From contig JAFLSX010000011.1 of NCBI GenBank assembly GCA_022510705.1, forward strand, positions 1 through 54,139: a stretch of DNA of 54,139 bases, given 5' to 3'. The DNA is from Lachnospiraceae bacterium. Lineage in GTDB: Bacteria > Bacillota > Clostridia > Lachnospirales > Lachnospiraceae. The position numbers and the translations under genes are program-made. The stretch's first letter is position 1. Every line of letters begins with the position of its first letter. Below the pieces are notes generated by a model. It worked only from the letters and a program-made list of their open reading frames with translations, did not search any database and was not told where the DNA came from. This document shows, in pieces, positions 1 through 54,139 of this stretch.

Positions 1-2
1 AA

Positions 3-404
3 CGATCATGTATAAACTGGGGATATGAATCAGAAAAATATAGACGAATTTTAAGCAACTTATTGATTACTGAGGAATTTATAAATTTTATTGTAGCACT
101 GGCAGAACTGGATGAAAGTTATCAAAAAAAGGAACAAGAAAAAGAGATTTTACCTCAACTATCTAACGAATTGGGAGAAGAATTATTTAACAAAGCAATG
201 GATTGGCGTGATGTAACTCCCGAAGATGAAGGAGCATCCGATTTAACAGTGGAGGAATGCAATGCAATAAAAAAAGTTAATTCGGCTTTGGACAAGTGTT
301 ATGAATTACATCATGAATTTATGCAAGAAATGAAGGTCCATCGATTTTCTGTGCAAGAAGTTCTCACTTTAATATTGAATGAAATGTATCCCATATTAAA
401 TTAA
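3..404 (+). CDS. C-terminal part of an unidentified protein, cut by the window edge
   Basis: The ORF track starts this at a TTG (63), but the same frame has no stop back to base 3, so I read it as the 3' end of a longer gene entering from the left. The visible part is about 133 residues, ends ...NEMYPILN, is rich in Glu and Lys, and is predicted to be mostly helical with no membrane segment or Cys motif. There is no good Shine-Dalgarno in front of the TTG. Base composition is AT-rich like the operon at 1021-5256, so it probably belongs to the same island. I do not recognise the family. It could be the helical tail of an ATPase, but nothing visible proves that. Confidence 0.6.
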   Translation, partial: RSCINWGYESEKYRRILSNLLITEEFINFIVALAELDESYQKKEQEKEILPQLSNELGEELFNKAMDWRDVTPEDEGASDLTVEECNAIKKVNSALDKCYELHHEFMQEMKVHRFSVQEVLTLILNEMYPILN

Positions 405-496
405 TTCTATTATTTCAAAGAAGATAATAAAGTTAGCTGCACCAGTTAACAGTAAAATGACCCTGATCTTTAGGATAATCTATTGTGCGGAACTAT

Positions 497-515
497 AGTC
501 GGCTAACTGCCGACT
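497..515. repeat. perfect inverted repeat AGTCGGC-taact-GCCGACT
   Basis: Seven-base arms with a five-base loop lie about 90 bases after the stop of the left-edge gene. An AT-rich tract follows (aaattattttta), so a weak rho-independent terminator for the plus-strand gene is possible. The T-run is not adjacent, so this is tentative. Confidence 0.4.
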
Positions 516-578
516 GCTAAAGGCTGAAATTATTTTTACGAAATAATATTGATACTATTTCATATATGCAGTCAAAAT

Positions 579-690
579 TTACACAGTTTTATTCTTTTTC
601 AAAAGATGAGCCTGTGGGATAATCGAGTCTATGTCCAATATAACCATCGAATTTGGTTGTCCTGCTTTCCCATCATAAAAAATGATCTCC
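579..690 (-). pseudogene. fragment resembling the N-terminus of an IS1182-type transposase
   Basis: On the minus strand one frame reads FYDGKAGQPNSMVILDID followed by SIIPQAHLLKKNKTV and a stop. The pattern of a hydrophobic block, then (V/I)P.(D)HLL(R/K)K, is what I associate with the start of IS1182/IS5-like transposases. An in-frame TAG sits just before the fragment and the rest of the transposase is missing, so this is a remnant, not a working element. The family assignment rests on motif memory only. Confidence 0.4.
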
Positions 691-1020
691 TAACATTGAT
701 ACAACAATTATAACATACAGAAGATCATAATTATTCAGTGAAAATTCTGATAGTATTTCAACAGTGGTCCGGTAAAATGTAAACCACCGATAGATTATCT
801 ACTTTGTCATTTTTGATAATATTCTGTATCCATAAATCTATCAAGGCTGTTACGCACCGCTGACACGGCAAGGTCTTGACAGTTTTCTGAATACATAATG
901 CATATTAATAAAGACGGAGTTAGGTACTTTGCAGATGTCGAAATCCTAATTTCCAATTTGCTGGAGAACTACTTCCCATAGGCAGGAATATTCACCTTAG
1001 TTGGTCAACAGCTATTTTTG

Positions 1021-2058
1021 TCACAGACTCACAATTCTATTTTCTATACCATCACCATAAGGATACGGCTCTTCTGTTTCGCAAACAAATAATTCAATTA
1101 ACTGACGGCAATTACGTACATATAGATCCGAAGCATCTAGAGACGCAAAATGAAACTGCTCATAAACATCATGAGCAATAGCTTGTAGCTCAGAATTATC
1201 ACCTGCTCTTTTTGAATCATAGTCTTTCACTTTTTCATAATAAATAGACATTTTACATAATGCAGAAAGTAAATATACATAAGTGCGATTTATGGATGCC
1301 TGAATTTCTATTGAATCTTTTTTACAACGTTCAAGCAAATTAAATGATTCCATAAAGTTAATACCCATCGAATAATAGTAATCAGCCAAATTTAAATCGC
1401 ATTTTGGTGTTCTTTTTAGCCTATACTTCCCATCAGTTACATCTTTGAGAACACTTTCATAAGTTTCTTCACCCCAAAGAGATATTCGTTCTGATTGTGG
1501 CATTTTTTTTAACCACTCTGCCTTAGATAAATATGCTTCTTCTCGTTCTGGAATTTCTGTGAGAAATGCTTTAACTAAATCATTTATTTTATGAACATCG
1601 CATTTTGATCCATAGTTTTCAATTTCCAGTAAATAATTAATTGCAAATTGGTAAGCTCGCCAATTCCAAGTATCCTGACGAGCACATAATTCGGCGAAGA
1701 AAGCATCACATTTTTCTTGTCGATTACATCTGCAGCCATAATTCAAATAGTCTGCAAGCAAATCAACAGAAGTTGCACTTTTCTTAATACCTAATTCCAA
1801 AATATCACACGCATAATCAAATGCCTCATTACGTGCCAATACTACAGCCACATTATGGTATGAACTTGAATTTCCAATTAGCGTTTTTGCTGTAAACACT
1901 TGTTCAATGAGAGTATCTATTTTACAATACTGTTCTATCGCATCTCCTGTCTCCTCTGTTTCTGCATATAGACGTTCAAGGACCTCTTGCACATGCTCCA
2001 AAGTCACTCGACCTGTTCTTTCACATATATTTATAATTGTTTCATAATTCATAGACAT
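1021..2058 (-). CDS. all-helical TPR-like protein, third gene of island operon
   Basis: This protein of about 345 residues has no signal peptide or membrane segment. It is built of successive amphipathic helices resembling degenerate TPR/solenoid repeats (for example the ARNEAFDYACDILELG stretch near residue 80). I do not recognise a named family. Start choice: the ORF track starts at 2064, where ATGA overlaps the stop of the ATPase gene, but AGGAG lies only one base from that ATG. The second Met (2058) is seven bases from AGGAG, so I place the start there. Either way the two genes are nearly contiguous and translationally coupled. In context it is probably a scaffold, adaptor or effector for the ATPase and phosphoesterase upstream. 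That role is inference. Confidence 0.75.
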   Translation of the reverse strand: MSMNYETIINICERTGRVTLEHVQEVLERLYAETEETGDAIEQYCKIDTLIEQVFTAKTLIGNSSSYHNVAVVLARNEAFDYACDILELGIKKSATSVDLLADYLNYGCRCNRQEKCDAFFAELCARQDTWNWRAYQFAINYLLEIENYGSKCDVHKINDLVKAFLTEIPEREEAYLSKAEWLKKMPQSERISLWGEETYESVLKDVTDGKYRLKRTPKCDLNLADYYYSMGINFMESFNLLERCKKDSIEIQASINRTYVYLLSALCKMSIYYEKVKDYDSKRAGDNSELQAIAHDVYEQFHFASLDASDLYVRNCRQLIELFVCETEEPYPYGDGIENRIVSL

Positions 2059-2060
2059 AA

Positions 2061-3737
2061 TCATTCTCCTTTTTTAAATTTATTATCAGCTGTTACAGTG
2101 GATAGTTGTTCCTCTTGTTCCAATTCTGCAATTTTTCTATCAATTTCTTTTATTAAATCATCTGGCTTTTTTAAACCTGATAGTTCCATATGATTTTTAT
2201 ACGGAAGCACATCAAGAATTTCTTCAATGCGTTCTTTAGACTTGAAATCAATTTGTGACCACATTGGATAACTTCTTTTATCATATTGATATTTAAAATC
2301 ACTTGACACCAAGGGTATATTAAGCTCGTCAATATCTGCTAAGTTACTAATAAAAGGTTTAAAACGTCCATGTAATACAAGTACCTCTCCAACAATTTTA
2401 TCTAACCTCTGTAACTCTGAAGTCGTAAGTACTGGTTTCCCTTGTGAATTCCCCGCATCACCACAAAGTTCAGACATTTCATGTAAAAATTCAATTTCTC
2501 TGCTTGCTAGAAAAATCCAGTTTTCACAGTTAGCCATAATTGTATCAGCCTCTTCTCTATATCGAAGTTTAAGCTGATGCTTACTCTGTAGAAAAAGGTT
2601 AAACCTAATGTTTCGACTCCGAGCCGCTGTGATCATTGCCGGGAAATCATTAATGGTTGGAAGTGCTGAAAATTCATCCAAAATATAATTAACCCTACAG
2701 CCAATACTAACATCATTTTCAAAAGCCATCTGGGCCTTATATACAAGATACTCATAACTCTGTTTAATAAACAGCGAAACCAGTCCATGAAACCCAGTCT
2801 TTTCATCAGGAACAATCAGAAAGATTGCCGTTGGTTTCTCAGTTATCAAATCATAATCAATATCATTTTGTGCAAGCATATTCATCAATGAAGGCTGAAT
2901 TGCTAAGGAACGCATCTTCTGATCAAACACACTTAGAATTCCCGCCCTTGTATCATTAGCGGTTTCAATAGTACCAATAAGTGTAGAAGTTATAAAACTA
3001 TCCGTTTTTGCATATTGCCACCAAGGACTATTCTTATTTGTCAACCAGTTACCGGAGCACAAAGCATCGCGTAATCGCATAATATTACCAATATTAACAT
3101 TTTCTCTAGGTAAATTGTAATCTTTACAGTATTTAAAAAGTAATAAAATAAGTCCAAAGAAAAATGAACCCGCACTATTGTCCCAAAAGGGGTCTGAATT
3201 CGATTTATCTGTAGAAGTTAGATTGATAGCAATATCATTTGCAAATTCATAGGCCCTATCTATATCTCCATCCAAAAACCATTTATATGGTATTGCTAAT
3301 GGATTCCACGCAAAACCATATTGCGGATCTCTAAGATTAATTGCCACTACATTATAATTAAGGTTTTTTAAATACTTAGATGTTTTTGAAAACAATTCCG
3401 CTTTTGGATCAGAGATAATCATTGACTCACTCGCTGCACCTAAAGTAATAATTGTCGGCATTGCTAATAATCTACTTTTTTTTGACCCAGTTGAACCAAT
3501 AACCAGTGAATGCTTATCCGTGTGATCAACATATAGCAATTTATTAGCTTTATTATAGAAAAGTGGAATGCCACCTCTACCATTTCTATCATATGGTTGA
3601 GCATTCTTTGGTTGAATTAATTCAATAGTTACAGATTTACTATCATTAATTTTACAAGCACATAGTTCATTAGTAATCTCAGACTCTTTAGCAAAGCTAT
3701 TGGGATTATTCCTAACTTTCAACGCAACTTCTGACAT
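2061..3737 (-). CDS. soluble VirD4/TraG-type coupling ATPase, orphan
   Basis: This 558-residue RecA/FtsK-like ATPase belongs to the conjugative coupling-protein superfamily. The Walker A region is GSTGSKKSR (about 81-89), with Lys where the second conserved Gly is usual. Walker B is NYILDEF (350-356), followed by the TraG-like PTINDFPAMITAARSRN segment and FLQSKHQL (382-389). Classical VirD4 proteins carry two N-terminal membrane helices; here the first 75 residues are polar, so the protein should be cytosolic. No relaxase, ATPase of the VirB4 type or mating-pore gene is visible nearby. It starts eight bases after the phosphoesterase stop, with AAGGAG inside the last codons of that gene, and is followed directly by the helical gene. 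It may have been recruited for DNA or protein handling outside conjugation, for example in defence. Family call is firm; role is open. Confidence 0.85.
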   Translation of the reverse strand: MSEVALKVRNNPNSFAKESEITNELCACKINDSKSVTIELIQPKNAQPYDRNGRGGIPLFYNKANKLLYVDHTDKHSLVIGSTGSKKSRLLAMPTIITLGAASESMIISDPKAELFSKTSKYLKNLNYNVVAINLRDPQYGFAWNPLAIPYKWFLDGDIDRAYEFANDIAINLTSTDKSNSDPFWDNSAGSFFFGLILLLFKYCKDYNLPRENVNIGNIMRLRDALCSGNWLTNKNSPWWQYAKTDSFITSTLIGTIETANDTRAGILSVFDQKMRSLAIQPSLMNMLAQNDIDYDLITEKPTAIFLIVPDEKTGFHGLVSLFIKQSYEYLVYKAQMAFENDVSIGCRVNYILDEFSALPTINDFPAMITAARSRNIRFNLFLQSKHQLKLRYREEADTIMANCENWIFLASREIEFLHEMSELCGDAGNSQGKPVLTTSELQRLDKIVGEVLVLHGRFKPFISNLADIDELNIPLVSSDFKYQYDKRSYPMWSQIDFKSKERIEEILDVLPYKNHMELSGLKKPDDLIKEIDRKIAELEQEEQLSTVTADNKFKKGE

Positions 3738-3744
3738 ATAATTA

Positions 3745-5256
3745 CTACTCCTTTATCGTATGCCGTAGAGTATAAACTTCATTATTTTCGTGTTCCAAGT
3801 ACTCTTTTATAAAATATTCAAATAGATCACTATTAAATTCTGAGTTGTTAATGGCTAATGAAATAATACGTGACACTAATTGAGAAATGACTTCGAATTT
3901 CTCCTTTGAATTTAATAGTAATTCAGACGATACAATTTGTGTTATTTCTTTCTTTACTTGAATTGCAGCTTCTTGATTAAGCAATTCTCTATCGACTCTA
4001 TTGCCTGGATGAAACGATATTTCCCAATCACCTGATGTGTTTCCAGCTGTATTAGATAAGTCAATATAACTAAGACTTCCTCCTCGACGTATCTTAATAA
4101 CTCGGCAGTGATATGTTGATGTATCATTTGATAAAAGAGTTCCACAAATAGACCAAAACCCCATTTGCATATCATTTCCCAAATATATTGGTGTCTTTTT
4201 TTCGTGTACATGACCATTCATAATACATTTAGCACTATTATTTATTCGACTAACAAAATAGTCTTCTCCCTTATTAATAGGGTACTGCTCAGAAGGTGCT
4301 AACCAATTACATTTTTTTCTTCCTCCATGCCCATCATCTATATCAATCGTCATATGGGGATGATGAAATACCGCGCATATAATTGAATCTTCTGGACCTT
4401 TTTCTTTAGACTGCATTAACGCTTCATTTAGAAAATCTAATCCAACACGGAGCTTACCTTCATCTTCGTCATCTCGACAATCCCATGCAGAATTAAGTGC
4501 TATAAAATGAACCCACGGCCATTTATTGGGAATCTGTAAGCGCACAAGTTTCTGTGGATCTCCATCACAACATTTGACAATATAATCATGAAAATGCTTG
4601 GCACGTGGTTTATTAATATTAGTTCCAATTTGTTCGCGGCATACCTTACCTTCATCAAATTTACGGAGACTTTCAAGTTCATCCCCAATACTAATCCCTG
4701 CATTTTGTGGTCGAGGATATAACATACCTTTTCCATTTGCAATTGTACCTACTATTGTGTTTTTTCTGATAATATCATGGTTGCCAGGACACACCACAAT
4801 ACAATCTTCATCAATATTAAAACCCTTTTTTATAGCTTCATAAAAATCTTTTTTATACTGATCATATTCTCTTGTCGCACCTTTGAAAGCCAAATCACCA
4901 GAAACTACTACCACATCAGGTTTCCAATATCCAACTCTATTTTGATATGCACACAATTGAGATATCAAACAATCAATCATTTCTTTTCTCTGATGTTGAT
5001 ATAATTCCTTCTTGGAAGTAGAATCTCCTACGCCAAAGTGCAAATCTGAAATATGGAGAATATTAATTTCTTGAGACTCTTCTTTTGTTCCTTCTAAAAT
5101 AACCTTATCCATTATCGTTCCCATACTATTATATCCAGTCAATTCTAGCAATAGATGCAACTCACTGCATCTATTGTAATAGATTTTCTCATACTTCCAG
5201 TATCTTATATTCCGTCTTGCTATGCGTAAGATCTTGTAAAGAAAATCTGCCAGCAT
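3745..5256 (-). CDS. calcineurin-like metallophosphoesterase, first gene of island operon
   Basis: This 503-residue protein has the full metallophosphoesterase metal-site set: SDLHF (D71, H73), GDLAF (D121), GNHD (158-161), HHPH (298-301) and GHVH (348-351). The N-terminal 65 residues are basic and aromatic-rich and precede the domain. About 120 residues after GHVH form a helical C-terminal extension. Substrate cannot be told: nucleic acid, cyclic nucleotide or phosphoprotein are all possible for the fold. Start: 5256 follows an in-frame TGA, but the strong AAGGAGG (5276-5282) sits 19 bases upstream and serves an out-of-frame ATG at 5269 better. Translation may be coupled to that leader, or may start later, for example at the GTIMDKV Met. 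It is the first gene of the operon with the VirD4-like and helical genes. Confidence 0.85.
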   Translation of the reverse strand: MLADFLYKILRIARRNIRYWKYEKIYYNRCSELHLLLELTGYNSMGTIMDKVILEGTKEESQEINILHISDLHFGVGDSTSKKELYQHQRKEMIDCLISQLCAYQNRVGYWKPDVVVVSGDLAFKGATREYDQYKKDFYEAIKKGFNIDEDCIVVCPGNHDIIRKNTIVGTIANGKGMLYPRPQNAGISIGDELESLRKFDEGKVCREQIGTNINKPRAKHFHDYIVKCCDGDPQKLVRLQIPNKWPWVHFIALNSAWDCRDDEDEGKLRVGLDFLNEALMQSKEKGPEDSIICAVFHHPHMTIDIDDGHGGRKKCNWLAPSEQYPINKGEDYFVSRINNSAKCIMNGHVHEKKTPIYLGNDMQMGFWSICGTLLSNDTSTYHCRVIKIRRGGSLSYIDLSNTAGNTSGDWEISFHPGNRVDRELLNQEAAIQVKKEITQIVSSELLLNSKEKFEVISQLVSRIISLAINNSEFNSDLFEYFIKEYLEHENNEVYTLRHTIKE

Positions 5257-5269
5257 ATAAAATCACCAT
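5189..5269 (-). CDS. possible 26-codon leader peptide overlapping the phosphoesterase start
   Basis: ATG at 5269 lies six bases from a near-consensus AAGGAGG and opens a 26-codon frame (MVILYAGRFSLQDLTHSKTE...V) ending at a TGA inside the phosphoesterase gene. The phosphoesterase ATG at 5256 has no ribosome site of its own at normal distance. This may be a regulatory leader, or a sign that the phosphoesterase reading frame has suffered a frameshift at its very start. Confidence 0.3.
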   Translation of the reverse strand: MVILYAGRFSLQDLTHSKTEYKILEV

Positions 5270-5328
5270 ATGGGTCCTCCTTAACTATAATTTAATTACA
5301 TGAGCATTTAACAGTACATAACGTAGTA

Positions 5329-5338
5329 ATGATATCAT
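5329..5338. promoter_or_regulatory. palindrome, candidate operator of the island operon
   Basis: ATGATATCAT lies within a longer imperfect dyad, about 60 bases upstream of the leader ATG of the phosphoesterase operon. Position and symmetry fit a repressor site, but no regulator gene is visible in the island. Confidence 0.25.
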
Positions 5339-5434
5339 ATTACATTAAGTAAATCCTTACATTTTTCTTACATATCACCATAAATCGACAAAAATTTTGT
5401 TAATTATATTTTTTATAATTATCCCACAAAAAAT

Positions 5435-5459
5435 CAGCGGCTAAAACTTAGCCGCTGAC
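5435..5459 (-). terminator. rho-independent terminator, 11-bp stem
   Basis: TCAGCGGCTAA-aac-TTAGCCGCTGA forms a perfect 11-bp stem. Read on the minus strand it is followed by TTTTTTGTGGG, so it terminates leftward transcription, most simply that of rlmD and yhaM, about 190 bases past the rlmD stop. It would also insulate the island operon from core transcription. Confidence 0.7.
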
Positions 5460-5651
5460 CGCTCTCCACTTAAAGGTAAAGAATCCCTTTTACTATTACA
5501 ATGTATAAACCAATAAAATATATCAAATACCCTTATTTCATAATAAGACTCCTACAAAATCTCTCAGTTAATAGGATATTATATACTATTGTCAATCTTT
5601 AGTCTCTGTAGTCTATCTAGAGTCTCAACCACCCTCCCTACAATGCCCAAC

Positions 5652-7145
5652 CTATCGTTTAACCAAAAGTGCCGTACACTCACAATGCACTGTATGCCCG
5701 AACTGGTCCACCGGCCGCACCTTTTTTAACTCATACCCACCGTCACACAACACCCTCAAATCCCTTGCCAAGGTAGCAGAATCGCAGCTCACATAGACAA
5801 TACGAGACGGAGCCATTTTTAGCATGGTGGAGAGGCATTTCTCGTCGCAGCCCTTGCGGGGAGGATCCACTACAATTACGTCCGGATACAGCATGTCAGC
5901 AGTCAAAGCCGGCAGACTTTCAAAAATTCCGGCAGATTCGGCTTTGCCTTTATGCCGCTCATAGAATTCAGGCAGCACTTCCTCCGCTTTTCCCACAAAA
6001 AACTCGGCATTGGAAATGCCGTTGCGGGCAGCGTTGGCTTTGGCGTCCTCTATGGCCTGGGGAATGATTTCCACGCCGTAGACCTGCTTGGCTTTGGCTG
6101 CCAGGAAAAGAGAAATGGTGCCGATGCCGCAGTACAGATCCCAAACGGTTTCTTTCCCGGTCAGTCCCGCATACTGCAGGGCCAGACTGTAGAGCTTCTC
6201 CGTCTGGAGGGGATTGACCTGATAAAAGGACAGGGGAGAAATCGCAAACTCCAGCTTATCTCCTGTAAAATCCATATCCGGCTTTTGCATATTCCGAACC
6301 CGGATACTGTCCCGAATAGTGTCACTACCCCAAATGGTATGTGTCTCTTTTCCCAAAATCACATTGGTATTTTCGGTATTGATATTTATCGACACACTTG
6401 TCATATTTTGTATTTTGGATAATCTCTCCAGCAGAATCTCCTGATGGGGCAGGTACTGAACCGTACCTGCTTTGCCCCGGTAATTTAACACCAGACACAC
6501 CATAATCTCCCCACTGGCAAAGCCGGTGCGGATCAGGATATGGCGGATGAGCCCCTTGCCGCTTTCTTCCTCATAGGGCGCTACATGAAATTCCCGCATA
6601 TAGTTAAGAATAGTATCCAGAATTTCCTTATTCTCTTTTCTGCCCAAGAAGCACTCCGTATTGGCAATAATGGAATGGGTTCGGCCCGCATAAAACCCGG
6701 CTATGGGATTTCCCTCCTTATCCCGCCCCACAGGGTACTGAGCCTTGTTCCGATAGTGAAACGGTTCCTCCATTCCTACAATGGGTTCCATGACGCTGTC
6801 AATTTCCGCTTCCGAAAAGCCGCCGATGCGCAGCAGATGATTCTTAACCTTGTCCTGCTTAAATGCAAGCTGTTTCTCATAATGAAGCGCCTGAAGCTGG
6901 CAGCCGCCGCACTGTCTGTGACTTTTACAGCGGGGCTGCACACGAAAAGGAGAAGGCGTTATCACCTTCTCTAATTTTGCATAGGCATAGTTCTTTTTAC
7001 TTTTCATGATTTTGGCTTCGACGATATCACCGATCACGGCATCCTTAATAAAGAGGATGAAGCCTTCCAGCTTGCCGATTCCTTCTCCTTCGGTACCGAT
7101 ATCCGTGATTTCCACCGTCACCCGGTCATTCTTTTTCCATTCCAT
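5652..7145 (-). CDS. rlmD: 23S rRNA (uracil-5-)-methyltransferase, RlmD/RumA family
   Basis: This 497-residue SAM-dependent methyltransferase forms 5-methyluridine in rRNA. An N-terminal TRAM domain (residues 1-60) precedes the Fe-S ligands C73, C79 and C82 in RCKSHRQCGGCQ, plus TEC near 164. The Rossmann domain has DLYCGIGTISLFLA, VDPPRKGC and YVSCDSATLARD, where the Cys is the catalytic nucleophile. The C-terminus HTVHCECTALLVKR is complete, so the adjacent island has not truncated it. It starts four bases after the yhaM stop, so the two are co-transcribed. Family assignment is firm; whether it is strictly RlmD or the dual RlmCD type cannot be told from sequence alone. Confidence 0.95.
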   Translation of the reverse strand: MEWKKNDRVTVEITDIGTEGEGIGKLEGFILFIKDAVIGDIVEAKIMKSKKNYAYAKLEKVITPSPFRVQPRCKSHRQCGGCQLQALHYEKQLAFKQDKVKNHLLRIGGFSEAEIDSVMEPIVGMEEPFHYRNKAQYPVGRDKEGNPIAGFYAGRTHSIIANTECFLGRKENKEILDTILNYMREFHVAPYEEESGKGLIRHILIRTGFASGEIMVCLVLNYRGKAGTVQYLPHQEILLERLSKIQNMTSVSININTENTNVILGKETHTIWGSDTIRDSIRVRNMQKPDMDFTGDKLEFAISPLSFYQVNPLQTEKLYSLALQYAGLTGKETVWDLYCGIGTISLFLAAKAKQVYGVEIIPQAIEDAKANAARNGISNAEFFVGKAEEVLPEFYERHKGKAESAGIFESLPALTADMLYPDVIVVDPPRKGCDEKCLSTMLKMAPSRIVYVSCDSATLARDLRVLCDGGYELKKVRPVDQFGHTVHCECTALLVKR

Positions 7146-7149
7146 TATG

Positions 7150-8094
7150 TTACTCCAACCTCGTACCCCTTAAATTGGATTCAAATACCCGGTTATAGCC
7201 CAGCCAGCCATTATCCGTTGTACTGCCGAAGATTTCATTCATCATTTCCAGTTTTGCATCCGTGTTATCCGCCATATTCAGGGCCACCGCCTCAAAGAGT
7301 GCGGGCTTCTTGGGCGAGCCGAATTCATACTCCCCGTGGTGGGTCAGAATACAGTGCTTTAATTCGGAAGCCAGCACCGGCGGAAAGCCGGAAATGGTGC
7401 TGATTTTCTCTCCTATCATTTCACAGCCCATCACAATATGCCCCAATAGCTGCCCGTCGTCCGTATAGTCATTTTCGGGGAACAGGGAAATTTCCTTTGT
7501 TTTCCCAATATCATGGAACATAGCGGCCGCTAACAGCAAATCTCTTTTTAAAAGGGGATAGGCACTGCATAAATAGTCGCAGAGCTTTGTCACGCTTAAG
7601 GTATGCTCCAACAGACCGCCCACAAAGCCATGGTGCATGGTCTTGGCTGCAGAGGATTGGCGGAAGCGTTTGATAAAAGCAGCATCCTCCACAAAGAATG
7701 CCTCTAACAGTTTCTTAAGGTAAACATTTTCTACGGAATTTACATATTGCAACAGTTCCGTATACATTTCATCTATATTCTTACTGCTGACGGGCAGATA
7801 GTCCGCAGGATTATATTCTTCTTCCCTACATGCACGCACACGCTTTACATTTACCTGTAAAGCGCCCAAAAAATTATTGACTTCTCCGTATACTTCTATA
7901 TAGTCCAGAGTGTCAAATTCCTCTATCCCCGCGCTGTTTGGTTCCCAGATCTTTGCATCTATGGTCCCGGTTTTATCCTGCAGGATGACATTCTCATAGG
8001 ACTTCCCGTTCTTTGTGACCGCCGACTGCTTATGCTTACAGAGGTAAATATCGGAAACTCTGTCACCTTCTTTAAAATCCTTAATATACTTCAT
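7150..8094 (-). CDS. yhaM: YhaM-type 3'-5' exoribonuclease (OB fold plus HD domain)
   Basis: This 314-residue protein has an N-terminal OB-fold (residues about 15-90, with VILQDKTGTIDAKIW). An HD domain begins at MHHGFVGGLLEHTLSV and has the metal-binding MFHDIGK and LTHHGEYEFG motifs. Length and order match Firmicute YhaM, a Mn-dependent 3'-5' exonuclease acting on RNA and single-stranded DNA. It is coupled to rlmD downstream and lies about 60 bases after the HtrA-like gene, on the same strand. Start: ATG at 8094 lies after a usable AAAGGATAG. Confidence 0.93.
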   Translation of the reverse strand: MKYIKDFKEGDRVSDIYLCKHKQSAVTKNGKSYENVILQDKTGTIDAKIWEPNSAGIEEFDTLDYIEVYGEVNNFLGALQVNVKRVRACREEEYNPADYLPVSSKNIDEMYTELLQYVNSVENVYLKKLLEAFFVEDAAFIKRFRQSSAAKTMHHGFVGGLLEHTLSVTKLCDYLCSAYPLLKRDLLLAAAMFHDIGKTKEISLFPENDYTDDGQLLGHIVMGCEMIGEKISTISGFPPVLASELKHCILTHHGEYEFGSPKKPALFEAVALNMADNTDAKLEMMNEIFGSTTDNGWLGYNRVFESNLRGTRLE

Positions 8095-8155
8095 AGTTCT
8101 ATCCTTTCTATGGGCCTTCTGTAAAAATATCCTTCCGTAATGCCCGCAGCTTACA

Positions 8156-9478
8156 CTAATTTGCTGCTCCCAGCGTGATTTCCATACTCATTTCCCGGTA
8201 ACTGTTCTGGGAAAGCCTTTGCACAACTATAGTAACAGTCTGCCCCGCCTCCAAACGCTGCAGAGTGGTCGTATAGTTGGTAAAATTCTCAATACTGCTG
8301 CCATCTAATTCCACAATGATGTCGCCTCGCTGAATGCCTGCCAGCATAGCGGGAGAATCCATTGCAACTTCCCGCACATAGGCGCCGTAGGGCACGCCCA
8401 TTTCCTTGTTGGCTGCCGCCGTCACATCCACGCCGCTTACACCCAGATAGGCCAATTCTTTTCCGTTGGACATATTTTCAATGAGCTTGCGCAGCTCGGA
8501 AATCCCAATTGCCGTAACCGCATTTCTTCTGTCCGTTCCGCCACCTCCCGGAATGATAATTCCAATGATCTGTGAACGCATATTGAAAAGCACGCCCGTA
8601 GCCTGCTGACTTCCGTAAATATCCGTTGTCAGCAGTTTGTAAGTGGCATCCACCTTACTCCAGATACTGCCCGCAGAGACCAGCATACCGTATCCCGCGG
8701 ATCCTACCGTTCCCATGGGTGCACCCAGCGCAACCACCGGAACCCCCACCGGATCCCGCATATTGGAGGAACCCAGATCGGCAATTTTCACCTTGTCCCG
8801 GGTGCTCTCGGGCAGACCGTCAATCTGTACCGCTACTACCGCCAGGCCCGTCTGTCTGTCCCATTGCCTGAGTTCAGCCTCTGCACCCGTACCATCGATA
8901 AAGGTCACCAAAATGCTCTCGGTACCCCTTACGGTAGCACTGTCCGTCAGAATTAAGTATTCCGATCCGTTTGTAGCAATTATGACACCGCTGGTTCTGC
9001 CTTCGCTTTCGTAGGTATTATTCAGCCAGTCCACATCGGAGGTCATCACTGTCACAACCACCATAGATGCTTCCAGTTCCTTTACATAGGCATCCATAGC
9101 GCTATAAAACTGCTCATAATGTGTTTTATCCAGCTGTAGGTTCTCCAAAATTTTCTGCAGCTGTTCATCCTCTAAGATAACGGACTCTACCACTTCCTGG
9201 ATGGAGGACTCATCCTCGTCTTCCACCAGCATATCCTCCGGTGCCATTTCATCCGATTCCTCCGGCAAAATAACTAAGGGGGGCTCTTCCTCCGGGTAGA
9301 GCCAGTTACTGAATACCGGTTCCAGAATCAAAAAGGTTAAGCAGGCAATCAGACCGAAGATCACTGCCATACATACCGTTATCAAGGTCTTTCTCAACAG
9401 TTTCTTTTTGTTGAGAGGTCTTTCTTTAATTTTCTCCATTATGAAATCCGACTGCTTGTTCTGCTCGGTATCCGGCAT
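8156..9478 (-). CDS. membrane-anchored HtrA-like PDZ protein lacking the catalytic triad
   Basis: This 440-residue protein has a cytosolic N-terminus and one membrane helix (about 31-52). An acidic linker follows, then a trypsin-like domain (about 135-335) and a PDZ domain (about 340-435). The HtrA landmarks are recognisable but mutated: the His motif reads LTDSATV (178-183), the Asp motif reads DRQTGLAVV with Gly at the Asp position (211), and GNSGG reads GSQQAT (289-294). All three catalytic residues are therefore missing, while the fold and PDZ core (GIQRGDIIVELDG) remain. It is probably a pseudoprotease acting as an extracytoplasmic binding or scaffold protein. Automatic annotation would call it a serine protease. 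Confidence 0.88.
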   Translation of the reverse strand: MPDTEQNKQSDFIMEKIKERPLNKKKLLRKTLITVCMAVIFGLIACLTFLILEPVFSNWLYPEEEPPLVILPEESDEMAPEDMLVEDEDESSIQEVVESVILEDEQLQKILENLQLDKTHYEQFYSAMDAYVKELEASMVVVTVMTSDVDWLNNTYESEGRTSGVIIATNGSEYLILTDSATVRGTESILVTFIDGTGAEAELRQWDRQTGLAVVAVQIDGLPESTRDKVKIADLGSSNMRDPVGVPVVALGAPMGTVGSAGYGMLVSAGSIWSKVDATYKLLTTDIYGSQQATGVLFNMRSQIIGIIIPGGGGTDRRNAVTAIGISELRKLIENMSNGKELAYLGVSGVDVTAAANKEMGVPYGAYVREVAMDSPAMLAGIQRGDIIVELDGSSIENFTNYTTTLQRLEAGQTVTIVVQRLSQNSYREMSMEITLGAAN

Positions 9479-9519
9479 GCGCTTATGACCTCCTGCATTT
9501 TCCGATTCTTTCAGTTAAG

Positions 9520-9548
9520 AGTATAGCCGATTGTACGTCGATTGTAAA
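9520..9548 (-). promoter_or_regulatory. sigma-A-type promoter of the HtrA-like gene
   Basis: On the minus strand TTTACA (-35) is followed by a 17-base spacer and TATACT (-10), about 40 bases upstream of the start codon and downstream of the tRNA terminator. It probably drives the HtrA-like gene and perhaps yhaM-rlmD. Confidence 0.7.
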
Positions 9549-9562
9549 TGTTTTATGCGTAC

Positions 9563-9590
9563 AAAAAAGACCTGAAAGCTCAGGTCTTTT
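9563..9590 (-). terminator. terminator after tRNA-Gly
   Basis: AAAAGACCTGA-aagc-TCAGGTCTTTT is a near-perfect palindrome two bases after the 3' end of the tRNA, with T-runs on both strands, so it can work in either direction. Confidence 0.85.
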
Positions 9591-9591
9591 A

Positions 9592-9662
9592 AGCAGCTAG
9601 CGGGAATCGAACCCGTCTCTCCAGCTTGGGAAGCTAGCATTCTACCGATGAACTATAGCTGC
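9592..9662 (-). tRNA. tRNA-Gly(CCC)
   Basis: The reverse complement GCAGCTATAGTTCATCGGTA... folds as a 71-nt tRNA: acceptor GCAGCTA/TAGCTGC with discriminator T, anticodon stem CTAGC/GCTGG, and loop TTCCCAA with anticodon CCC reading GGG codons. The T-loop is TTCGATT with a GGG/CCC-rich stem. The 3' CCA is not encoded. Confidence 0.93.
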
Positions 9663-9721
9663 ATGTATTCTACGTTAGCAGAATCATTATACCATAGTCC
9701 CGGCAAAAATGCCAGTTTATT

Positions 9722-11029
9722 TTATTGTACTGCTTTGAAGGCCTCTTCCAGGTCTTCAATAATGTCGTCGATATTCTCTGTACCGATAGATAAGCGGATA
9801 GTATTGGGGGCAATACCCTGATCTTCCAGTTCCTCATCGTTTAACTGAGAATGAGTCGTGGATGCAGGATGGATTACTAAGGACTTCACATCTGCTACAT
9901 TTGCTAACAGGCTGAAAAGTTCCAGATTGTCAATGAAATCCTGTGCTTTCTTAGCATCTCCTTTAATCTCAAAGGTAAAAATGGAGCCGCCGCCATTAGG
10001 GAAATATTTCTTATACAGTGCCTGCTGCCCTGCATCCTCGGAAACAGAGGGATGATGTACTGCTTCTACCTGAGGATGATTCTTTAAATACTGTACTACC
10101 TTCAACGCATTCTCTACATGTCTTTCCACACGCAGGGACAGAGTTTCCAGCCCCTGCAGGAAGAAGAATGCATGGAACGGAGATAAGGTTGCACCCGTAT
10201 CACGCAACAAGATAGCACGAATCTTGGTCACAAATGCTGCCGCTCCTACTGCCTTGGTGAAGCTTACACCATGATAGCTGGGATTGGGATCAACCAGGGA
10301 AGGGAACTTTCCGCTTGCTTCCCAATCGAACTTACCGCTGTCCACAATAACACCGCCGATGGTGGTGCCGTGACCACCGATAAATTTGGTTGCAGAATGT
10401 ACCACGATGTCTGCACCGTATTCAATGGGGCGAACCAGATAAGGTGTTGCAAAGGTATTGTCAATTACCAAAGGAATCTTATGCGCATGGGCAATACCTG
10501 CCAGCTTTTCAATATCCACAACATCTGATTTGGGATTTCCCAGAGTTTCAATAAAGAGTGCCTTGGTATTGTCTTTAATTGCGGCTTCTACTTCCTCATA
10601 GTTGAAGGGATCCACAAAGGTGGTAGTGATACCGTATTCCGGCAGCGTATGTGCTAACAGGTTGTAAGTCCCGCCGTAGATATTCTTTGCGGATACAATG
10701 TGATCACCTGCATGCGCCAGATTTTCAAAGGTATATGTAATGGCTGCTGCACCGGACGCTACCGCCAAAGCTGCAACGCCGCCTTCTAAGGCTGCGATTC
10801 TCTGTTCAAAAACATCCTCGGTGGGATTGGTCAGTCTGCCGTAGATATTGCCGGCATCCCTTAACCCAAATCTGTCCGCTGCATGCTGGCTGTTGTGGAA
10901 TACAAAGGATGACGTCTGGTAAATGGGAACGGCTCTTGCGTCCGTAACCGGATCGGCCTGCTCCTGTCCAACGTGTAACTGTAAAGTTTCAAATTTTAAG
11001 TTTCTGTCTTTATACGCTTTCTTGCTCAT
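9722..11029 (-). CDS. metY: O-acetylhomoserine aminocarboxypropyltransferase (sulfhydrylase)
   Basis: This 435-residue enzyme belongs to the Cys/Met-metabolism PLP family (fold type I). It makes homocysteine from O-acetylhomoserine and sulfide. The PLP Schiff-base lysine is K215 in HSATKFIGGHG. Other family marks are IYGRLTNPT, the VASGAAAITYT loop and VIDNTFATPYL. The length near 435 and the ending GTENIDDIIEDLEEAF fit MetY rather than the shorter cystathionine enzymes (about 380). It is transcribed alone, with AGAGGAG before the ATG. With luxS and mtnN at 24.8-26 kb it contributes to sulfur amino-acid metabolism, though it is not linked to them. No SAM riboswitch or T-box fits in the roughly 110-base upstream gap. 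Confidence 0.95.
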   Translation of the reverse strand: MSKKAYKDRNLKFETLQLHVGQEQADPVTDARAVPIYQTSSFVFHNSQHAADRFGLRDAGNIYGRLTNPTEDVFEQRIAALEGGVAALAVASGAAAITYTFENLAHAGDHIVSAKNIYGGTYNLLAHTLPEYGITTTFVDPFNYEEVEAAIKDNTKALFIETLGNPKSDVVDIEKLAGIAHAHKIPLVIDNTFATPYLVRPIEYGADIVVHSATKFIGGHGTTIGGVIVDSGKFDWEASGKFPSLVDPNPSYHGVSFTKAVGAAAFVTKIRAILLRDTGATLSPFHAFFFLQGLETLSLRVERHVENALKVVQYLKNHPQVEAVHHPSVSEDAGQQALYKKYFPNGGGSIFTFEIKGDAKKAQDFIDNLELFSLLANVADVKSLVIHPASTTHSQLNDEELEDQGIAPNTIRLSIGTENIDDIIEDLEEAFKAVQ

Positions 11030-11138
11030 AATTCTCCTCTTTCCGCGGTACCTCCCGCTGTTATTTCATGCACTTATCCTAGCACGCTTTCCCATACTTG
11101 TCTAATACTTAAAAAAGTTGGCTGGTTATAGGAAAAAG

Positions 11139-12074
11139 TTATAGCAGGGATTTATTCTCCTCCATTTCCTCAAAGCTATAACTTATCCGCAGCACGTTCT
11201 GTATCAGTTTTACATCCACGTTACCGCCCATGGCTTCAGTCAGTAATTTATTGATGGTAAGACCCAGACCACTGCTCTGTTGTGTTCGGGAATTTTCCTG
11301 CACATAGAAGCGTTCAAACAGATGAGGAATATCTTTTTCGTTTAAAACAGAAGTATCATTTTCAAAGATCAGGCAGATTTTTCCTTCTGCTCTGCATACA
11401 GAAATGTGCAGAAAACTTTCCGCATAGCGCAAAGCGTTCTGCAGCATATTGTTAAAGATGCGTTCCATGGCAGCACTGTCCGCCATGATAAAAAGAGGCG
11501 TCTCTTCAATAGCAAAATCCACAAGCAGGCCTCGCTTTTCAAAAAGCTGATAATAAAGCAGACTGGTCTCTTCCGTAAAGCGCGCAATGTTCAACCGCTC
11601 CATACATAGATGATAATCATCCATTTCCAGCCGGGACATATCGTAAAAATTCCCTATCAGACTCTGCAGCGTTTTTGCTTTTTTGCCGGCACGCTCCAAA
11701 TTGCTCTTATCCTCCGCGCTTAAACCTTCACCCTCCAAAAGTTCCAAATATCCGATAATGGCCGTCAGCGGTGTACGCAGATCATGGCTGATATTTTCAA
11801 TCTGTGCGCGCAGCTGCCTCTCTCGGTTTTTATAACCAATACGTTCTATTTTAGAGAACCGAATGTACTCATTCATTGTCCGTATAAAGGCCTCTGCCTC
11901 TTTATTTGGATAGGAAAGCAGGAGGATCCGGTTTTCTTCCGGATTCTCCCGAATCTCTTTTAAGTCCTTCTCTGCCTTTTTTAAATTTGCTTTCAGACAA
12001 TAGAAGCGCACCATATAAAAAGCAGTGATACAGATGATAACAACGAGTAAAACCCAAACCATATGAACATCCAT
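11139..12074 (-). CDS. sensor histidine kinase with one membrane helix
   Basis: This 311-residue kinase has a single N-terminal helix (about 5-24) and almost no extracytoplasmic part. A coiled-coil linker leads to the H-box ENISHDLRTPLTA, N-box NNMLQNALRYA and G-box SSGLGLTINKLL. With so little outside the membrane it probably senses through the membrane or through the adjacent ABC transporter, as the BceS-type kinases do. It is the last gene of the operon RR (13951) - ABC ATPase - permease - kinase and lies 38 bases after the permease. Confidence 0.9.
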   Translation of the reverse strand: MDVHMVWVLLVVIICITAFYMVRFYCLKANLKKAEKDLKEIRENPEENRILLLSYPNKEAEAFIRTMNEYIRFSKIERIGYKNRERQLRAQIENISHDLRTPLTAIIGYLELLEGEGLSAEDKSNLERAGKKAKTLQSLIGNFYDMSRLEMDDYHLCMERLNIARFTEETSLLYYQLFEKRGLLVDFAIEETPLFIMADSAAMERIFNNMLQNALRYAESFLHISVCRAEGKICLIFENDTSVLNEKDIPHLFERFYVQENSRTQQSSGLGLTINKLLTEAMGGNVDVKLIQNVLRISYSFEEMEENKSLL

Positions 12075-12112
12075 GCCTTTCTAAAGACCGATAACCGCCA
12101 TCCGGGAAGAAA

Positions 12113-12895
12113 CTATATTTCCTTCCGACGCATGCCCACAATTCCTATCACTAAAAATATGACTATGCCAAACAAGCCAACCAACAGCGTCCGAAGCAAA
12201 CCTTCCGGAACCTGCCATAGCCATTGCACGTGAAAATCTTCCGCTCCTACAATATTCTGGGTAGAACCTATCACATTGACTGCCAGCCAATTATAGAGCT
12301 CCGCAAAAAAAGCAAACTTCATACCCAAAAATAAACAGATAATAGGAACGCCTTCAAATATGATCAGCCAACTCCAGCTTGCAGTTGTTTCCGATCTAAG
12401 CAGAAAACAGAGAGTCAGCGCGGCCAGTAATCCCGCAACCAAAATCGGACTGTTGGCCAAATAAGTTCCCAGAAATGCTTGTAGCATTTCTATACCGCTG
12501 TCTTCCAAAAGAAGATAACTGCTGGCAATAAAAATAGCCAGAACAACTGTTAATGACAAAAAAGCGACAATGAGCGACACAATAATCTTTCCCAGATATA
12601 TTTTAATAGGACTGCCGCCAAAGGCAATACTGTTTCCCAGGGTTCTGTTCTTATACTCATCTCCAAAGACAATAGCGCCCATCACAATAGTCAGCATAAG
12701 CACCACATTTATAAAAGTACATGCCGTATAGAACACAAATGTTGTATTGGCATATCCGAAAGTAGGCTCACTCTGCCATATTGCATTTAGCAGCAAATTC
12801 ATGATCAACAAAAGTGCCGTACATATCCCGCAAAGAATATAAATCCCCTTGCTGTGGCTTATCCTGTATAATTCACTCTTAATATAGTTAAGCAT
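12113..12895 (-). CDS. ABC-2 type permease, lantibiotic/bacitracin-export-like
   Basis: This integral membrane protein of about 260 residues has six predicted helices: near the N-terminus (ILCGICTALLLIMNLLLN), in FVFYTACTFINVVLMLTIVMGAIVFG, and four more ending in LFGIVIFLVIGIVG. FGDEYKNRTLGNSIAFG is the typical ABC-2 motif between helices. The track start at 12937 overlaps the ATPase gene. The likely start is ATG 12895 (MLNYIKSEL), which has GGGGAGGTG upstream and sits one base after the ATPase stop. It pairs with the ATPase as an exporter or immunity pump for peptides or antibiotics (inference). Confidence 0.87.
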   Translation of the reverse strand: MLNYIKSELYRISHSKGIYILCGICTALLLIMNLLLNAIWQSEPTFGYANTTFVFYTACTFINVVLMLTIVMGAIVFGDEYKNRTLGNSIAFGGSPIKIYLGKIIVSLIVAFLSLTVVLAIFIASSYLLLEDSGIEMLQAFLGTYLANSPILVAGLLAALTLCFLLRSETTASWSWLIIFEGVPIICLFLGMKFAFFAELYNWLAVNVIGSTQNIVGAEDFHVQWLWQVPEGLLRTLLVGLFGIVIFLVIGIVGMRRKEI

Positions 12896-12896
12896 G

Positions 12897-13844
12897 TTAC
12901 ACCTCCCCTTTAGGCATTTCTGCCTCTTCTCTTTCACCTACCAGATTCATGTAGTAATTTTCCAGATTGATCTCCTTCATTTCAAATCCCAGCAGACCGA
13001 TTCCATGATTTACTGCCAGTGCGCTGTAATCAGCAATATTGTCCACCTTCTCCAGAATATGAATACAGTTATCCGGCAGCACCCGGTAATTGCTGCAGAG
13101 CATTTCTGCTTCCAAAAGGGCTGTGTAAGCCGCCGCATCCGTAACCTTAATTTCCAAAAAGGCACGACATTTTTCCCGCAGTTTCTCCGCGCTGATCTGC
13201 TCCGCTAACTCTCCACGACTCAAAAAGCCGTAATCGGTAGCAATATTTTCCAGTTCCGTCAATATGTGACTGGAAATGAGGATGGTAACACCTTGTTCTT
13301 TATTCAGTTTTAACAGTAAGTTTCTTATTTCCACAATTCCTGCCGGATCCAGGCCGTTTATCGGCTCGTCCAATATCAACAGCTCCGGATCTCCCATCAG
13401 TGCCAGCGCCAGTCCCAGCCTCTGCTTCATACCTAAAGACAGATTTACAAATTTTTTCTTCGCGGCATGGGAAAGGCCCACCAGTTCTAACATTTTATCC
13501 ACAGAGTCTTTTCCGGGAATCCCTCTCTGTATGCGGTAATATTCCAGATTCTGTCTGGCGGTCAGCTTGGGATAAAAACCCGGCATCTCTATGATGGCTC
13601 CCGTTTGGGTTCGGGCTTTCCTGTATCCGGCCTCTGTCTCTTCTCCCATTATGGTAAAGTTTCCGCTTGTGGGTCGAATCTGTCCGGTAAGTATTTTTAA
13701 AAAAGTGGTTTTTCCCGCTCCGTTATTTCCCACCAGTCCGTAAATACTGCCCTTTTTTATCCGGATATTTGCATCCTTTAAGGCCGCAGTCTGCCCATAG
13801 AGCTTCGTCAGCCTATCCGATTTTATGATCCATTCCTCGCTCAT
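12897..13844 (-). CDS. ABC transporter ATPase, BcrA-like
   Basis: This 315-residue ATPase has Walker A GNNGAGKTT (about 38-46), signature NLSLGMKQRLGLALAL, Walker B LLILDEPINGLDP, and the H-loop SSHIL. A C-terminal domain of about 100 residues follows the ATPase core, as in drug and lantibiotic exporters. It is the second gene of the operon RR - ATPase - permease - kinase, the layout of antimicrobial-peptide sensing and detoxification modules. The substrate is unknown. Confidence 0.92.
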   Translation of the reverse strand: MSEEWIIKSDRLTKLYGQTAALKDANIRIKKGSIYGLVGNNGAGKTTFLKILTGQIRPTSGNFTIMGEETEAGYRKARTQTGAIIEMPGFYPKLTARQNLEYYRIQRGIPGKDSVDKMLELVGLSHAAKKKFVNLSLGMKQRLGLALALMGDPELLILDEPINGLDPAGIVEIRNLLLKLNKEQGVTILISSHILTELENIATDYGFLSRGELAEQISAEKLREKCRAFLEIKVTDAAAYTALLEAEMLCSNYRVLPDNCIHILEKVDNIADYSALAVNHGIGLLGFEMKEINLENYYMNLVGEREEAEMPKGEV

Positions 13845-13950
13845 AATTTCTCTCCTTTCCGAAATCTGGCTTTATCATACTCTTATTAGCTTAAATTAGT
13901 CCTTTAGAAAGTTTAAAGAAATTATAAAGCTTAAAATACCGCTTTCCTTC

Positions 13951-14664
13951 CTACGCCATTTTAAACCCGATGCCCCAAACCGTCTTAATATATTCTTCCG
14001 TATCCAGTGCCGCTATCTTTTTGCGCAGATTACTTACATGCACATTTATGGTATTGTCCTCTCCCAGATAACTGCCCTGCCAGATCAATTCATAGAGGCT
14101 CTCACGAGAAAAGACCTTTCCCGGATTCTGTACCAACAAACACAAAATATCATATTCATGAGCCGTCAGTAAAAGCGGCTTTTCACTCACTGTAGCTTCC
14201 CTGGCTTCGGGATAAATTTTCAATTTCTTATAGGAAAGAATCTGCTCCTGCATCCCTGTAATCGAATTCTTACCCCTGCCGTAACGGCGTAGAGCAGAAT
14301 TGACTCTGGCAATCACCTCTTCCTTCTCAAAGGGCTTTGTGAGGTAATCGTCCGCACCCATATTTAATACTTCAACCCTGTCCTCTAAGGAAGATTTCGC
14401 AGACAGCACTATAATGGGGACATCACTGGTTTGTCTGATTTTCCCGATCAGCTCTTCCCCTGTCACTCCCGGCAGCATCAGATCCAACAAAATCAAGTCA
14501 TACTGCTCTCTGCCCGTGCCTTCAGAGAAAAGCCTTAAGCTCGCTTCGGAGCCGGAAAACGCCTGCGTGGGCACATATCCCTGCAGATGCATGATCTTTG
14601 ACAGTATCTCAGAAATATCCGCATCATCTTCCACTATCAATATCTTAACTTCATCCTCTGTCAT
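13951..14664 (-). CDS. OmpR-family response regulator
   Basis: This 237-residue regulator has a receiver domain with VEDDAD, phospho-acceptor LLDLMLPG, LSAKSS and YLTKPF, followed by a winged helix ending in TVWGIGFKMA. The ORF track extends it to 14967, but the added 101 residues are a shadow of the neighbouring gene. The real start is ATG 14664, whose ATGA overlaps the stop of the O-antigen-ligase-like gene. It probably regulates the ABC operon at 11139-13844 together with the kinase there. The 106-base gap before the ATPase gene may hold its binding site. Confidence 0.93.
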   Translation of the reverse strand: MTEDEVKILIVEDDADISEILSKIMHLQGYVPTQAFSGSEASLRLFSEGTGREQYDLILLDLMLPGVTGEELIGKIRQTSDVPIIVLSAKSSLEDRVEVLNMGADDYLTKPFEKEEVIARVNSALRRYGRGKNSITGMQEQILSYKKLKIYPEAREATVSEKPLLLTAHEYDILCLLVQNPGKVFSRESLYELIWQGSYLGEDNTINVHVSNLRKKIAALDTEEYIKTVWGIGFKMA

Positions 14665-16409
14665 GATTCTCGCCTTTCTCCCTGCTGCCGCAGCATATAT
14701 TCTCCCAATCCCATGATCAGAAAAACCTGCGTCATCTGCATGGTCTGCTGGAAACTGAAAATATTGTTTACCGTATATGTAAACAGACTCAACCCGCAGC
14801 CTATCGCTGCTGCAATTGTTCCCGCCGCGTTCTCCGCTCCTTGCGGCGCCCTTGCTTCTGCCCCGATCATCGTACTTCCCTTTACAAAACGCCAGATGGC
14901 GCTTACCACTACTCCGGCATAACCGATCAGGCCAAAAATTCCTAAGTTTGCCAGTATGGTAATCCACTCACCATGGGCATTTGTCAGTCTGCTTTCTCCA
15001 AACTGCTCCTGCACCGCCTGCAGCAGATCAGGTGCTTTTCCGCTGTCGATATAGTACCACATACCGTCCGGCCCCACGCCCACTGCTTTATGCAGCGTAT
15101 CCTGTGCCTGCCAGGTACCGATGCCTGCCATCCAGGTGCCGCCCCGGCTGCTTCCCCATTCTCTGTCAAAAACAAACAGCGGATTTTCTGACAGGGCTCC
15201 CAGACTGCCGGGATGCCGGGTATTGATTATGATTGCCGCAATAAATGACGTAAGCGTCACAAGCAAACAGATTGCCAGACAAAACCAGATTTTACGGATA
15301 CCTCTACAGTCTATCAGCCGCTTATGCCGGGCTGTATAGAACAGATAGAGAAGCAGCGCCACCACTCCCCACACCCAGGGCAACGCCCCTTTCGTCAGCA
15401 TGGTGTAAAGCGATGTCTGATAAGTATTTTGCTCCGGCCATGCAAACTGCACCAGCGCTAACGTACACAGCGTAACTCCAAATAGGAGCTGTAACTCCAG
15501 AAAATGCCCAAAGGTTTCCTTTCCTTCTTCTCCCTTGCCTGCCGCAGCAAGACCAAAGAGCAGTATCATCATAGCCGCCAGCGCCAATATTCCGCTATCA
15601 CTTCCCTGGGTAATTCCCGTTGCAAACCCTATTGCGCAGTTTATCCCCAACAAAATGCGTCTGCACTTATAGAGCCATTGGGGCTCCGAAGACTCCCTTT
15701 TACAAAACACAAACAGCGCCGCCGTCAGTGGAAAGAGAACCACGAAGTAACCGCAAAACCAGTTGATATTTCCTATGGTTGATATGTAACTGGGACCGCT
15801 GGAAGTCATGCCGGGCGCCAGATAGCCGTATCGGTTTAAAAGTCCCAGTAAAAAAACCGGCATGGAAATAACCGACAATATGAACGGAAGCCATTTTCCC
15901 AAGTGCCGGGGCAGAAAACGGGAAATCGCAAAATAAGAGCCGATCAAGACTAACTGAGGCAGAAATCCCATGTACCAGCCACTGATTCCCAAAAGTAGTT
16001 TTTGTCTATAATCTGAATAATAATAGGAAAGGCATAGGGCCACAACATAGATGATCATAAATCGATCCGTTAGCGACAGTGTATCCAGACCATCGTTGAT
16101 CAAAAGGGGGACTTTCCCTTTGGCTTCACGATTTTTCTTCCACCATAGCCACAGGGAAAATAATCCATAAAAAAACAGCAGAGCCAAAAAGACCTTGCCG
16201 GCCGCAAAACCGTACTTTCTAAAAAACTCCGCCTTATTGGTGCCAATGCGGGAATAATCTGTTTCCCAATTATAATAGTAGGGCAGGATCATCCCCATTG
16301 CCAGCACATAAAGCGCAGTAATAAACTGCAGCAGATAACGCAGCCCCTTATGACAAAGCACAACCAAAGAATCTATCTTCTTCATTGAAAACCATGTAAA
16401 CATCCACAT
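14661..16409 (-). CDS. O-antigen ligase/polymerase-like polytopic membrane protein
   Basis: This 582-residue protein has about 12 to 14 hydrophobic segments and one large loop near residues 400-480 containing DREWGSSRGGTWMAGI and TNAHGEWITILANLGIFGLIGY. That pattern (an Arg-rich loop, then N-x-H and G-x-x-G before a helix) is the mark of the WaaL/Wzy-type ligase superfamily. In a Gram-positive cell such proteins polymerise or attach a surface glycan. No glycosyltransferase cluster is nearby, so the substrate is open. It overlaps the response regulator by ATGA and follows the AI-2E-family gene by six bases. Confidence 0.8.
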   Translation of the reverse strand: MWMFTWFSMKKIDSLVVLCHKGLRYLLQFITALYVLAMGMILPYYYNWETDYSRIGTNKAEFFRKYGFAAGKVFLALLFFYGLFSLWLWWKKNREAKGKVPLLINDGLDTLSLTDRFMIIYVVALCLSYYYSDYRQKLLLGISGWYMGFLPQLVLIGSYFAISRFLPRHLGKWLPFILSVISMPVFLLGLLNRYGYLAPGMTSSGPSYISTIGNINWFCGYFVVLFPLTAALFVFCKRESSEPQWLYKCRRILLGINCAIGFATGITQGSDSGILALAAMMILLFGLAAAGKGEEGKETFGHFLELQLLFGVTLCTLALVQFAWPEQNTYQTSLYTMLTKGALPWVWGVVALLLYLFYTARHKRLIDCRGIRKIWFCLAICLLVTLTSFIAAIIINTRHPGSLGALSENPLFVFDREWGSSRGGTWMAGIGTWQAQDTLHKAVGVGPDGMWYYIDSGKAPDLLQAVQEQFGESRLTNAHGEWITILANLGIFGLIGYAGVVVSAIWRFVKGSTMIGAEARAPQGAENAAGTIAAAIGCGLSLFTYTVNNIFSFQQTMQMTQVFLIMGLGEYMLRQQGERRES

Positions 16410-16415
16410 AGATAT

Positions 16416-17528
16416 TTACTCTGAATGTTCACGTATCCTCCCGCCAGGAATCTTATTTTCATCATAATCCTTTTGTTTCCCGTCGTCAACCTGACGGCGG
16501 TATGCCTCATAAGCTTGCTTTATCATGACCAGTCCCACCGGTCCCTTAATAATTCCCGCAACTCCAAACAGCTTCAGTCCGGCATAAACGGCGATCAATA
16601 TTACCACGGGATAAAATCCCGCTTCTTTTCCGATCAGTTTCGGCTCCATAAACTGCCGCACCAAAGCGCATGCCACATAGATGCCCAGACATAGCAGAGC
16701 CTTTCCGAAATAACCCTGTATGAGCTGCCAGAGGGCGAGGGGCACTAAGACCACGCCGGTACCGATAAAAGGCAGGGCATCCAGTGCACCTGCAACAAGC
16801 CCGAATATCCAACCGTTTGCCACTCTCCCCAAGGACAACAGCAATACACAAATTGTCGCGATTATCAACATAATCAAAAACTGGGCCTTTACAAAAGTTG
16901 CCAGATAGCGGATAACCCGCAGGGCAATTTCCAAAATCATGCGGCTTTCTCTGTGTGCTCCCACCTTGGAAAGAATGGCATCATAGTCCTTTGCCAACAG
17001 CACGGTTGCAATCATGGTAACCGCCAATACCGCAATAACAGAAATAAGATGCAGAATATATCCCCAGGATTCTCCCAGCACATCGGGAAGCGCCTGTGCT
17101 TGAAAATTTTCCATAAAGATATCCATTTGCTCTATGAGCGCAGAGCTTAGATTTTCTGTATCTATCCCAAAAAGATTTCCTACATTTTCACAACCCTGTC
17201 TCACTACTACCCGCAGATTTTCCTGTAACAGGTCTATATCTTCCACCCAGGCGGGAACCTGTTTTAGCAGCAGGGAACCGCAAAACCATACCAGAACAAT
17301 CAATGCCGCACAGATCAGTAGCAAAATGGCACTGGCCAGATACTGCTTTTTTATCCGGGTCTTTTTCTGTATATCATCAAAGGTGGGATAACAGAGCGTG
17401 AGAAAAATACCTGCCAGCATGACCGGTGTAAAAAGGGGACTGATAAAGCGCAGAAAAAAATAGACTGCTCCTGTAATAAGAAGCAGTACTATTGTTTTAT
17501 TTTCCATCCACTTTTTTCCGTCCCGCAT
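16416..17528 (-). CDS. AI-2E family transporter / YtvI-like membrane protein
   Basis: This 370-residue protein has the AI-2E (PerM/YtvI) layout: paired helices at the N-terminus, an amphipathic extracytoplasmic middle (about 85-155), and a C-terminal block of helices with GLVAGALDALPFIGTGVVLVP and GPVGLVMIKQAYEAY. In spore formers YtvI is a sporulation membrane protein, and other members export small molecules or Na+. The exact role is not decidable here. A 45-base inverted repeat covers its start codon (17527-17571). Confidence 0.85.
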   Translation of the reverse strand: MRDGKKWMENKTIVLLLITGAVYFFLRFISPLFTPVMLAGIFLTLCYPTFDDIQKKTRIKKQYLASAILLLICAALIVLVWFCGSLLLKQVPAWVEDIDLLQENLRVVVRQGCENVGNLFGIDTENLSSALIEQMDIFMENFQAQALPDVLGESWGYILHLISVIAVLAVTMIATVLLAKDYDAILSKVGAHRESRMILEIALRVIRYLATFVKAQFLIMLIIATICVLLLSLGRVANGWIFGLVAGALDALPFIGTGVVLVPLALWQLIQGYFGKALLCLGIYVACALVRQFMEPKLIGKEAGFYPVVILIAVYAGLKLFGVAGIIKGPVGLVMIKQAYEAYRRQVDDGKQKDYDENKIPGGRIREHSE

Positions 17529-17571
17529 ACTAAAACCAGCCTTTCCAAAATATCCTTTTGGTATTTAGTAT
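17527..17571. repeat. interrupted inverted repeat over the ytvI-like start codon
   Basis: ATACTAAAACC (17527-17537) can pair with GGTATTTAGTAT (17560-17571), and CCAAAA-tatcc-TTTTGG pairs inside. The transcript would fold the start codon and the GGAAAGG ribosome site into a branched hairpin. It could limit translation of the membrane protein or be a processed terminator after the pseudouridine synthase gene. Confidence 0.4.
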
Positions 17572-17588
17572 GGGGGTTTTGGCAGAAA

Positions 17589-18296
17589 TTATTTGTCTGT
17601 ATCAAAGAAAGAAAAAGCCGGATTGTCCGGATGCACGGTATATTCCATTTCCTGCCCGCTTGCAGGATGATAAAAACGCAGTCTGCATGCGCACAGAGCC
17701 GTATGCCGGATTCCCAGTGTGCCGGACATTTGTCCGGAAATTTCGCTTCCGTATTTACTGTCTCCCAATATTGGAAAACCCGCATGGGAAAGCTGAGCTC
17801 TGATTTGGTGAAAACGTCCTGTTTCCAGCTTTATACGCAAAAGAGAAATCATTCCTGCCGCAGTTTCTCTCTCCCTCTCCATTTGATAATGCAGAACCGC
17901 CTGTTTGGCTTCCGCAGGCAGTTTGTCCTTCTGTTCAAACACAAGCGCCCTGCCTTTATCTTTCAGCAGATAATTCATCAGCTCCCGCTCCGTATCTGCC
18001 GGCTTTCCGCAAACCACCGCCAAATATTCCTTACAGAAGGCATTGTGCTGCAGCTGTCTGTTTAAATCTGCAGCGGCCGCACGGGTTTTTGCAAATACTA
18101 AAAGCCCCTCCACCGGTTGGTCCAGCCTGTGTATAATTCCCACATAGGGCGATGCCTTTGTGGCCCCGCTTATCAGGTAATTCTTCAGTTCACTCTCCAC
18201 ATCCTGCTGTCCGACATGGGCCGTCTGCACCGCCAGACCTGCCGGCTTATGCACAACCAAGATGTCCTCATCTTCATAAAGAATTTTTATCCGCAT
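17589..18296 (-). CDS. RluA-family pseudouridine synthase
   Basis: This 235-residue enzyme isomerises uridine in rRNA or tRNA. The catalytic-Asp motif reads IHRLDQPVEGLLVFAKT, where HRLDRPTSG is usual, and ends with KLETGRFHQIRAQLSHAGFPILGDSKYG, typical of RluA members. There is no N-terminal S4 domain, so it is a short form. The track start at 18338 adds 14 residues; ATG 18296 (MRIKILYED) with CAGGAG upstream is better and avoids overlap with the response regulator. The site specificity cannot be told. Confidence 0.9.
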   Translation of the reverse strand: MRIKILYEDEDILVVHKPAGLAVQTAHVGQQDVESELKNYLISGATKASPYVGIIHRLDQPVEGLLVFAKTRAAAADLNRQLQHNAFCKEYLAVVCGKPADTERELMNYLLKDKGRALVFEQKDKLPAEAKQAVLHYQMERERETAAGMISLLRIKLETGRFHQIRAQLSHAGFPILGDSKYGSEISGQMSGTLGIRHTALCACRLRFYHPASGQEMEYTVHPDNPAFSFFDTDK

Positions 18297-18307
18297 GCCA
18301 ACTCCTG

Positions 18308-19006
18308 CTAAATCTTGAAGCGATATCCGACGCCCCAAATGGTTTCAATATACTGGGGTTTCGCAGTATCGTATTCTATTTTCTCCCGGATCTTTTTGAT
18401 ATGAACGGTTACGGTAGCAATATCTCCGATAGAATCCATATCCCAGATTTCCCTAAACAGTTCTTCTTTGGTAAAAACGTGATTGGGATTCTCCGCCAGG
18501 AAAGTGAGCAGATCAAATTCCTTGGTGGTGAATGTTCTCTCCTCTCCGTCCACATACACCCGTCTAGCAGTCTTATCAATCCGGATACCCCGGATCTCCA
18601 CAATGTCATTCCTGGACTTTGCAGCGGTTCCCACCAGTCTGTCATAACGCGCCATATGCGCTTTGACTCTTGCTACCAGCTCACTGGGGCTGAAAGGCTT
18701 CGTCATGTAATCATCGGCACCCAGTCCCAATCCACGGATTTTATCAATATCGTCCTTCTTTGCAGAAACCATGATAATGGGAATATCCTTTTCTTCCCGG
18801 ATTTTCTTGCAGACTTCAAATCCGTCCATACCCGGCAGCATTAAATCCAATACGACCAGGTCAAACTGTCCCTGCAGCGCTGCCTCCAGACCTTCGTTTC
18901 CGGTATTCTTGATTTCCACTTCAAAACCACTGAGTTCCAGATAATCTTTTTCCAGATCGGCAATTTCTTCTTCATCCTCAATAATCAAGATCTTACTCAT
19001 AATCAT
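18308..19006 (-). CDS. OmpR-family response regulator
   Basis: This 232-residue regulator has IEDEEEI, LDLMLPGMDG, VSAKKDD and YMTKPFSP in the receiver and a winged helix ending in TIWGVGYRFKI. It sits 13 bases after the histidine-kinase gene at 19020, so the two form a cognate pair. The pseudouridine synthase follows 11 bases later and is probably co-transcribed. The second codon pair (ATG ATT ATG) leaves a two-residue doubt about the start. Confidence 0.94.
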   Translation of the reverse strand: MIMSKILIIEDEEEIADLEKDYLELSGFEVEIKNTGNEGLEAALQGQFDLVVLDLMLPGMDGFEVCKKIREEKDIPIIMVSAKKDDIDKIRGLGLGADDYMTKPFSPSELVARVKAHMARYDRLVGTAAKSRNDIVEIRGIRIDKTARRVYVDGEERTFTTKEFDLLTFLAENPNHVFTKEELFREIWDMDSIGDIATVTVHIKKIREKIEYDTAKPQYIETIWGVGYRFKI

Positions 19007-19019
19007 CTACCTCCACTCA

Positions 19020-20513
19020 TTATAACTCCATGCTTCGATTCAGCTCTTTATATTTTCTGATCACAAAATGCATACATGTGCCTTCCTCTTCCTTACTGGT
19101 GGCCCAGATATAGCCTCCATGGTCCTCCACAATCTTCTTGACAATGGAAAGCCCAATGCCGTTTCCACCCGTAGAGGAGTTGCGGGAAGCGTCCGTCCGA
19201 TAAAACCGCTCAAATATGTTGGATAAATCCTTGGCGGCAATTCCTTTGCCGTTGTCCTCAATTTCAATGCGGATGGCATCTACTTCATCCAAAATACGAA
19301 TGTCGATAATACCCTTTGCCTTGTCCATATATTTGATGCTGTTGCTGATGATATTGCTGATGACCCGCTTCATCTGCTCCGGATCCGCAATGATCACGGT
19401 ATCCGGCGACACCAGATTGGAGTAATTTAATTCAATATTCTTGGACTCTAGTTCCAATCCCACCTCTTCCACACAGTCACCGAAATAATCGGCTACATTG
19501 ATCCGGTGGAAATGATAGGGAATACGGTTGTTGTCAATTCCCGAATAAATGGTCAGCTCATTGATGAGTCTGTCCATATCGTTGGCTTTATTGTAAACGG
19601 TTTTAATGTACTTATCCATCTTCTCCGGTGTGTCCGCCACACCGTCCATGATACCTTCTACATACCCTTTAATAGCAGTGATCGGCGTCTTCAGATCATG
19701 GGAGATATTACTGATAAGCTCTCTGTTCTGGTTCTCCTGCTGCAATTTTTCTTCTGCAGACTCTTTTAGGCGCAGCCGCATATCTTCATAGTTGCGGTAC
19801 AGATCCCCGATCTCTCCCTTGGAATCATTGGAGAGCCTATAGTCAAAATTGCCATCCTTTATCTTACGCATGGCGATATTCAGTTGATTGATCGGATCAA
19901 ATACACCTCTGTGTATCCAGAGAGTCAGCAGAAAACTGGTGAAAACCAAGACTGCCACAATTGCCACTACCATATCGACTAACAGCCTGCGGGAAATCAG
20001 GCTGTTTACCCGCGTAATAATAAAGAGACTGCCCTGCGTGCCGTCCGAGAAAACAAAATCCAACTGCTTTACATATTTTTGAAGTTCGCTGAAATAATAA
20101 CCGGTCCTGCTTTCCGTTCCGTTCTGCCCATATGGGGGTAGTCTGTCCCATATCTGCTCCGTTGCATAACTGTTGCCGGTATAAAAAATTTCTCCACCTT
20201 TTCTGACCAAAATATATGAGGTCTTTTTATTGATACTGTCAGCAACACTCTCCAGGTACTCCGTATCTTCAAACGCGGCCGGATTTGCCTCTAACTGGAG
20301 CAGCAATTTCTCATAGAGCGCCTGTGTCTGGGCTCCTACCGTTTCCATGCTCTCCGACATGGTAGAATAGTCAATCTCGTTAAAGCCATTCAGTCTCTGA
20401 CTCCGCATCAGGAAAGTGCCTATGATCAAAAAGGCCGCCACCGTTAGCACCAGCGGTATAATGACAATGATAGCAAAGGTTACCCACAGCCTTGTCCTGA
20501 ATTTCATATCCAC
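19020..20513 (-). CDS. HAMP-domain sensor histidine kinase
   Basis: This 497-residue kinase has a membrane helix near 11-33, an extracytoplasmic sensor region of about 145 residues, and a second helix near 178-200. A HAMP linker (INQLNIAMRKIKDGNFDYRL) is followed by the H-box NISHDLKTPITAIKGY, N-box SNIISNSIKYMDKAKG and G-box GGNGIGLSIVKKIV. It is the first gene of the operon with the response regulator at 18308, facing away from the perR-like gene across a 157-base divergent promoter region. Confidence 0.95.
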   Translation of the reverse strand: MDMKFRTRLWVTFAIIVIIPLVLTVAAFLIIGTFLMRSQRLNGFNEIDYSTMSESMETVGAQTQALYEKLLLQLEANPAAFEDTEYLESVADSINKKTSYILVRKGGEIFYTGNSYATEQIWDRLPPYGQNGTESRTGYYFSELQKYVKQLDFVFSDGTQGSLFIITRVNSLISRRLLVDMVVAIVAVLVFTSFLLTLWIHRGVFDPINQLNIAMRKIKDGNFDYRLSNDSKGEIGDLYRNYEDMRLRLKESAEEKLQQENQNRELISNISHDLKTPITAIKGYVEGIMDGVADTPEKMDKYIKTVYNKANDMDRLINELTIYSGIDNNRIPYHFHRINVADYFGDCVEEVGLELESKNIELNYSNLVSPDTVIIADPEQMKRVISNIISNSIKYMDKAKGIIDIRILDEVDAIRIEIEDNGKGIAAKDLSNIFERFYRTDASRNSSTGGNGIGLSIVKKIVEDHGGYIWATSKEEEGTCMHFVIRKYKELNRSMEL

Positions 20514-20535
20514 CCTCCACTTTTCTTCTGTTCTG

Positions 20536-20541
20536 ATTATA
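20536..20541 (-). promoter_or_regulatory. candidate -10 box of the histidine-kinase operon
   Basis: On the minus strand TATAAT lies about 25 bases upstream of the kinase ribosome site. No good -35 is seen at 17 bases, so the promoter may need an activator, perhaps its own response regulator. Confidence 0.35.
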
Positions 20542-20605
20542 CCATTCTTTTATCCAAAAGGAAATTAACTGGAAAGAAGAATATCCTAAAAAAAGTATAA
20601 ACCAA

Positions 20606-20633
20606 TTGACAATTGGATAAATTTTTTTATAAT
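20606..20633 (+). promoter_or_regulatory. strong promoter of the perR-like operon
   Basis: TTGACA, a 16-base spacer and TATAAT: both hexamers match consensus. It lies just upstream of the 7-1-7 operator and the AAGGAGG ribosome site of the perR-like gene. Confidence 0.85.
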
Positions 20634-20638
20634 AAAAT

Positions 20639-20653
20639 TAGTAATTATTACTA
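20639..20653. promoter_or_regulatory. 7-1-7 Fur/PerR-type operator
   Basis: TAGTAAT-T-ATTACTA is a perfect 7-1-7 dyad, the layout of Per/Fur boxes (TTATAATnATTATAA), placed between the -10 box and the ribosome site. It is almost certainly the autoregulatory site of the adjacent Fur-family repressor. Confidence 0.75.
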
Positions 20654-20670
20654 TTTTGAAAGGAGGAAAC

Positions 20671-21078
20671 ATGGCTACCAAGTACAGTAGACAAAGAGAA
20701 GAGATCAAGGCTTATCTCTGCTCCCGTACAGATCACCCCACCGCAGATAATGTCTATACTGCTATACGTAAGAAGCTTCCCAATATCAGTTTGGGAACTG
20801 TCTACCGCAATCTTACTCTTTTGGCAGAGCAGGGGGAAATCGTACGTCTGCATCTTGGAGATGGAATCGATCATTTTGACCATGATACTTCTTTACATTA
20901 TCATTTTGTTTGTAAGCAATGCGGTAGTATTACGGACTTCCCTCTGGCATATGGCAATTTCCCGTCTGATATTTCCGATGCGGATTTTACCGGAAAAATA
21001 GAGGGACATGTAACCTACTTTTACGGTACCTGCGCCCACTGCTTACAAAACACAACACAGAAAGGACTCACTCTATGA
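20671..21078 (+). CDS. perR: Fur-family repressor, PerR-like
   Basis: This 135-residue protein has a winged helix with HPTADNVYTAIRKKLPNISLGTVYRNLTLL and a dimer domain with both structural zinc pairs, CKQC (81, 84) and CAHC (121, 124). The regulatory-metal region reads GIDHFDHDTSLHYHF, with H22, D70, H76 and H78 matching PerR positions. It is therefore more like peroxide-sensing PerR than iron-sensing Fur. The track start (TTG 20656) is only part of the ribosome site; ATG 20671 is right. It overlaps the flavin reductase-rubredoxin gene by ATGA. That gene fits an oxidative-stress operon. Confidence 0.88.
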   Translation: MATKYSRQREEIKAYLCSRTDHPTADNVYTAIRKKLPNISLGTVYRNLTLLAEQGEIVRLHLGDGIDHFDHDTSLHYHFVCKQCGSITDFPLAYGNFPSDISDADFTGKIEGHVTYFYGTCAHCLQNTTQKGLTL

Positions 21079-21698
21079 ACAAAAAAGCAATGTATAATCT
21101 TACTTATGGTTTATTTGTTCTTACTGCAAATTTGGACGGTAAGGACAACGGCTGTATCATCAATACCGCCGGCCAGGTTACTTCAGAGCCTAACCGTATC
21201 AGTATTGCGGTCAACAAGGCAAATTATACTCATGATATCATTCAAAAAACAGGCATTTTCAATGTTTCCATTATTAGTGAAGCGGCAAGTTTTGACCTTT
21301 TTAAACGCTTTGGTTTTCAGTCCGGCAAAGATGCCGATAAGTTTGAAGGACTGGAAGGCTGGGGACGTGCCGAAAACGGCGTAGCATATATTGCGATAGG
21401 TACCAATGCCTATATCTCCGCCAAGGTAGTTTCCTCTCAGGATTTAGGCACCCACACCCTGTTTATTGCAGAGGTAACGGATATGGAGGTCCTTAGCAGC
21501 GTACCTTCCACAACCTATGCCTACTATCAGGAACATATCAAACCCAAGCCCCAGGCAGCAGATACTTCCCAAAGCGGCAAAACCGTTTGGCGCTGCACCG
21601 TCTGCGGTTACGAATATGAAGGCGAGGAGCTGCCGGCAGATTTTATCTGCCCTCTGTGCAAACATCCTGCTTCCGATTTTGAAAAGGTAGTAAAATAA
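21075..21698 (+). CDS. flavin reductase-rubredoxin fusion (high-molecular-weight rubredoxin type)
   Basis: This 207-residue protein has a flavin-reductase-like FMN domain (residues 1-150) and a C-terminal rubredoxin (about 168-205) with two Cys pairs, WRCTVCGYEYEG and CPLCKHPASDFEKV. Such proteins pass electrons from NADH-linked partners to diiron flavoproteins that reduce O2, or to peroxidases, in anaerobes. Overlap with the PerR-like gene (ATGA) supports a role in oxygen and peroxide defence. The terminator at 21706-21739 follows immediately. Confidence 0.9.
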   Translation: MNKKAMYNLTYGLFVLTANLDGKDNGCIINTAGQVTSEPNRISIAVNKANYTHDIIQKTGIFNVSIISEAASFDLFKRFGFQSGKDADKFEGLEGWGRAENGVAYIAIGTNAYISAKVVSSQDLGTHTLFIAEVTDMEVLSSVPSTTYAYYQEHIKPKPQAADTSQSGKTVWRCTVCGYEYEGEELPADFICPLCKHPASDFEKVVK

Positions 21699-21705
21699 AA
21701 GATAA

Positions 21706-21739
21706 GCCCATCTACCGACACGCATGTCAGTAGATGGGC
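21706..21739. terminator. bidirectional terminator between converging genes
   Basis: GCCCATCTAC ... GTAGATGGGC gives a 10-bp stem extended inward by GACA/TGTC. It lies between the plus-strand rubredoxin gene and the minus-strand corrinoid gene, with T-rich (tatttatttc) and A-rich flanks. Confidence 0.8.
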
Positions 21740-21753
21740 CTATTTATTTCTCG

Positions 21754-22965
21754 TTAATATTCCACGCCTTCTCTGGCGGCAACCCCTTTTTCAAAAGGAT
21801 GCCGGATGCATTTCATTTCTGTGATATAATCGGCTTGCTCTAACAGAAAATCTGCAGGATCACGACCGGTACAAACGACTTCCGCCCTTCCTTTGGCGTT
21901 TTGTAGAAAGCTCTGTAATTTTTCAATATCTATCAGTCCCCAATTCCAAGGGTAAGTGATCTCGTCCAGTACCGCAAGTCCGCAGTTCCCGTCATTAACC
22001 CTCGCTGTGAGTTCTTCCAGAATGGCATTATGAATATCCGTAAGTTCCGCCTTTTGCAATTCCGTCATCTCTTCATAAAAAGGAAAATTTTTTTCACTTC
22101 TTAAGATCGTTACTTGTTCTAATTGAGAAAGTGTTACCACCTCTCCGCTTCTGCCGCCTTTCATGAATTGTGCAAAGACCACCTTTTCTCCTGCCGCTGC
22201 CGCACGCAGCGCCAGACCTGCCGCGGCAGTGGTTTTGCCCTTACCGTCCCCACAATAGATATGCATTAGTCCTTTTTTACCAAAAATGCGCTGATAACCA
22301 TAGGTGTTTATTGCCGTACTAAAGGGCAGTTTCCTGCCAAATGATATCTCTTCCTCTGCCTGCGCGCTTTCCGTTACAGTTTCATCTCTAAGGATGCAGG
22401 ATGTGTTTTTGCAGTTTTGACATATATGACAGGAGGCATTTTCCCTACCCTCCTGCATAGGAATCATCGGCAGTAAAAATACTACGCTCTTTTTAGGCTG
22501 CAAGACATACTGCGCATTAAAGGTAATCGGTATTCCTTCAAAATCCATGTACAACTTTTCCATCAGTTCCAGCGGATAGGTATCTCCCAGAAAGTCAATT
22601 TTTTCTGCCCATTTCCCGCGCTCTGCCTGCAGCTGTCTGACACATTCCTGATATGCCATAAACAGCAGTTCAGAAGCCAGACATTCGATCATATATCCTT
22701 CTGTCACGGCCTCCTTTTCCAGACAAATCTCCTGCAATGCATCCACACCATTTCCCAGGCTCAAAAAAACTACTGCATAGTCTTCATAAGATACAGGAGC
22801 CTCTTCCCGTTTCCAAATATAATAGGCTCTGGGTTGTATTAATGACTGCAGAACCCGGGAGAGTGCCGACAGTTGAGCAAAATCCGATTCCTTAAAATGA
22901 TATCTGTGTAACAGCCTTTTTAAATTTTCCTCATTCAGTTGTATCTCCAGGCCGATCGTCTGCAC
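21754..22965 (-). CDS. fusion of a MetH-activation-like domain with a corrinoid adenosyltransferase
   Basis: This 403-residue protein has two parts. The C-terminal part (from about 225) is a CobA/BtuR-type cob(I)alamin adenosyltransferase with P-loop IYCGDGKGKTTAAAG (about 237-250), FAQFMKGG, LAVLDEITYPWNWGLI and CTGRDPADFLLEQADYITEM. CobA enzymes are normally 170-200 residues. The N-terminal part resembles the activation-domain-like proteins linked to corrinoid methyltransferases: GNGVDALQEI, YMIECLASELLFMAY, the PKKSVVFLLPM strand, and four Cys (179, 182, 185, 190) in CHICQNCKNTSC. I infer that the N-domain binds corrinoid, SAM or an Fe-S cluster and presents reduced corrinoid to the adenosyltransferase. 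The oxidoreductase gene follows upstream by 18 bases. Confidence 0.82.
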   Translation of the reverse strand: MQTIGLEIQLNEENLKRLLHRYHFKESDFAQLSALSRVLQSLIQPRAYYIWKREEAPVSYEDYAVVFLSLGNGVDALQEICLEKEAVTEGYMIECLASELLFMAYQECVRQLQAERGKWAEKIDFLGDTYPLELMEKLYMDFEGIPITFNAQYVLQPKKSVVFLLPMIPMQEGRENASCHICQNCKNTSCILRDETVTESAQAEEEISFGRKLPFSTAINTYGYQRIFGKKGLMHIYCGDGKGKTTAAAGLALRAAAAGEKVVFAQFMKGGRSGEVVTLSQLEQVTILRSEKNFPFYEEMTELQKAELTDIHNAILEELTARVNDGNCGLAVLDEITYPWNWGLIDIEKLQSFLQNAKGRAEVVCTGRDPADFLLEQADYITEMKCIRHPFEKGVAAREGVEY

Positions 22966-22983
22966 TTCTTACATCCTTTCCTT

Positions 22984-23961
22984 TTACACTTCCTGATCGC
23001 AGGGATAGACTAGCCCCCACTCTGCCCGCAGCCCATCCATCAGCCGCATGATGCGCAGTATTTCACTGTGGGGCATTTCTTCACACTCGGTCTTGCCCTC
23101 CCGTATGGCTTTCATGCAGGAAAGCACCTCATACTCGAAACCGTTGATCTGTTCCGGTACTTTCAAGCAATCCGTCATACGGTAGTGTAGATCAAAGACA
23201 CGAATTTCCTCACCGTTATTGATATTGACAAATTCTATATAGCCCTTATCCCCGTAAATCATACCGCTGCGGTCTGTCAGTGCCCGCATATTACTGTGCA
23301 GCAATGCTGTTTTTCCGGAAGAAAAAGTGAGGGTGATGCTGTTTTGCCAGTCCACGCCCGCAGGGGATAGGACTGCTGCGGAACTGACTGTCTTTATTTC
23401 CTCCGGAATAGCCATCAGAGCAAAATTAATGGGATAGACACCCAAATCCAAAAGTGCGCCTCCCGCAAGTTCAGGCTTTTCCAGCCTTTCTATACCGGTC
23501 AATACATAGCCCAAATTGGCGGTCAGCGAGCTTACTTCGCCGATCACTCCGTCCGCCAGCAGCTTCTCAAGCATAAATCTACTGGGCATATATCTGGTCC
23601 AAATGGCCTCTGCGATGAGCAATCCCTTTTCCTCTGCCAGACGTATCAGTTCCTCCGCCTGCTTTGCGTTTACGGTAAAAGGCTTCTCTACCAGTACATG
23701 CTTTCCATGCTCCAGACACATTTTTGCATATGCATAGTGAAGGGAATGCGGTGGGGCGACATAGATAAGTTCCACAGCTCCATCCTCCAGCATGGCTTCG
23801 TAAGAGCCGTAGGCTTTTTCAAATTTCCACTTGTTTGCAAAATCCTGTGCTTTGGCTATGTCCCTGGACGCTACCGCATATTTTTCCAGGTCCGGTATTC
23901 CCGATACCGCCTCTGCCATTTTGTGGGCAATTTTACCCGGTGCCAGAATCCCAAATTTCAT
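22984..23961 (-). CDS. Gfo/Idh/MocA-family NAD(P)-dependent oxidoreductase
   Basis: This 325-residue protein has an N-terminal Rossmann fold (KFGILAPGKIAHKMAEAV) and the family motif VLVEKPFTVNAKQAEELI. The C-terminal domain contains GGALLDLGVYPINFALM, with the Asp-His-like active-site region of sugar or cyclitol dehydrogenases. The substrate is probably a sugar or a trans-dihydrodiol-like compound; it cannot be specified. It overlaps the upstream YczE-like gene by four bases. Confidence 0.9.
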   Translation of the reverse strand: MKFGILAPGKIAHKMAEAVSGIPDLEKYAVASRDIAKAQDFANKWKFEKAYGSYEAMLEDGAVELIYVAPPHSLHYAYAKMCLEHGKHVLVEKPFTVNAKQAEELIRLAEEKGLLIAEAIWTRYMPSRFMLEKLLADGVIGEVSSLTANLGYVLTGIERLEKPELAGGALLDLGVYPINFALMAIPEEIKTVSSAAVLSPAGVDWQNSITLTFSSGKTALLHSNMRALTDRSGMIYGDKGYIEFVNINNGEEIRVFDLHYRMTDCLKVPEQINGFEYEVLSCMKAIREGKTECEEMPHSEILRIMRLMDGLRAEWGLVYPCDQEV

Positions 23962-24587
23962 GACTCTTCTACCTCCTCATCTTCCTGCTTGATCAAATGT
24001 GCCATCACAAACTGCATCATGGGGCCCAGTACCACCACACAGATTACCGTACCGATACCAACCACGCCGCCACATAGAAATCCCAATACCAGATAAAATG
24101 CGTCTATGCAGACTCTCACAATTCCGTAGGGCTTTTTCAGCCGTTTGGATACCGCCAGATAGAGCGCATCATTGGGTGCTACCCCGATTCCTGCAGATTT
24201 TAAAAGCGGAAAGCCAATGGAGACCACTAAACAGGTAAGCATAAATTCTACAAATATAAGTACCGGATGGGGATTTTTCGGCAAAATAAAATCCACCACC
24301 CTCGTCATCCCGTTTAAGATGAGTCCTGCAAATGCCACCGACAGTACCATACCTATATGGAATTGCGTTCTGTCCAGCCAGAACACAATCAATAACAATA
24401 CAAAAGTCAAAATGAGATTGGCGGCTCCCACACTAATGTGCAGTACCTTGGATAGTCCCTGCATAAATACGGTGAAGGAATCGGAGCCGATGTTAATCTG
24501 CAAAAAGGAGGCCACTGCCAACTGGATGATCGCCAGTCCCACAAAAAATTTCACAAGTCTTTTTATGGTGATTCTCTGTCTTTTCAT
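23958..24587 (-). CDS. YczE/YitT-like integral membrane protein
   Basis: This protein of about 209 residues has five or six helices (FFVGLAIIQLAVASFLQINIG, LILTFVLLLIVFWL, FVEFMLTCLVVSIGFPLL, VLGFLCGGVVGIGTVICVVVLG) and the GVAPNDALYLAVSKRLKKPYGIVR loop typical of the YczE/YyaS group. Function is unknown in the family. The track start (24659) is a TTG. ATG 24587 (MKRQRITIK) is the most conservative start, and ATG 24635 is also possible. Its stop overlaps the oxidoreductase start by four bases, so they form one transcript. Confidence 0.78.
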   Translation of the reverse strand: MKRQRITIKRLVKFFVGLAIIQLAVASFLQINIGSDSFTVFMQGLSKVLHISVGAANLILTFVLLLIVFWLDRTQFHIGMVLSVAFAGLILNGMTRVVDFILPKNPHPVLIFVEFMLTCLVVSIGFPLLKSAGIGVAPNDALYLAVSKRLKKPYGIVRVCIDAFYLVLGFLCGGVVGIGTVICVVVLGPMMQFVMAHLIKQEDEEVEES

Positions 24588-24719
24588 TCTACCGACGCCC
24601 TTCCGCCTGAATTTCTCCTGTTTCCTTCTAAGCATAAGCCGTTTTTTCCTTATTTTCAAGGCTTAGATTTGACTTTGTGTATTTTCCATTCTATGGTGCT
24701 GTTTCAGCCCCCAATTTTC

Positions 24720-24748
24720 TTGACTTTTTCCCTTAAATCCGCTACTCT
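24720..24748 (+). promoter_or_regulatory. promoter upstream of luxS
   Basis: TTGACT, a 17-base spacer and TACTCT lie about 60 bases before the luxS start. A small hairpin CGGTTG-tttgta-CAACCG (24761-24778) falls in the leader, near the predicted transcript start. No SAM or SAH riboswitch core is recognisable. Confidence 0.6.
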
Positions 24749-24809
24749 ATTGGTTGGGTACGGTTGTTTGTACAACCGCCCCTATCATACTTTAGAAAGG
24801 ATATAAGCT

Positions 24810-25289
24810 ATGGAGAAAATCACAAGCTTTACCATTGATCATATCAAACTTCAACCCGGTGTCTATGTTTCCCGAAAAGACAAGGCCGGCGCGGAGACCA
24901 TTACTACCTTTGATCTGCGTATGACCAGTCCCAACGAGGAACCCGTTATGAATACGGCGGAAGTGCACACTATCGAGCACTTGGGCGCCACTTTTTTGAG
25001 AAACCATCCCGTCTATAAAGAGAAGACTCTCTATTTCGGCCCCATGGGCTGCCGTACCGGCTTTTATCTGCTTTTGACAGGGGACTATGCTTCTAAGGAT
25101 ATTGTCCCCCTGATGATCGAGATGTTTGAATTTATCCGTGACTATAAAGACGAGGTCCCCGGGGCCTCCCCCATGGACTGCGGCAACTATCTGGATATGA
25201 ATCTGCGTATGGCTAATTATCTGGCCAAAAAATATTTGGATCAGGTTTTATACCATATTGATGATAGCCGTTTGATTTATCCCGAATAA
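24810..25289 (+). CDS. luxS: S-ribosylhomocysteine lyase
   Basis: This 159-residue enzyme has the complete metal site: H53 and H57 in HTIEHLGA and C124 in GASPMDCGNY, plus the catalytic C81 in GPMGCRTGFYLL. It cleaves S-ribosylhomocysteine to homocysteine and the AI-2 precursor DPD. The gene that makes its substrate, mtnN, follows 45 bases downstream, so the pair forms an SAH-recycling operon. The start at 24810 has AAAGGA eight bases upstream. Confidence 0.97.
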   Translation: MEKITSFTIDHIKLQPGVYVSRKDKAGAETITTFDLRMTSPNEEPVMNTAEVHTIEHLGATFLRNHPVYKEKTLYFGPMGCRTGFYLLLTGDYASKDIVPLMIEMFEFIRDYKDEVPGASPMDCGNYLDMNLRMANYLAKKYLDQVLYHIDDSRLIYPE

Positions 25290-25334
25290 TATCGGAACAG
25301 GGAAGAAAGCTGTAAAGAGAAAGGATGCTATGAG

Positions 25335-26033
25335 ATGAAAAGAGTTGGAATTATCGGCGCCATGGATTTAGAGGTAGAGCAGTTAAAGAGCCAAATGACG
25401 CTGGAGCGCGTTGTCACCAAAGCCTCCATGGATTTTTGTGTAGGACGCTTGAATGAAACTGAAGTTGTTATCGTACGATGCGGCATCGGTAAAGTCAATG
25501 CTGCTCTCTGCGTACAGATTCTGGCGGATTTATTTGAAGTTACCCATATTATCAATACCGGAGTGGCCGGCTCCTTAAATGCTGCTTTGGACATTGGAGA
25601 TATACTGGTTTCCAAAGACGCTCTTCATCATGACATAGATGTCACAATTTTTGGTTATCAGCCGGGCGAAGTGCCCCAGATGGGCTTTCGTGAATTTAAA
25701 GCGGATGATGACATGATTGATGCTGCTGTAACTACCTGCAAAAAAGTAAATCCCAACCTGCAAGTACGGGTGGGAAGAGTGGTGAGCGGTGATCAGTTTA
25801 TTTCCGACAAAGAAGTGAAGCAGCGTCTTATCACCGTCTTTGAGGGAGACTGTGCCGAGATGGAGGGGGCTTCCATTGCCCACGCCGCATATTTAAACGA
25901 TATTCCCTTTGTCATTATTAGAGCCATCTCAGATAAGGCTGACGACAGTGCAGAAATGGACTACCCCACCTTTGAAAAAGCGGCCGCCGCACATTCTGCC
26001 GCACTGGTAGCGCATATGCTTACATTGCTTTAA
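25335..26033 (+). CDS. mtnN: 5'-methylthioadenosine/S-adenosylhomocysteine nucleosidase
   Basis: This 232-residue enzyme matches Pfs/MTAN length. It has the N-terminal GIIGAMDLEVEQL with the catalytic Glu, the middle NTGVAGSLN, the substrate segment EMEGASIAHAAYLNDIPFVIIRAISDKADD with the catalytic Asp, and GDQFIS. It hydrolyses SAH to adenine and S-ribosylhomocysteine, which LuxS then splits. It lies between luxS and dapL on the same strand. Confidence 0.96.
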   Translation: MKRVGIIGAMDLEVEQLKSQMTLERVVTKASMDFCVGRLNETEVVIVRCGIGKVNAALCVQILADLFEVTHIINTGVAGSLNAALDIGDILVSKDALHHDIDVTIFGYQPGEVPQMGFREFKADDDMIDAAVTTCKKVNPNLQVRVGRVVSGDQFISDKEVKQRLITVFEGDCAEMEGASIAHAAYLNDIPFVIIRAISDKADDSAEMDYPTFEKAAAAHSAALVAHMLTLL

Positions 26034-26058
26034 CCAAACAGAAAAAGGAGGATTTATT

Positions 26059-27255
26059 ATGCCTAAGTTAAATGAAAACTATCTAAACTTAAAGGAAAGT
26101 TATCTTTTCTCCGAAATTGCGCACCGTGTAGCAGCGTATACCGAAGCCAATCCTGACAAAAAGGTGATTCGTTTAGGGATAGGTGACGTCACCCGCCCCA
26201 TCGGCAGTAATGTGATTGACGCGCTCCACGAAGGCGTGGACGCACAGGCTGCTTCCGAAACATTCAAAGGTTACGGCCCTGAGCAGGGCTATGATTTCCT
26301 GCGAAATGCTATTGTAGAATACTATGCACATGGCGGTGTTACTATTGACGCAAAGGAAGTCTTTGTTTCTGACGGTGCAAAGAGTGACACCGGAAATATT
26401 ACAGATTTATTTGCACAGGATAATGTCATTCTGATTCCCGACCCTGTGTATCCCGTGTATGTTGACACGAATGTCATGAATGGCAGAAAAGTTACTTACA
26501 TAAATGCAACAGCAGAAAATAATTTCCTTCCTATGCCGGATAAGAGCGTACATGCGGACATCATTTATATCTGCTCTCCCAACAATCCCACCGGCGCTGC
26601 TTACAATAAAGAGCAGTTAAAGGAATGGGTGGACTACGCCTTAGCGAACGACGCTATTATTCTCTATGATTCCGCTTATGAATGCTTTATTACCGACGAG
26701 AGTCTGCCCCGCAGTATCTTTGCTATTGAGGGAGCCAAGAAATGTGCGATTGAATTCTGCTCCTTAAGTAAAACAGCAGGCTTTACCGGTACCCGCTGCG
26801 GTTATACCGTAGTGCCTCTGGAGTTGAAATTTGCTGCTTCCGACGGCAGAGAATTATCCTTAAATGCAATGTGGAACCGCAGACAGACTACGAAGTTTAA
26901 CGGTGTTTCCTATATTGTACAGAAGGGCGCCGCACAGGTCTTCTCTGAGGAAGGTATGGCTCAGTGCCGTGATAATATTAAATACTATCAGGAAAACGCC
27001 CGCATCATTGCAGCGACCATGGAGAAGAAAGGCATCCGTTACTTTGGTGGTATCAATTCTCCCTATATCTGGTTTGAATGTCCCATGGGCATGGAATCCT
27101 GGGAATTCTTTGACTTCATGTTAAATAAGATCCAGGTTGTGGGAACTCCCGGCGCCGGCTTCGGAAACAACGGCAAGAACTTCTTCCGTTTGACCGCCTT
27201 TGGCACCAAGGAGAATACGATAGAAGCAATGGAGCGGTTTGAGACACTATTTTAA
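26059..27255 (+). CDS. dapL: LL-diaminopimelate aminotransferase
   Basis: This 398-residue fold-type-I PLP enzyme carries the DapL marks: IRLGIGDVTRPIG, YGPEQGYDFLRNAI, VSDGAKSDTGNI, PDPVYPVYVDTNVM, SPNNPTGAAY, and the PLP lysine in SLSKTAGFTGTRCGY. It makes LL-diaminopimelate directly from tetrahydrodipicolinate for lysine and peptidoglycan synthesis. It has a strong AAAAAGGAGG ribosome site and follows mtnN by 25 bases. This is a typical route in Clostridia. Confidence 0.96.
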   Translation: MPKLNENYLNLKESYLFSEIAHRVAAYTEANPDKKVIRLGIGDVTRPIGSNVIDALHEGVDAQAASETFKGYGPEQGYDFLRNAIVEYYAHGGVTIDAKEVFVSDGAKSDTGNITDLFAQDNVILIPDPVYPVYVDTNVMNGRKVTYINATAENNFLPMPDKSVHADIIYICSPNNPTGAAYNKEQLKEWVDYALANDAIILYDSAYECFITDESLPRSIFAIEGAKKCAIEFCSLSKTAGFTGTRCGYTVVPLELKFAASDGRELSLNAMWNRRQTTKFNGVSYIVQKGAAQVFSEEGMAQCRDNIKYYQENARIIAATMEKKGIRYFGGINSPYIWFECPMGMESWEFFDFMLNKIQVVGTPGAGFGNNGKNFFRLTAFGTKENTIEAMERFETLF

Positions 27256-27275
27256 GTAAATAAGGGGTAAATATC

Positions 27276-28751
27276 ATGCTGTTTAACTCGGTCATCTTTA
27301 TCCTGCTGTTTTTGCCCCTTAGCCTAATTGGCTGGTATGGGCTGCAGAGATTTACCGATCCACGGTATGCCAGACTGTTTTTGGTTGGTATGTCTCTGTG
27401 GTTCTATGGCTATTACAATCCATGGTATCTGGCATTGTTAGGGGGCAGCGTTCTCTGCAATCAGTGCTTCAGTAAACTGTTTACCTGCTGCAGCACACGC
27501 ACCGGCCGCAGATGGGTGCTTGGCACCGGATTGGTTTTTAATCTGGGGCTGCTGTTTTATTTTAAATACTTCAATTTTTTTATTAACAACTGCAATTTCT
27601 TTCTGCATACGGATCTGCAGGTAGAAAAGATTGCTTTGCCCCTTGGCATCAGCTTTTTTACCTTTCAGCAGGTCTCCTTTTTAGTGGATCGTTACAGAGA
27701 GGACGCACCCTGTTACGGCTTTTTAGAATATGCCTGTTTTGTGACCTATTTTCCTCAGTTAGTAGCTGGGCCCATTGTATTACACAGCGAATTCATCCCT
27801 CAGCTCAGAGAGCGAAAAAACAGAACGCCCTATGCAGAACAGTTTTTTGACGGTGCGGCGCTGTTTATATTAGGACTGGGCAAAAAAGTCCTTTTAGCGG
27901 ATGTTCTTGCCATTATGGTAAACACCGTATTTGATGATATTGCCATCATTCCCTATTATCTGGATGCTCCTACCGGGATTTTGGCAATTCTTTTTTATAT
28001 GCTGGAACTCTATTTTGATTTCAGCGGTTACTGTGATATGGCAAGAGGCATTGCCGCCATGTTCGGATTTATACTGCCGGTAAACTTCCACTCGCCGTTA
28101 AAAGCGGAGTCCGTGCAGGATTTCTGGCGCAGATGGCATATTACCCTGTCCCGCTTTCTTACCACTTATATTTATATTCCGCTGGGCGGCAATCGAAAGG
28201 GAAAGTTCTTTCAGTGTCTTAACTTATTTATTGTTTTTATAGCCAGCGGCTTTTGGCACGGTGCCAACTGGACTTTTGTCGTCTTCGGCATTCTGCATGG
28301 GACTGCAATAGTTTTAGAAGCCCTTTTCCCTATATTGCAAAAGGGTCCCAGGCACCTGAAGCAATTTATCACTATGCTGTTTTTTATGATGACGTTAATA
28401 CTGTTCCGTAGTGATTCCCTGACTACGGCATTTATCTATTTCCGCAGGATGTTTACCGTGGGCTGGAGCGGCTATTTGACACGGTTTGCAACGCATTTAC
28501 AGATACCGGAAAATTATGCAGTCATAAAACTTTTGCAACTGCGCTTTCCCCAGTATCTTACACCCTTCTATCTGATCTGTATGGGGATATTACTGTTTGT
28601 TGCTCTCTTATTTATCCGAGGCAGGGAAGCAGAGGAATGGATACGGGAGAAGGCTTGCACTTTGCGAGGCATCCTCTGCCTTGCCACCGTATTTACCTGG
28701 TCTTTTATTTCTTTATCCCAGGTCAGCACCTTTTTATACTTTAATTTTTAG
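27276..28751 (+). CDS. MBOAT-family O-acyltransferase (AlgI/DltB-like)
   Basis: This 491-residue membrane protein has about 11 helices. Family motifs are LPLGISFFTFQQVSFLVDRYR, FVTYFPQLVAGPIVL, LYFDFSGYCDMARGIA, FWRRWHITLSRFL and the invariant-His segment IASGFWHGANWTFVVFGILHG. It transfers acyl groups, usually acetate, across the membrane to a secreted or cell-surface polymer. It works with the SGNH/DltD-like gene 11 bases downstream. There is no dltA/dltC or alginate cluster, so the acceptor glycan is unknown. Confidence 0.93.
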   Translation: MLFNSVIFILLFLPLSLIGWYGLQRFTDPRYARLFLVGMSLWFYGYYNPWYLALLGGSVLCNQCFSKLFTCCSTRTGRRWVLGTGLVFNLGLLFYFKYFNFFINNCNFFLHTDLQVEKIALPLGISFFTFQQVSFLVDRYREDAPCYGFLEYACFVTYFPQLVAGPIVLHSEFIPQLRERKNRTPYAEQFFDGAALFILGLGKKVLLADVLAIMVNTVFDDIAIIPYYLDAPTGILAILFYMLELYFDFSGYCDMARGIAAMFGFILPVNFHSPLKAESVQDFWRRWHITLSRFLTTYIYIPLGGNRKGKFFQCLNLFIVFIASGFWHGANWTFVVFGILHGTAIVLEALFPILQKGPRHLKQFITMLFFMMTLILFRSDSLTTAFIYFRRMFTVGWSGYLTRFATHLQIPENYAVIKLLQLRFPQYLTPFYLICMGILLFVALLFIRGREAEEWIREKACTLRGILCLATVFTWSFISLSQVSTFLYFNF

Positions 28752-28762
28752 GGGGATCACTT

Positions 28763-29848
28763 TTGAAAGAATCGGCAAAGACGCAAAACAAGATATGGGG
28801 CAAGCATAAGGCCTTAAAGGGGCTGGCTATTGCTGTGGCTGCAGAACTTTTGCTGTTGGCAGCCGTAGTTTTTGTATTGGATCCTTTTTATCAGTACCAT
28901 GCACCTTGGCTAGGGTTGCAGCAAACATTGTTTGACAGAGAAACCCAGATGGCGGGATCCATCCGTAACCTCTCCTATGACAGCGTACTGTTGGGCTCTT
29001 CCATGGTGGAGAACTGTGACAGTACCTATTTGGATGCACGGTACAACTGTCACACCTTAAAGATCATAAAGGCCTCCGGTTCCGTAGCCGATCTTCTGTA
29101 TTATTTAGGACTTGCCCATAACGAGCAGGAGCTGACCTATATTTTCTGGGGACTGGATCTCTCAGCACTGACCGCATCCAATGCGGTTACCCTGCCGGAT
29201 GTCTACAGTCCGTCCTATCTTTTTACAGAGATGCCGTTTGATGATCTTCCCTATCTGTTCAACAAGGATGTATTACTGGAAAAGATTCCGTTAATGCTCG
29301 CCTATTCCTATACCGGAATCAATACAGGCGGAGCGGCCTATGACTGGTCGGACGGCAAGAATTTTAGTGCGGCCAAGGCAATGGAGGACTATCAGAAACC
29401 TGAAGAACCTTTACCGGAGCAGCCCATTGCAGATAAGATTCCTGTAATTGAAGAAAACATCCGAATGGTTTTGGAAGAGATAAGCACCCATCCCGAAACC
29501 AATTATCGGATATTCTTCCCGCCGTATTCCATGATGATGTGGGATTACAGATATACGAGCGGTACTGCAGAAGAATTGTTTTATGCATTGGAACAGATAC
29601 TGCCCGCATTGCTTACCTGTGAAAATGTGGAGGTTTACTATTTCCAGTCGGATGTGGATATTATTTGTAATCTGGACAATTACATGGACAAAAATCATTA
29701 TTCTCCTTCGATCAATCAGTATATGCTGGAATGCATGGCGGCAGGAGAATATCGGGTGACAGAAGAAAATATGGATGAAGTGCTTTCCGGTATGCGGGAG
29801 GTTTACGAATACATTATAACTGAGGGTATTTACAAATATTATGACTGA
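28763..29848 (+). CDS. DltD/AlgX-like SGNH-type accessory protein of the MBOAT system
   Basis: This 361-residue protein has one N-terminal membrane anchor (about 18-42). An extracytoplasmic SGNH-like domain carries the candidate nucleophile motif LLGSSMVENCDS and a C-terminal Asp-His motif DNYMDKNHYSPSINQYM. It starts at a TTG, with GGGGG a few bases upstream, in the shadow of the MBOAT stop. By analogy with AlgI/AlgX pairs it would complete acyl transfer to the glycan outside the cell. The role is inferred from domain layout and neighbour. Confidence 0.83.
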   Translation: MKESAKTQNKIWGKHKALKGLAIAVAAELLLLAAVVFVLDPFYQYHAPWLGLQQTLFDRETQMAGSIRNLSYDSVLLGSSMVENCDSTYLDARYNCHTLKIIKASGSVADLLYYLGLAHNEQELTYIFWGLDLSALTASNAVTLPDVYSPSYLFTEMPFDDLPYLFNKDVLLEKIPLMLAYSYTGINTGGAAYDWSDGKNFSAAKAMEDYQKPEEPLPEQPIADKIPVIEENIRMVLEEISTHPETNYRIFFPPYSMMMWDYRYTSGTAEELFYALEQILPALLTCENVEVYYFQSDVDIICNLDNYMDKNHYSPSINQYMLECMAAGEYRVTEENMDEVLSGMREVYEYIITEGIYKYYD

Positions 29849-29930
29849 GAAGATTTAAAATAAGTTATCGAGAGAATCGCAGTTCTGCCGCAAACACGTG
29901 GATTTTGGTGGTTTTGTTGCGCCATCTATT

Positions 29931-29987
29931 TATAGCCGGAAATCAAAACTCGCCATAAATGGCTCAAACAGTTGATTTCCGGCTATA
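29931..29987. repeat. 57-bp palindrome with perfect 16-bp arms
   Basis: TATAGCCGGAAATCAA (29931-29946) and its exact complement (29972-29987) enclose a second hairpin GCCAT-aa-ATGGC (29952-29963). It lies between the plus-strand acyl-transfer operon and the minus-strand HTH pseudogene. It may be a bidirectional terminator, as a weak T/A run flanks it, or a small palindromic mobile element. The nested two-stem form is unusual for a plain terminator. Confidence 0.65.
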
Positions 29988-30024
29988 TTAAAAAGCCTCC
30001 TCTAACTTACATTTATCATTAAAC

Positions 30025-30340
30025 CTACCTCTTTACAAATGGGAACGTTTCCGTAAGTTTTGCATCCAGCTCCATCATGTTCAAAATACGGCTGGCGGCA
30101 CCAGAGGGTTTATTGGTACCCGCCTCCCTGGCCTCTACAGATTTAACGGACACGCCCATATAACCGGCAAACAGTTTTGGGGAAAGGCCGGTTTCTTTTC
30201 TTATTCTCTGCACTTCTTTCGCACTATAACTTTTTACGGGCTCGATTTCCACAACCCGCCTTTCAAGTTTTTTCCTCACTTTTAGCATCCTCGACGGCCT
30301 CTGTCAGGCCCGCTAAAATACTTTCATATACGTGTGCCAT
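30025..30340 (-). pseudogene. antitoxin-type XRE-family HTH protein, frameshifted
   Basis: The original gene starts at ATG 30340 behind AAGGAGG and reads MAHVYESILAGLTEAVEDAKSEEK, then meets a TGA (30263-30265). The downstream frame (track ORF from 30288) continues LERRVVEIEPVKSYSAKEVQRIRKETGLSPKLFAGYMGVS... with a clear XRE helix-turn-helix. Joining the two at the A6 run (30268-30273) gives a protein of about 104 residues like HigA/MqsA-type antitoxins. One extra base in the homopolymer explains the break. No toxin gene is seen next to it. It is either a recent pseudogene or an assembly error. Confidence 0.75.
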
Positions 30341-30449
30341 GAGCGCCTCCTTTACAGTCTAAAAATATAATTAGTTTAGAGTTCTAATTTTGTAATCAAT
30401 AACAATGTTTCTTATTTGTTTTGCTGCTTCTTCCGCGACTTCTTTATCC
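30341..30449. promoter_or_regulatory. leader of the HTH gene with a dyad
   Basis: This AT-rich stretch upstream of the HTH gene contains TTAGA-gt-TCTAA nested in ATTAG...CTAAT (about 30371-30389). That position and symmetry suit an autoregulatory operator of an XRE-type antitoxin. A 33-codon frame (MDKRKRYKDKEVAEEAAK...) crosses it but looks incidental. Confidence 0.35.
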
Positions 30450-30967
30450 TTATATCTTTTTCTCTTGTCCATAAAATATTTCTACAACACTTTGCACTGT
30501 TTCATGTGGTTCAAGATTTGAGTATATTTGAGAGGATTCTTCATTTTCATATGCAATTATTGCATTTAGAATGCTCCCATTATATTTAACGCCGAGAATT
30601 AGATGTAGTGTTAACAGCTTCAAAAGCATCTGCCAATAATGAAACACCGCCGATCAGAGTATCCGTGACAGAGCTGCGGGGAGCTGATTTTGTTCGATTC
30701 CATTACATATGTCCATGACAGATATATTGTTATAGTTGAAAACAGGTCAGCTTTGATGTTTTCAAATATTGCTTCGGTCGAATTCTTAATAGCGGTGTCT
30801 GTAGCGTTTACAGAGATTGGAAGATCATAGAACTTTAAAACAGAATCATTAGGCTCCGCAACTAGTTCATAGATATCAAATAAAGTTATTTGGGAAAGAT
30901 CACAACATAAAGTGGTACCCCCGGTCTTAAATCCAATAATGAATCCAACGGAAATAAAGTACTCCAC
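30450..30967 (-). pseudogene. broken minus-strand gene of unknown function
   Basis: Three minus-strand frames together look like one decayed protein. The first is MEYFISVGFIIGFKTGGTTL...LSWTYVMESNKIS (from 30967). A middle piece in another frame reads SVTDTLIGGVSLLADAFEAVN. The last, in a third frame, ends LGVKYNGSILNAIIAYENEE...FYGQEKKI. The pieces are contiguous and each has ordinary amino-acid composition only within its own segment, which suggests two frameshifts. I do not recognise the family. It may be an immunity-type or effector remnant, given the neighbouring ORFs. Confidence 0.5.
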
Positions 30968-30984
30968 AATAAAAACAGTATCAG

Positions 30985-31308
30985 TTGAACGATGAGCGGG
31001 ATCTCATTTGGATGAAATTTACCACAGATAAATTTGTGGGCGTGATTGCCCAGAGCAGTGATATTAACTTCCAGCTGCCAATCAGTGCGGATGATTATAA
31101 CAAGAAGGAAAAGGGACGGTGGCAATTCAATACCAGCGGTATAATTATTCATAAATTGGGCAAGTCTTGGGATACCACCAAGGTCTTGGTGTTTCCTTTG
31201 CAATTGAACAATATTAGTTACAGCAGGCATGAGATCGAAACGGCAGTCGGCAATTTTCTGGTTGATCAGGGTATTCCAGTGTTGGATTACTATTCCCATA
31301 ACTATTAA
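30985..31308 (+). CDS. possible C-terminal toxin-domain remnant
   Basis: The frame is open from a stop at 30970 and has no ribosome site; a TTG or the Met at 31012 would have to start it. The roughly 107 residues include FTTDKFVGVIAQSSDINFQLPIS and a conserved-looking tail RHEIETAVGNFLVDQGIPVLDYYSHNY. It lies only 17 bases from the divergent broken gene, leaving no room for a promoter. A small gene with its own ribosome site follows 13 bases later. This is the arrangement of an orphan toxin tip plus immunity gene left by polymorphic-toxin rearrangement. Neither family is identified. Confidence 0.5.
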   Translation: MNDERDLIWMKFTTDKFVGVIAQSSDINFQLPISADDYNKKEKGRWQFNTSGIIIHKLGKSWDTTKVLVFPLQLNNISYSRHEIETAVGNFLVDQGIPVLDYYSHNY

Positions 31309-31321
31309 ATGAGGTGCTGCA

Positions 31322-31672
31322 ATGACAAAATATGAATTTTACAAACAGATTGCTTCTATTTTATCACCGAATAATTCTGAGGCATTATTTGATTATATCA
31401 TCCACTCGATGGATAACGATGGCTTTTTCTTGCGTAGTAGATATTGTTATAGCAATAAGCCGCTTCCAGACAGTCTATTATATCGAGATGTACAAATTAC
31501 ACTGGCAGCACTCAGGGCGCCCTTTGCGTTTGAAAGCAATACCAATTATTATGAAGACAGAGATGGTATTATAAAAAGTACCGTCCTAAAAATGGAGCTC
31601 TTTCTGATAGACCTATCGGATGTGCGGGCTTTTGAAAACGCAATATCTGACCAAACGAAAATACCATTTTAG
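31322..31672 (+). CDS. small protein, possible immunity partner of the upstream remnant
   Basis: This 116-residue protein has no signal or membrane segment. It starts at ATG 31322 behind GAGGTG and reads MTKYEFYKQIASILSPNNSEALFDYIIHSMDNDGFFLR..., with DVQITLAALRAPFAFESN in the middle. It is a compact alpha/beta protein by composition. Family not recognised. Its tight spacing after the 30985 ORF suggests an immunity protein, but that is inference from position only. The terminator at 31713 ends the unit. Confidence 0.6.
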   Translation: MTKYEFYKQIASILSPNNSEALFDYIIHSMDNDGFFLRSRYCYSNKPLPDSLLYRDVQITLAALRAPFAFESNTNYYEDRDGIIKSTVLKMELFLIDLSDVRAFENAISDQTKIPF

Positions 31673-31712
31673 AATAGCCAAGGCAATGTGAACGGGTTGC
31701 CGATTATAACAT

Positions 31713-31740
31713 AAAAAAGCGGGGATATCCCCGCTTTTTT
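31713..31740. terminator. bidirectional terminator
   Basis: AAAAAAGCGGGGAT-ATCCCCGCTTTTTT is a perfect palindrome between the plus-strand small gene and the minus-strand cyclase gene, with full U-runs in both directions. Confidence 0.95.
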
Positions 31741-33484
31741 ATATCACTATAACTTTATTTTTCCCGTTTTTCTTTGCTTTGTACAGCGCCGTATCAACTC
31801 TGGTACAAAGTGTATCAAATGTATCCTTGGCATTAGCCTGTGTCACCCCGACACTGATCGTCTGAGCCGGAATAGACGAAAAGGCGGTATTCTCAAAGCA
31901 CTGTCGAACCAAATCTGCAATTAAAGTAGCTGTGGAAACATCCGTATTGGCAAGTACCAGCATAAACTCCTCGCCGCCCCACCTTCCGGCAGAAATCTTC
32001 TCGGATATACGTTTTTGCTCTTTGAGCAGAATATTAGCCAGTGCTATAAGAACCGTATCTCCCTCTTGATGTCCGTATGTATCATTGACCTGCTTAAAGT
32101 CATCAATATCTATCATGACAAGAGATAGCGGATTGTTCTGCACATTGGTAAGATTCTCTTCAATGCGCCTTTGCGTTTCTGCACGGTTATACAATCCTGT
32201 CAGACCATCGCTAATCGCAGCAATTGTAAGTTTTTTATTCATTTCCTCCAGTTCTATCGAGGTTGCACTGATAAATGTTGCAAGGCGGGACACAAGTGTT
32301 TTCTTTGATGACGCTGTTTTATCCTCAAACATATCCTGCATTTGGTTCTGTTCTGCCTCGCCTTCACGCATTGCAGCAACTACCAATGTTACATTGTGCA
32401 TACTCAGACGATTGTCACCACGCAGAAATTCCCCCAGCGTAAAAAATCCGGAAGAAGGAGCAATGTCCTTGAACGGTTTCAGCTCATAAGTAGGCTCCCC
32501 GGCAGCCCAATATGTCCGGCGTGCTACACATGAAAAGAAATGTATCACATCCGGTCGGAATTTTTTAATTCTCTGACTGTCATTGTCAACACTTTCTATA
32601 ATTGTTTGGGGATCACCATAGGTTATCCTAACCGCTGAGCCTACTTCGACATCCGCTGATGTTGAAATAGAGTGATCCGGATTGCTTGCCATAGGAGTGC
32701 GAAGGACAGTGATTCCATTAAATTCATAAAGCAATGGAAATTCCAGTGTATTATAAAAGAAGTTTTCATCATTGCTGATATCGAGATACTTATTATACAC
32801 ATCGTATGCAGGTACGCCATCCAATTCCTGTAATATACTTCCCTCGGACTTGGTTACTTTGAACTTTTTACCCAGTGGCTTCCATCCTGTTATTTTAATC
32901 GAATCCACATAAAAATCATCTCCGCCATAAAATACAACTGTAATCGCATGATTGGAATAACCGCCCGTCTTCGAGAAAACGTACGATATACTTTTTGTCA
33001 TATCATCGTTGCCCGAAACCCCGCCGAAAATATGTACTTTAGGGTCAATATCCTGCAGACCTTCACAGAATTTTGTTGTTGATTCTTCCGGAAATGAATA
33101 GTACAGTTCGATTGCCTTCACCCAAGGCTTGTCTTCTGCATCCTCGATTATTTTCTGTGTGATCCATTCCAACGACTTTTCATGTGTATCATATTGAAAC
33201 ACTTCGAACTGAGAGGATTCCTTTTCAAAAACAATTGCTACAACTGTGATTCCCGGAACAAGCTCGCAGTCCACTAAAGTACCGCTTGTAGAACAACCAA
33301 ACCATGGGGTATCAGGAAAAATCTTTTCTATAGCACGACCTATTTTCTCTATTGGTTCTGCTTCAAGAACTTCTGAAAGAATCTGAAACATCATTTTAGG
33401 CGTATGCCCCCACATCCGTTGAAACTTTTTAAGCTCCTTGAGGAATTCCCTTTCCCCATTAAACACAATCTGATGCTGCTTCAT
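31739..33484 (-). CDS. FIST-domain diguanylate cyclase
   Basis: This 581-residue protein has FIST N- and C-terminal sensor domains (about 25-365), with FGCSTSGTLVDCELVPGITVVAIVF and IFGGVSGNDDM. A short coiled linker leads to a GGDEF domain (about 425-581) with LYNRAETQRRIEENL, IDIDDFKQVNDTYGHQEGDTVL and the active loop GRWGGEEFMLVL. The active-site GGEEF is intact, so c-di-GMP synthesis is expected. The RxxD inhibitory site normally before it is absent (EKISAGRW). FIST domains are thought to bind small ligands such as amino acids, and an amino-acid ABC transporter lies upstream on the same strand. The protein has no membrane segment. Confidence 0.93.
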   Translation of the reverse strand: MKQHQIVFNGEREFLKELKKFQRMWGHTPKMMFQILSEVLEAEPIEKIGRAIEKIFPDTPWFGCSTSGTLVDCELVPGITVVAIVFEKESSQFEVFQYDTHEKSLEWITQKIIEDAEDKPWVKAIELYYSFPEESTTKFCEGLQDIDPKVHIFGGVSGNDDMTKSISYVFSKTGGYSNHAITVVFYGGDDFYVDSIKITGWKPLGKKFKVTKSEGSILQELDGVPAYDVYNKYLDISNDENFFYNTLEFPLLYEFNGITVLRTPMASNPDHSISTSADVEVGSAVRITYGDPQTIIESVDNDSQRIKKFRPDVIHFFSCVARRTYWAAGEPTYELKPFKDIAPSSGFFTLGEFLRGDNRLSMHNVTLVVAAMREGEAEQNQMQDMFEDKTASSKKTLVSRLATFISATSIELEEMNKKLTIAAISDGLTGLYNRAETQRRIEENLTNVQNNPLSLVMIDIDDFKQVNDTYGHQEGDTVLIALANILLKEQKRISEKISAGRWGGEEFMLVLANTDVSTATLIADLVRQCFENTAFSSIPAQTISVGVTQANAKDTFDTLCTRVDTALYKAKKNGKNKVIVI

Positions 33485-33524
33485 ATTTTCTCCTTTTCAT
33501 ATCTTGAACGCTTTTATATTGGCG

Positions 33525-33950
33525 CTACTTCTTTTTATTAAATATCAGCAGCTTACTGAATACATAATTTGCAATGGTTACGAGTACCGCGGAAATGAAA
33601 ATTTTTGCGATCCAATAGTTCATGTTCCACATATTTACCGTGAGCCACATGATGACTACATCCAGTATCCAAGTGGAGACCCTGGAAAGCGCAAAGCCAC
33701 AGAACTCTTTCATTACATGGGGATTCTTGCTGCGGAATACCCAACGGCGGTTCAAGGGGTAAGAAAAGCAAACGCCCGCCACCCAGCCTATACTGTTGAT
33801 TAAAAAATTCTGCCAGGAAATATTCGTATCTAAAAACCGTTCCGCTACAAAGCAGGCCCCCCAGGAAACGACGGTAGTCATACCCCCAACTATAATATAA
33901 ATAATGATTTCCCTGTATTTTATCAATAAGGCTTTACATTTTTCAATCAT
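33525..33950 (-). CDS. GtrA-family membrane protein
   Basis: This protein of about 141 residues has four membrane helices (IIIYIIVGGMTTVVSWGACFVAE, LINSIGWVAGVCFSYPLNRRWVF, STWILDVVIMWLTVNM, IFISAVLVTIANYVFSKLLIF). The YPLNRRWVF element is typical of GtrA proteins that help move lipid-linked sugars across the membrane. The track start (33989) is a TTG; ATG 33950 with AAGGAAGG eight bases upstream is preferred. It follows the ABC ATPase gene by about 48 bases. Confidence 0.88.
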   Translation of the reverse strand: MIEKCKALLIKYREIIIYIIVGGMTTVVSWGACFVAERFLDTNISWQNFLINSIGWVAGVCFSYPLNRRWVFRSKNPHVMKEFCGFALSRVSTWILDVVIMWLTVNMWNMNYWIAKIFISAVLVTIANYVFSKLLIFNKKK

Positions 33951-33998
33951 TTCGGCAACCTTCCTTTTGTTCCTTCTCCGGTACTGCAACGGCTCTTT

Positions 33999-34757
33999 CT
34001 ATTCTCCTGCAAGATGGCCAATAAATTCCTTGACACGTTCATTGTCAGTACCAAAAAGTTCATCCGGGGTACCCTGTTCCTTAATAATACCCTCTTCCAT
34101 GAAAATAATGCGGTCAGAAACCTCTCTTGCAAACTGCATTTCATGAGTGACGATGATCATGGTCATATGCTCTTTTGCCAGCTCTTTGATTACCTTAAGA
34201 ACCTCCACAGTCAGCTCCGGATCCAATGCTGAAGTGGGCTCGTCAAAAAACAGTAATTTCGGCTGTTTAGCTAACGCTCTGGCAATGGAAACTCTCTGCT
34301 GCTGCCCACCGGAGAGCTGATAGGGATAGGCATCCCTCTTGTCAGCAAGTCCCAGCTGCGTGAGCAGTTTTTCTGCACGTTCCACCGCTTCCTGCTTGGG
34401 TATCTTATCCACTGAAATCAGAGAATCCGTAATATTTTTTAAAACATTATAGTGGGGAAATAAATTAAAATTTTGAAATACCAGTCCAAAATAGCGGTGC
34501 AGCTTTTTTAATTCTGCTTTGGATGCATATACACATTTTCCGTCTTGCATCCTAGCCGCATATTCACCCATATAGATCAATTCCCCGCCGTCCATCTGCT
34601 CGAGCATGGTTGCACAACGTAACAGAGTAGACTTGCCGGAACCGGAAGGCCCGATAATGGAAACCACCTCTCCTTCCTCTACAGACAGCGAAATATCCTG
34701 TAGCACTCCCAAACCGTCAAATTCTTTTTTTACATGATGCATCTCTAAGAGTTTCAT
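33999..34757 (-). CDS. polar amino-acid ABC transporter ATPase (GlnQ-like)
   Basis: This 252-residue ATPase has Walker A GPSGSGKSTLLR, Q-loop FQNFNLFPHYNVLKNI, signature YQLSGGQQQRVSIARAL and Walker B LLFFDEPTSALDPEL, then VTHEMQFAREVSDRIIFM. This is the GlnQ/HisP group. It is encoded 13 bases after the permease and after the binding protein, so the three make a complete uptake system. Small-polar-amino-acid specificity is inferred from family. Confidence 0.95.
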   Translation of the reverse strand: MKLLEMHHVKKEFDGLGVLQDISLSVEEGEVVSIIGPSGSGKSTLLRCATMLEQMDGGELIYMGEYAARMQDGKCVYASKAELKKLHRYFGLVFQNFNLFPHYNVLKNITDSLISVDKIPKQEAVERAEKLLTQLGLADKRDAYPYQLSGGQQQRVSIARALAKQPKLLFFDEPTSALDPELTVEVLKVIKELAKEHMTMIIVTHEMQFAREVSDRIIFMEEGIIKEQGTPDELFGTDNERVKEFIGHLAGE

Positions 34758-34770
34758 ATTAAGTTCCTCT

Positions 34771-35421
34771 CTATCGGTAGTAGGAGCAGGCTTTTTCTAT
34801 CCGTTCCATTGCTGTTGCCACAACCAGGTTAAGTATATAATAGAACACCCCGGCAACCATCAACGGCATGATCGTCGTCTGTGCGGCCGCTATCTGCTTA
34901 GCAATGGTGAACATCTCCGCCTGTGCAATTGCAAAGGCCAATGAGGTATCTTTTACCAACGTAATGATTTCATTTGTAACAGCAGGAAGTATCCGCTTGA
35001 TCACCTGCGGCAGAATAATCTTAAAGAATGTCTGAACCTTTCCGTAGCCTAAAACCTTGGCTGCCTCATACTGCCCCACCGGCATGGATTCAATACCGGA
35101 ACGGTAAATTTCCGCAAAATAGGCGGCATAGTTAATGGCAAAAGCGATAATGACCGCAATGAAACGATAATGATTGCTGATCCGTACTCTAAAAACATAA
35201 TAAGGGCCAAAGTAAACCACCAGAAGCTGGAGCATCAGCGGCGTTCCCCTCATGATGGATATGTATATCTTCGCAATCCAGCGAATGATCACATTTTTAG
35301 ACATCCGTCCAAAAGAGACTATCAGTCCTAACGGCAATGAAAAAAGCAGGGTCAACACGAATATCTCAATCGATACAATCAATCCTTTTCCTAATTGTAA
35401 CAGCATCACTTGAATACTCAT
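34771..35421 (-). CDS. polar amino-acid ABC transporter permease
   Basis: This 216-residue permease of the HisM/GlnP type has five helices. The EAA-loop region reads GIESMPVGQYEAAKVLGYGKVQTFFKIILPQVIKRILPAVTNE. RGTPLMLQLLVVYFG matches the family N-terminal motif. It is encoded between the binding protein and ATPase genes. Confidence 0.94.
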   Translation of the reverse strand: MSIQVMLLQLGKGLIVSIEIFVLTLLFSLPLGLIVSFGRMSKNVIIRWIAKIYISIMRGTPLMLQLLVVYFGPYYVFRVRISNHYRFIAVIIAFAINYAAYFAEIYRSGIESMPVGQYEAAKVLGYGKVQTFFKIILPQVIKRILPAVTNEIITLVKDTSLAFAIAQAEMFTIAKQIAAAQTTIMPLMVAGVFYYILNLVVATAMERIEKACSYYR

Positions 35422-35469
35422 GTTAAAACCCCGCTTATCCTATTTTGTCTGTATAGTTTGTGCTCTGTC

Positions 35470-36252
35470 TTACTTTCCGAAGCAAACACTGTCGGTTAAT
35501 CCCCATTCCTCTGCAATCCGTGCAAAAGTACCGTCTTCGGCCATTTCCTTTAACGTAGCCTCTACGGTATCACGCAGTTTTTCGTTACCAAGTAAAAAGC
35601 CTACGCCGTACTGCTCTGTTGCCAAACGCTGCTCTAAAATGATGAAACCGCCGCCTCTGGATTCAATCTGATAATTTGCCACACCGATGTCCATAGCTAC
35701 TGCATCCAACGCACCTGCTTCCAGATCCATAAAGGCTGTGTTATAATCCGCATACTCCGTTAGGCTGCCGAAGCTGTCTCTGAGTGCAATATTCTCAGGT
35801 ACTTCTTCATCATTCAGTGCACTCAGTGCAGAAGAATCTCTTTGCACACCTATGGCCTCGCCTTCTAAATCTGCAAAAGTACTAATGCCCGCATCTGCTG
35901 CTACCACAAATACCTGACTGTTGTCCACATAGGGAGAACTCCATGTATAAGCGTCTTCACGTCCGTTCATGGTGAAGCCGTTCCAGATACAGTCAATGGA
36001 ACCGCTGGATAATTCCATATCCTTGGAATCCCAGTCAATAGGACGCTTTACCAGTTCCCAACCGTTTCTCTTACACACTTCTGCTGCCAGATCCAAGTCA
36101 AAGCCCACATACTCCCCATTATCATCCATATAGCCATACGGAGGAAACTCTGCGTCGAAACCTACGGTAAAGGTATCAGCCTTGCTTTCTCCGCATGCCG
36201 CCAATAAAGCTGTCATGCAAACAAGTAATAATAAACTAATCTTCTTTTTCAT
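35470..36252 (-). CDS. amino-acid ABC transporter substrate-binding lipoprotein
   Basis: This 260-residue lipoprotein has a signal with lipobox LLAAC (Cys about 20). It is a family-3 solute-binding protein with DAEFPPYGYMDDNGEYVGFDLDLAAEVCKRNGWEL, DSKDMELSSGSIDCIWNGFTMN and the EWG near the C-terminus. It captures a polar amino acid or its derivative outside the membrane and delivers it to the permease. The dehydrogenase gene upstream ends 55 bases before its start. Confidence 0.94.
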   Translation of the reverse strand: MKKKISLLLLVCMTALLAACGESKADTFTVGFDAEFPPYGYMDDNGEYVGFDLDLAAEVCKRNGWELVKRPIDWDSKDMELSSGSIDCIWNGFTMNGREDAYTWSSPYVDNSQVFVVAADAGISTFADLEGEAIGVQRDSSALSALNDEEVPENIALRDSFGSLTEYADYNTAFMDLEAGALDAVAMDIGVANYQIESRGGGFIILEQRLATEQYGVGFLLGNEKLRDTVEATLKEMAEDGTFARIAEEWGLTDSVCFGK

Positions 36253-36307
36253 AGTAAACCTTCCTTTCCTTGGTACTTTTGTATGTTATCACGGTAAAGT
36301 GCCCCTG

Positions 36308-37285
36308 TCAAATAGAATTCACAATATTTCTATCCTCACCCCGCAAAAAAGCTTCTATATTTTTACAAGTTTCCTCAACGCATCGGATCCTTGCCTCCAC
36401 ACTTCCCCAAGCCAAGTGGGGCGTAATGATCAACTGATTGCTGTCCTTCAATTTACTTAATGGATTGCTCAGTTCCAGAGGTTCCTTTTCCAGCACGTCC
36501 AATCCCGCAGCCATAATTTCCCCTGCTGTCAGTCCCTCGTATAGATCGGTATTATTCACCACCGGTCCTCTTGCCACATTAATGAGCACCGCTGTCTTCT
36601 TCATTTTCCGCAACGCTTCTTTATCAATAAAGTTACGGGACAGATCGCTTAAGGGACAGTGCAGGGATAAGAAATCACTCTCTGCCAGCAGCGTATCTTT
36701 GTCCACCTGCGGATATTCCGTCACAGTACTCTTTCCTGTTATGGAATGGAAGATCACACGGCAGCCAAAAGCGGAAGCAATTTTTGCCACCTGCCTGCCG
36801 ATGTTGCCCATGCCTACAATACCCCATGTCTTGCCGTCCAGTTCGATAAAGGGCTGATCAAAATGGGAGAATCTGTCTTGTGCACTGTATTTTCCAGACT
36901 TGACATAGTTGTCATAATATGCCAGCTTCTGCACCAGTGCCAGTGCCAGCGTAAAGGTATGCTGTGCAACCATAGCCGTAGAATAGTTCACTACATTAGC
37001 CACCTTTATGCCCCTGCTGCTGCAGTAAGACAGATCACAGTTGTCATAACCCGTAGCAAACTCACAGATGAGACGCACATTGGGAGCATCCTGCAGCGCT
37101 TCTTCCTTCATGGGCGCTTTGTTGGCAATGACAATATCCGCTTCTTTAATACGCTCCTTAACCTCCTCCACCGTAGTAGTATTAGGATATGCGGTTACAT
37201 TACCCAGTTTCTCAAAGCATTCCATGGAAACATCCGTCCCCACGCTGTTTCTCTCTAAAATCACAATATTGGGAGTCTTCATCAT
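36308..37285 (-). CDS. D-isomer-specific 2-hydroxyacid dehydrogenase
   Basis: This NAD-dependent dehydrogenase of about 325 residues has the GIVGMGNIGRQ nucleotide fold and catalytic Arg in INVARGPVVNN. Glu is in LDVLEKEPLE and His in TPHLAWGSVEAR. It is closer to glycerate or hydroxypyruvate reductases of this superfamily than to D-lactate dehydrogenases (inference). The track start (37327) adds 14 basic residues. ATG 37285 with GAGAGGA upstream is preferred. It may belong to the amino-acid uptake operon downstream. Confidence 0.9.
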   Translation of the reverse strand: MMKTPNIVILERNSVGTDVSMECFEKLGNVTAYPNTTTVEEVKERIKEADIVIANKAPMKEEALQDAPNVRLICEFATGYDNCDLSYCSSRGIKVANVVNYSTAMVAQHTFTLALALVQKLAYYDNYVKSGKYSAQDRFSHFDQPFIELDGKTWGIVGMGNIGRQVAKIASAFGCRVIFHSITGKSTVTEYPQVDKDTLLAESDFLSLHCPLSDLSRNFIDKEALRKMKKTAVLINVARGPVVNNTDLYEGLTAGEIMAAGLDVLEKEPLELSNPLSKLKDSNQLIITPHLAWGSVEARIRCVEETCKNIEAFLRGEDRNIVNSI

Positions 37286-37358
37286 ACGCTTTCCTCTCTT
37301 TCTATATCCCATGCCTCTATGGGGCACATCTTTCTATTTATACCATTCAAGGAAAATA

Positions 37359-37383
37359 CGCAGACGTAATAAATACGTCTGCG
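37359..37383 (-). terminator. terminator after pgi
   Basis: CGCAGACGTA-ataaa-TACGTCTGCG gives a perfect 10-bp stem about 30 bases after the pgi stop, with TATTTTCC following on the minus strand. It separates pgi from the dehydrogenase operon. Confidence 0.75.
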
Positions 37384-37415
37384 CATCATGACTTATCAAT
37401 CCACGTTCTCTAATT

Positions 37416-38765
37416 TTATAATCTCTTTAACAGCTCCTCACGCTGCGCCTCATAGCCGGGCTTGCCAAGCAGAGCGAACATATTTTTCTTGTAGCTTTCC
37501 ACGCCGGGCTGGTCGAAAGGATTCACACCGTTCATATAACCGCTGACACCGCAGGCAAACTCAAAGAAATAGAAGAGCTGACCCAAATAAAATTCACTGA
37601 CTTCGGGAATTTTGATCATAAGATTGGGCACCTGACCATCGGTATGTGCCAAAATAGTACCGTTCATAGCACTCTTATTTACAAAATCCACGGTCTTGCC
37701 GGCCAGATAATTCAAACCATCCAGATCCACCGGCTCCTCACCAATAAACAGTTCTTCTTTGGATGTCTCTAACTCCAGTACGGTTTCAAAGAGAATACGG
37801 GCACCGTCCTGAATGAACTGGCCCATGGAATGTAAATCGGTAGTCAGATCTACACTTGCAGGGAAGATTCCCTTCTGATCTTTACCTTCACTCTCCCCGT
37901 AAAGCTGCTTCCACCATTCGGATATGTAGTGCAGGCTGGGCTCGTAATTGGCCAGAATCTCAACGGATTTGCCCTTTCTTAAAAGAATGTTTCTCACAGC
38001 GGCATACTGCAGGGCATCATTGTTCTCAAAAGCATTTTCCAGCGCGCTCTTTCTTGCGCTTGCCGCACCCTCCATCAGTTTGTCGATATCAGCACCGCTG
38101 ACTGCAATAGGCAGAAGGCCTACAGCGGTCAGTACGGAGAAACGGCCTCCGATATTATCCGGAACCACAAAGGTTTCATAACCTTCTTCATCTGCAACAT
38201 GCTTTAAGGATCCCTTTGCCCTGTCGGTGGTGGCATAGATTCTTCCTGCCGCACCTTCCTTACCATATTTCTTTTCCAACAGATTCTTAAACACGCGGAA
38301 GGCGATTGCCGGCTCAGTGGTCGTGCCGGATTTGGAAATCATGTTGATAGAGAAATCCCTGTCCCCTACAACGTCCATCAGATGTTTGATATAGGTAGAA
38401 CTAATGGAATTACCAACATAGTAAATTTCCGGAGTTTTGCGGATACTCTTATCCACCATGTTATAAAAGCTGTGTCTTAAAAACTCAATGGCAGCGCGGG
38501 CACCTAAATAGGAACCGCCAATACCGATAACGAGTAAGACCTCGGAATCCTCCTGAATCTTCTTAGCCGCTGCTTTAATGCGGCTAAACTCTTCCTTATC
38601 GTAGTCCACCGGCAAATTAATCCAGCCCAAAAAATCATTGCCCGCACCCGTGCCGGATACCAGCGTTTCTTTTGCTGCCAGTACCTGCGGCTTTATGTTC
38701 TCAATCTCCGCTTCCTTAATAAAGGGCGCTGTTTTCGCATAATCAAACGTCACTTTCGTACTCAT
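37416..38765 (-). CDS. pgi: glucose-6-phosphate isomerase
   Basis: This 449-residue enzyme has the bacterial short-form PGI layout: [36 protein letters not shown] (phosphate loop), [19 protein letters not shown], and the catalytic Glu in [18 protein letters not shown]. The final Lys lies in [19 protein letters not shown]. It interconverts glucose-6-phosphate and fructose-6-phosphate. The track start (38798) adds 11 residues; ATG 38765 has AAAGGAG upstream. It is transcribed as a single gene. Confidence 0.97.
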
Positions 38766-38862
38766 CTCTTCTGCTCCTTTTCTTTCGCCTTTCGGCATGT
38801 TTTACACTTTCATAGTGTAGCAGAATTGCTTTCTAAATTCAATATACACCTTGCAAAATGTC

Positions 38863-39567
38863 TTACGAGGTGAGAAATTCTTTCAGTAACTCTTCCAATT
38901 CCTTTTCTTCTGAACGGGAGAAAATCCGTTTTTCCTCCTCCGGCGGCAACTCCTGCTCCTCTTTGTGCATAGGCATCAATTCTATTTTTGTACGCCCCTC
39001 TTTTTTCTCATTCCGTATTCCTTCCGCACCAGTCTCTTCTGTGTAGCCACCCTCGGCCAGACGGTTTGCCATATGATTTTCCAAGTAATCTACCAGATTG
39101 GTCTTTAAAATACGACGCCTGCCTTTGATATCCGCTACGGCAGAAACTGCAAAATACAAATAGAGTCCTAAAAAGCTTACTATGTAGAAAGGAAGAATAT
39201 CCCCAATACTGTAGCCTGCCAGAATGCTTTTGCATATACCGACCCCTGCAACGACTACGGACAGCATCATCATCTGTCCCGACAGATGATACAGCGTCAG
39301 ATAGGAAAAGGGTCCTATCTTCAGCCGATTCATAAACTTGTCCACGAAGATTGAAATATTGGAAACCCGGTTATTCAGTTGATAGCAGTTGGCAAATTTT
39401 AGTTTACACTGCTTCAGCGCCTTGTTCTTGGTAGCAGACATATTATCCGCTTCCTTTATCATATTCTGATATAGTATACCTATGATAATTCTGCTGCAAA
39501 TGCTGCATAATAAAAGGACGAACATCAGAATGGTAATCAGCCTCTCTTCATAAAATATTTGAAACAT
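38863..39567 (-). CDS. conserved-type membrane protein of unknown function
   Basis: This protein of about 234 residues has one helix near the N-terminus (ILMFVLLLCSICSRIIIGIL) and two to three central helices (MMMLSVVVAGVGICKSILAG, ILPFYIVSFLGLYLYFAVSAV). A charged cytosolic tail of about 75 residues is rich in Glu and Lys. Start: ATG 39567 has AAGGAGG seven bases away, better than 39582. No domain recognised. It lies alone between pgi and the divergent TSCPD-murG operon. Confidence 0.75.
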   Translation of the reverse strand: MFQIFYEERLITILMFVLLLCSICSRIIIGILYQNMIKEADNMSATKNKALKQCKLKFANCYQLNNRVSNISIFVDKFMNRLKIGPFSYLTLYHLSGQMMMLSVVVAGVGICKSILAGYSIGDILPFYIVSFLGLYLYFAVSAVADIKGRRRILKTNLVDYLENHMANRLAEGGYTEETGAEGIRNEKKEGRTKIELMPMHKEEQELPPEEEKRIFSRSEEKELEELLKEFLTS

Positions 39568-39821
39568 AGACTCCTCCTTCATGCATAAATATGATATTGC
39601 TGATCCTCATAAAATTATTATAAATGCCCCGTCTTGTCGAAACAATATGGCACTAACGGAATTTCGTCGATAAATTATGTTCTTTTTCTACATAGATACC
39701 CAAAGTTTTCCTAAAAGTTGGGGAAATCTGCCCTAGGGACTGGAATCCCGGCTCCGTTTCTGCTATAATCCTACATTAGAACCAGCTTGATTTATTTATT
39801 TGCTATTTTAGGAGGTATACT

Positions 39822-40058
39822 ATGAGATATCAGACATCCGGAACCTGCTCCACCGCTATTGACATTGAAGTAACGGACGGCATCATTGATTCCGTCACCT
39901 TTTTAGGCGGCTGCAACGGCAACTTGCAAGGTATCAGCAAATTGGTGGCCGGCATGAAAGTGGAAGATGCCATTGAAAGATTAAGAGGCATTAAGTGTGG
40001 GTTTAAATCCACCTCCTGCCCCGATCAGTTGGCGAAAGCGTTGGAATCCTTAAAATAA
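39822..40058 (+). CDS. TSCPD-domain small protein
   Basis: This 78-residue protein is a complete TSCPD domain ending in STSCPDQLAKAL, with a second Cys pair in GTCSTAID and GGCNGN. It matches the small free-standing TIGR03905-like family. The same domain occurs at the C-terminus of B12-dependent ribonucleotide reductases, where it may bind metal. It has AGGAGG seven bases upstream and precedes murG by 19 bases. Its role is unknown. Confidence 0.85.
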   Translation: MRYQTSGTCSTAIDIEVTDGIIDSVTFLGGCNGNLQGISKLVAGMKVEDAIERLRGIKCGFKSTSCPDQLAKALESLK

Positions 40059-40077
40059 TTTTTAGAGAGGCCCAATT

Positions 40078-41142
40078 ATGAAAAAGATCGTATTGACCGG
40101 AGGCGGCACTGCCGGACATGTAACACCCAACATTGCACTGCTGCCTCATTTAAAGAAAGCCGGTTTTGAGGTGTTCTATATGGGCTCCTATGACGGCATT
40201 GAAAAAAGATTGATTGCGGATTTTGACATTCCCTATACCGGCATATCCACAGGTAAATTTCGCCGGTACTTAGATCCTAAAAACTTTACTGATCCCTTCC
40301 GTGTACTGAAAGGCTGCTCGGAAGCCAAAAAATATTTAAAGGAATTAAAACCGGATGTAGTGTTTTCCAAGGGCGGCTTTGTCAGTGTTCCCGTTGTACG
40401 GGCTGCAGCAGCCCTAAAGATTCCCTGCATTATCCATGAATCGGATATGACGCCGGGACTTGCCAATAAGCTCTGTATTCCGGTCGCAACAAAGGTCTGT
40501 TGTAACTTCCCGGAAACCCTGCAGAATCTGCCTTCTTCCAAAGCAGTACTGACCGGCTCCCCCATTCGGGAGGAACTGGCAAGCGGCAGTCGTCTGGAAG
40601 GTTTAAAGTTCTGTGGCTTTACCGCCAATAAGCCGGTGGTCATGGTCATAGGCGGCAGTCAGGGCGCCGTCAGCGTCAACGCAGTGGTACGGAAAGCCTT
40701 GCCTGCACTTTTGGCGGATTTTCAGGTCGTACATCTCTGCGGCAAGGAGAAGATCGATAATACCTTGCTGGCATTAGATGGGTATAAGCAGTTTGAATAT
40801 TTAAAAGCGGAATTGAAAGATATCTTTGCCATGGCGGACGTGGTAATTTCCCGCGCCGGGGCCAATGCTATCTGTGAACTCTTAGCTCTTGCAAAACCCA
40901 ATATCCTGATTCCCTTGCCTGCGACCAAGAGCAGAGGGGATCAACTGCTAAATGCCCGTTCCTTTGCTTCCCAGGGCTTTTCCATCGTATTGGATGAAGA
41001 TGAATTGAGCGAAACCCTATTGGTCGAGAAGGTACAGGAAATCTACTGCTCCAGACAGACCTACATTGACGCCATGAAGCAGAGTCGTCAGCTGAATGCC
41101 ATCGGCACTATTTTAGAACTGATCAAGGAGATCAGCGCATAA
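40078..41142 (+). CDS. murG: UDP-N-acetylglucosamine transferase MurG
   Basis: This 354-residue GT28 enzyme adds GlcNAc to lipid I to give lipid II on the inner membrane face. It has the N-terminal GGGTAGHVTPNIAL, middle SKGGFVSVPVVRAA, and C-terminal IGGSQGAVSVN and SRAGANAICELLALAKPNILIPLP with the UDP-GlcNAc-binding residues. It lies outside any dcw cluster, between a TSCPD protein and mutS2, so a second murG copy elsewhere in the genome is possible. Confidence 0.94.
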   Translation: MKKIVLTGGGTAGHVTPNIALLPHLKKAGFEVFYMGSYDGIEKRLIADFDIPYTGISTGKFRRYLDPKNFTDPFRVLKGCSEAKKYLKELKPDVVFSKGGFVSVPVVRAAAALKIPCIIHESDMTPGLANKLCIPVATKVCCNFPETLQNLPSSKAVLTGSPIREELASGSRLEGLKFCGFTANKPVVMVIGGSQGAVSVNAVVRKALPALLADFQVVHLCGKEKIDNTLLALDGYKQFEYLKAELKDIFAMADVVISRAGANAICELLALAKPNILIPLPATKSRGDQLLNARSFASQGFSIVLDEDELSETLLVEKVQEIYCSRQTYIDAMKQSRQLNAIGTILELIKEISA

Positions 41143-41160
41143 CGTTTTACAGGAATTAAT

Positions 41161-43548
41161 ATGAACAAAAAAGTATTACACACCTTAGAATATGATAAGA
41201 TAATTGCCCTTTTAACAGAAAAAGCCGATTCGGAACCGGGCAGACGTCTGTGCGGTGATCTTGTCCCAGATACGGATATACAAAATATCCGCAATGCGCA
41301 GACCGAAACCGCCGACGCGCTTTCTCGGCTTTTCCGTTACGGCAGCACCTCCTTTGGGGGCAATAAGGACCTGGGTTATTCCCTGAAATCCTTAGAAGTC
41401 GGCAGCGCACTGTCCATAGCCGAGCTGCTAAAAATAGCCGGTTTTTTGGAAAATGTATCCCGCATCAAGGCTTACGGCCGCAATGAGCGGGAAGAGGAAA
41501 TGCAAGATTCCCTGCAGACATATTTCGAAAATCTGACACCCTTGTCGCATATTGCCGAAGAAATACGACGCTGTCTGCTGTCGGAAGAGGAAGTAGCCGA
41601 TGATGCCAGTCCGGAATTAAAACACATTCGCCGCAGCATGCAGCAGACCGGTGAGAAAATACACACACAGTTAGGCTCTATGCTAAACGGCTCCTACCGC
41701 ACCTATTTACAGGATGCGGTGATCACCATGCGTGACAACCGCTACTGTATTCCCGTAAAAGCAGAGTACAAAGGACAGGTGCCGGGTATGGTACACGACC
41801 AGTCTGCAACCGGCTCCACTTTCTTTATCGAGCCTGCTGCCGTAGTGGAATTAAACAATCGGTTGAAAGAGTTGGCCATAGAGGAGCAGAAGGAGATTGA
41901 AAAGATCCTGCAGGAGCTTTCTCTGCAGGTATCCGCCCACACTGTGGAATTAGCAACCGATCAACGGCTGATGACAGCGCTGGACTTTATTTTTGCCAAA
42001 GGAAAGCTGGCCATGGACCAAAATGCCACTATGCCGCTTTTTAACCGGAAGCACTATATCCATATCCGAAAGGGACGACATCCCCTTTTAGACAAGAAGA
42101 AGGTTGTTCCCATTGACATTCATTTGGGTAGGGAATTTGATTTACTCATAATTACCGGCCCCAATACCGGTGGTAAGACAGTTTCTCTAAAAACCGTGGG
42201 CCTTTTTACCCTAATGGGACAAGCCGGCCTGCATATTCCTGCATTGGACCGTTCGGAACTTTCCGTTTTTGAAGAGGTATATGCGGATATCGGAGATGAA
42301 CAGAGCATCGAACAGAGTCTGTCCACCTTTTCTTCTCACATGACATCCATTGTGACAATCCTGTCATGTGCAAACGAGAACTCTCTCTGTCTTTTTGACG
42401 AACTGGGAGCCGGTACGGATCCTACAGAGGGTGCCGCTCTGGCCATTGCCATACTGAATCATCTGCATGCCAGGGGCATTCGGACCATGGCAACTACCCA
42501 CTATAGCGAGCTGAAACTCTATGCCCTTTCCACTCCCTTGGTGGAAAATGCCAGTTGTGAGTTTGATGTGGAATCTTTAAAACCCACCTATAGACTTCTA
42601 ATCGGTATTCCCGGCAAGAGCAATGCTTTTGCCATTTCTTCCAGACTGGGCTTGCCGGATACCATTATTGAGGCCGCTAAAGAGCAGATAGATAAAGAAG
42701 ACTTAAGCTTTGAGGATGTGATAGCGGATTTAGAGAACAGCCGCAGAACCATAGAAAAAGAACAGCAAGAACTGACCGCCTACAAAGAACGTATTAAAAC
42801 TCTGGAGGGGCAGTTGAAAGCCAAGAACGAGAAACTGGACAACGCTAAGGATAAAATTCTGCGGGAGGCAAATGAACAGGCCCGCGCCATCTTACAGGAG
42901 GCCAAGGACGTAGCAGATGCAGCTATTCGGGATTTTAATAAGGCGGATAGCAGCACCGATATCCGGGAGCTGGAGAAGAAACGCCAGAAACTGCGTAGCC
43001 GGATTGACGACAAAAACGAGCGTCTGGCTCTTAAGACACCTCCCAAAAGCGCCTCTGCGGAAAAAGGGGTAACCCCGGAAAAGCTAAAAAAAGGCGATAC
43101 TGTAAAAATTCTTTCCATGGGCCTAAAAGGCACGGTCAGCACGCTTCCGGATGCCAAGGGCAATCTTTTTGTGCAGTGCGGAATTATCCGTACCAGTACC
43201 AATGTAAAAGACTTGGTACTTCTGCAGGATGAAGATGCGGCGTCTGCAGCCGCAAAAGCATCCCGCAGCAGCAGTTCTAAGATAAAAATGTCCAAGTCCC
43301 TCTCCATTTCTCCGGAGATCAATCTGTTAGGCATGACCTGTGATGAGGCCGTTGCCGCTCTGGATAAATATTTGGATGATGCCTATCTGGCGCATCTTTC
43401 CAGCGTCCGCGTAGTACACGGAAAGGGTACCGGCGCCCTGCGCAGTGCAGTACACGGTCATGTAAAGCGACTGTCCTATGTAAAAGACTACCGATTGGGT
43501 GAATTTGGAGAAGGTGACGCAGGTGTCACCATTGTAACATTTAAATAA
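41161..43548 (+). CDS. mutS2: MutS2 endonuclease/ATPase
   Basis: This 795-residue protein lacks the MutS mismatch-binding domain and has MutS core helices. The ATPase has TGPNTGGKTVSLKTVGL (about 330) and LFDELGAGTDPTEGAALA. A coiled segment (about 515-620), a KOW-like patch (KKGDTVKILSMGLKGTV) and a C-terminal Smr nuclease domain (INLLGMTCDEAVAALD and VRVVHGKGTGALR) follow. MutS2 suppresses recombination and also acts on collided ribosomes in Bacillus. It follows murG by 18 bases. Confidence 0.96.
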   Translation: MNKKVLHTLEYDKIIALLTEKADSEPGRRLCGDLVPDTDIQNIRNAQTETADALSRLFRYGSTSFGGNKDLGYSLKSLEVGSALSIAELLKIAGFLENVSRIKAYGRNEREEEMQDSLQTYFENLTPLSHIAEEIRRCLLSEEEVADDASPELKHIRRSMQQTGEKIHTQLGSMLNGSYRTYLQDAVITMRDNRYCIPVKAEYKGQVPGMVHDQSATGSTFFIEPAAVVELNNRLKELAIEEQKEIEKILQELSLQVSAHTVELATDQRLMTALDFIFAKGKLAMDQNATMPLFNRKHYIHIRKGRHPLLDKKKVVPIDIHLGREFDLLIITGPNTGGKTVSLKTVGLFTLMGQAGLHIPALDRSELSVFEEVYADIGDEQSIEQSLSTFSSHMTSIVTILSCANENSLCLFDELGAGTDPTEGAALAIAILNHLHARGIRTMATTHYSELKLYALSTPLVENASCEFDVESLKPTYRLLIGIPGKSNAFAISSRLGLPDTIIEAAKEQIDKEDLSFEDVIADLENSRRTIEKEQQELTAYKERIKTLEGQLKAKNEKLDNAKDKILREANEQARAILQEAKDVADAAIRDFNKADSSTDIRELEKKRQKLRSRIDDKNERLALKTPPKSASAEKGVTPEKLKKGDTVKILSMGLKGTVSTLPDAKGNLFVQCGIIRTSTNVKDLVLLQDEDAASAAAKASRSSSSKIKMSKSLSISPEINLLGMTCDEAVAALDKYLDDAYLAHLSSVRVVHGKGTGALRSAVHGHVKRLSYVKDYRLGEFGEGDAGVTIVTFK

Positions 43549-43563
43549 TTAGGGAGGTTAAGA

Positions 43564-44274
43564 ATGGCAAGTAAACAAAAAATTCTGATTGTAGATGACG
43601 ATGAGAATATTGCAGAGTTGATTTCTCTTTATCTGATCAAGGAATGCTTTGAAACCATGATCGTGGGGGACGGAGAATCCGCACTTACCGCTGTAGACTC
43701 CTTTGACCCGAATTTGATCTTATTGGATTTGATGCTGCCCGGTATTGACGGCTATCAGGTTTGCCGTGAGGTGCGTGCTAAGCACCAGACTCCTATTATC
43801 ATTCTCTCTGCCAAGGGCGAAGTGTTTGACAAGGTTCTAGGGTTGGAACTGGGTGCTGACGACTTTATGGAAAAGCCCTTCGATTCCAAAGAGCTGGTTG
43901 CACGGGTGAAGGCAGTACTGCGGCGTTATAAGCCGGTGGTTTCCGTTCCCGAGGTCAGCTCCGATAGACGGGTGGAATACCCCGACCTCATCATCAATCA
44001 GACCAACTATTCCGTTATCTATATGGGTAAAACCGTGGAAATGCCTCCCAAGGAGCTGGAATTACTTTATTTCTTGGCATCCTCACCCAATCATGTTTTT
44101 ACCAGAGAGCAGCTTTTGGATCAAATCTGGGGATATGAATATATCGGAGATACCCGTACCGTGGACGTACATATCAAACGTTTGCGGGAAAAGATCAAGG
44201 ACCACACTTCCTGGAAAATTTCCACCATCTGGGGTATTGGCTATAAATTTGAGGTCAAAGGAAATCCGTCATGA
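43564..44274 (+). CDS. OmpR-family response regulator
   Basis: This 236-residue regulator has VDDDENIAE, phospho-acceptor LLDLMLPGIDG, LSAKGE and FMEKPFDS in the receiver, then a winged helix with TRTVDVHIKRLREKI and TIWGIGYKFEV. It overlaps its kinase gene by ATGA and follows mutS2 by 15 bases with a GGAGG site. The pair belongs to the general PhoB/ResD-like group; its stimulus is unknown. Confidence 0.95.
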   Translation: MASKQKILIVDDDENIAELISLYLIKECFETMIVGDGESALTAVDSFDPNLILLDLMLPGIDGYQVCREVRAKHQTPIIILSAKGEVFDKVLGLELGADDFMEKPFDSKELVARVKAVLRRYKPVVSVPEVSSDRRVEYPDLIINQTNYSVIYMGKTVEMPPKELELLYFLASSPNHVFTREQLLDQIWGYEYIGDTRTVDVHIKRLREKIKDHTSWKISTIWGIGYKFEVKGNPS

Positions 44275-45698
44275 AAAAAACCCTGTATTTAAAATTTATA
44301 CTGGCTTACGTTATCTTTGGTATCTTTGGTTTTATCATCATTACTACCTTTGTGCCAAGCATGACGAGGGAGCAGCTTATCCGCGAAAAGGCTAATGCCT
44401 TATATTCCGAGGCCACTCTGATCGCGGGCACCTATGCTCCGGGACTGTATACCAACGATACCTCCTTAGAGACAGTAAAGTCCCAGCTGGACGCCCTCTC
44501 CCTTTATTTGGAGTCCGTCATATGGATCATCAACCCTTCCGGCAGAATGGTTTTAAGCACGGATTCTCCGCTAAATGTGGAAGACGTTGTGGTGATCGAA
44601 GATTTTGATCCTACCGTCACAGCCGGTTCCTACTACAATGTGAGTGACTTTTTTGGCAGTTATGAAGAAGATATGCTGAATGTGATTGTACCCATTATCT
44701 CAGCCTACAAGGTCAACGGCTATGTGGTGATCCATGCTCCCATGGCGGATATCGAGAAATCCTGCAACAGCCTGCTTACCATTTCCTATATTACACTGGG
44801 CATCCTTTTTTTACTGTCTCTGATCATTTTAATATTTTTTACGGAAATCGTTTATATTCCGCTGCGCAAGATTACTTATGCCACGGAGCAGTATGCCTCC
44901 GGTAACATGCATTATGAGTTTCAGGTAGAAAGTGAAGATGAGATCGGCTATCTGGCAGCCAGCCTAAACTACATGGCAAGTGAGATTGCCCGCTCAGAGG
45001 ATAACCAAAAGCAATTTGTTGCCAATATTTCTCACGATTTCCGCTCCCCTCTAACCTCTGTCAGGGGATACCTGGAGGCCATGCTGGACGGCACGATCCC
45101 TTCGGAGCTGCACGAGCGCTACCTTCAGATAGTGTTGAATGAGACGGACCGTCTGACAAAGCTGACAAACAGCCTGCTAACCCTGAATAATTTAAATACC
45201 AAGGGTATGCTTTTGGACAAGACCGATTTTGACATTAATCAAGTCATTCGCTCCACTGCCGCATCTTTTGAGGGCACCTGCCGCAAAAAAATGCTTGCCA
45301 TTGAGCTGGTTCTTACCGGGGACATGATGTATGTAAATGCCGATATGGGCAAAATTCAACAGGTACTTTACAATCTATTGGACAATGCCATAAAATTCAG
45401 CCACCACGACTCCGTTATCCGTATTGAAACCTCTGTCAAAAAGAATAAGCTTTTTGTTTCCGTCAAGGACAGTGGCATAGGCATCCCCAAGGAAGATTTA
45501 AAGCTCATCTGGGAGCGGTTTTATAAATCCGATGCTTCCCGCGGTAAAGACAAGAAGGGTACGGGACTTGGCCTCTCCATTGTAAAGGAGATCATTGCCT
45601 CCCACGGGGAACATATCAATGTCATCAGTACCGAAGGTGTAGGAACGGAATTTATTTTCTCCCTGCCCTGTTCTAAAATCAATGAAGAGGATGATTAA
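44271..45698 (+). CDS. HAMP-domain sensor histidine kinase
   Basis: This 475-residue kinase has a helix near 7-27, an extracytoplasmic sensor of about 140 residues (a single Cache/PAS-like fold by length), and a second helix near 168-190. HAMP is followed by the H-box NISHDFRSPLTSVRGY, N-box YNLLDNAIKFSH and G-boxes DSGIGIPK and GTGLGLSIVKEIIA. The H-box has Phe-Arg-Ser in place of Leu-Arg-Thr, a tolerated variant. It is cognate to the regulator at 43564. Confidence 0.95.
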   Translation: MKKTLYLKFILAYVIFGIFGFIIITTFVPSMTREQLIREKANALYSEATLIAGTYAPGLYTNDTSLETVKSQLDALSLYLESVIWIINPSGRMVLSTDSPLNVEDVVVIEDFDPTVTAGSYYNVSDFFGSYEEDMLNVIVPIISAYKVNGYVVIHAPMADIEKSCNSLLTISYITLGILFLLSLIILIFFTEIVYIPLRKITYATEQYASGNMHYEFQVESEDEIGYLAASLNYMASEIARSEDNQKQFVANISHDFRSPLTSVRGYLEAMLDGTIPSELHERYLQIVLNETDRLTKLTNSLLTLNNLNTKGMLLDKTDFDINQVIRSTAASFEGTCRKKMLAIELVLTGDMMYVNADMGKIQQVLYNLLDNAIKFSHHDSVIRIETSVKKNKLFVSVKDSGIGIPKEDLKLIWERFYKSDASRGKDKKGTGLGLSIVKEIIASHGEHINVISTEGVGTEFIFSLPCSKINEEDD

Positions 45699-45740
45699 AA
45701 ACGGCTTCCCGCACCGATATGATGCAGGAAGCCGTTTTTT
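45697..45740. terminator. terminator after the two-component pair
   Basis: AAAAACGGCTTCC ... GGAAGCCGTTTTTT forms a 13-bp A/T-flanked stem starting at the kinase stop. It ends plus-strand transcription and, in the other direction, that of the solute-binding lipoprotein gene. Confidence 0.92.
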
Positions 45741-45761
45741 AATTACCAATACGCTTAAACC

Positions 45762-47993
45762 TTACTCTGCCAGATACATACGCAATCCGCTCTCTATGGT
45801 GGAAATCGTCTGTTCCAACGTAGCGCTGCCGTTTAAGTAAGCCGGCAGAGATTCCATGATCACCTTTTCTATCTGCTCATCCTCCACCAGCCTCTTGTGC
45901 ACATTTTTACACATTTCTATTAGCCGCTCAGCATTTTTTTCACTTACTGCAATGATCGGAAACTCTATCACATCACCGTTTGGATGTGCGAACATGGCAT
46001 AGGCTTCATAGGCGCTTCTGTCTTTATCTTTTTGGTTTTCCAAAGCCTGTATATTGACAGCAAACCCGTCTCTGAAATCACTGTCCTGTACCTCCGCAGA
46101 AAGCGCATACTTCAGAAAATCCTTTGCCACATCCGGGGCATCGGTCCCTTTCAAAATTGCAATTTCACCTATTGGTCTGAATGCGCCTTCAAATGATTCA
46201 AAATTGCCGTTGGTATCCGTCAGGATGGACAGGGGCATCATAGCGGCAAGGAATCCCTCCAATTCGTCGAAAACAACACCCTCTCGGAAGGAATAATCCG
46301 ACAAATGATACGGTGTGATCTCGTCCGTGAAACGATCCACCATCTGACAGTAATCCGTCATATGTTTTAAGCTTTCCAACAATTCTTCCAATTTTCCCTT
46401 ATTTAACTCTTTTTCATTTACCAGCTCCTGTACCATAAAAGGTACAAAGATGGAAGTCAGTTCATCCACCGTCATAGGACCTAACAGCGGCTCTTCATAA
46501 CCGGCCATCACCTTTGACAAATTTTCCATATTCTCTGCTGTGGACGTATTCAGCATGGTACTGCATATAATGCTTAAGGAAATCCTTAAAGGTATGCAGT
46601 ATATCGCACCGTCAGTTCCCGTATAATTGTCTGCCACATTTTTTAATATCTCCCCTTGTTCTGACATTGGTGTCACGATGTCACTGATATCTGCCAGCAT
46701 GCCCTGCTCTACAAAAGCATCTGCATCCAGACCGTCCAATAACAACACATCCAGCTTTTCTCCTGCCAGCAACCGCGTATAAAGGTTCTGTATCTTTGCT
46801 TTTACATCTGCGGTTTCCTGCTCTTCATAAGGAATCCCTATTTCTACCTGCACCTGTACTTCCGGATGCAGTCTGGTGTACATGGCTGCCGCATGTCTGA
46901 TCGTAGTATTATCATAAAGACTGTATACAATAAGCTGTGTTTCCGGCAGCCTGACCAGTTCTGCGTCATAGGTATATTCCATTAAATAGTACGCACCCTC
47001 CTCCGAAAACAAGGCATAATAAGTTGTCGGGTCGGTTGCCGCAATACCTTGGCAATACATGGTTTCCAACGCAAATGTGGTATAGCTTCCCTTTATAATG
47101 CAACTCCATTCGCCCTCCGGTGAATACCTAAACAATCCGCCCCGCCCGCATAGCAGCAGTGAACCGTCTGAGAGGATTGTCAAATGATTATTGGCCCCGA
47201 CACCCATGTCACATTTTGCATTTTCTTCCGGTGCGTCTTTTCCTTGCAGGTATACCTGCAATTCTGAAAATTCCTCATTACTATTTTCGGAGATGACATA
47301 AAATTTATCCCGTGCACCGTATATTTTTCCTGTATACAATTCCGAGGGAAGCTTAACCTCCTGCAGTATCGTTCCATCCTCCCCACTGTATACTTTGACA
47401 TCATTATAAGAAATGCTTGCAATACTACCGTCCTCCAAAACGGCTATATCATCCGGATATTCATAATAATGCCATTCCGGATCCTCTATCCGCCAATCCT
47501 GCGGCGTTATTTCCTCTGCCGTAACACCATCCCCACTGCGATAGAGATAGCCCAGCAGATTTTCTCCCACCATACCTACGAAGTACAGATAAGAATTTCC
47601 GTTTACATTTTCCACCACTCTGCACTGAAAAAGCGCATCTGCATAAGTTATGTTCGTTAGCCATTTGGGCGTATCCAATATAAAACTTCCGTCCTGATAT
47701 AAATAGCGTACAAATCCTATTTCCTGCCCCGTTTCTTTCAGCGAATAAAGGCAAAGCTGTCCCTCCACCTCACCTATTTGAAAAATGTCCTCCCCATTTA
47801 CCCCTTCCGGCAGCCCGATCTCCCGCTCCACATAACCGCCTTTTTCACTACTTTCCGCCCCTGCAGTCCCTTGCATTGCTTCTGTAGGTGTATCTCCGCC
47901 TTCTGATCCCGGACTGCTTTCTGCTTTTCCACAGCCCAATATTCCGCATGATAATGCTGCTGTAAGTAGAATAGCCATAAATTTTTTCAACAT
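45762..47993 (-). CDS. lipoprotein: N-terminal propeller-like domain fused to a family-1 solute-binding domain
   Basis: This 743-residue lipoprotein has a signal with lipobox GILGC (Cys about 21) and a Ser/Glu linker. It continues with about 320 residues of beta-propeller-like repeats (IAVLEDGSIASISYNDVKVYSGEDG, LTILSDGSLLLCGRGGLFRYS). A C-terminal extracellular solute-binding fold (from about 355) has HAAAMYTRLHPEVQVQVEIGIPYEEQ, LLAGEKLDVLLLDGLDADAFVEQG and APDVAKDFLKYALS. Ordinary binding proteins are about 400-450 residues, so the propeller is an addition. No permease or ATPase gene is adjacent. It may be an orphan binding protein that reports to a sensor or scavenges for a distant transporter. 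Confidence 0.85.
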   Translation of the reverse strand: MLKKFMAILLTAALSCGILGCGKAESSPGSEGGDTPTEAMQGTAGAESSEKGGYVEREIGLPEGVNGEDIFQIGEVEGQLCLYSLKETGQEIGFVRYLYQDGSFILDTPKWLTNITYADALFQCRVVENVNGNSYLYFVGMVGENLLGYLYRSGDGVTAEEITPQDWRIEDPEWHYYEYPDDIAVLEDGSIASISYNDVKVYSGEDGTILQEVKLPSELYTGKIYGARDKFYVISENSNEEFSELQVYLQGKDAPEENAKCDMGVGANNHLTILSDGSLLLCGRGGLFRYSPEGEWSCIIKGSYTTFALETMYCQGIAATDPTTYYALFSEEGAYYLMEYTYDAELVRLPETQLIVYSLYDNTTIRHAAAMYTRLHPEVQVQVEIGIPYEEQETADVKAKIQNLYTRLLAGEKLDVLLLDGLDADAFVEQGMLADISDIVTPMSEQGEILKNVADNYTGTDGAIYCIPLRISLSIICSTMLNTSTAENMENLSKVMAGYEEPLLGPMTVDELTSIFVPFMVQELVNEKELNKGKLEELLESLKHMTDYCQMVDRFTDEITPYHLSDYSFREGVVFDELEGFLAAMMPLSILTDTNGNFESFEGAFRPIGEIAILKGTDAPDVAKDFLKYALSAEVQDSDFRDGFAVNIQALENQKDKDRSAYEAYAMFAHPNGDVIEFPIIAVSEKNAERLIEMCKNVHKRLVEDEQIEKVIMESLPAYLNGSATLEQTISTIESGLRMYLAE

Positions 47994-48137
47994 ATTTTCC
48001 TCCCGCTTCTGTTAAATTCGGCCCTTAAAAGTCTTCCTGGCCTGAGCACTATTATGGCGTATTTCTTTTAAGATTGTTTTAGGATTAATTTAATTTATAA
48101 ATAATATTTCTTAATATTCCCATAAAAAGACAAAGGA

Positions 48138-48167
48138 TTGACGTATCCTAATAAAGAGGCATAAAAT
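48138..48167 (+). promoter_or_regulatory. promoter of the Cys-rich lipoprotein/radical SAM operon
   Basis: TTGACG, an 18-base spacer and TAAAAT lie about 50 bases before the start of the Cys-rich gene. A small stem CCTGC-tccc-GCAGG and GGTGGAAAGG follow in the leader. Confidence 0.55.
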
Positions 48168-48215
48168 GAATTTATTACCGACACCTGCTCCCGCAGGCGG
48201 TGGAAAGGCGGATAT

Positions 48216-48833
48216 ATGCAAGGTAAAGAGAAATGTAAAGCATTAAAAGAAATTCGCAGGCAGATTGCCGAGAAAAACGATATTCCCTATGCGGTTTCTC
48301 AGTGCTCTCATCAGGGGGACTGTAAAGGCACCTGCCCCAAATGTGAATCGGAACTGCGATATCTGGAGAGAGAACTTGCCGTCAGAAAAAATTTAGGAAA
48401 AGCTGTAGCCATAGCCGGTATTTCCATAGGCGCTTGCTCTTCTCTTACCGCATGCGCTCCCATAGAGTCTGCACAAAATACCGTGATTCCTTCCCCCATA
48501 GCAATGCCTGACGGAGAAATGCCGATCGGAACAGTGCCTCCGGAAACACCCGGAACAACTGAAGCCGAATGGCAGCTTCTTTTACCTAATCCCGATGACT
48601 ATCCGGTAATCCCGGCTCCTTCGCCGGATGCGGATAATGGTTATCCAATAAATACACTGGAAACAGAGGGCAGCCTTCCGATAAATACACCGGAGATCGA
48701 GGGTGGTCTGGAAATTGCTCCGGAATTCTTTCCCGAACCGATGACGGGAGAAATCATAGAGGGAGAAGACATCATCACAACTTCGGTGCTGGAAGGAGAT
48801 ATTGCTCTGCCGGAGGATGGCAGCCTTGAGTAA
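48216..48833 (+). CDS. Cys-rich, lipobox-containing, repeat-bearing protein coupled to a radical SAM enzyme
   Basis: This 205-residue protein has an odd layout. Residues 1-58 are cytosolic-looking and charged, with the Cys cluster QCSHQGDCKGTCPKCESE. A hydrophobic stretch (AVAIAGISIGACSSLTAC) ends in a lipobox-like LTAC. Residues 80-205 are acidic, Pro-rich and low-complexity, with a tandem repeat (YPINTLETEGS / LPINTPEIEGG) and several G-E/D-I motifs. The radical SAM gene begins inside its last codons. I read it as a lipoprotein or membrane-anchored substrate or partner of that enzyme. I recall TIGRFAM models for an rSAM/lipoprotein system, mainly in Bacteroidetes; membership is unverified. 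It has GGAAAGG upstream of the start. Confidence 0.8.
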   Translation: MQGKEKCKALKEIRRQIAEKNDIPYAVSQCSHQGDCKGTCPKCESELRYLERELAVRKNLGKAVAIAGISIGACSSLTACAPIESAQNTVIPSPIAMPDGEMPIGTVPPETPGTTEAEWQLLLPNPDDYPVIPAPSPDADNGYPINTLETEGSLPINTPEIEGGLEIAPEFFPEPMTGEIIEGEDIITTSVLEGDIALPEDGSLE

Positions 48834-49476
48834 TGCCGTTCCCACCCTGCCCGTTTTTGCGATCAGAAGGCACCGTCTTACTACGGATGGAAACGGGGTG
48901 TCTACCCTGGTGGGCGCCTATGGCTGTCCCTTGTCCTGTCGTTATTGCATTAATCCTCATGCCTGGAACCCGAAAACTTTAGAAAAATGTATTTCCCTCA
49001 CGCCGGAAGAACTCTATGAACGGGTGAAGATCGACGATTTATACTTTCGTGCCACCGGCGGCGGCATTACCTTCGGCGGCGGGGAATCTCTTTTACATAC
49101 GGAATTTATTTGTGCTTTTCGCAAAGTCTGCGGCCCGGACTGGACCTTAAGTGTGGAGACCTCTTTAAATCTTCCCGGCCACCGGTTAGAGCGGATACTT
49201 GATGTGGTGGATGACTATATTATAGACATTAAAGATCTGGATCCTCTCGTTTACGAATCCTATACCGGGATGCCCATTGACCGGGTTTTATCCAATCTGC
49301 AGTTCTTAAGCGAACGGCTTGCTGCATCGGCCGAAAACGGAAAACCCGGACATGTCCGTATCCGCGTTCCTCTGATTCCGAACTATAATAGCCCTGCACA
49401 TCTGGAACAATCTGTTAGCAAACTGCGCTCTATGGGCTTTTCTGATATCGAAACTTTCTCATATACCATTAGATAA
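48826..49476 (+). CDS. radical SAM enzyme, glycyl-radical-activase-like
   Basis: This radical SAM enzyme of about 216 residues has the 4Fe-4S motif GCPLSCRYC (CX3CX2C) and the activase signature GGGITFGGGESLLHTEF, close to the GGG.TFSGGEPL of pyruvate formate-lyase activase. VETSLNL and DDYIIDIKDLDPLVYESYTG are in the same relative order. No extra ferredoxin clusters or SPASM domain are present. GGAGG (48812-48816) is nine bases before TTG 48826 and touches ATG 48817, so the TTG is the likely start; it overlaps the Cys-rich gene. No glycyl-radical enzyme is encoded nearby, so the Cys-rich lipoprotein is the natural candidate substrate. Confidence 0.87.
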   Translation: MSNAVPTLPVFAIRRHRLTTDGNGVSTLVGAYGCPLSCRYCINPHAWNPKTLEKCISLTPEELYERVKIDDLYFRATGGGITFGGGESLLHTEFICAFRKVCGPDWTLSVETSLNLPGHRLERILDVVDDYIIDIKDLDPLVYESYTGMPIDRVLSNLQFLSERLAASAENGKPGHVRIRVPLIPNYNSPAHLEQSVSKLRSMGFSDIETFSYTIR

Positions 49477-49506
49477 TCCCTTTTTAAAATATTTTATAGA
49501 AATCTA

Positions 49507-49537
49507 TTGACCTTCCACCTTGTGGAAGGTATATCAT
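49507..49537 (+). promoter_or_regulatory. MerR-type promoter/operator with 19-bp spacer
   Basis: TTGACC (-35) and TATCAT (-10, 49532-49537) are 19 bases apart, the long spacer typical of MerR-activated promoters. The dyad ACCTTCCAC-ctt-GTGGAAGGT (49510-49530) fills the spacer and closely resembles CueR/MerR operators. It lies directly before the MerR-family gene at 49562, so autoregulation is very likely. Confidence 0.85.
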
Positions 49538-49561
49538 ATGTTCATAAAAGGGGGAATTCAG

Positions 49562-51502
49562 ATGAAGATCAACGAAGTGGAACAATCCATAGGCATGACC
49601 AAAAAGAATATCCGCTTCTATGAGCAGGAAGGTCTTTTAACGCCGTCCCGCAGCCCCGGCAACGGATATCGGGACTATTCCACGAAAGATTTGGAGACAC
49701 TACGCCAGATTAAGCTTCTTCGAAAATTGGGAATTTCCATTGAGGACATCAAAAAGCTGCAGAATGATTCTCTCACTTTGGAGGATTGTCTTAAACAACA
49801 TCTGATTGCATTGGAGCAGGAACGTAAGAACCTAGAAGCTGTCACAAAATTCTGCCGCCGGCTGTTGGCCACAGATGCCACTTTAAAGAGTATGCCGGCG
49901 GAGCAGCTTCTTACCGATATGGAAAATATGGAGGAAGGAGGAACCCGTTTTATGGGCGCTAAGAACCGGAACGAAAAGGAAGAGGAGAGTATGTCTTCTT
50001 TCGCAATCGTTTTTCTCGTCGCCATTATACTGCCTGCTGTTGTGACAGCGTTCATTATTGGCAGACGTTCTGCGCCGATGGACCAAATGTCTCAAAATGC
50101 GGTACTCTATTCTTTTTACGAGTCCGGTGACTTCTTTTATAACCTAAATGGGGATGTCTATGAACCGGAAAACCAAGTGCGCACGCATTGGTATGGTCAC
50201 GCAGCCGACTCCTCTCTGCTGGCCTATTGGCTTTATGAAGAGGACTCCAGCTATCCCAGTGGAATCCGTAGTGATCTATACTACATCACCGGAGATTTGG
50301 AACCGGTGAAGGTGGCAGAATCAGTGAGAGAGTATATGGTGAGTTATGACGGTTCCTACATTGCCTACTTTCAAAGCTTTGAAAATAATACACATTCCGA
50401 TTTGTATCTGTATGAGGTAAGCAGTGGGGAGTCCACTAAAATTGACGAAGATATTGGGGGCAGCTTCTTTTGCCTCTCTCCAAACGGTAAGATCATAGCC
50501 TACCAAAAAGATTTCTACGGAACACTTTATATAGGCGGCCTGGATATGGAGATCTCCAAAGTAGCCGAGGACGATATAACGCCACTCGGGGTCGTTCCTT
50601 TGGCCGTTTCCGATGACGGAGAGCATCTATATTACATTCACAATAGGGGGTTATATTATTATAATTATAATGAAAAAGATTCCGTAGAGGTAGCATCCAA
50701 TATAGACCCCAACGGTATCTTAGCCTACCGTTTTTGTTTCAACAGAGATATTTCCGAACTGCTGTATGTGGTAAACTTTGAAACCTATTACTATGCACCG
50801 GACTTGGATACTCCCATTAAGATAGTCGATGACCGGATTTATCATGTTCTTGAAAACTCTACTGCAGCTGACGAATATTCATGCAGCACATATGCCGGAA
50901 TTGCCAGGGTTGATACCTTTAAGAACCATGTCCTGCAATCATCGGGTTACGGTCACCAATTGTACTGGCTTAATGAGAATGCAACGAATACGGTAGCGAT
51001 ATCCGCAGACGCTCGTTATAGTATGCTGTCCGCAGACGGAAGATCTCTTTTATATTTAGAGGACGGCATCCTCTACCGATTGGATAGCTTTGGCGAGGAG
51101 ATGAAACCCACCGTTGTATGCGAAAAAACCGACATACAGTATTTTACAGCAAACAGTGATCTGTCAAAGGTTTATATTTCTACAGCACGGGATTTGTATT
51201 ACGTAAAGAATCGTGAAGAAACTGAACAGCTTTCCGACAATTTGGCATATGCGGAATTTGAAGAATACGGTTATTACGAATATTACCCTGTATATGATAA
51301 TACAAGCGGGAAGATTTATTTCTTGGAAGACGGAGCTCTCTATGCAGCAGATAAAAACGAAACCTCTAAAAATAAGGTTGCAGAGAATGCCACACAGCTG
51401 GCCTTGCTGCCGGGTGGTATTTCTTATCTCTGCAACGAGGATGAACAAGCGGTGCGTTATTATCTCCATAACGGAAATGCCATTAAAATTTATACAGAAT
51501 AA
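49562..51502 (+). CDS. membrane-tethered MerR regulator with an extracytoplasmic beta-propeller
   Basis: This 646-residue one-component regulator starts at ATG 49562 behind GGGGGAA; the track start adds 14 codons. Residues 1-70 are a MerR helix-turn-helix (INEVEQSIGMTKKNIRFYEQEGLLTPSRSPGNGYRDYS and LRKLGISIEDIKKL). A dimerisation coiled coil (to about 115) and a charged linker follow. One membrane helix (SFAIVFLVAIILPAVVTAFIIG, about 143-164) leads to about 480 residues of outside TolB/WD-like repeats (LYYITGDLEPVKVAES, YIAYFQSFENNTHSDLYLYEVSSGES). MerR proteins are normally 120-270 residues and soluble. I infer that the propeller senses an envelope signal and transmits it to DNA-bound MerR dimers. 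Confidence 0.9.
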   Translation: MKINEVEQSIGMTKKNIRFYEQEGLLTPSRSPGNGYRDYSTKDLETLRQIKLLRKLGISIEDIKKLQNDSLTLEDCLKQHLIALEQERKNLEAVTKFCRRLLATDATLKSMPAEQLLTDMENMEEGGTRFMGAKNRNEKEEESMSSFAIVFLVAIILPAVVTAFIIGRRSAPMDQMSQNAVLYSFYESGDFFYNLNGDVYEPENQVRTHWYGHAADSSLLAYWLYEEDSSYPSGIRSDLYYITGDLEPVKVAESVREYMVSYDGSYIAYFQSFENNTHSDLYLYEVSSGESTKIDEDIGGSFFCLSPNGKIIAYQKDFYGTLYIGGLDMEISKVAEDDITPLGVVPLAVSDDGEHLYYIHNRGLYYYNYNEKDSVEVASNIDPNGILAYRFCFNRDISELLYVVNFETYYYAPDLDTPIKIVDDRIYHVLENSTAADEYSCSTYAGIARVDTFKNHVLQSSGYGHQLYWLNENATNTVAISADARYSMLSADGRSLLYLEDGILYRLDSFGEEMKPTVVCEKTDIQYFTANSDLSKVYISTARDLYYVKNREETEQLSDNLAYAEFEEYGYYEYYPVYDNTSGKIYFLEDGALYAADKNETSKNKVAENATQLALLPGGISYLCNEDEQAVRYYLHNGNAIKIYTE

Positions 51503-51517
51503 AAACTGCCGGGCAGC

Positions 51518-53134
51518 TTAAAAGCTATGCAGCAGTCCGTTTATTCCCTCTTCTTTAAAGATTTGTTTATAGTAACCGATCTCATCGAATATCAGCTCGT
51601 CGATGACCTGCATACCCAAAAGCTCCACTGCGGCACGGTCATCGGTGAGCAGGTATTCGCTTTTTTCATATCTTACCATATTCTCCGCTGCCCTGACCAT
51701 CAAAGCCTGCAACCCGGGACTGTCCAAGGTTTCCGCCTTTTTTGTAAAATTATCCATGACAGAGGAATCCATAAAGGCAAATAACTCTCTGTTGGTGGTT
51801 CCCGGCACATTCACCGTATACACATCGGGAAATACACTGGCAATGGTATCCGAGAGGTATTGATTGATATTCCCCTCTTTATCCGTATGCATATTCATAT
51901 TCACGACCATGACACCGTCTTCTTTCAAATGGTCTTTTACCAGCGTAAAAAATTCTACGGAAGACATCTGAAAAGGAATGGTAATATCTTGATAGGCATC
52001 TACCATGATGACGTCATACTTTTCCTCTATGGCGTTTAAATACGCCCGGCCGTCATAGGTCACCACTTCAATATCTGCGGGCAGATCAAAATACTGTCCG
52101 GCCAGATCCGTAATTTTCTGGTCGATTTCCACCCCTTCTATCTCCACATCCCCAAAGTACTGTCTGCACTGCCTGGCAAAGGTACCGGTGCCCATGCCCA
52201 GTACCAGAATTTTTGCATCTTCTTTTTCGGCAACCCCTCCCATGACCGGTGCTGCCAGCGCATAATCATAATACATACCTGTCAGGGAATCGTCTTTCAT
52301 CATAATGGACTGTACGCCAAAAAGCACATTGGTGGAAAGAATGACCCTGTCCTCATCTTCTTTTACCTGCAGATAGTTATAGATGGATTCTCCTTCAAAT
52401 ACCAGCCCGCTCTCCCAAAAAGCAAACCGGCTGCCGACACCAAGGCCACAGCAGAGCAGGTACAGCACTATGCTCACCGCACAGGCTGCTCCCTTCTTTT
52501 TGGGGCTGCCAAAGCCGGTGCTGATAAAATAAATAAGTCCCAGAACTAACAGGATACCTGCAAAGAGCAAAAAGGTAACGGAAGTACCCACTGCCGGGAT
52601 GGTGACAAAAGTGGGAACAAAGGTACCGATAATGCTGCCGATAGTATTGAATGCACCCAGTGTGCCCACCGTCCTGCCGCTGTCATCTAAGCTGTCCACC
52701 GTGTATTTCACTAGTGAAGGTGTTACGGTACCCAGTAAGAATAAGGGAAACACAAAGATAACCATGCAGGCTAAAAAGGCCGCCCAGATCAAAAAATTCT
52801 GGTTGACTGCCAAAATCAGGATACCCGATATACCCAGAATAATATACTTACCTAAAAAAGGGATGGCTGCTATCCATACTGCAGCAATTAAAATCCTGAT
52901 ATAGAGCTTGTCCGGATTGGGATTTTTATCTGCACTCTTGCCTCCCCAGACATTACCCAACGCCATCGCTATCATAATGGTGCCTATGATGATGGTCCAT
53001 ACGATCTGGGAAGAGCTGAAATACGGGGCCAACAGACGGCTTGCGCCAAGTTCCACCGCCATGACGGACATTCCCGCAAAGAACTCCGTCATATAGAGAT
53101 AATATTTATTTTTTAAAATCTTCTTATTTTGCAT
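51518..53134 (-). CDS. MFS-like membrane protein fused to a spermidine-synthase-type methyltransferase-fold domain
   Basis: This protein of about 538 residues has an N-terminal half (about 1-240) of seven to eight helices (FFAGMSVMAVELGASRLLAPYFSSSQIVWTIIIG, GTVTPSLVKYTVDS, GAFNTIGSIIGTFVPTF). The cytosolic half has the spermidine-synthase-like core ILVLGMGTGTFARQCRQYFGDVEIEGVEID and DVIMVDAYQDITIPFQMSSVEFF. The catalytic Asp is retained (VDAYQD), but the putrescine-site motif is not clear. Fused MFS/spermidine-synthase proteins are widespread and poorly characterised. The track start is a GTG (53188); ATG 53134 is preferred. Confidence 0.85.
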   Translation of the reverse strand: MQNKKILKNKYYLYMTEFFAGMSVMAVELGASRLLAPYFSSSQIVWTIIIGTIMIAMALGNVWGGKSADKNPNPDKLYIRILIAAVWIAAIPFLGKYIILGISGILILAVNQNFLIWAAFLACMVIFVFPLFLLGTVTPSLVKYTVDSLDDSGRTVGTLGAFNTIGSIIGTFVPTFVTIPAVGTSVTFLLFAGILLVLGLIYFISTGFGSPKKKGAACAVSIVLYLLCCGLGVGSRFAFWESGLVFEGESIYNYLQVKEDEDRVILSTNVLFGVQSIMMKDDSLTGMYYDYALAAPVMGGVAEKEDAKILVLGMGTGTFARQCRQYFGDVEIEGVEIDQKITDLAGQYFDLPADIEVVTYDGRAYLNAIEEKYDVIMVDAYQDITIPFQMSSVEFFTLVKDHLKEDGVMVVNMNMHTDKEGNINQYLSDTIASVFPDVYTVNVPGTTNRELFAFMDSSVMDNFTKKAETLDSPGLQALMVRAAENMVRYEKSEYLLTDDRAAVELLGMQVIDELIFDEIGYYKQIFKEEGINGLLHSF

Positions 53135-53191
53135 TGCGGGTACTATTCCTTTCACGTGGTCTGTAAATATACCTGTTAAGCATAGCACAGA

Positions 53192-53335
53192 TCAGCCTCT
53201 TCCGCAATGACCTCCGCAGCCCTTGCAGTCCCCGCCGCACTGCAGGGATTTTCCGTTCTTTTTGTCCCGAATCATGCTTTTAATCACCAAAGCCACGATT
53301 CCTATTAAAACAACCAATACTACCGCTGTTCCCAT
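53192..53335 (-). CDS. FeoB-associated Cys-rich membrane peptide
   Basis: This gene is too short for the ORF track. Forty-seven residues: an N-terminal membrane helix (MGTAVVLVVLIGIVALVIKSMI), a basic turn, and a Cys-rich tail LQCGGDCKGCGGHCGRG. This matches the small FeoB-associated Cys-rich family (Pfam 12669). It starts 46 bases after the feoB stop behind GAGG and lies on the same strand. It is thought to assist iron uptake, perhaps by binding Fe2+ near the transporter pore (inference). Confidence 0.88.
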   Translation of the reverse strand: MGTAVVLVVLIGIVALVIKSMIRDKKNGKSLQCGGDCKGCGGHCGRG

Positions 53336-53381
53336 AATTACCTCTTTTCTCAAACATCACAGCCTATAGTAACTTTTGCCT

Positions 53382-54139
53382 TTATTTTGCGCGAGCCAGT
53401 TTTCCGCTCACCTTTCGTGTCCGGCTTTCCTTATAGGGCCTGAAAAGGAGATATATAAACCCAATGATCAAAAGGAATGCCGCTACGGAACCGATACCAA
53501 AGGTACCTGCAGAAATCAGCATACCTGCCTGGTATATACAAAGCGCTACAATGTAGGCAAATACACACTGATATCCGATTGCAAACCAAAACCACTTCGC
53601 ATTGTTCATCTCTCTTTTGATAGCTCCCATCGCCGCAAAGCAGGGTGCACACAACAGATTGAATACCAGGAAGGAATATCCCGCAAGCGCGCTCATACTG
53701 CCTGCCAGTGTTGCCCAGATAGCTTCACCGTTATCTCCCAGTTCCTCTATACCTGCAGCCCATTCGGGATACAGAATACCTAAAGTACCTACTACATTTT
53801 CCTTAGCAACCAGACCGGTAACCGCCGCTACCGCAGAGCGCCAATCACCCCAGCCCAAGGGTGTGAATATCCATGCAACAGCATTGCCGATTGCTGCCAG
53901 TATACTGGAATCCAGTTCGGATTCCTCCAACATCCTGAAGGAGCCGTCCACCCAGCCGAAGAAAGAAGTAAACCATACTAAAATGGTGGATAACAGAATA
54001 ATGGTTCCCGCTTTCTTAATGAAAGACCAGCCGCGCTCCCACATGCTTCTGAGTACATTTCCTACGGTAGGAAGATGGTAAGCCGGAAGCTCCATAACAA
54101 AGGGAGCCGGATCCCCTGCAAACATTTTGGTCTTCTTTA
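53382..54139 (-). CDS. feoB: ferrous iron transporter B, C-terminal part (cut by window edge)
   Basis: The frame runs open to the right edge and covers the last 252 residues or so: MFAGDPAPFVMELPAYHLPTVGNVL, the gate-region helices, TGLVAKENVVGTLGILYP, LAGYSFLVFNLLCAPCFAAMGAIKREM and a basic tail. These are the C-terminal Gate/core segments of FeoB; the G-domain lies outside the window. The conserved Cys in LLCAPC is present. The Cys-rich partner gene follows. Confidence 0.94.
   Translation of the reverse strand, partial: KKTKMFAGDPAPFVMELPAYHLPTVGNVLRSMWERGWSFIKKAGTIILLSTILVWFTSFFGWVDGSFRMLEESELDSSILAAIGNAVAWIFTPLGWGDWRSAVAAVTGLVAKENVVGTLGILYPEWAAGIEELGDNGEAIWATLAGSMSALAGYSFLVFNLLCAPCFAAMGAIKREMNNAKWFWFAIGYQCVFAYIVALCIYQAGMLISAGTFGIGSVAAFLLIIGFIYLLFRPYKESRTRKVSGKLARAK

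Follow-up and report, generated by a model that had tools for sequence, protein, structure and literature searches.

Results

The analyzed stretch of DNA (54,139 nucleotides; hereafter, the window) carries on its plus strand a gene, P0001, that encodes a membrane-tethered MerR-propeller regulator of 646 amino acids (49562..51502; ATG at 49562, stop at 51502). A ribosome-binding site, AGGGGG (49549..49554, plus strand), lies 7 nt before the ATG. The first-pass annotation had begun the feature at 49507, a position that belongs to the -35 box of the promoter; the start codon is the ATG at 49562.

Several other genes of the window deserve mention. Positions 2061-3737 (minus strand) encode what we identified by eye as a VirD4/TraG-like coupling protein, suggesting that a mobile element occupies the left end of the window. 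Positions 45762-47993 (minus strand) encode a 743-aa lipoprotein with a C-terminal SBP_bac_8 solute-binding domain, preceded by ~370 residues that have no Pfam match. Two overlapping genes occupy positions 48216-49476 (plus strand): one encodes a small protein that contains the cysteine-rich motif CSHQGDCKGTCPKC, and the other is short and radical-SAM activase-like. A sister species (G031, JAFLSY) retains this pair upstream.

Within the MerR-propeller protein, residues 1-67 (49562..49762, plus strand) form a MerR DNA-binding head whose best matches are CueR, MerR, and ZntR. The MerR_1 domain scored over the Pfam cut-off (E = 4e-21), and the MerR-family winged-helix domain was recognized by both PF13411 (75.2 bits; cut-off 21.6) and PF00376 (32.3 bits; cut-off 28.2). 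Residues 73-103 (49778..49870, plus strand) are a predicted dimerization helix, or coil, assigned by MerR-family anatomy and modeled with pLDDT 84-93. Alignment places a membrane-proximal helix and a GGTRFM motif at residues 113-131 (49898..49954, plus strand); the final part of this segment is common to the two-helix MerR family described below, and the putative swap junction follows directly after it. The sole strongly hydrophobic stretch of the protein consists of 19 residues, 148-166 (50003..50059, plus strand; hydropathy 3.02), which form a single transmembrane (TM) helix. The remainder, residues 175-646 (50084..51499, plus strand), is predicted to be an extracytoplasmic β-propeller, based on the structure model, profile and fold matches, and homology to zinc-ribbon-TM-propeller proteins.

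The structure model of the full-length protein had a pLDDT of 86, with residues 129-174, which include the TM helix, not confidently modeled. Modeled alone, the propeller was all-β (pLDDT 88.6, pTM 0.88), and we counted by eye about ten units of ~45 residues. A Pfam search of the ~475-residue C-terminal part yielded no family over the cut-off, and profile and fold searches matched the β-propellers of DPP IV, WD40 proteins, tricorn, megalin, LRP6, and Aip1. The matches listed in a PDB fold search were β-propellers, most with at least two rings, and the whole ring superposed poorly on every solved propeller among them (TM ≤ 0.40).

Pfam, hydropathy, the model, and the propeller matches thus support the arrangement of MerR head, one membrane helix, and outside propeller that the first-pass annotation had described; the outside location of the propeller is predicted, on the basis of topology and of the parent families. 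By prediction, then, the protein has the layout of ToxR/CadC-type regulators, with an N-terminal cytosolic DNA-binding head, a single TM helix, and a C-terminal domain outside. It differs from them in its head, since MerR families were the only DNA-binding matches and no ToxR/OmpR-type winged helix was among them, and in its promoter, which is of the DNA-untwisting, long-spacer kind.

That promoter has a -35 box, TTGACC (49507..49512, plus strand), and a -10 box, TATCAT (49532..49537, plus strand), separated by a spacer of 19 bp (49513..49531, plus strand). Positions 49510..49530 (plus strand) form a MerR/CueR-type operator, the perfect 9-3-9 dyad ACCTTCCAC-ctt-GTGGAAGGT. It is the only operator site in the window, and 0.00 sites were expected in window shuffles even when 3 mismatches were allowed. 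Relatives of the head were collected as 62 loci from one scan of genome contigs. The operator is conserved, with at most 2 mismatches, in all 62, at a distance of 50-180 bp upstream of the MerR start. TTGAC is invariant in the 62 promoters, and the spacer to TAnnnT is exactly 19 bp in 61, so that a dyad operator within a spacer of 19-20 bp, as in the MerR family, is found both in the window and in its relatives. No independent second operator site occurs within the 62 loci (3-14 kb each). The operator is also absent before 18 other MerR-family genes of the window genome and relatives, MerR-RDD fusions included (best match, 3 mismatches), and before zinc-ribbon propeller genes (again 3 mismatches at best). 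The operator therefore follows the head shared by the MerR-propeller and two-helix proteins.

Published signals in 19-bp spacers are ACCTTCCC-5-TGGAAGGT for CueR and ACCTTCCAG-3-CTGGAAGG for HmrR (PMC1526738), and compared with these, ACCTTCCAC-3-GTGGAAGGT is an operator of the CueR type. The named family nearest to the head is likewise CueR (TIGR02044), at 53.6 bits against an equivalog cut-off of 147.4, and the nearest solved structure is CueR, which aligns in the same register over residues 1-99. The match stops at residue 99, and beyond residue 98 the sequence is free of cysteines up to the membrane helix, so the metal-binding cysteine loop of CueR is absent. The low score and the missing cysteines led us to reject CueR membership and a soluble CueR-type metal sensor. 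Likeness to CueR and HmrR, which are soluble Cu(I) sensors, is thus found in the DNA-binding head, in the register over residues 1-99, and in the operator (ACCTTCC-n-GGAAGGT in a 19-bp spacer). In contrast to these sensors, the MerR-propeller protein lacks the cysteine loop, is anchored in the membrane, carries a 475-residue propeller predicted to lie outside, and would regulate its own gene. The term "CueR-like" in the first-pass annotation accordingly holds for the operator and the head, not for identity as CueR, and the promoter claimed there, with its dyad in a 19-bp spacer, was borne out across the whole family. Not mentioned in that annotation were the two parent families (two-helix MerR-YbjQ and zinc-ribbon propeller), the syntenic swap, and the ABC-transporter target of the sister species, all described below.

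One of the 62 loci, L033, carries the MerR-TM-propeller architecture in two tandem copies. The remaining loci, from Lachnospiraceae/Clostridia, encode MerR proteins of about 212-229 residues (typically ~213) that consist of a MerR head, a coil, GGTRFM or a close variant, and two membrane helices; in alignments, the tail ends in DEASKY or a variant. At 46 of the 62 loci, the MerR gene is followed in its operon by a gene for a YbjQ_1 protein (PF01906), usually with an overlap, and at 11 a CPBP/Rce1-like protease is then present. The MerR-propeller protein shares the head, coil, GGTRFM linker, and conserved operator with this two-helix MerR-YbjQ family (Lachnospiraceae/Oscillospiraceae), but has one helix and a propeller in place of the second TM helix and EASKY tail, and its locus has no downstream YbjQ/CPBP genes. 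The two-helix family (L034-L094; for example, L038:6001-7908) is apparently undescribed and, with its strict 19-bp CueR-like promoter, is probably the more general finding.

MerR heads related to that of the window are also fused to RDD-type membrane modules (476-515 aa) at L016, L017, and L019. These proteins likewise place a related head on a membrane module; they differ from the MerR-propeller protein in that the module is a multi-helix RDD module and in having neither a propeller nor a copy of the operator. Only three MerR-family proteins were found in the window genome.

The propeller was found in 9 of 138 same-genus genomes, in 13 copies altogether; the N terminus is a MerR head in 3 copies, a zinc ribbon in 9, and a bare anchor in 1. 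A search for the MerR-TM-propeller architecture, which had been proposed as a check, found it in just two of the 138: the window genome (one copy) and the sister species (two tandem copies). The tandem genes (L033:6001-9887) lie ~20 bp apart behind one operator, and their heads are 82% and their propellers 55% identical. The window genome (G000) also encodes a zinc-ribbon propeller paralogue (44% identity, E = 6e-83). With the zinc-ribbon-TM-propeller proteins of its genus, the MerR-propeller protein has in common the membrane helix and a homologous propeller (34-44% identity for zinc-ribbon copies); it differs in its regulated promoter and in the MerR head that replaces the N-terminal zinc ribbon. 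Since zinc-ribbon copies have anchors (GFPFKVVVPLAG..., GFPFKIVVPIAG...) similar to that of a sister copy (GFPFKVVIPAV...), the membrane helix was probably acquired together with the propeller, with the junction directly after GGTRFM.

In two close relatives (L038 and L041), the corresponding chromosomal position is occupied by the two-helix form. Their gene order is histidine kinase, lipoprotein (opposite strand), radical-SAM protein, two-helix MerR, YbjQ, and CPBP, and that of the window is histidine kinase, lipoprotein, small cysteine-motif protein, radical-SAM protein, and then the MerR-propeller fusion. The promoter core is nearly identical between the window and L038/L041. Because the position is shared, the MerR-propeller gene is an in-place swap. 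Phylogenetic analysis of the heads united the window copy and both sister copies in a single clade (support 100/99) nested inside the two-helix family, and L038/L041 neighbor this propeller-bearing clade with moderate support (87/75). The fusion is thus derived, and at this locus it took the place of the second helix, the tail, and the downstream genes. We found no YbjQ gene in the window genome (85% complete); the sister species retains one elsewhere in its genome.

Comparison of the window gene with sister copy a gave dN/dS values of about 0.12 for the head, about 0.17 for the propeller, and 0.46 for the linker and helix (42% identity, 31 codons), all of them rough, as dS is near 1. Judged by these codon comparisons, the head and the propeller are clearly under purifying selection. 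No part of the protein is less conserved than the membrane helix, and a segment with a purely anchoring role would behave like this.

We searched the genomes for further operators, as the first-pass annotation had suggested. In the window genome (85% complete), the only complete operator is the one before the MerR-propeller gene itself. A site at C14:34602 (1 mismatch) was rejected as a second operator, as it falls within an opposite-strand coding sequence and lacks a -10 box at 19 bp; the remaining matches (2-3 mismatches) were about as frequent as those to a reversed-pattern control. The sister species has exactly two complete operators, that of its own gene and one (about L208:7449-7479) before an unlinked MacB-type ABC transporter operon (L208:2194-7424, minus strand). 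This operon encodes a MacB-like permease, an FtsX permease, an ABC ATPase, an NHL-repeat lipoprotein, and a thioredoxin-like protein. The switch in the sister species would therefore control more than itself. No orthologue of the sister's ABC permease was found in the window genome (85% complete). In other species of the genus, operators precede YhfC intramembrane proteases and a PLDc_N-ABC ATPase pair. The sister's ABC operon points to an envelope or antimicrobial-peptide response, and the operator targets suggest such a response for the family. YhfC-type protease genes lie directly behind the operator, sometimes with the MerR gene next, at L183, L184, L185, L187, L188, and L181.

Discussion

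MerR proteins bind at promoters with long spacers and activate transcription by untwisting the DNA. To our knowledge, the MerR regulators of known mechanism are all soluble and read a cytosolic ligand. We found no description of membrane-bound MerR regulators in the open-access literature searched, nor a direct precedent there for the pairing of YbjQ or YhfC with MerR; the one paper there that names both YbjQ and MerR is a persister proteomics study. Transmembrane transcription regulators as such are known and common according to the main text of one survey, in which "MerR" does not appear as a whole word (PMC10269533).

We lean, if only slightly, toward the reading that the MerR-propeller protein is an autoregulated membrane-tethered one-component switch, made by in-place domain swap, with the propeller as its outside sensor. 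The CueR-like head, coil, and GGTRFM linker of a two-helix MerR protein were joined to the propeller and, probably, the helix of a zinc-ribbon-TM-propeller protein, with the family's 19-bp-spacer operator retained before the fusion gene. In the cytosol, the head would sit as a dimer on its own promoter and hold it in the poised MerR state. The trigger could be a ligand bound by the outside propeller, or movement of the propeller by a partner or by envelope damage. Helix and coil would relay the change to the head, and the head would then untwist the DNA and bring the -35 and -10 boxes into register. Transcription of the gene itself would then start, creating a positive loop, and in the sister species the MacB-type ABC transporter operon would be switched on as well.

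Strict conservation of the 19-bp spacer argues for the untwisting mode in the two-helix/propeller family, and it is plausible that, as first proposed, a signal sensed outside the cell drives the unwinding of the promoter. A sensor role for the propeller is favored in that it is constrained while the helix drifts, and in that it replaced the membrane module of the parents. We advance only tentatively, and with some doubt, the wider scheme in which ligand binding by the outside propeller untwists the long-spacer promoter through the tethered head, while the two-helix form takes its signal from the membrane itself and switches on intramembrane proteases and ABC exporters.

Because the sole complete target in the window genome is the gene's own, the propeller may instead be cargo: the head would merely set its level by autoregulation, and, as with the two-helix relatives, it would be the head, coil, or membrane that perceived any signal. 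These relatives use the same operator without any outside domain, so the propeller is not required for the basic switch, and 9 of the 13 same-genus propeller copies sit on zinc-ribbon anchors that have no DNA-binding head. However, the operator on the unlinked ABC operon of the sister species and the poor conservation of the membrane helix speak against cargo, which we consider rather unlikely. Proteolytic release seems more improbable still. Here, the tether would hold the head at the membrane until a signal led to cleavage outside and then within the membrane, freeing the head into the cytosol. Intramembrane proteases (YhfC, CPBP/Rce1-like) do recur in the family as neighbors or operator targets, but neither kind adjoins the MerR-propeller gene, and ToxR-like regulators function without proteolytic release.

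Two further explanations carry very little weight. A tethered plain metal sensor of the CueR kind would suit the CueR-like head and operator and the Pfam label of the relatives' YbjQ ("putative heavy-metal-binding"), but the subthreshold CueR score, the end of the match at residue 99 with the cysteine loop missing, and the absence of copper genes beside the MerR-propeller gene make it very improbable. That the fusion is a recent product of assembly error, or a decaying gene, is hardly credible: the architecture was found in two genomes only, yet an independent assembly holds two tandem copies (57-74% propeller identity), the frames are open throughout, and dN/dS is 0.11-0.25 in the head and propeller, rough as these values are.

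If the MerR-propeller protein is a membrane-tethered switch with an outside sensor, a type of activation otherwise recognized only in cytoplasmic sensors may operate across a membrane. At this locus, a widespread gut lineage would have a DNA-untwisting head anchored to the membrane, whose mode of action is predictable because the operator is so strictly conserved (61 of 62 at 19 bp). The occurrence of both the two-helix parent and its propeller variant at one locus amounts to a natural experiment, in which the head and operator are constant and the membrane/sensor part differs. Two questions thereby become testable: whether events outside the cell can drive MerR-type untwisting, and by what means a tethered dimer would reach and bend DNA at the membrane.
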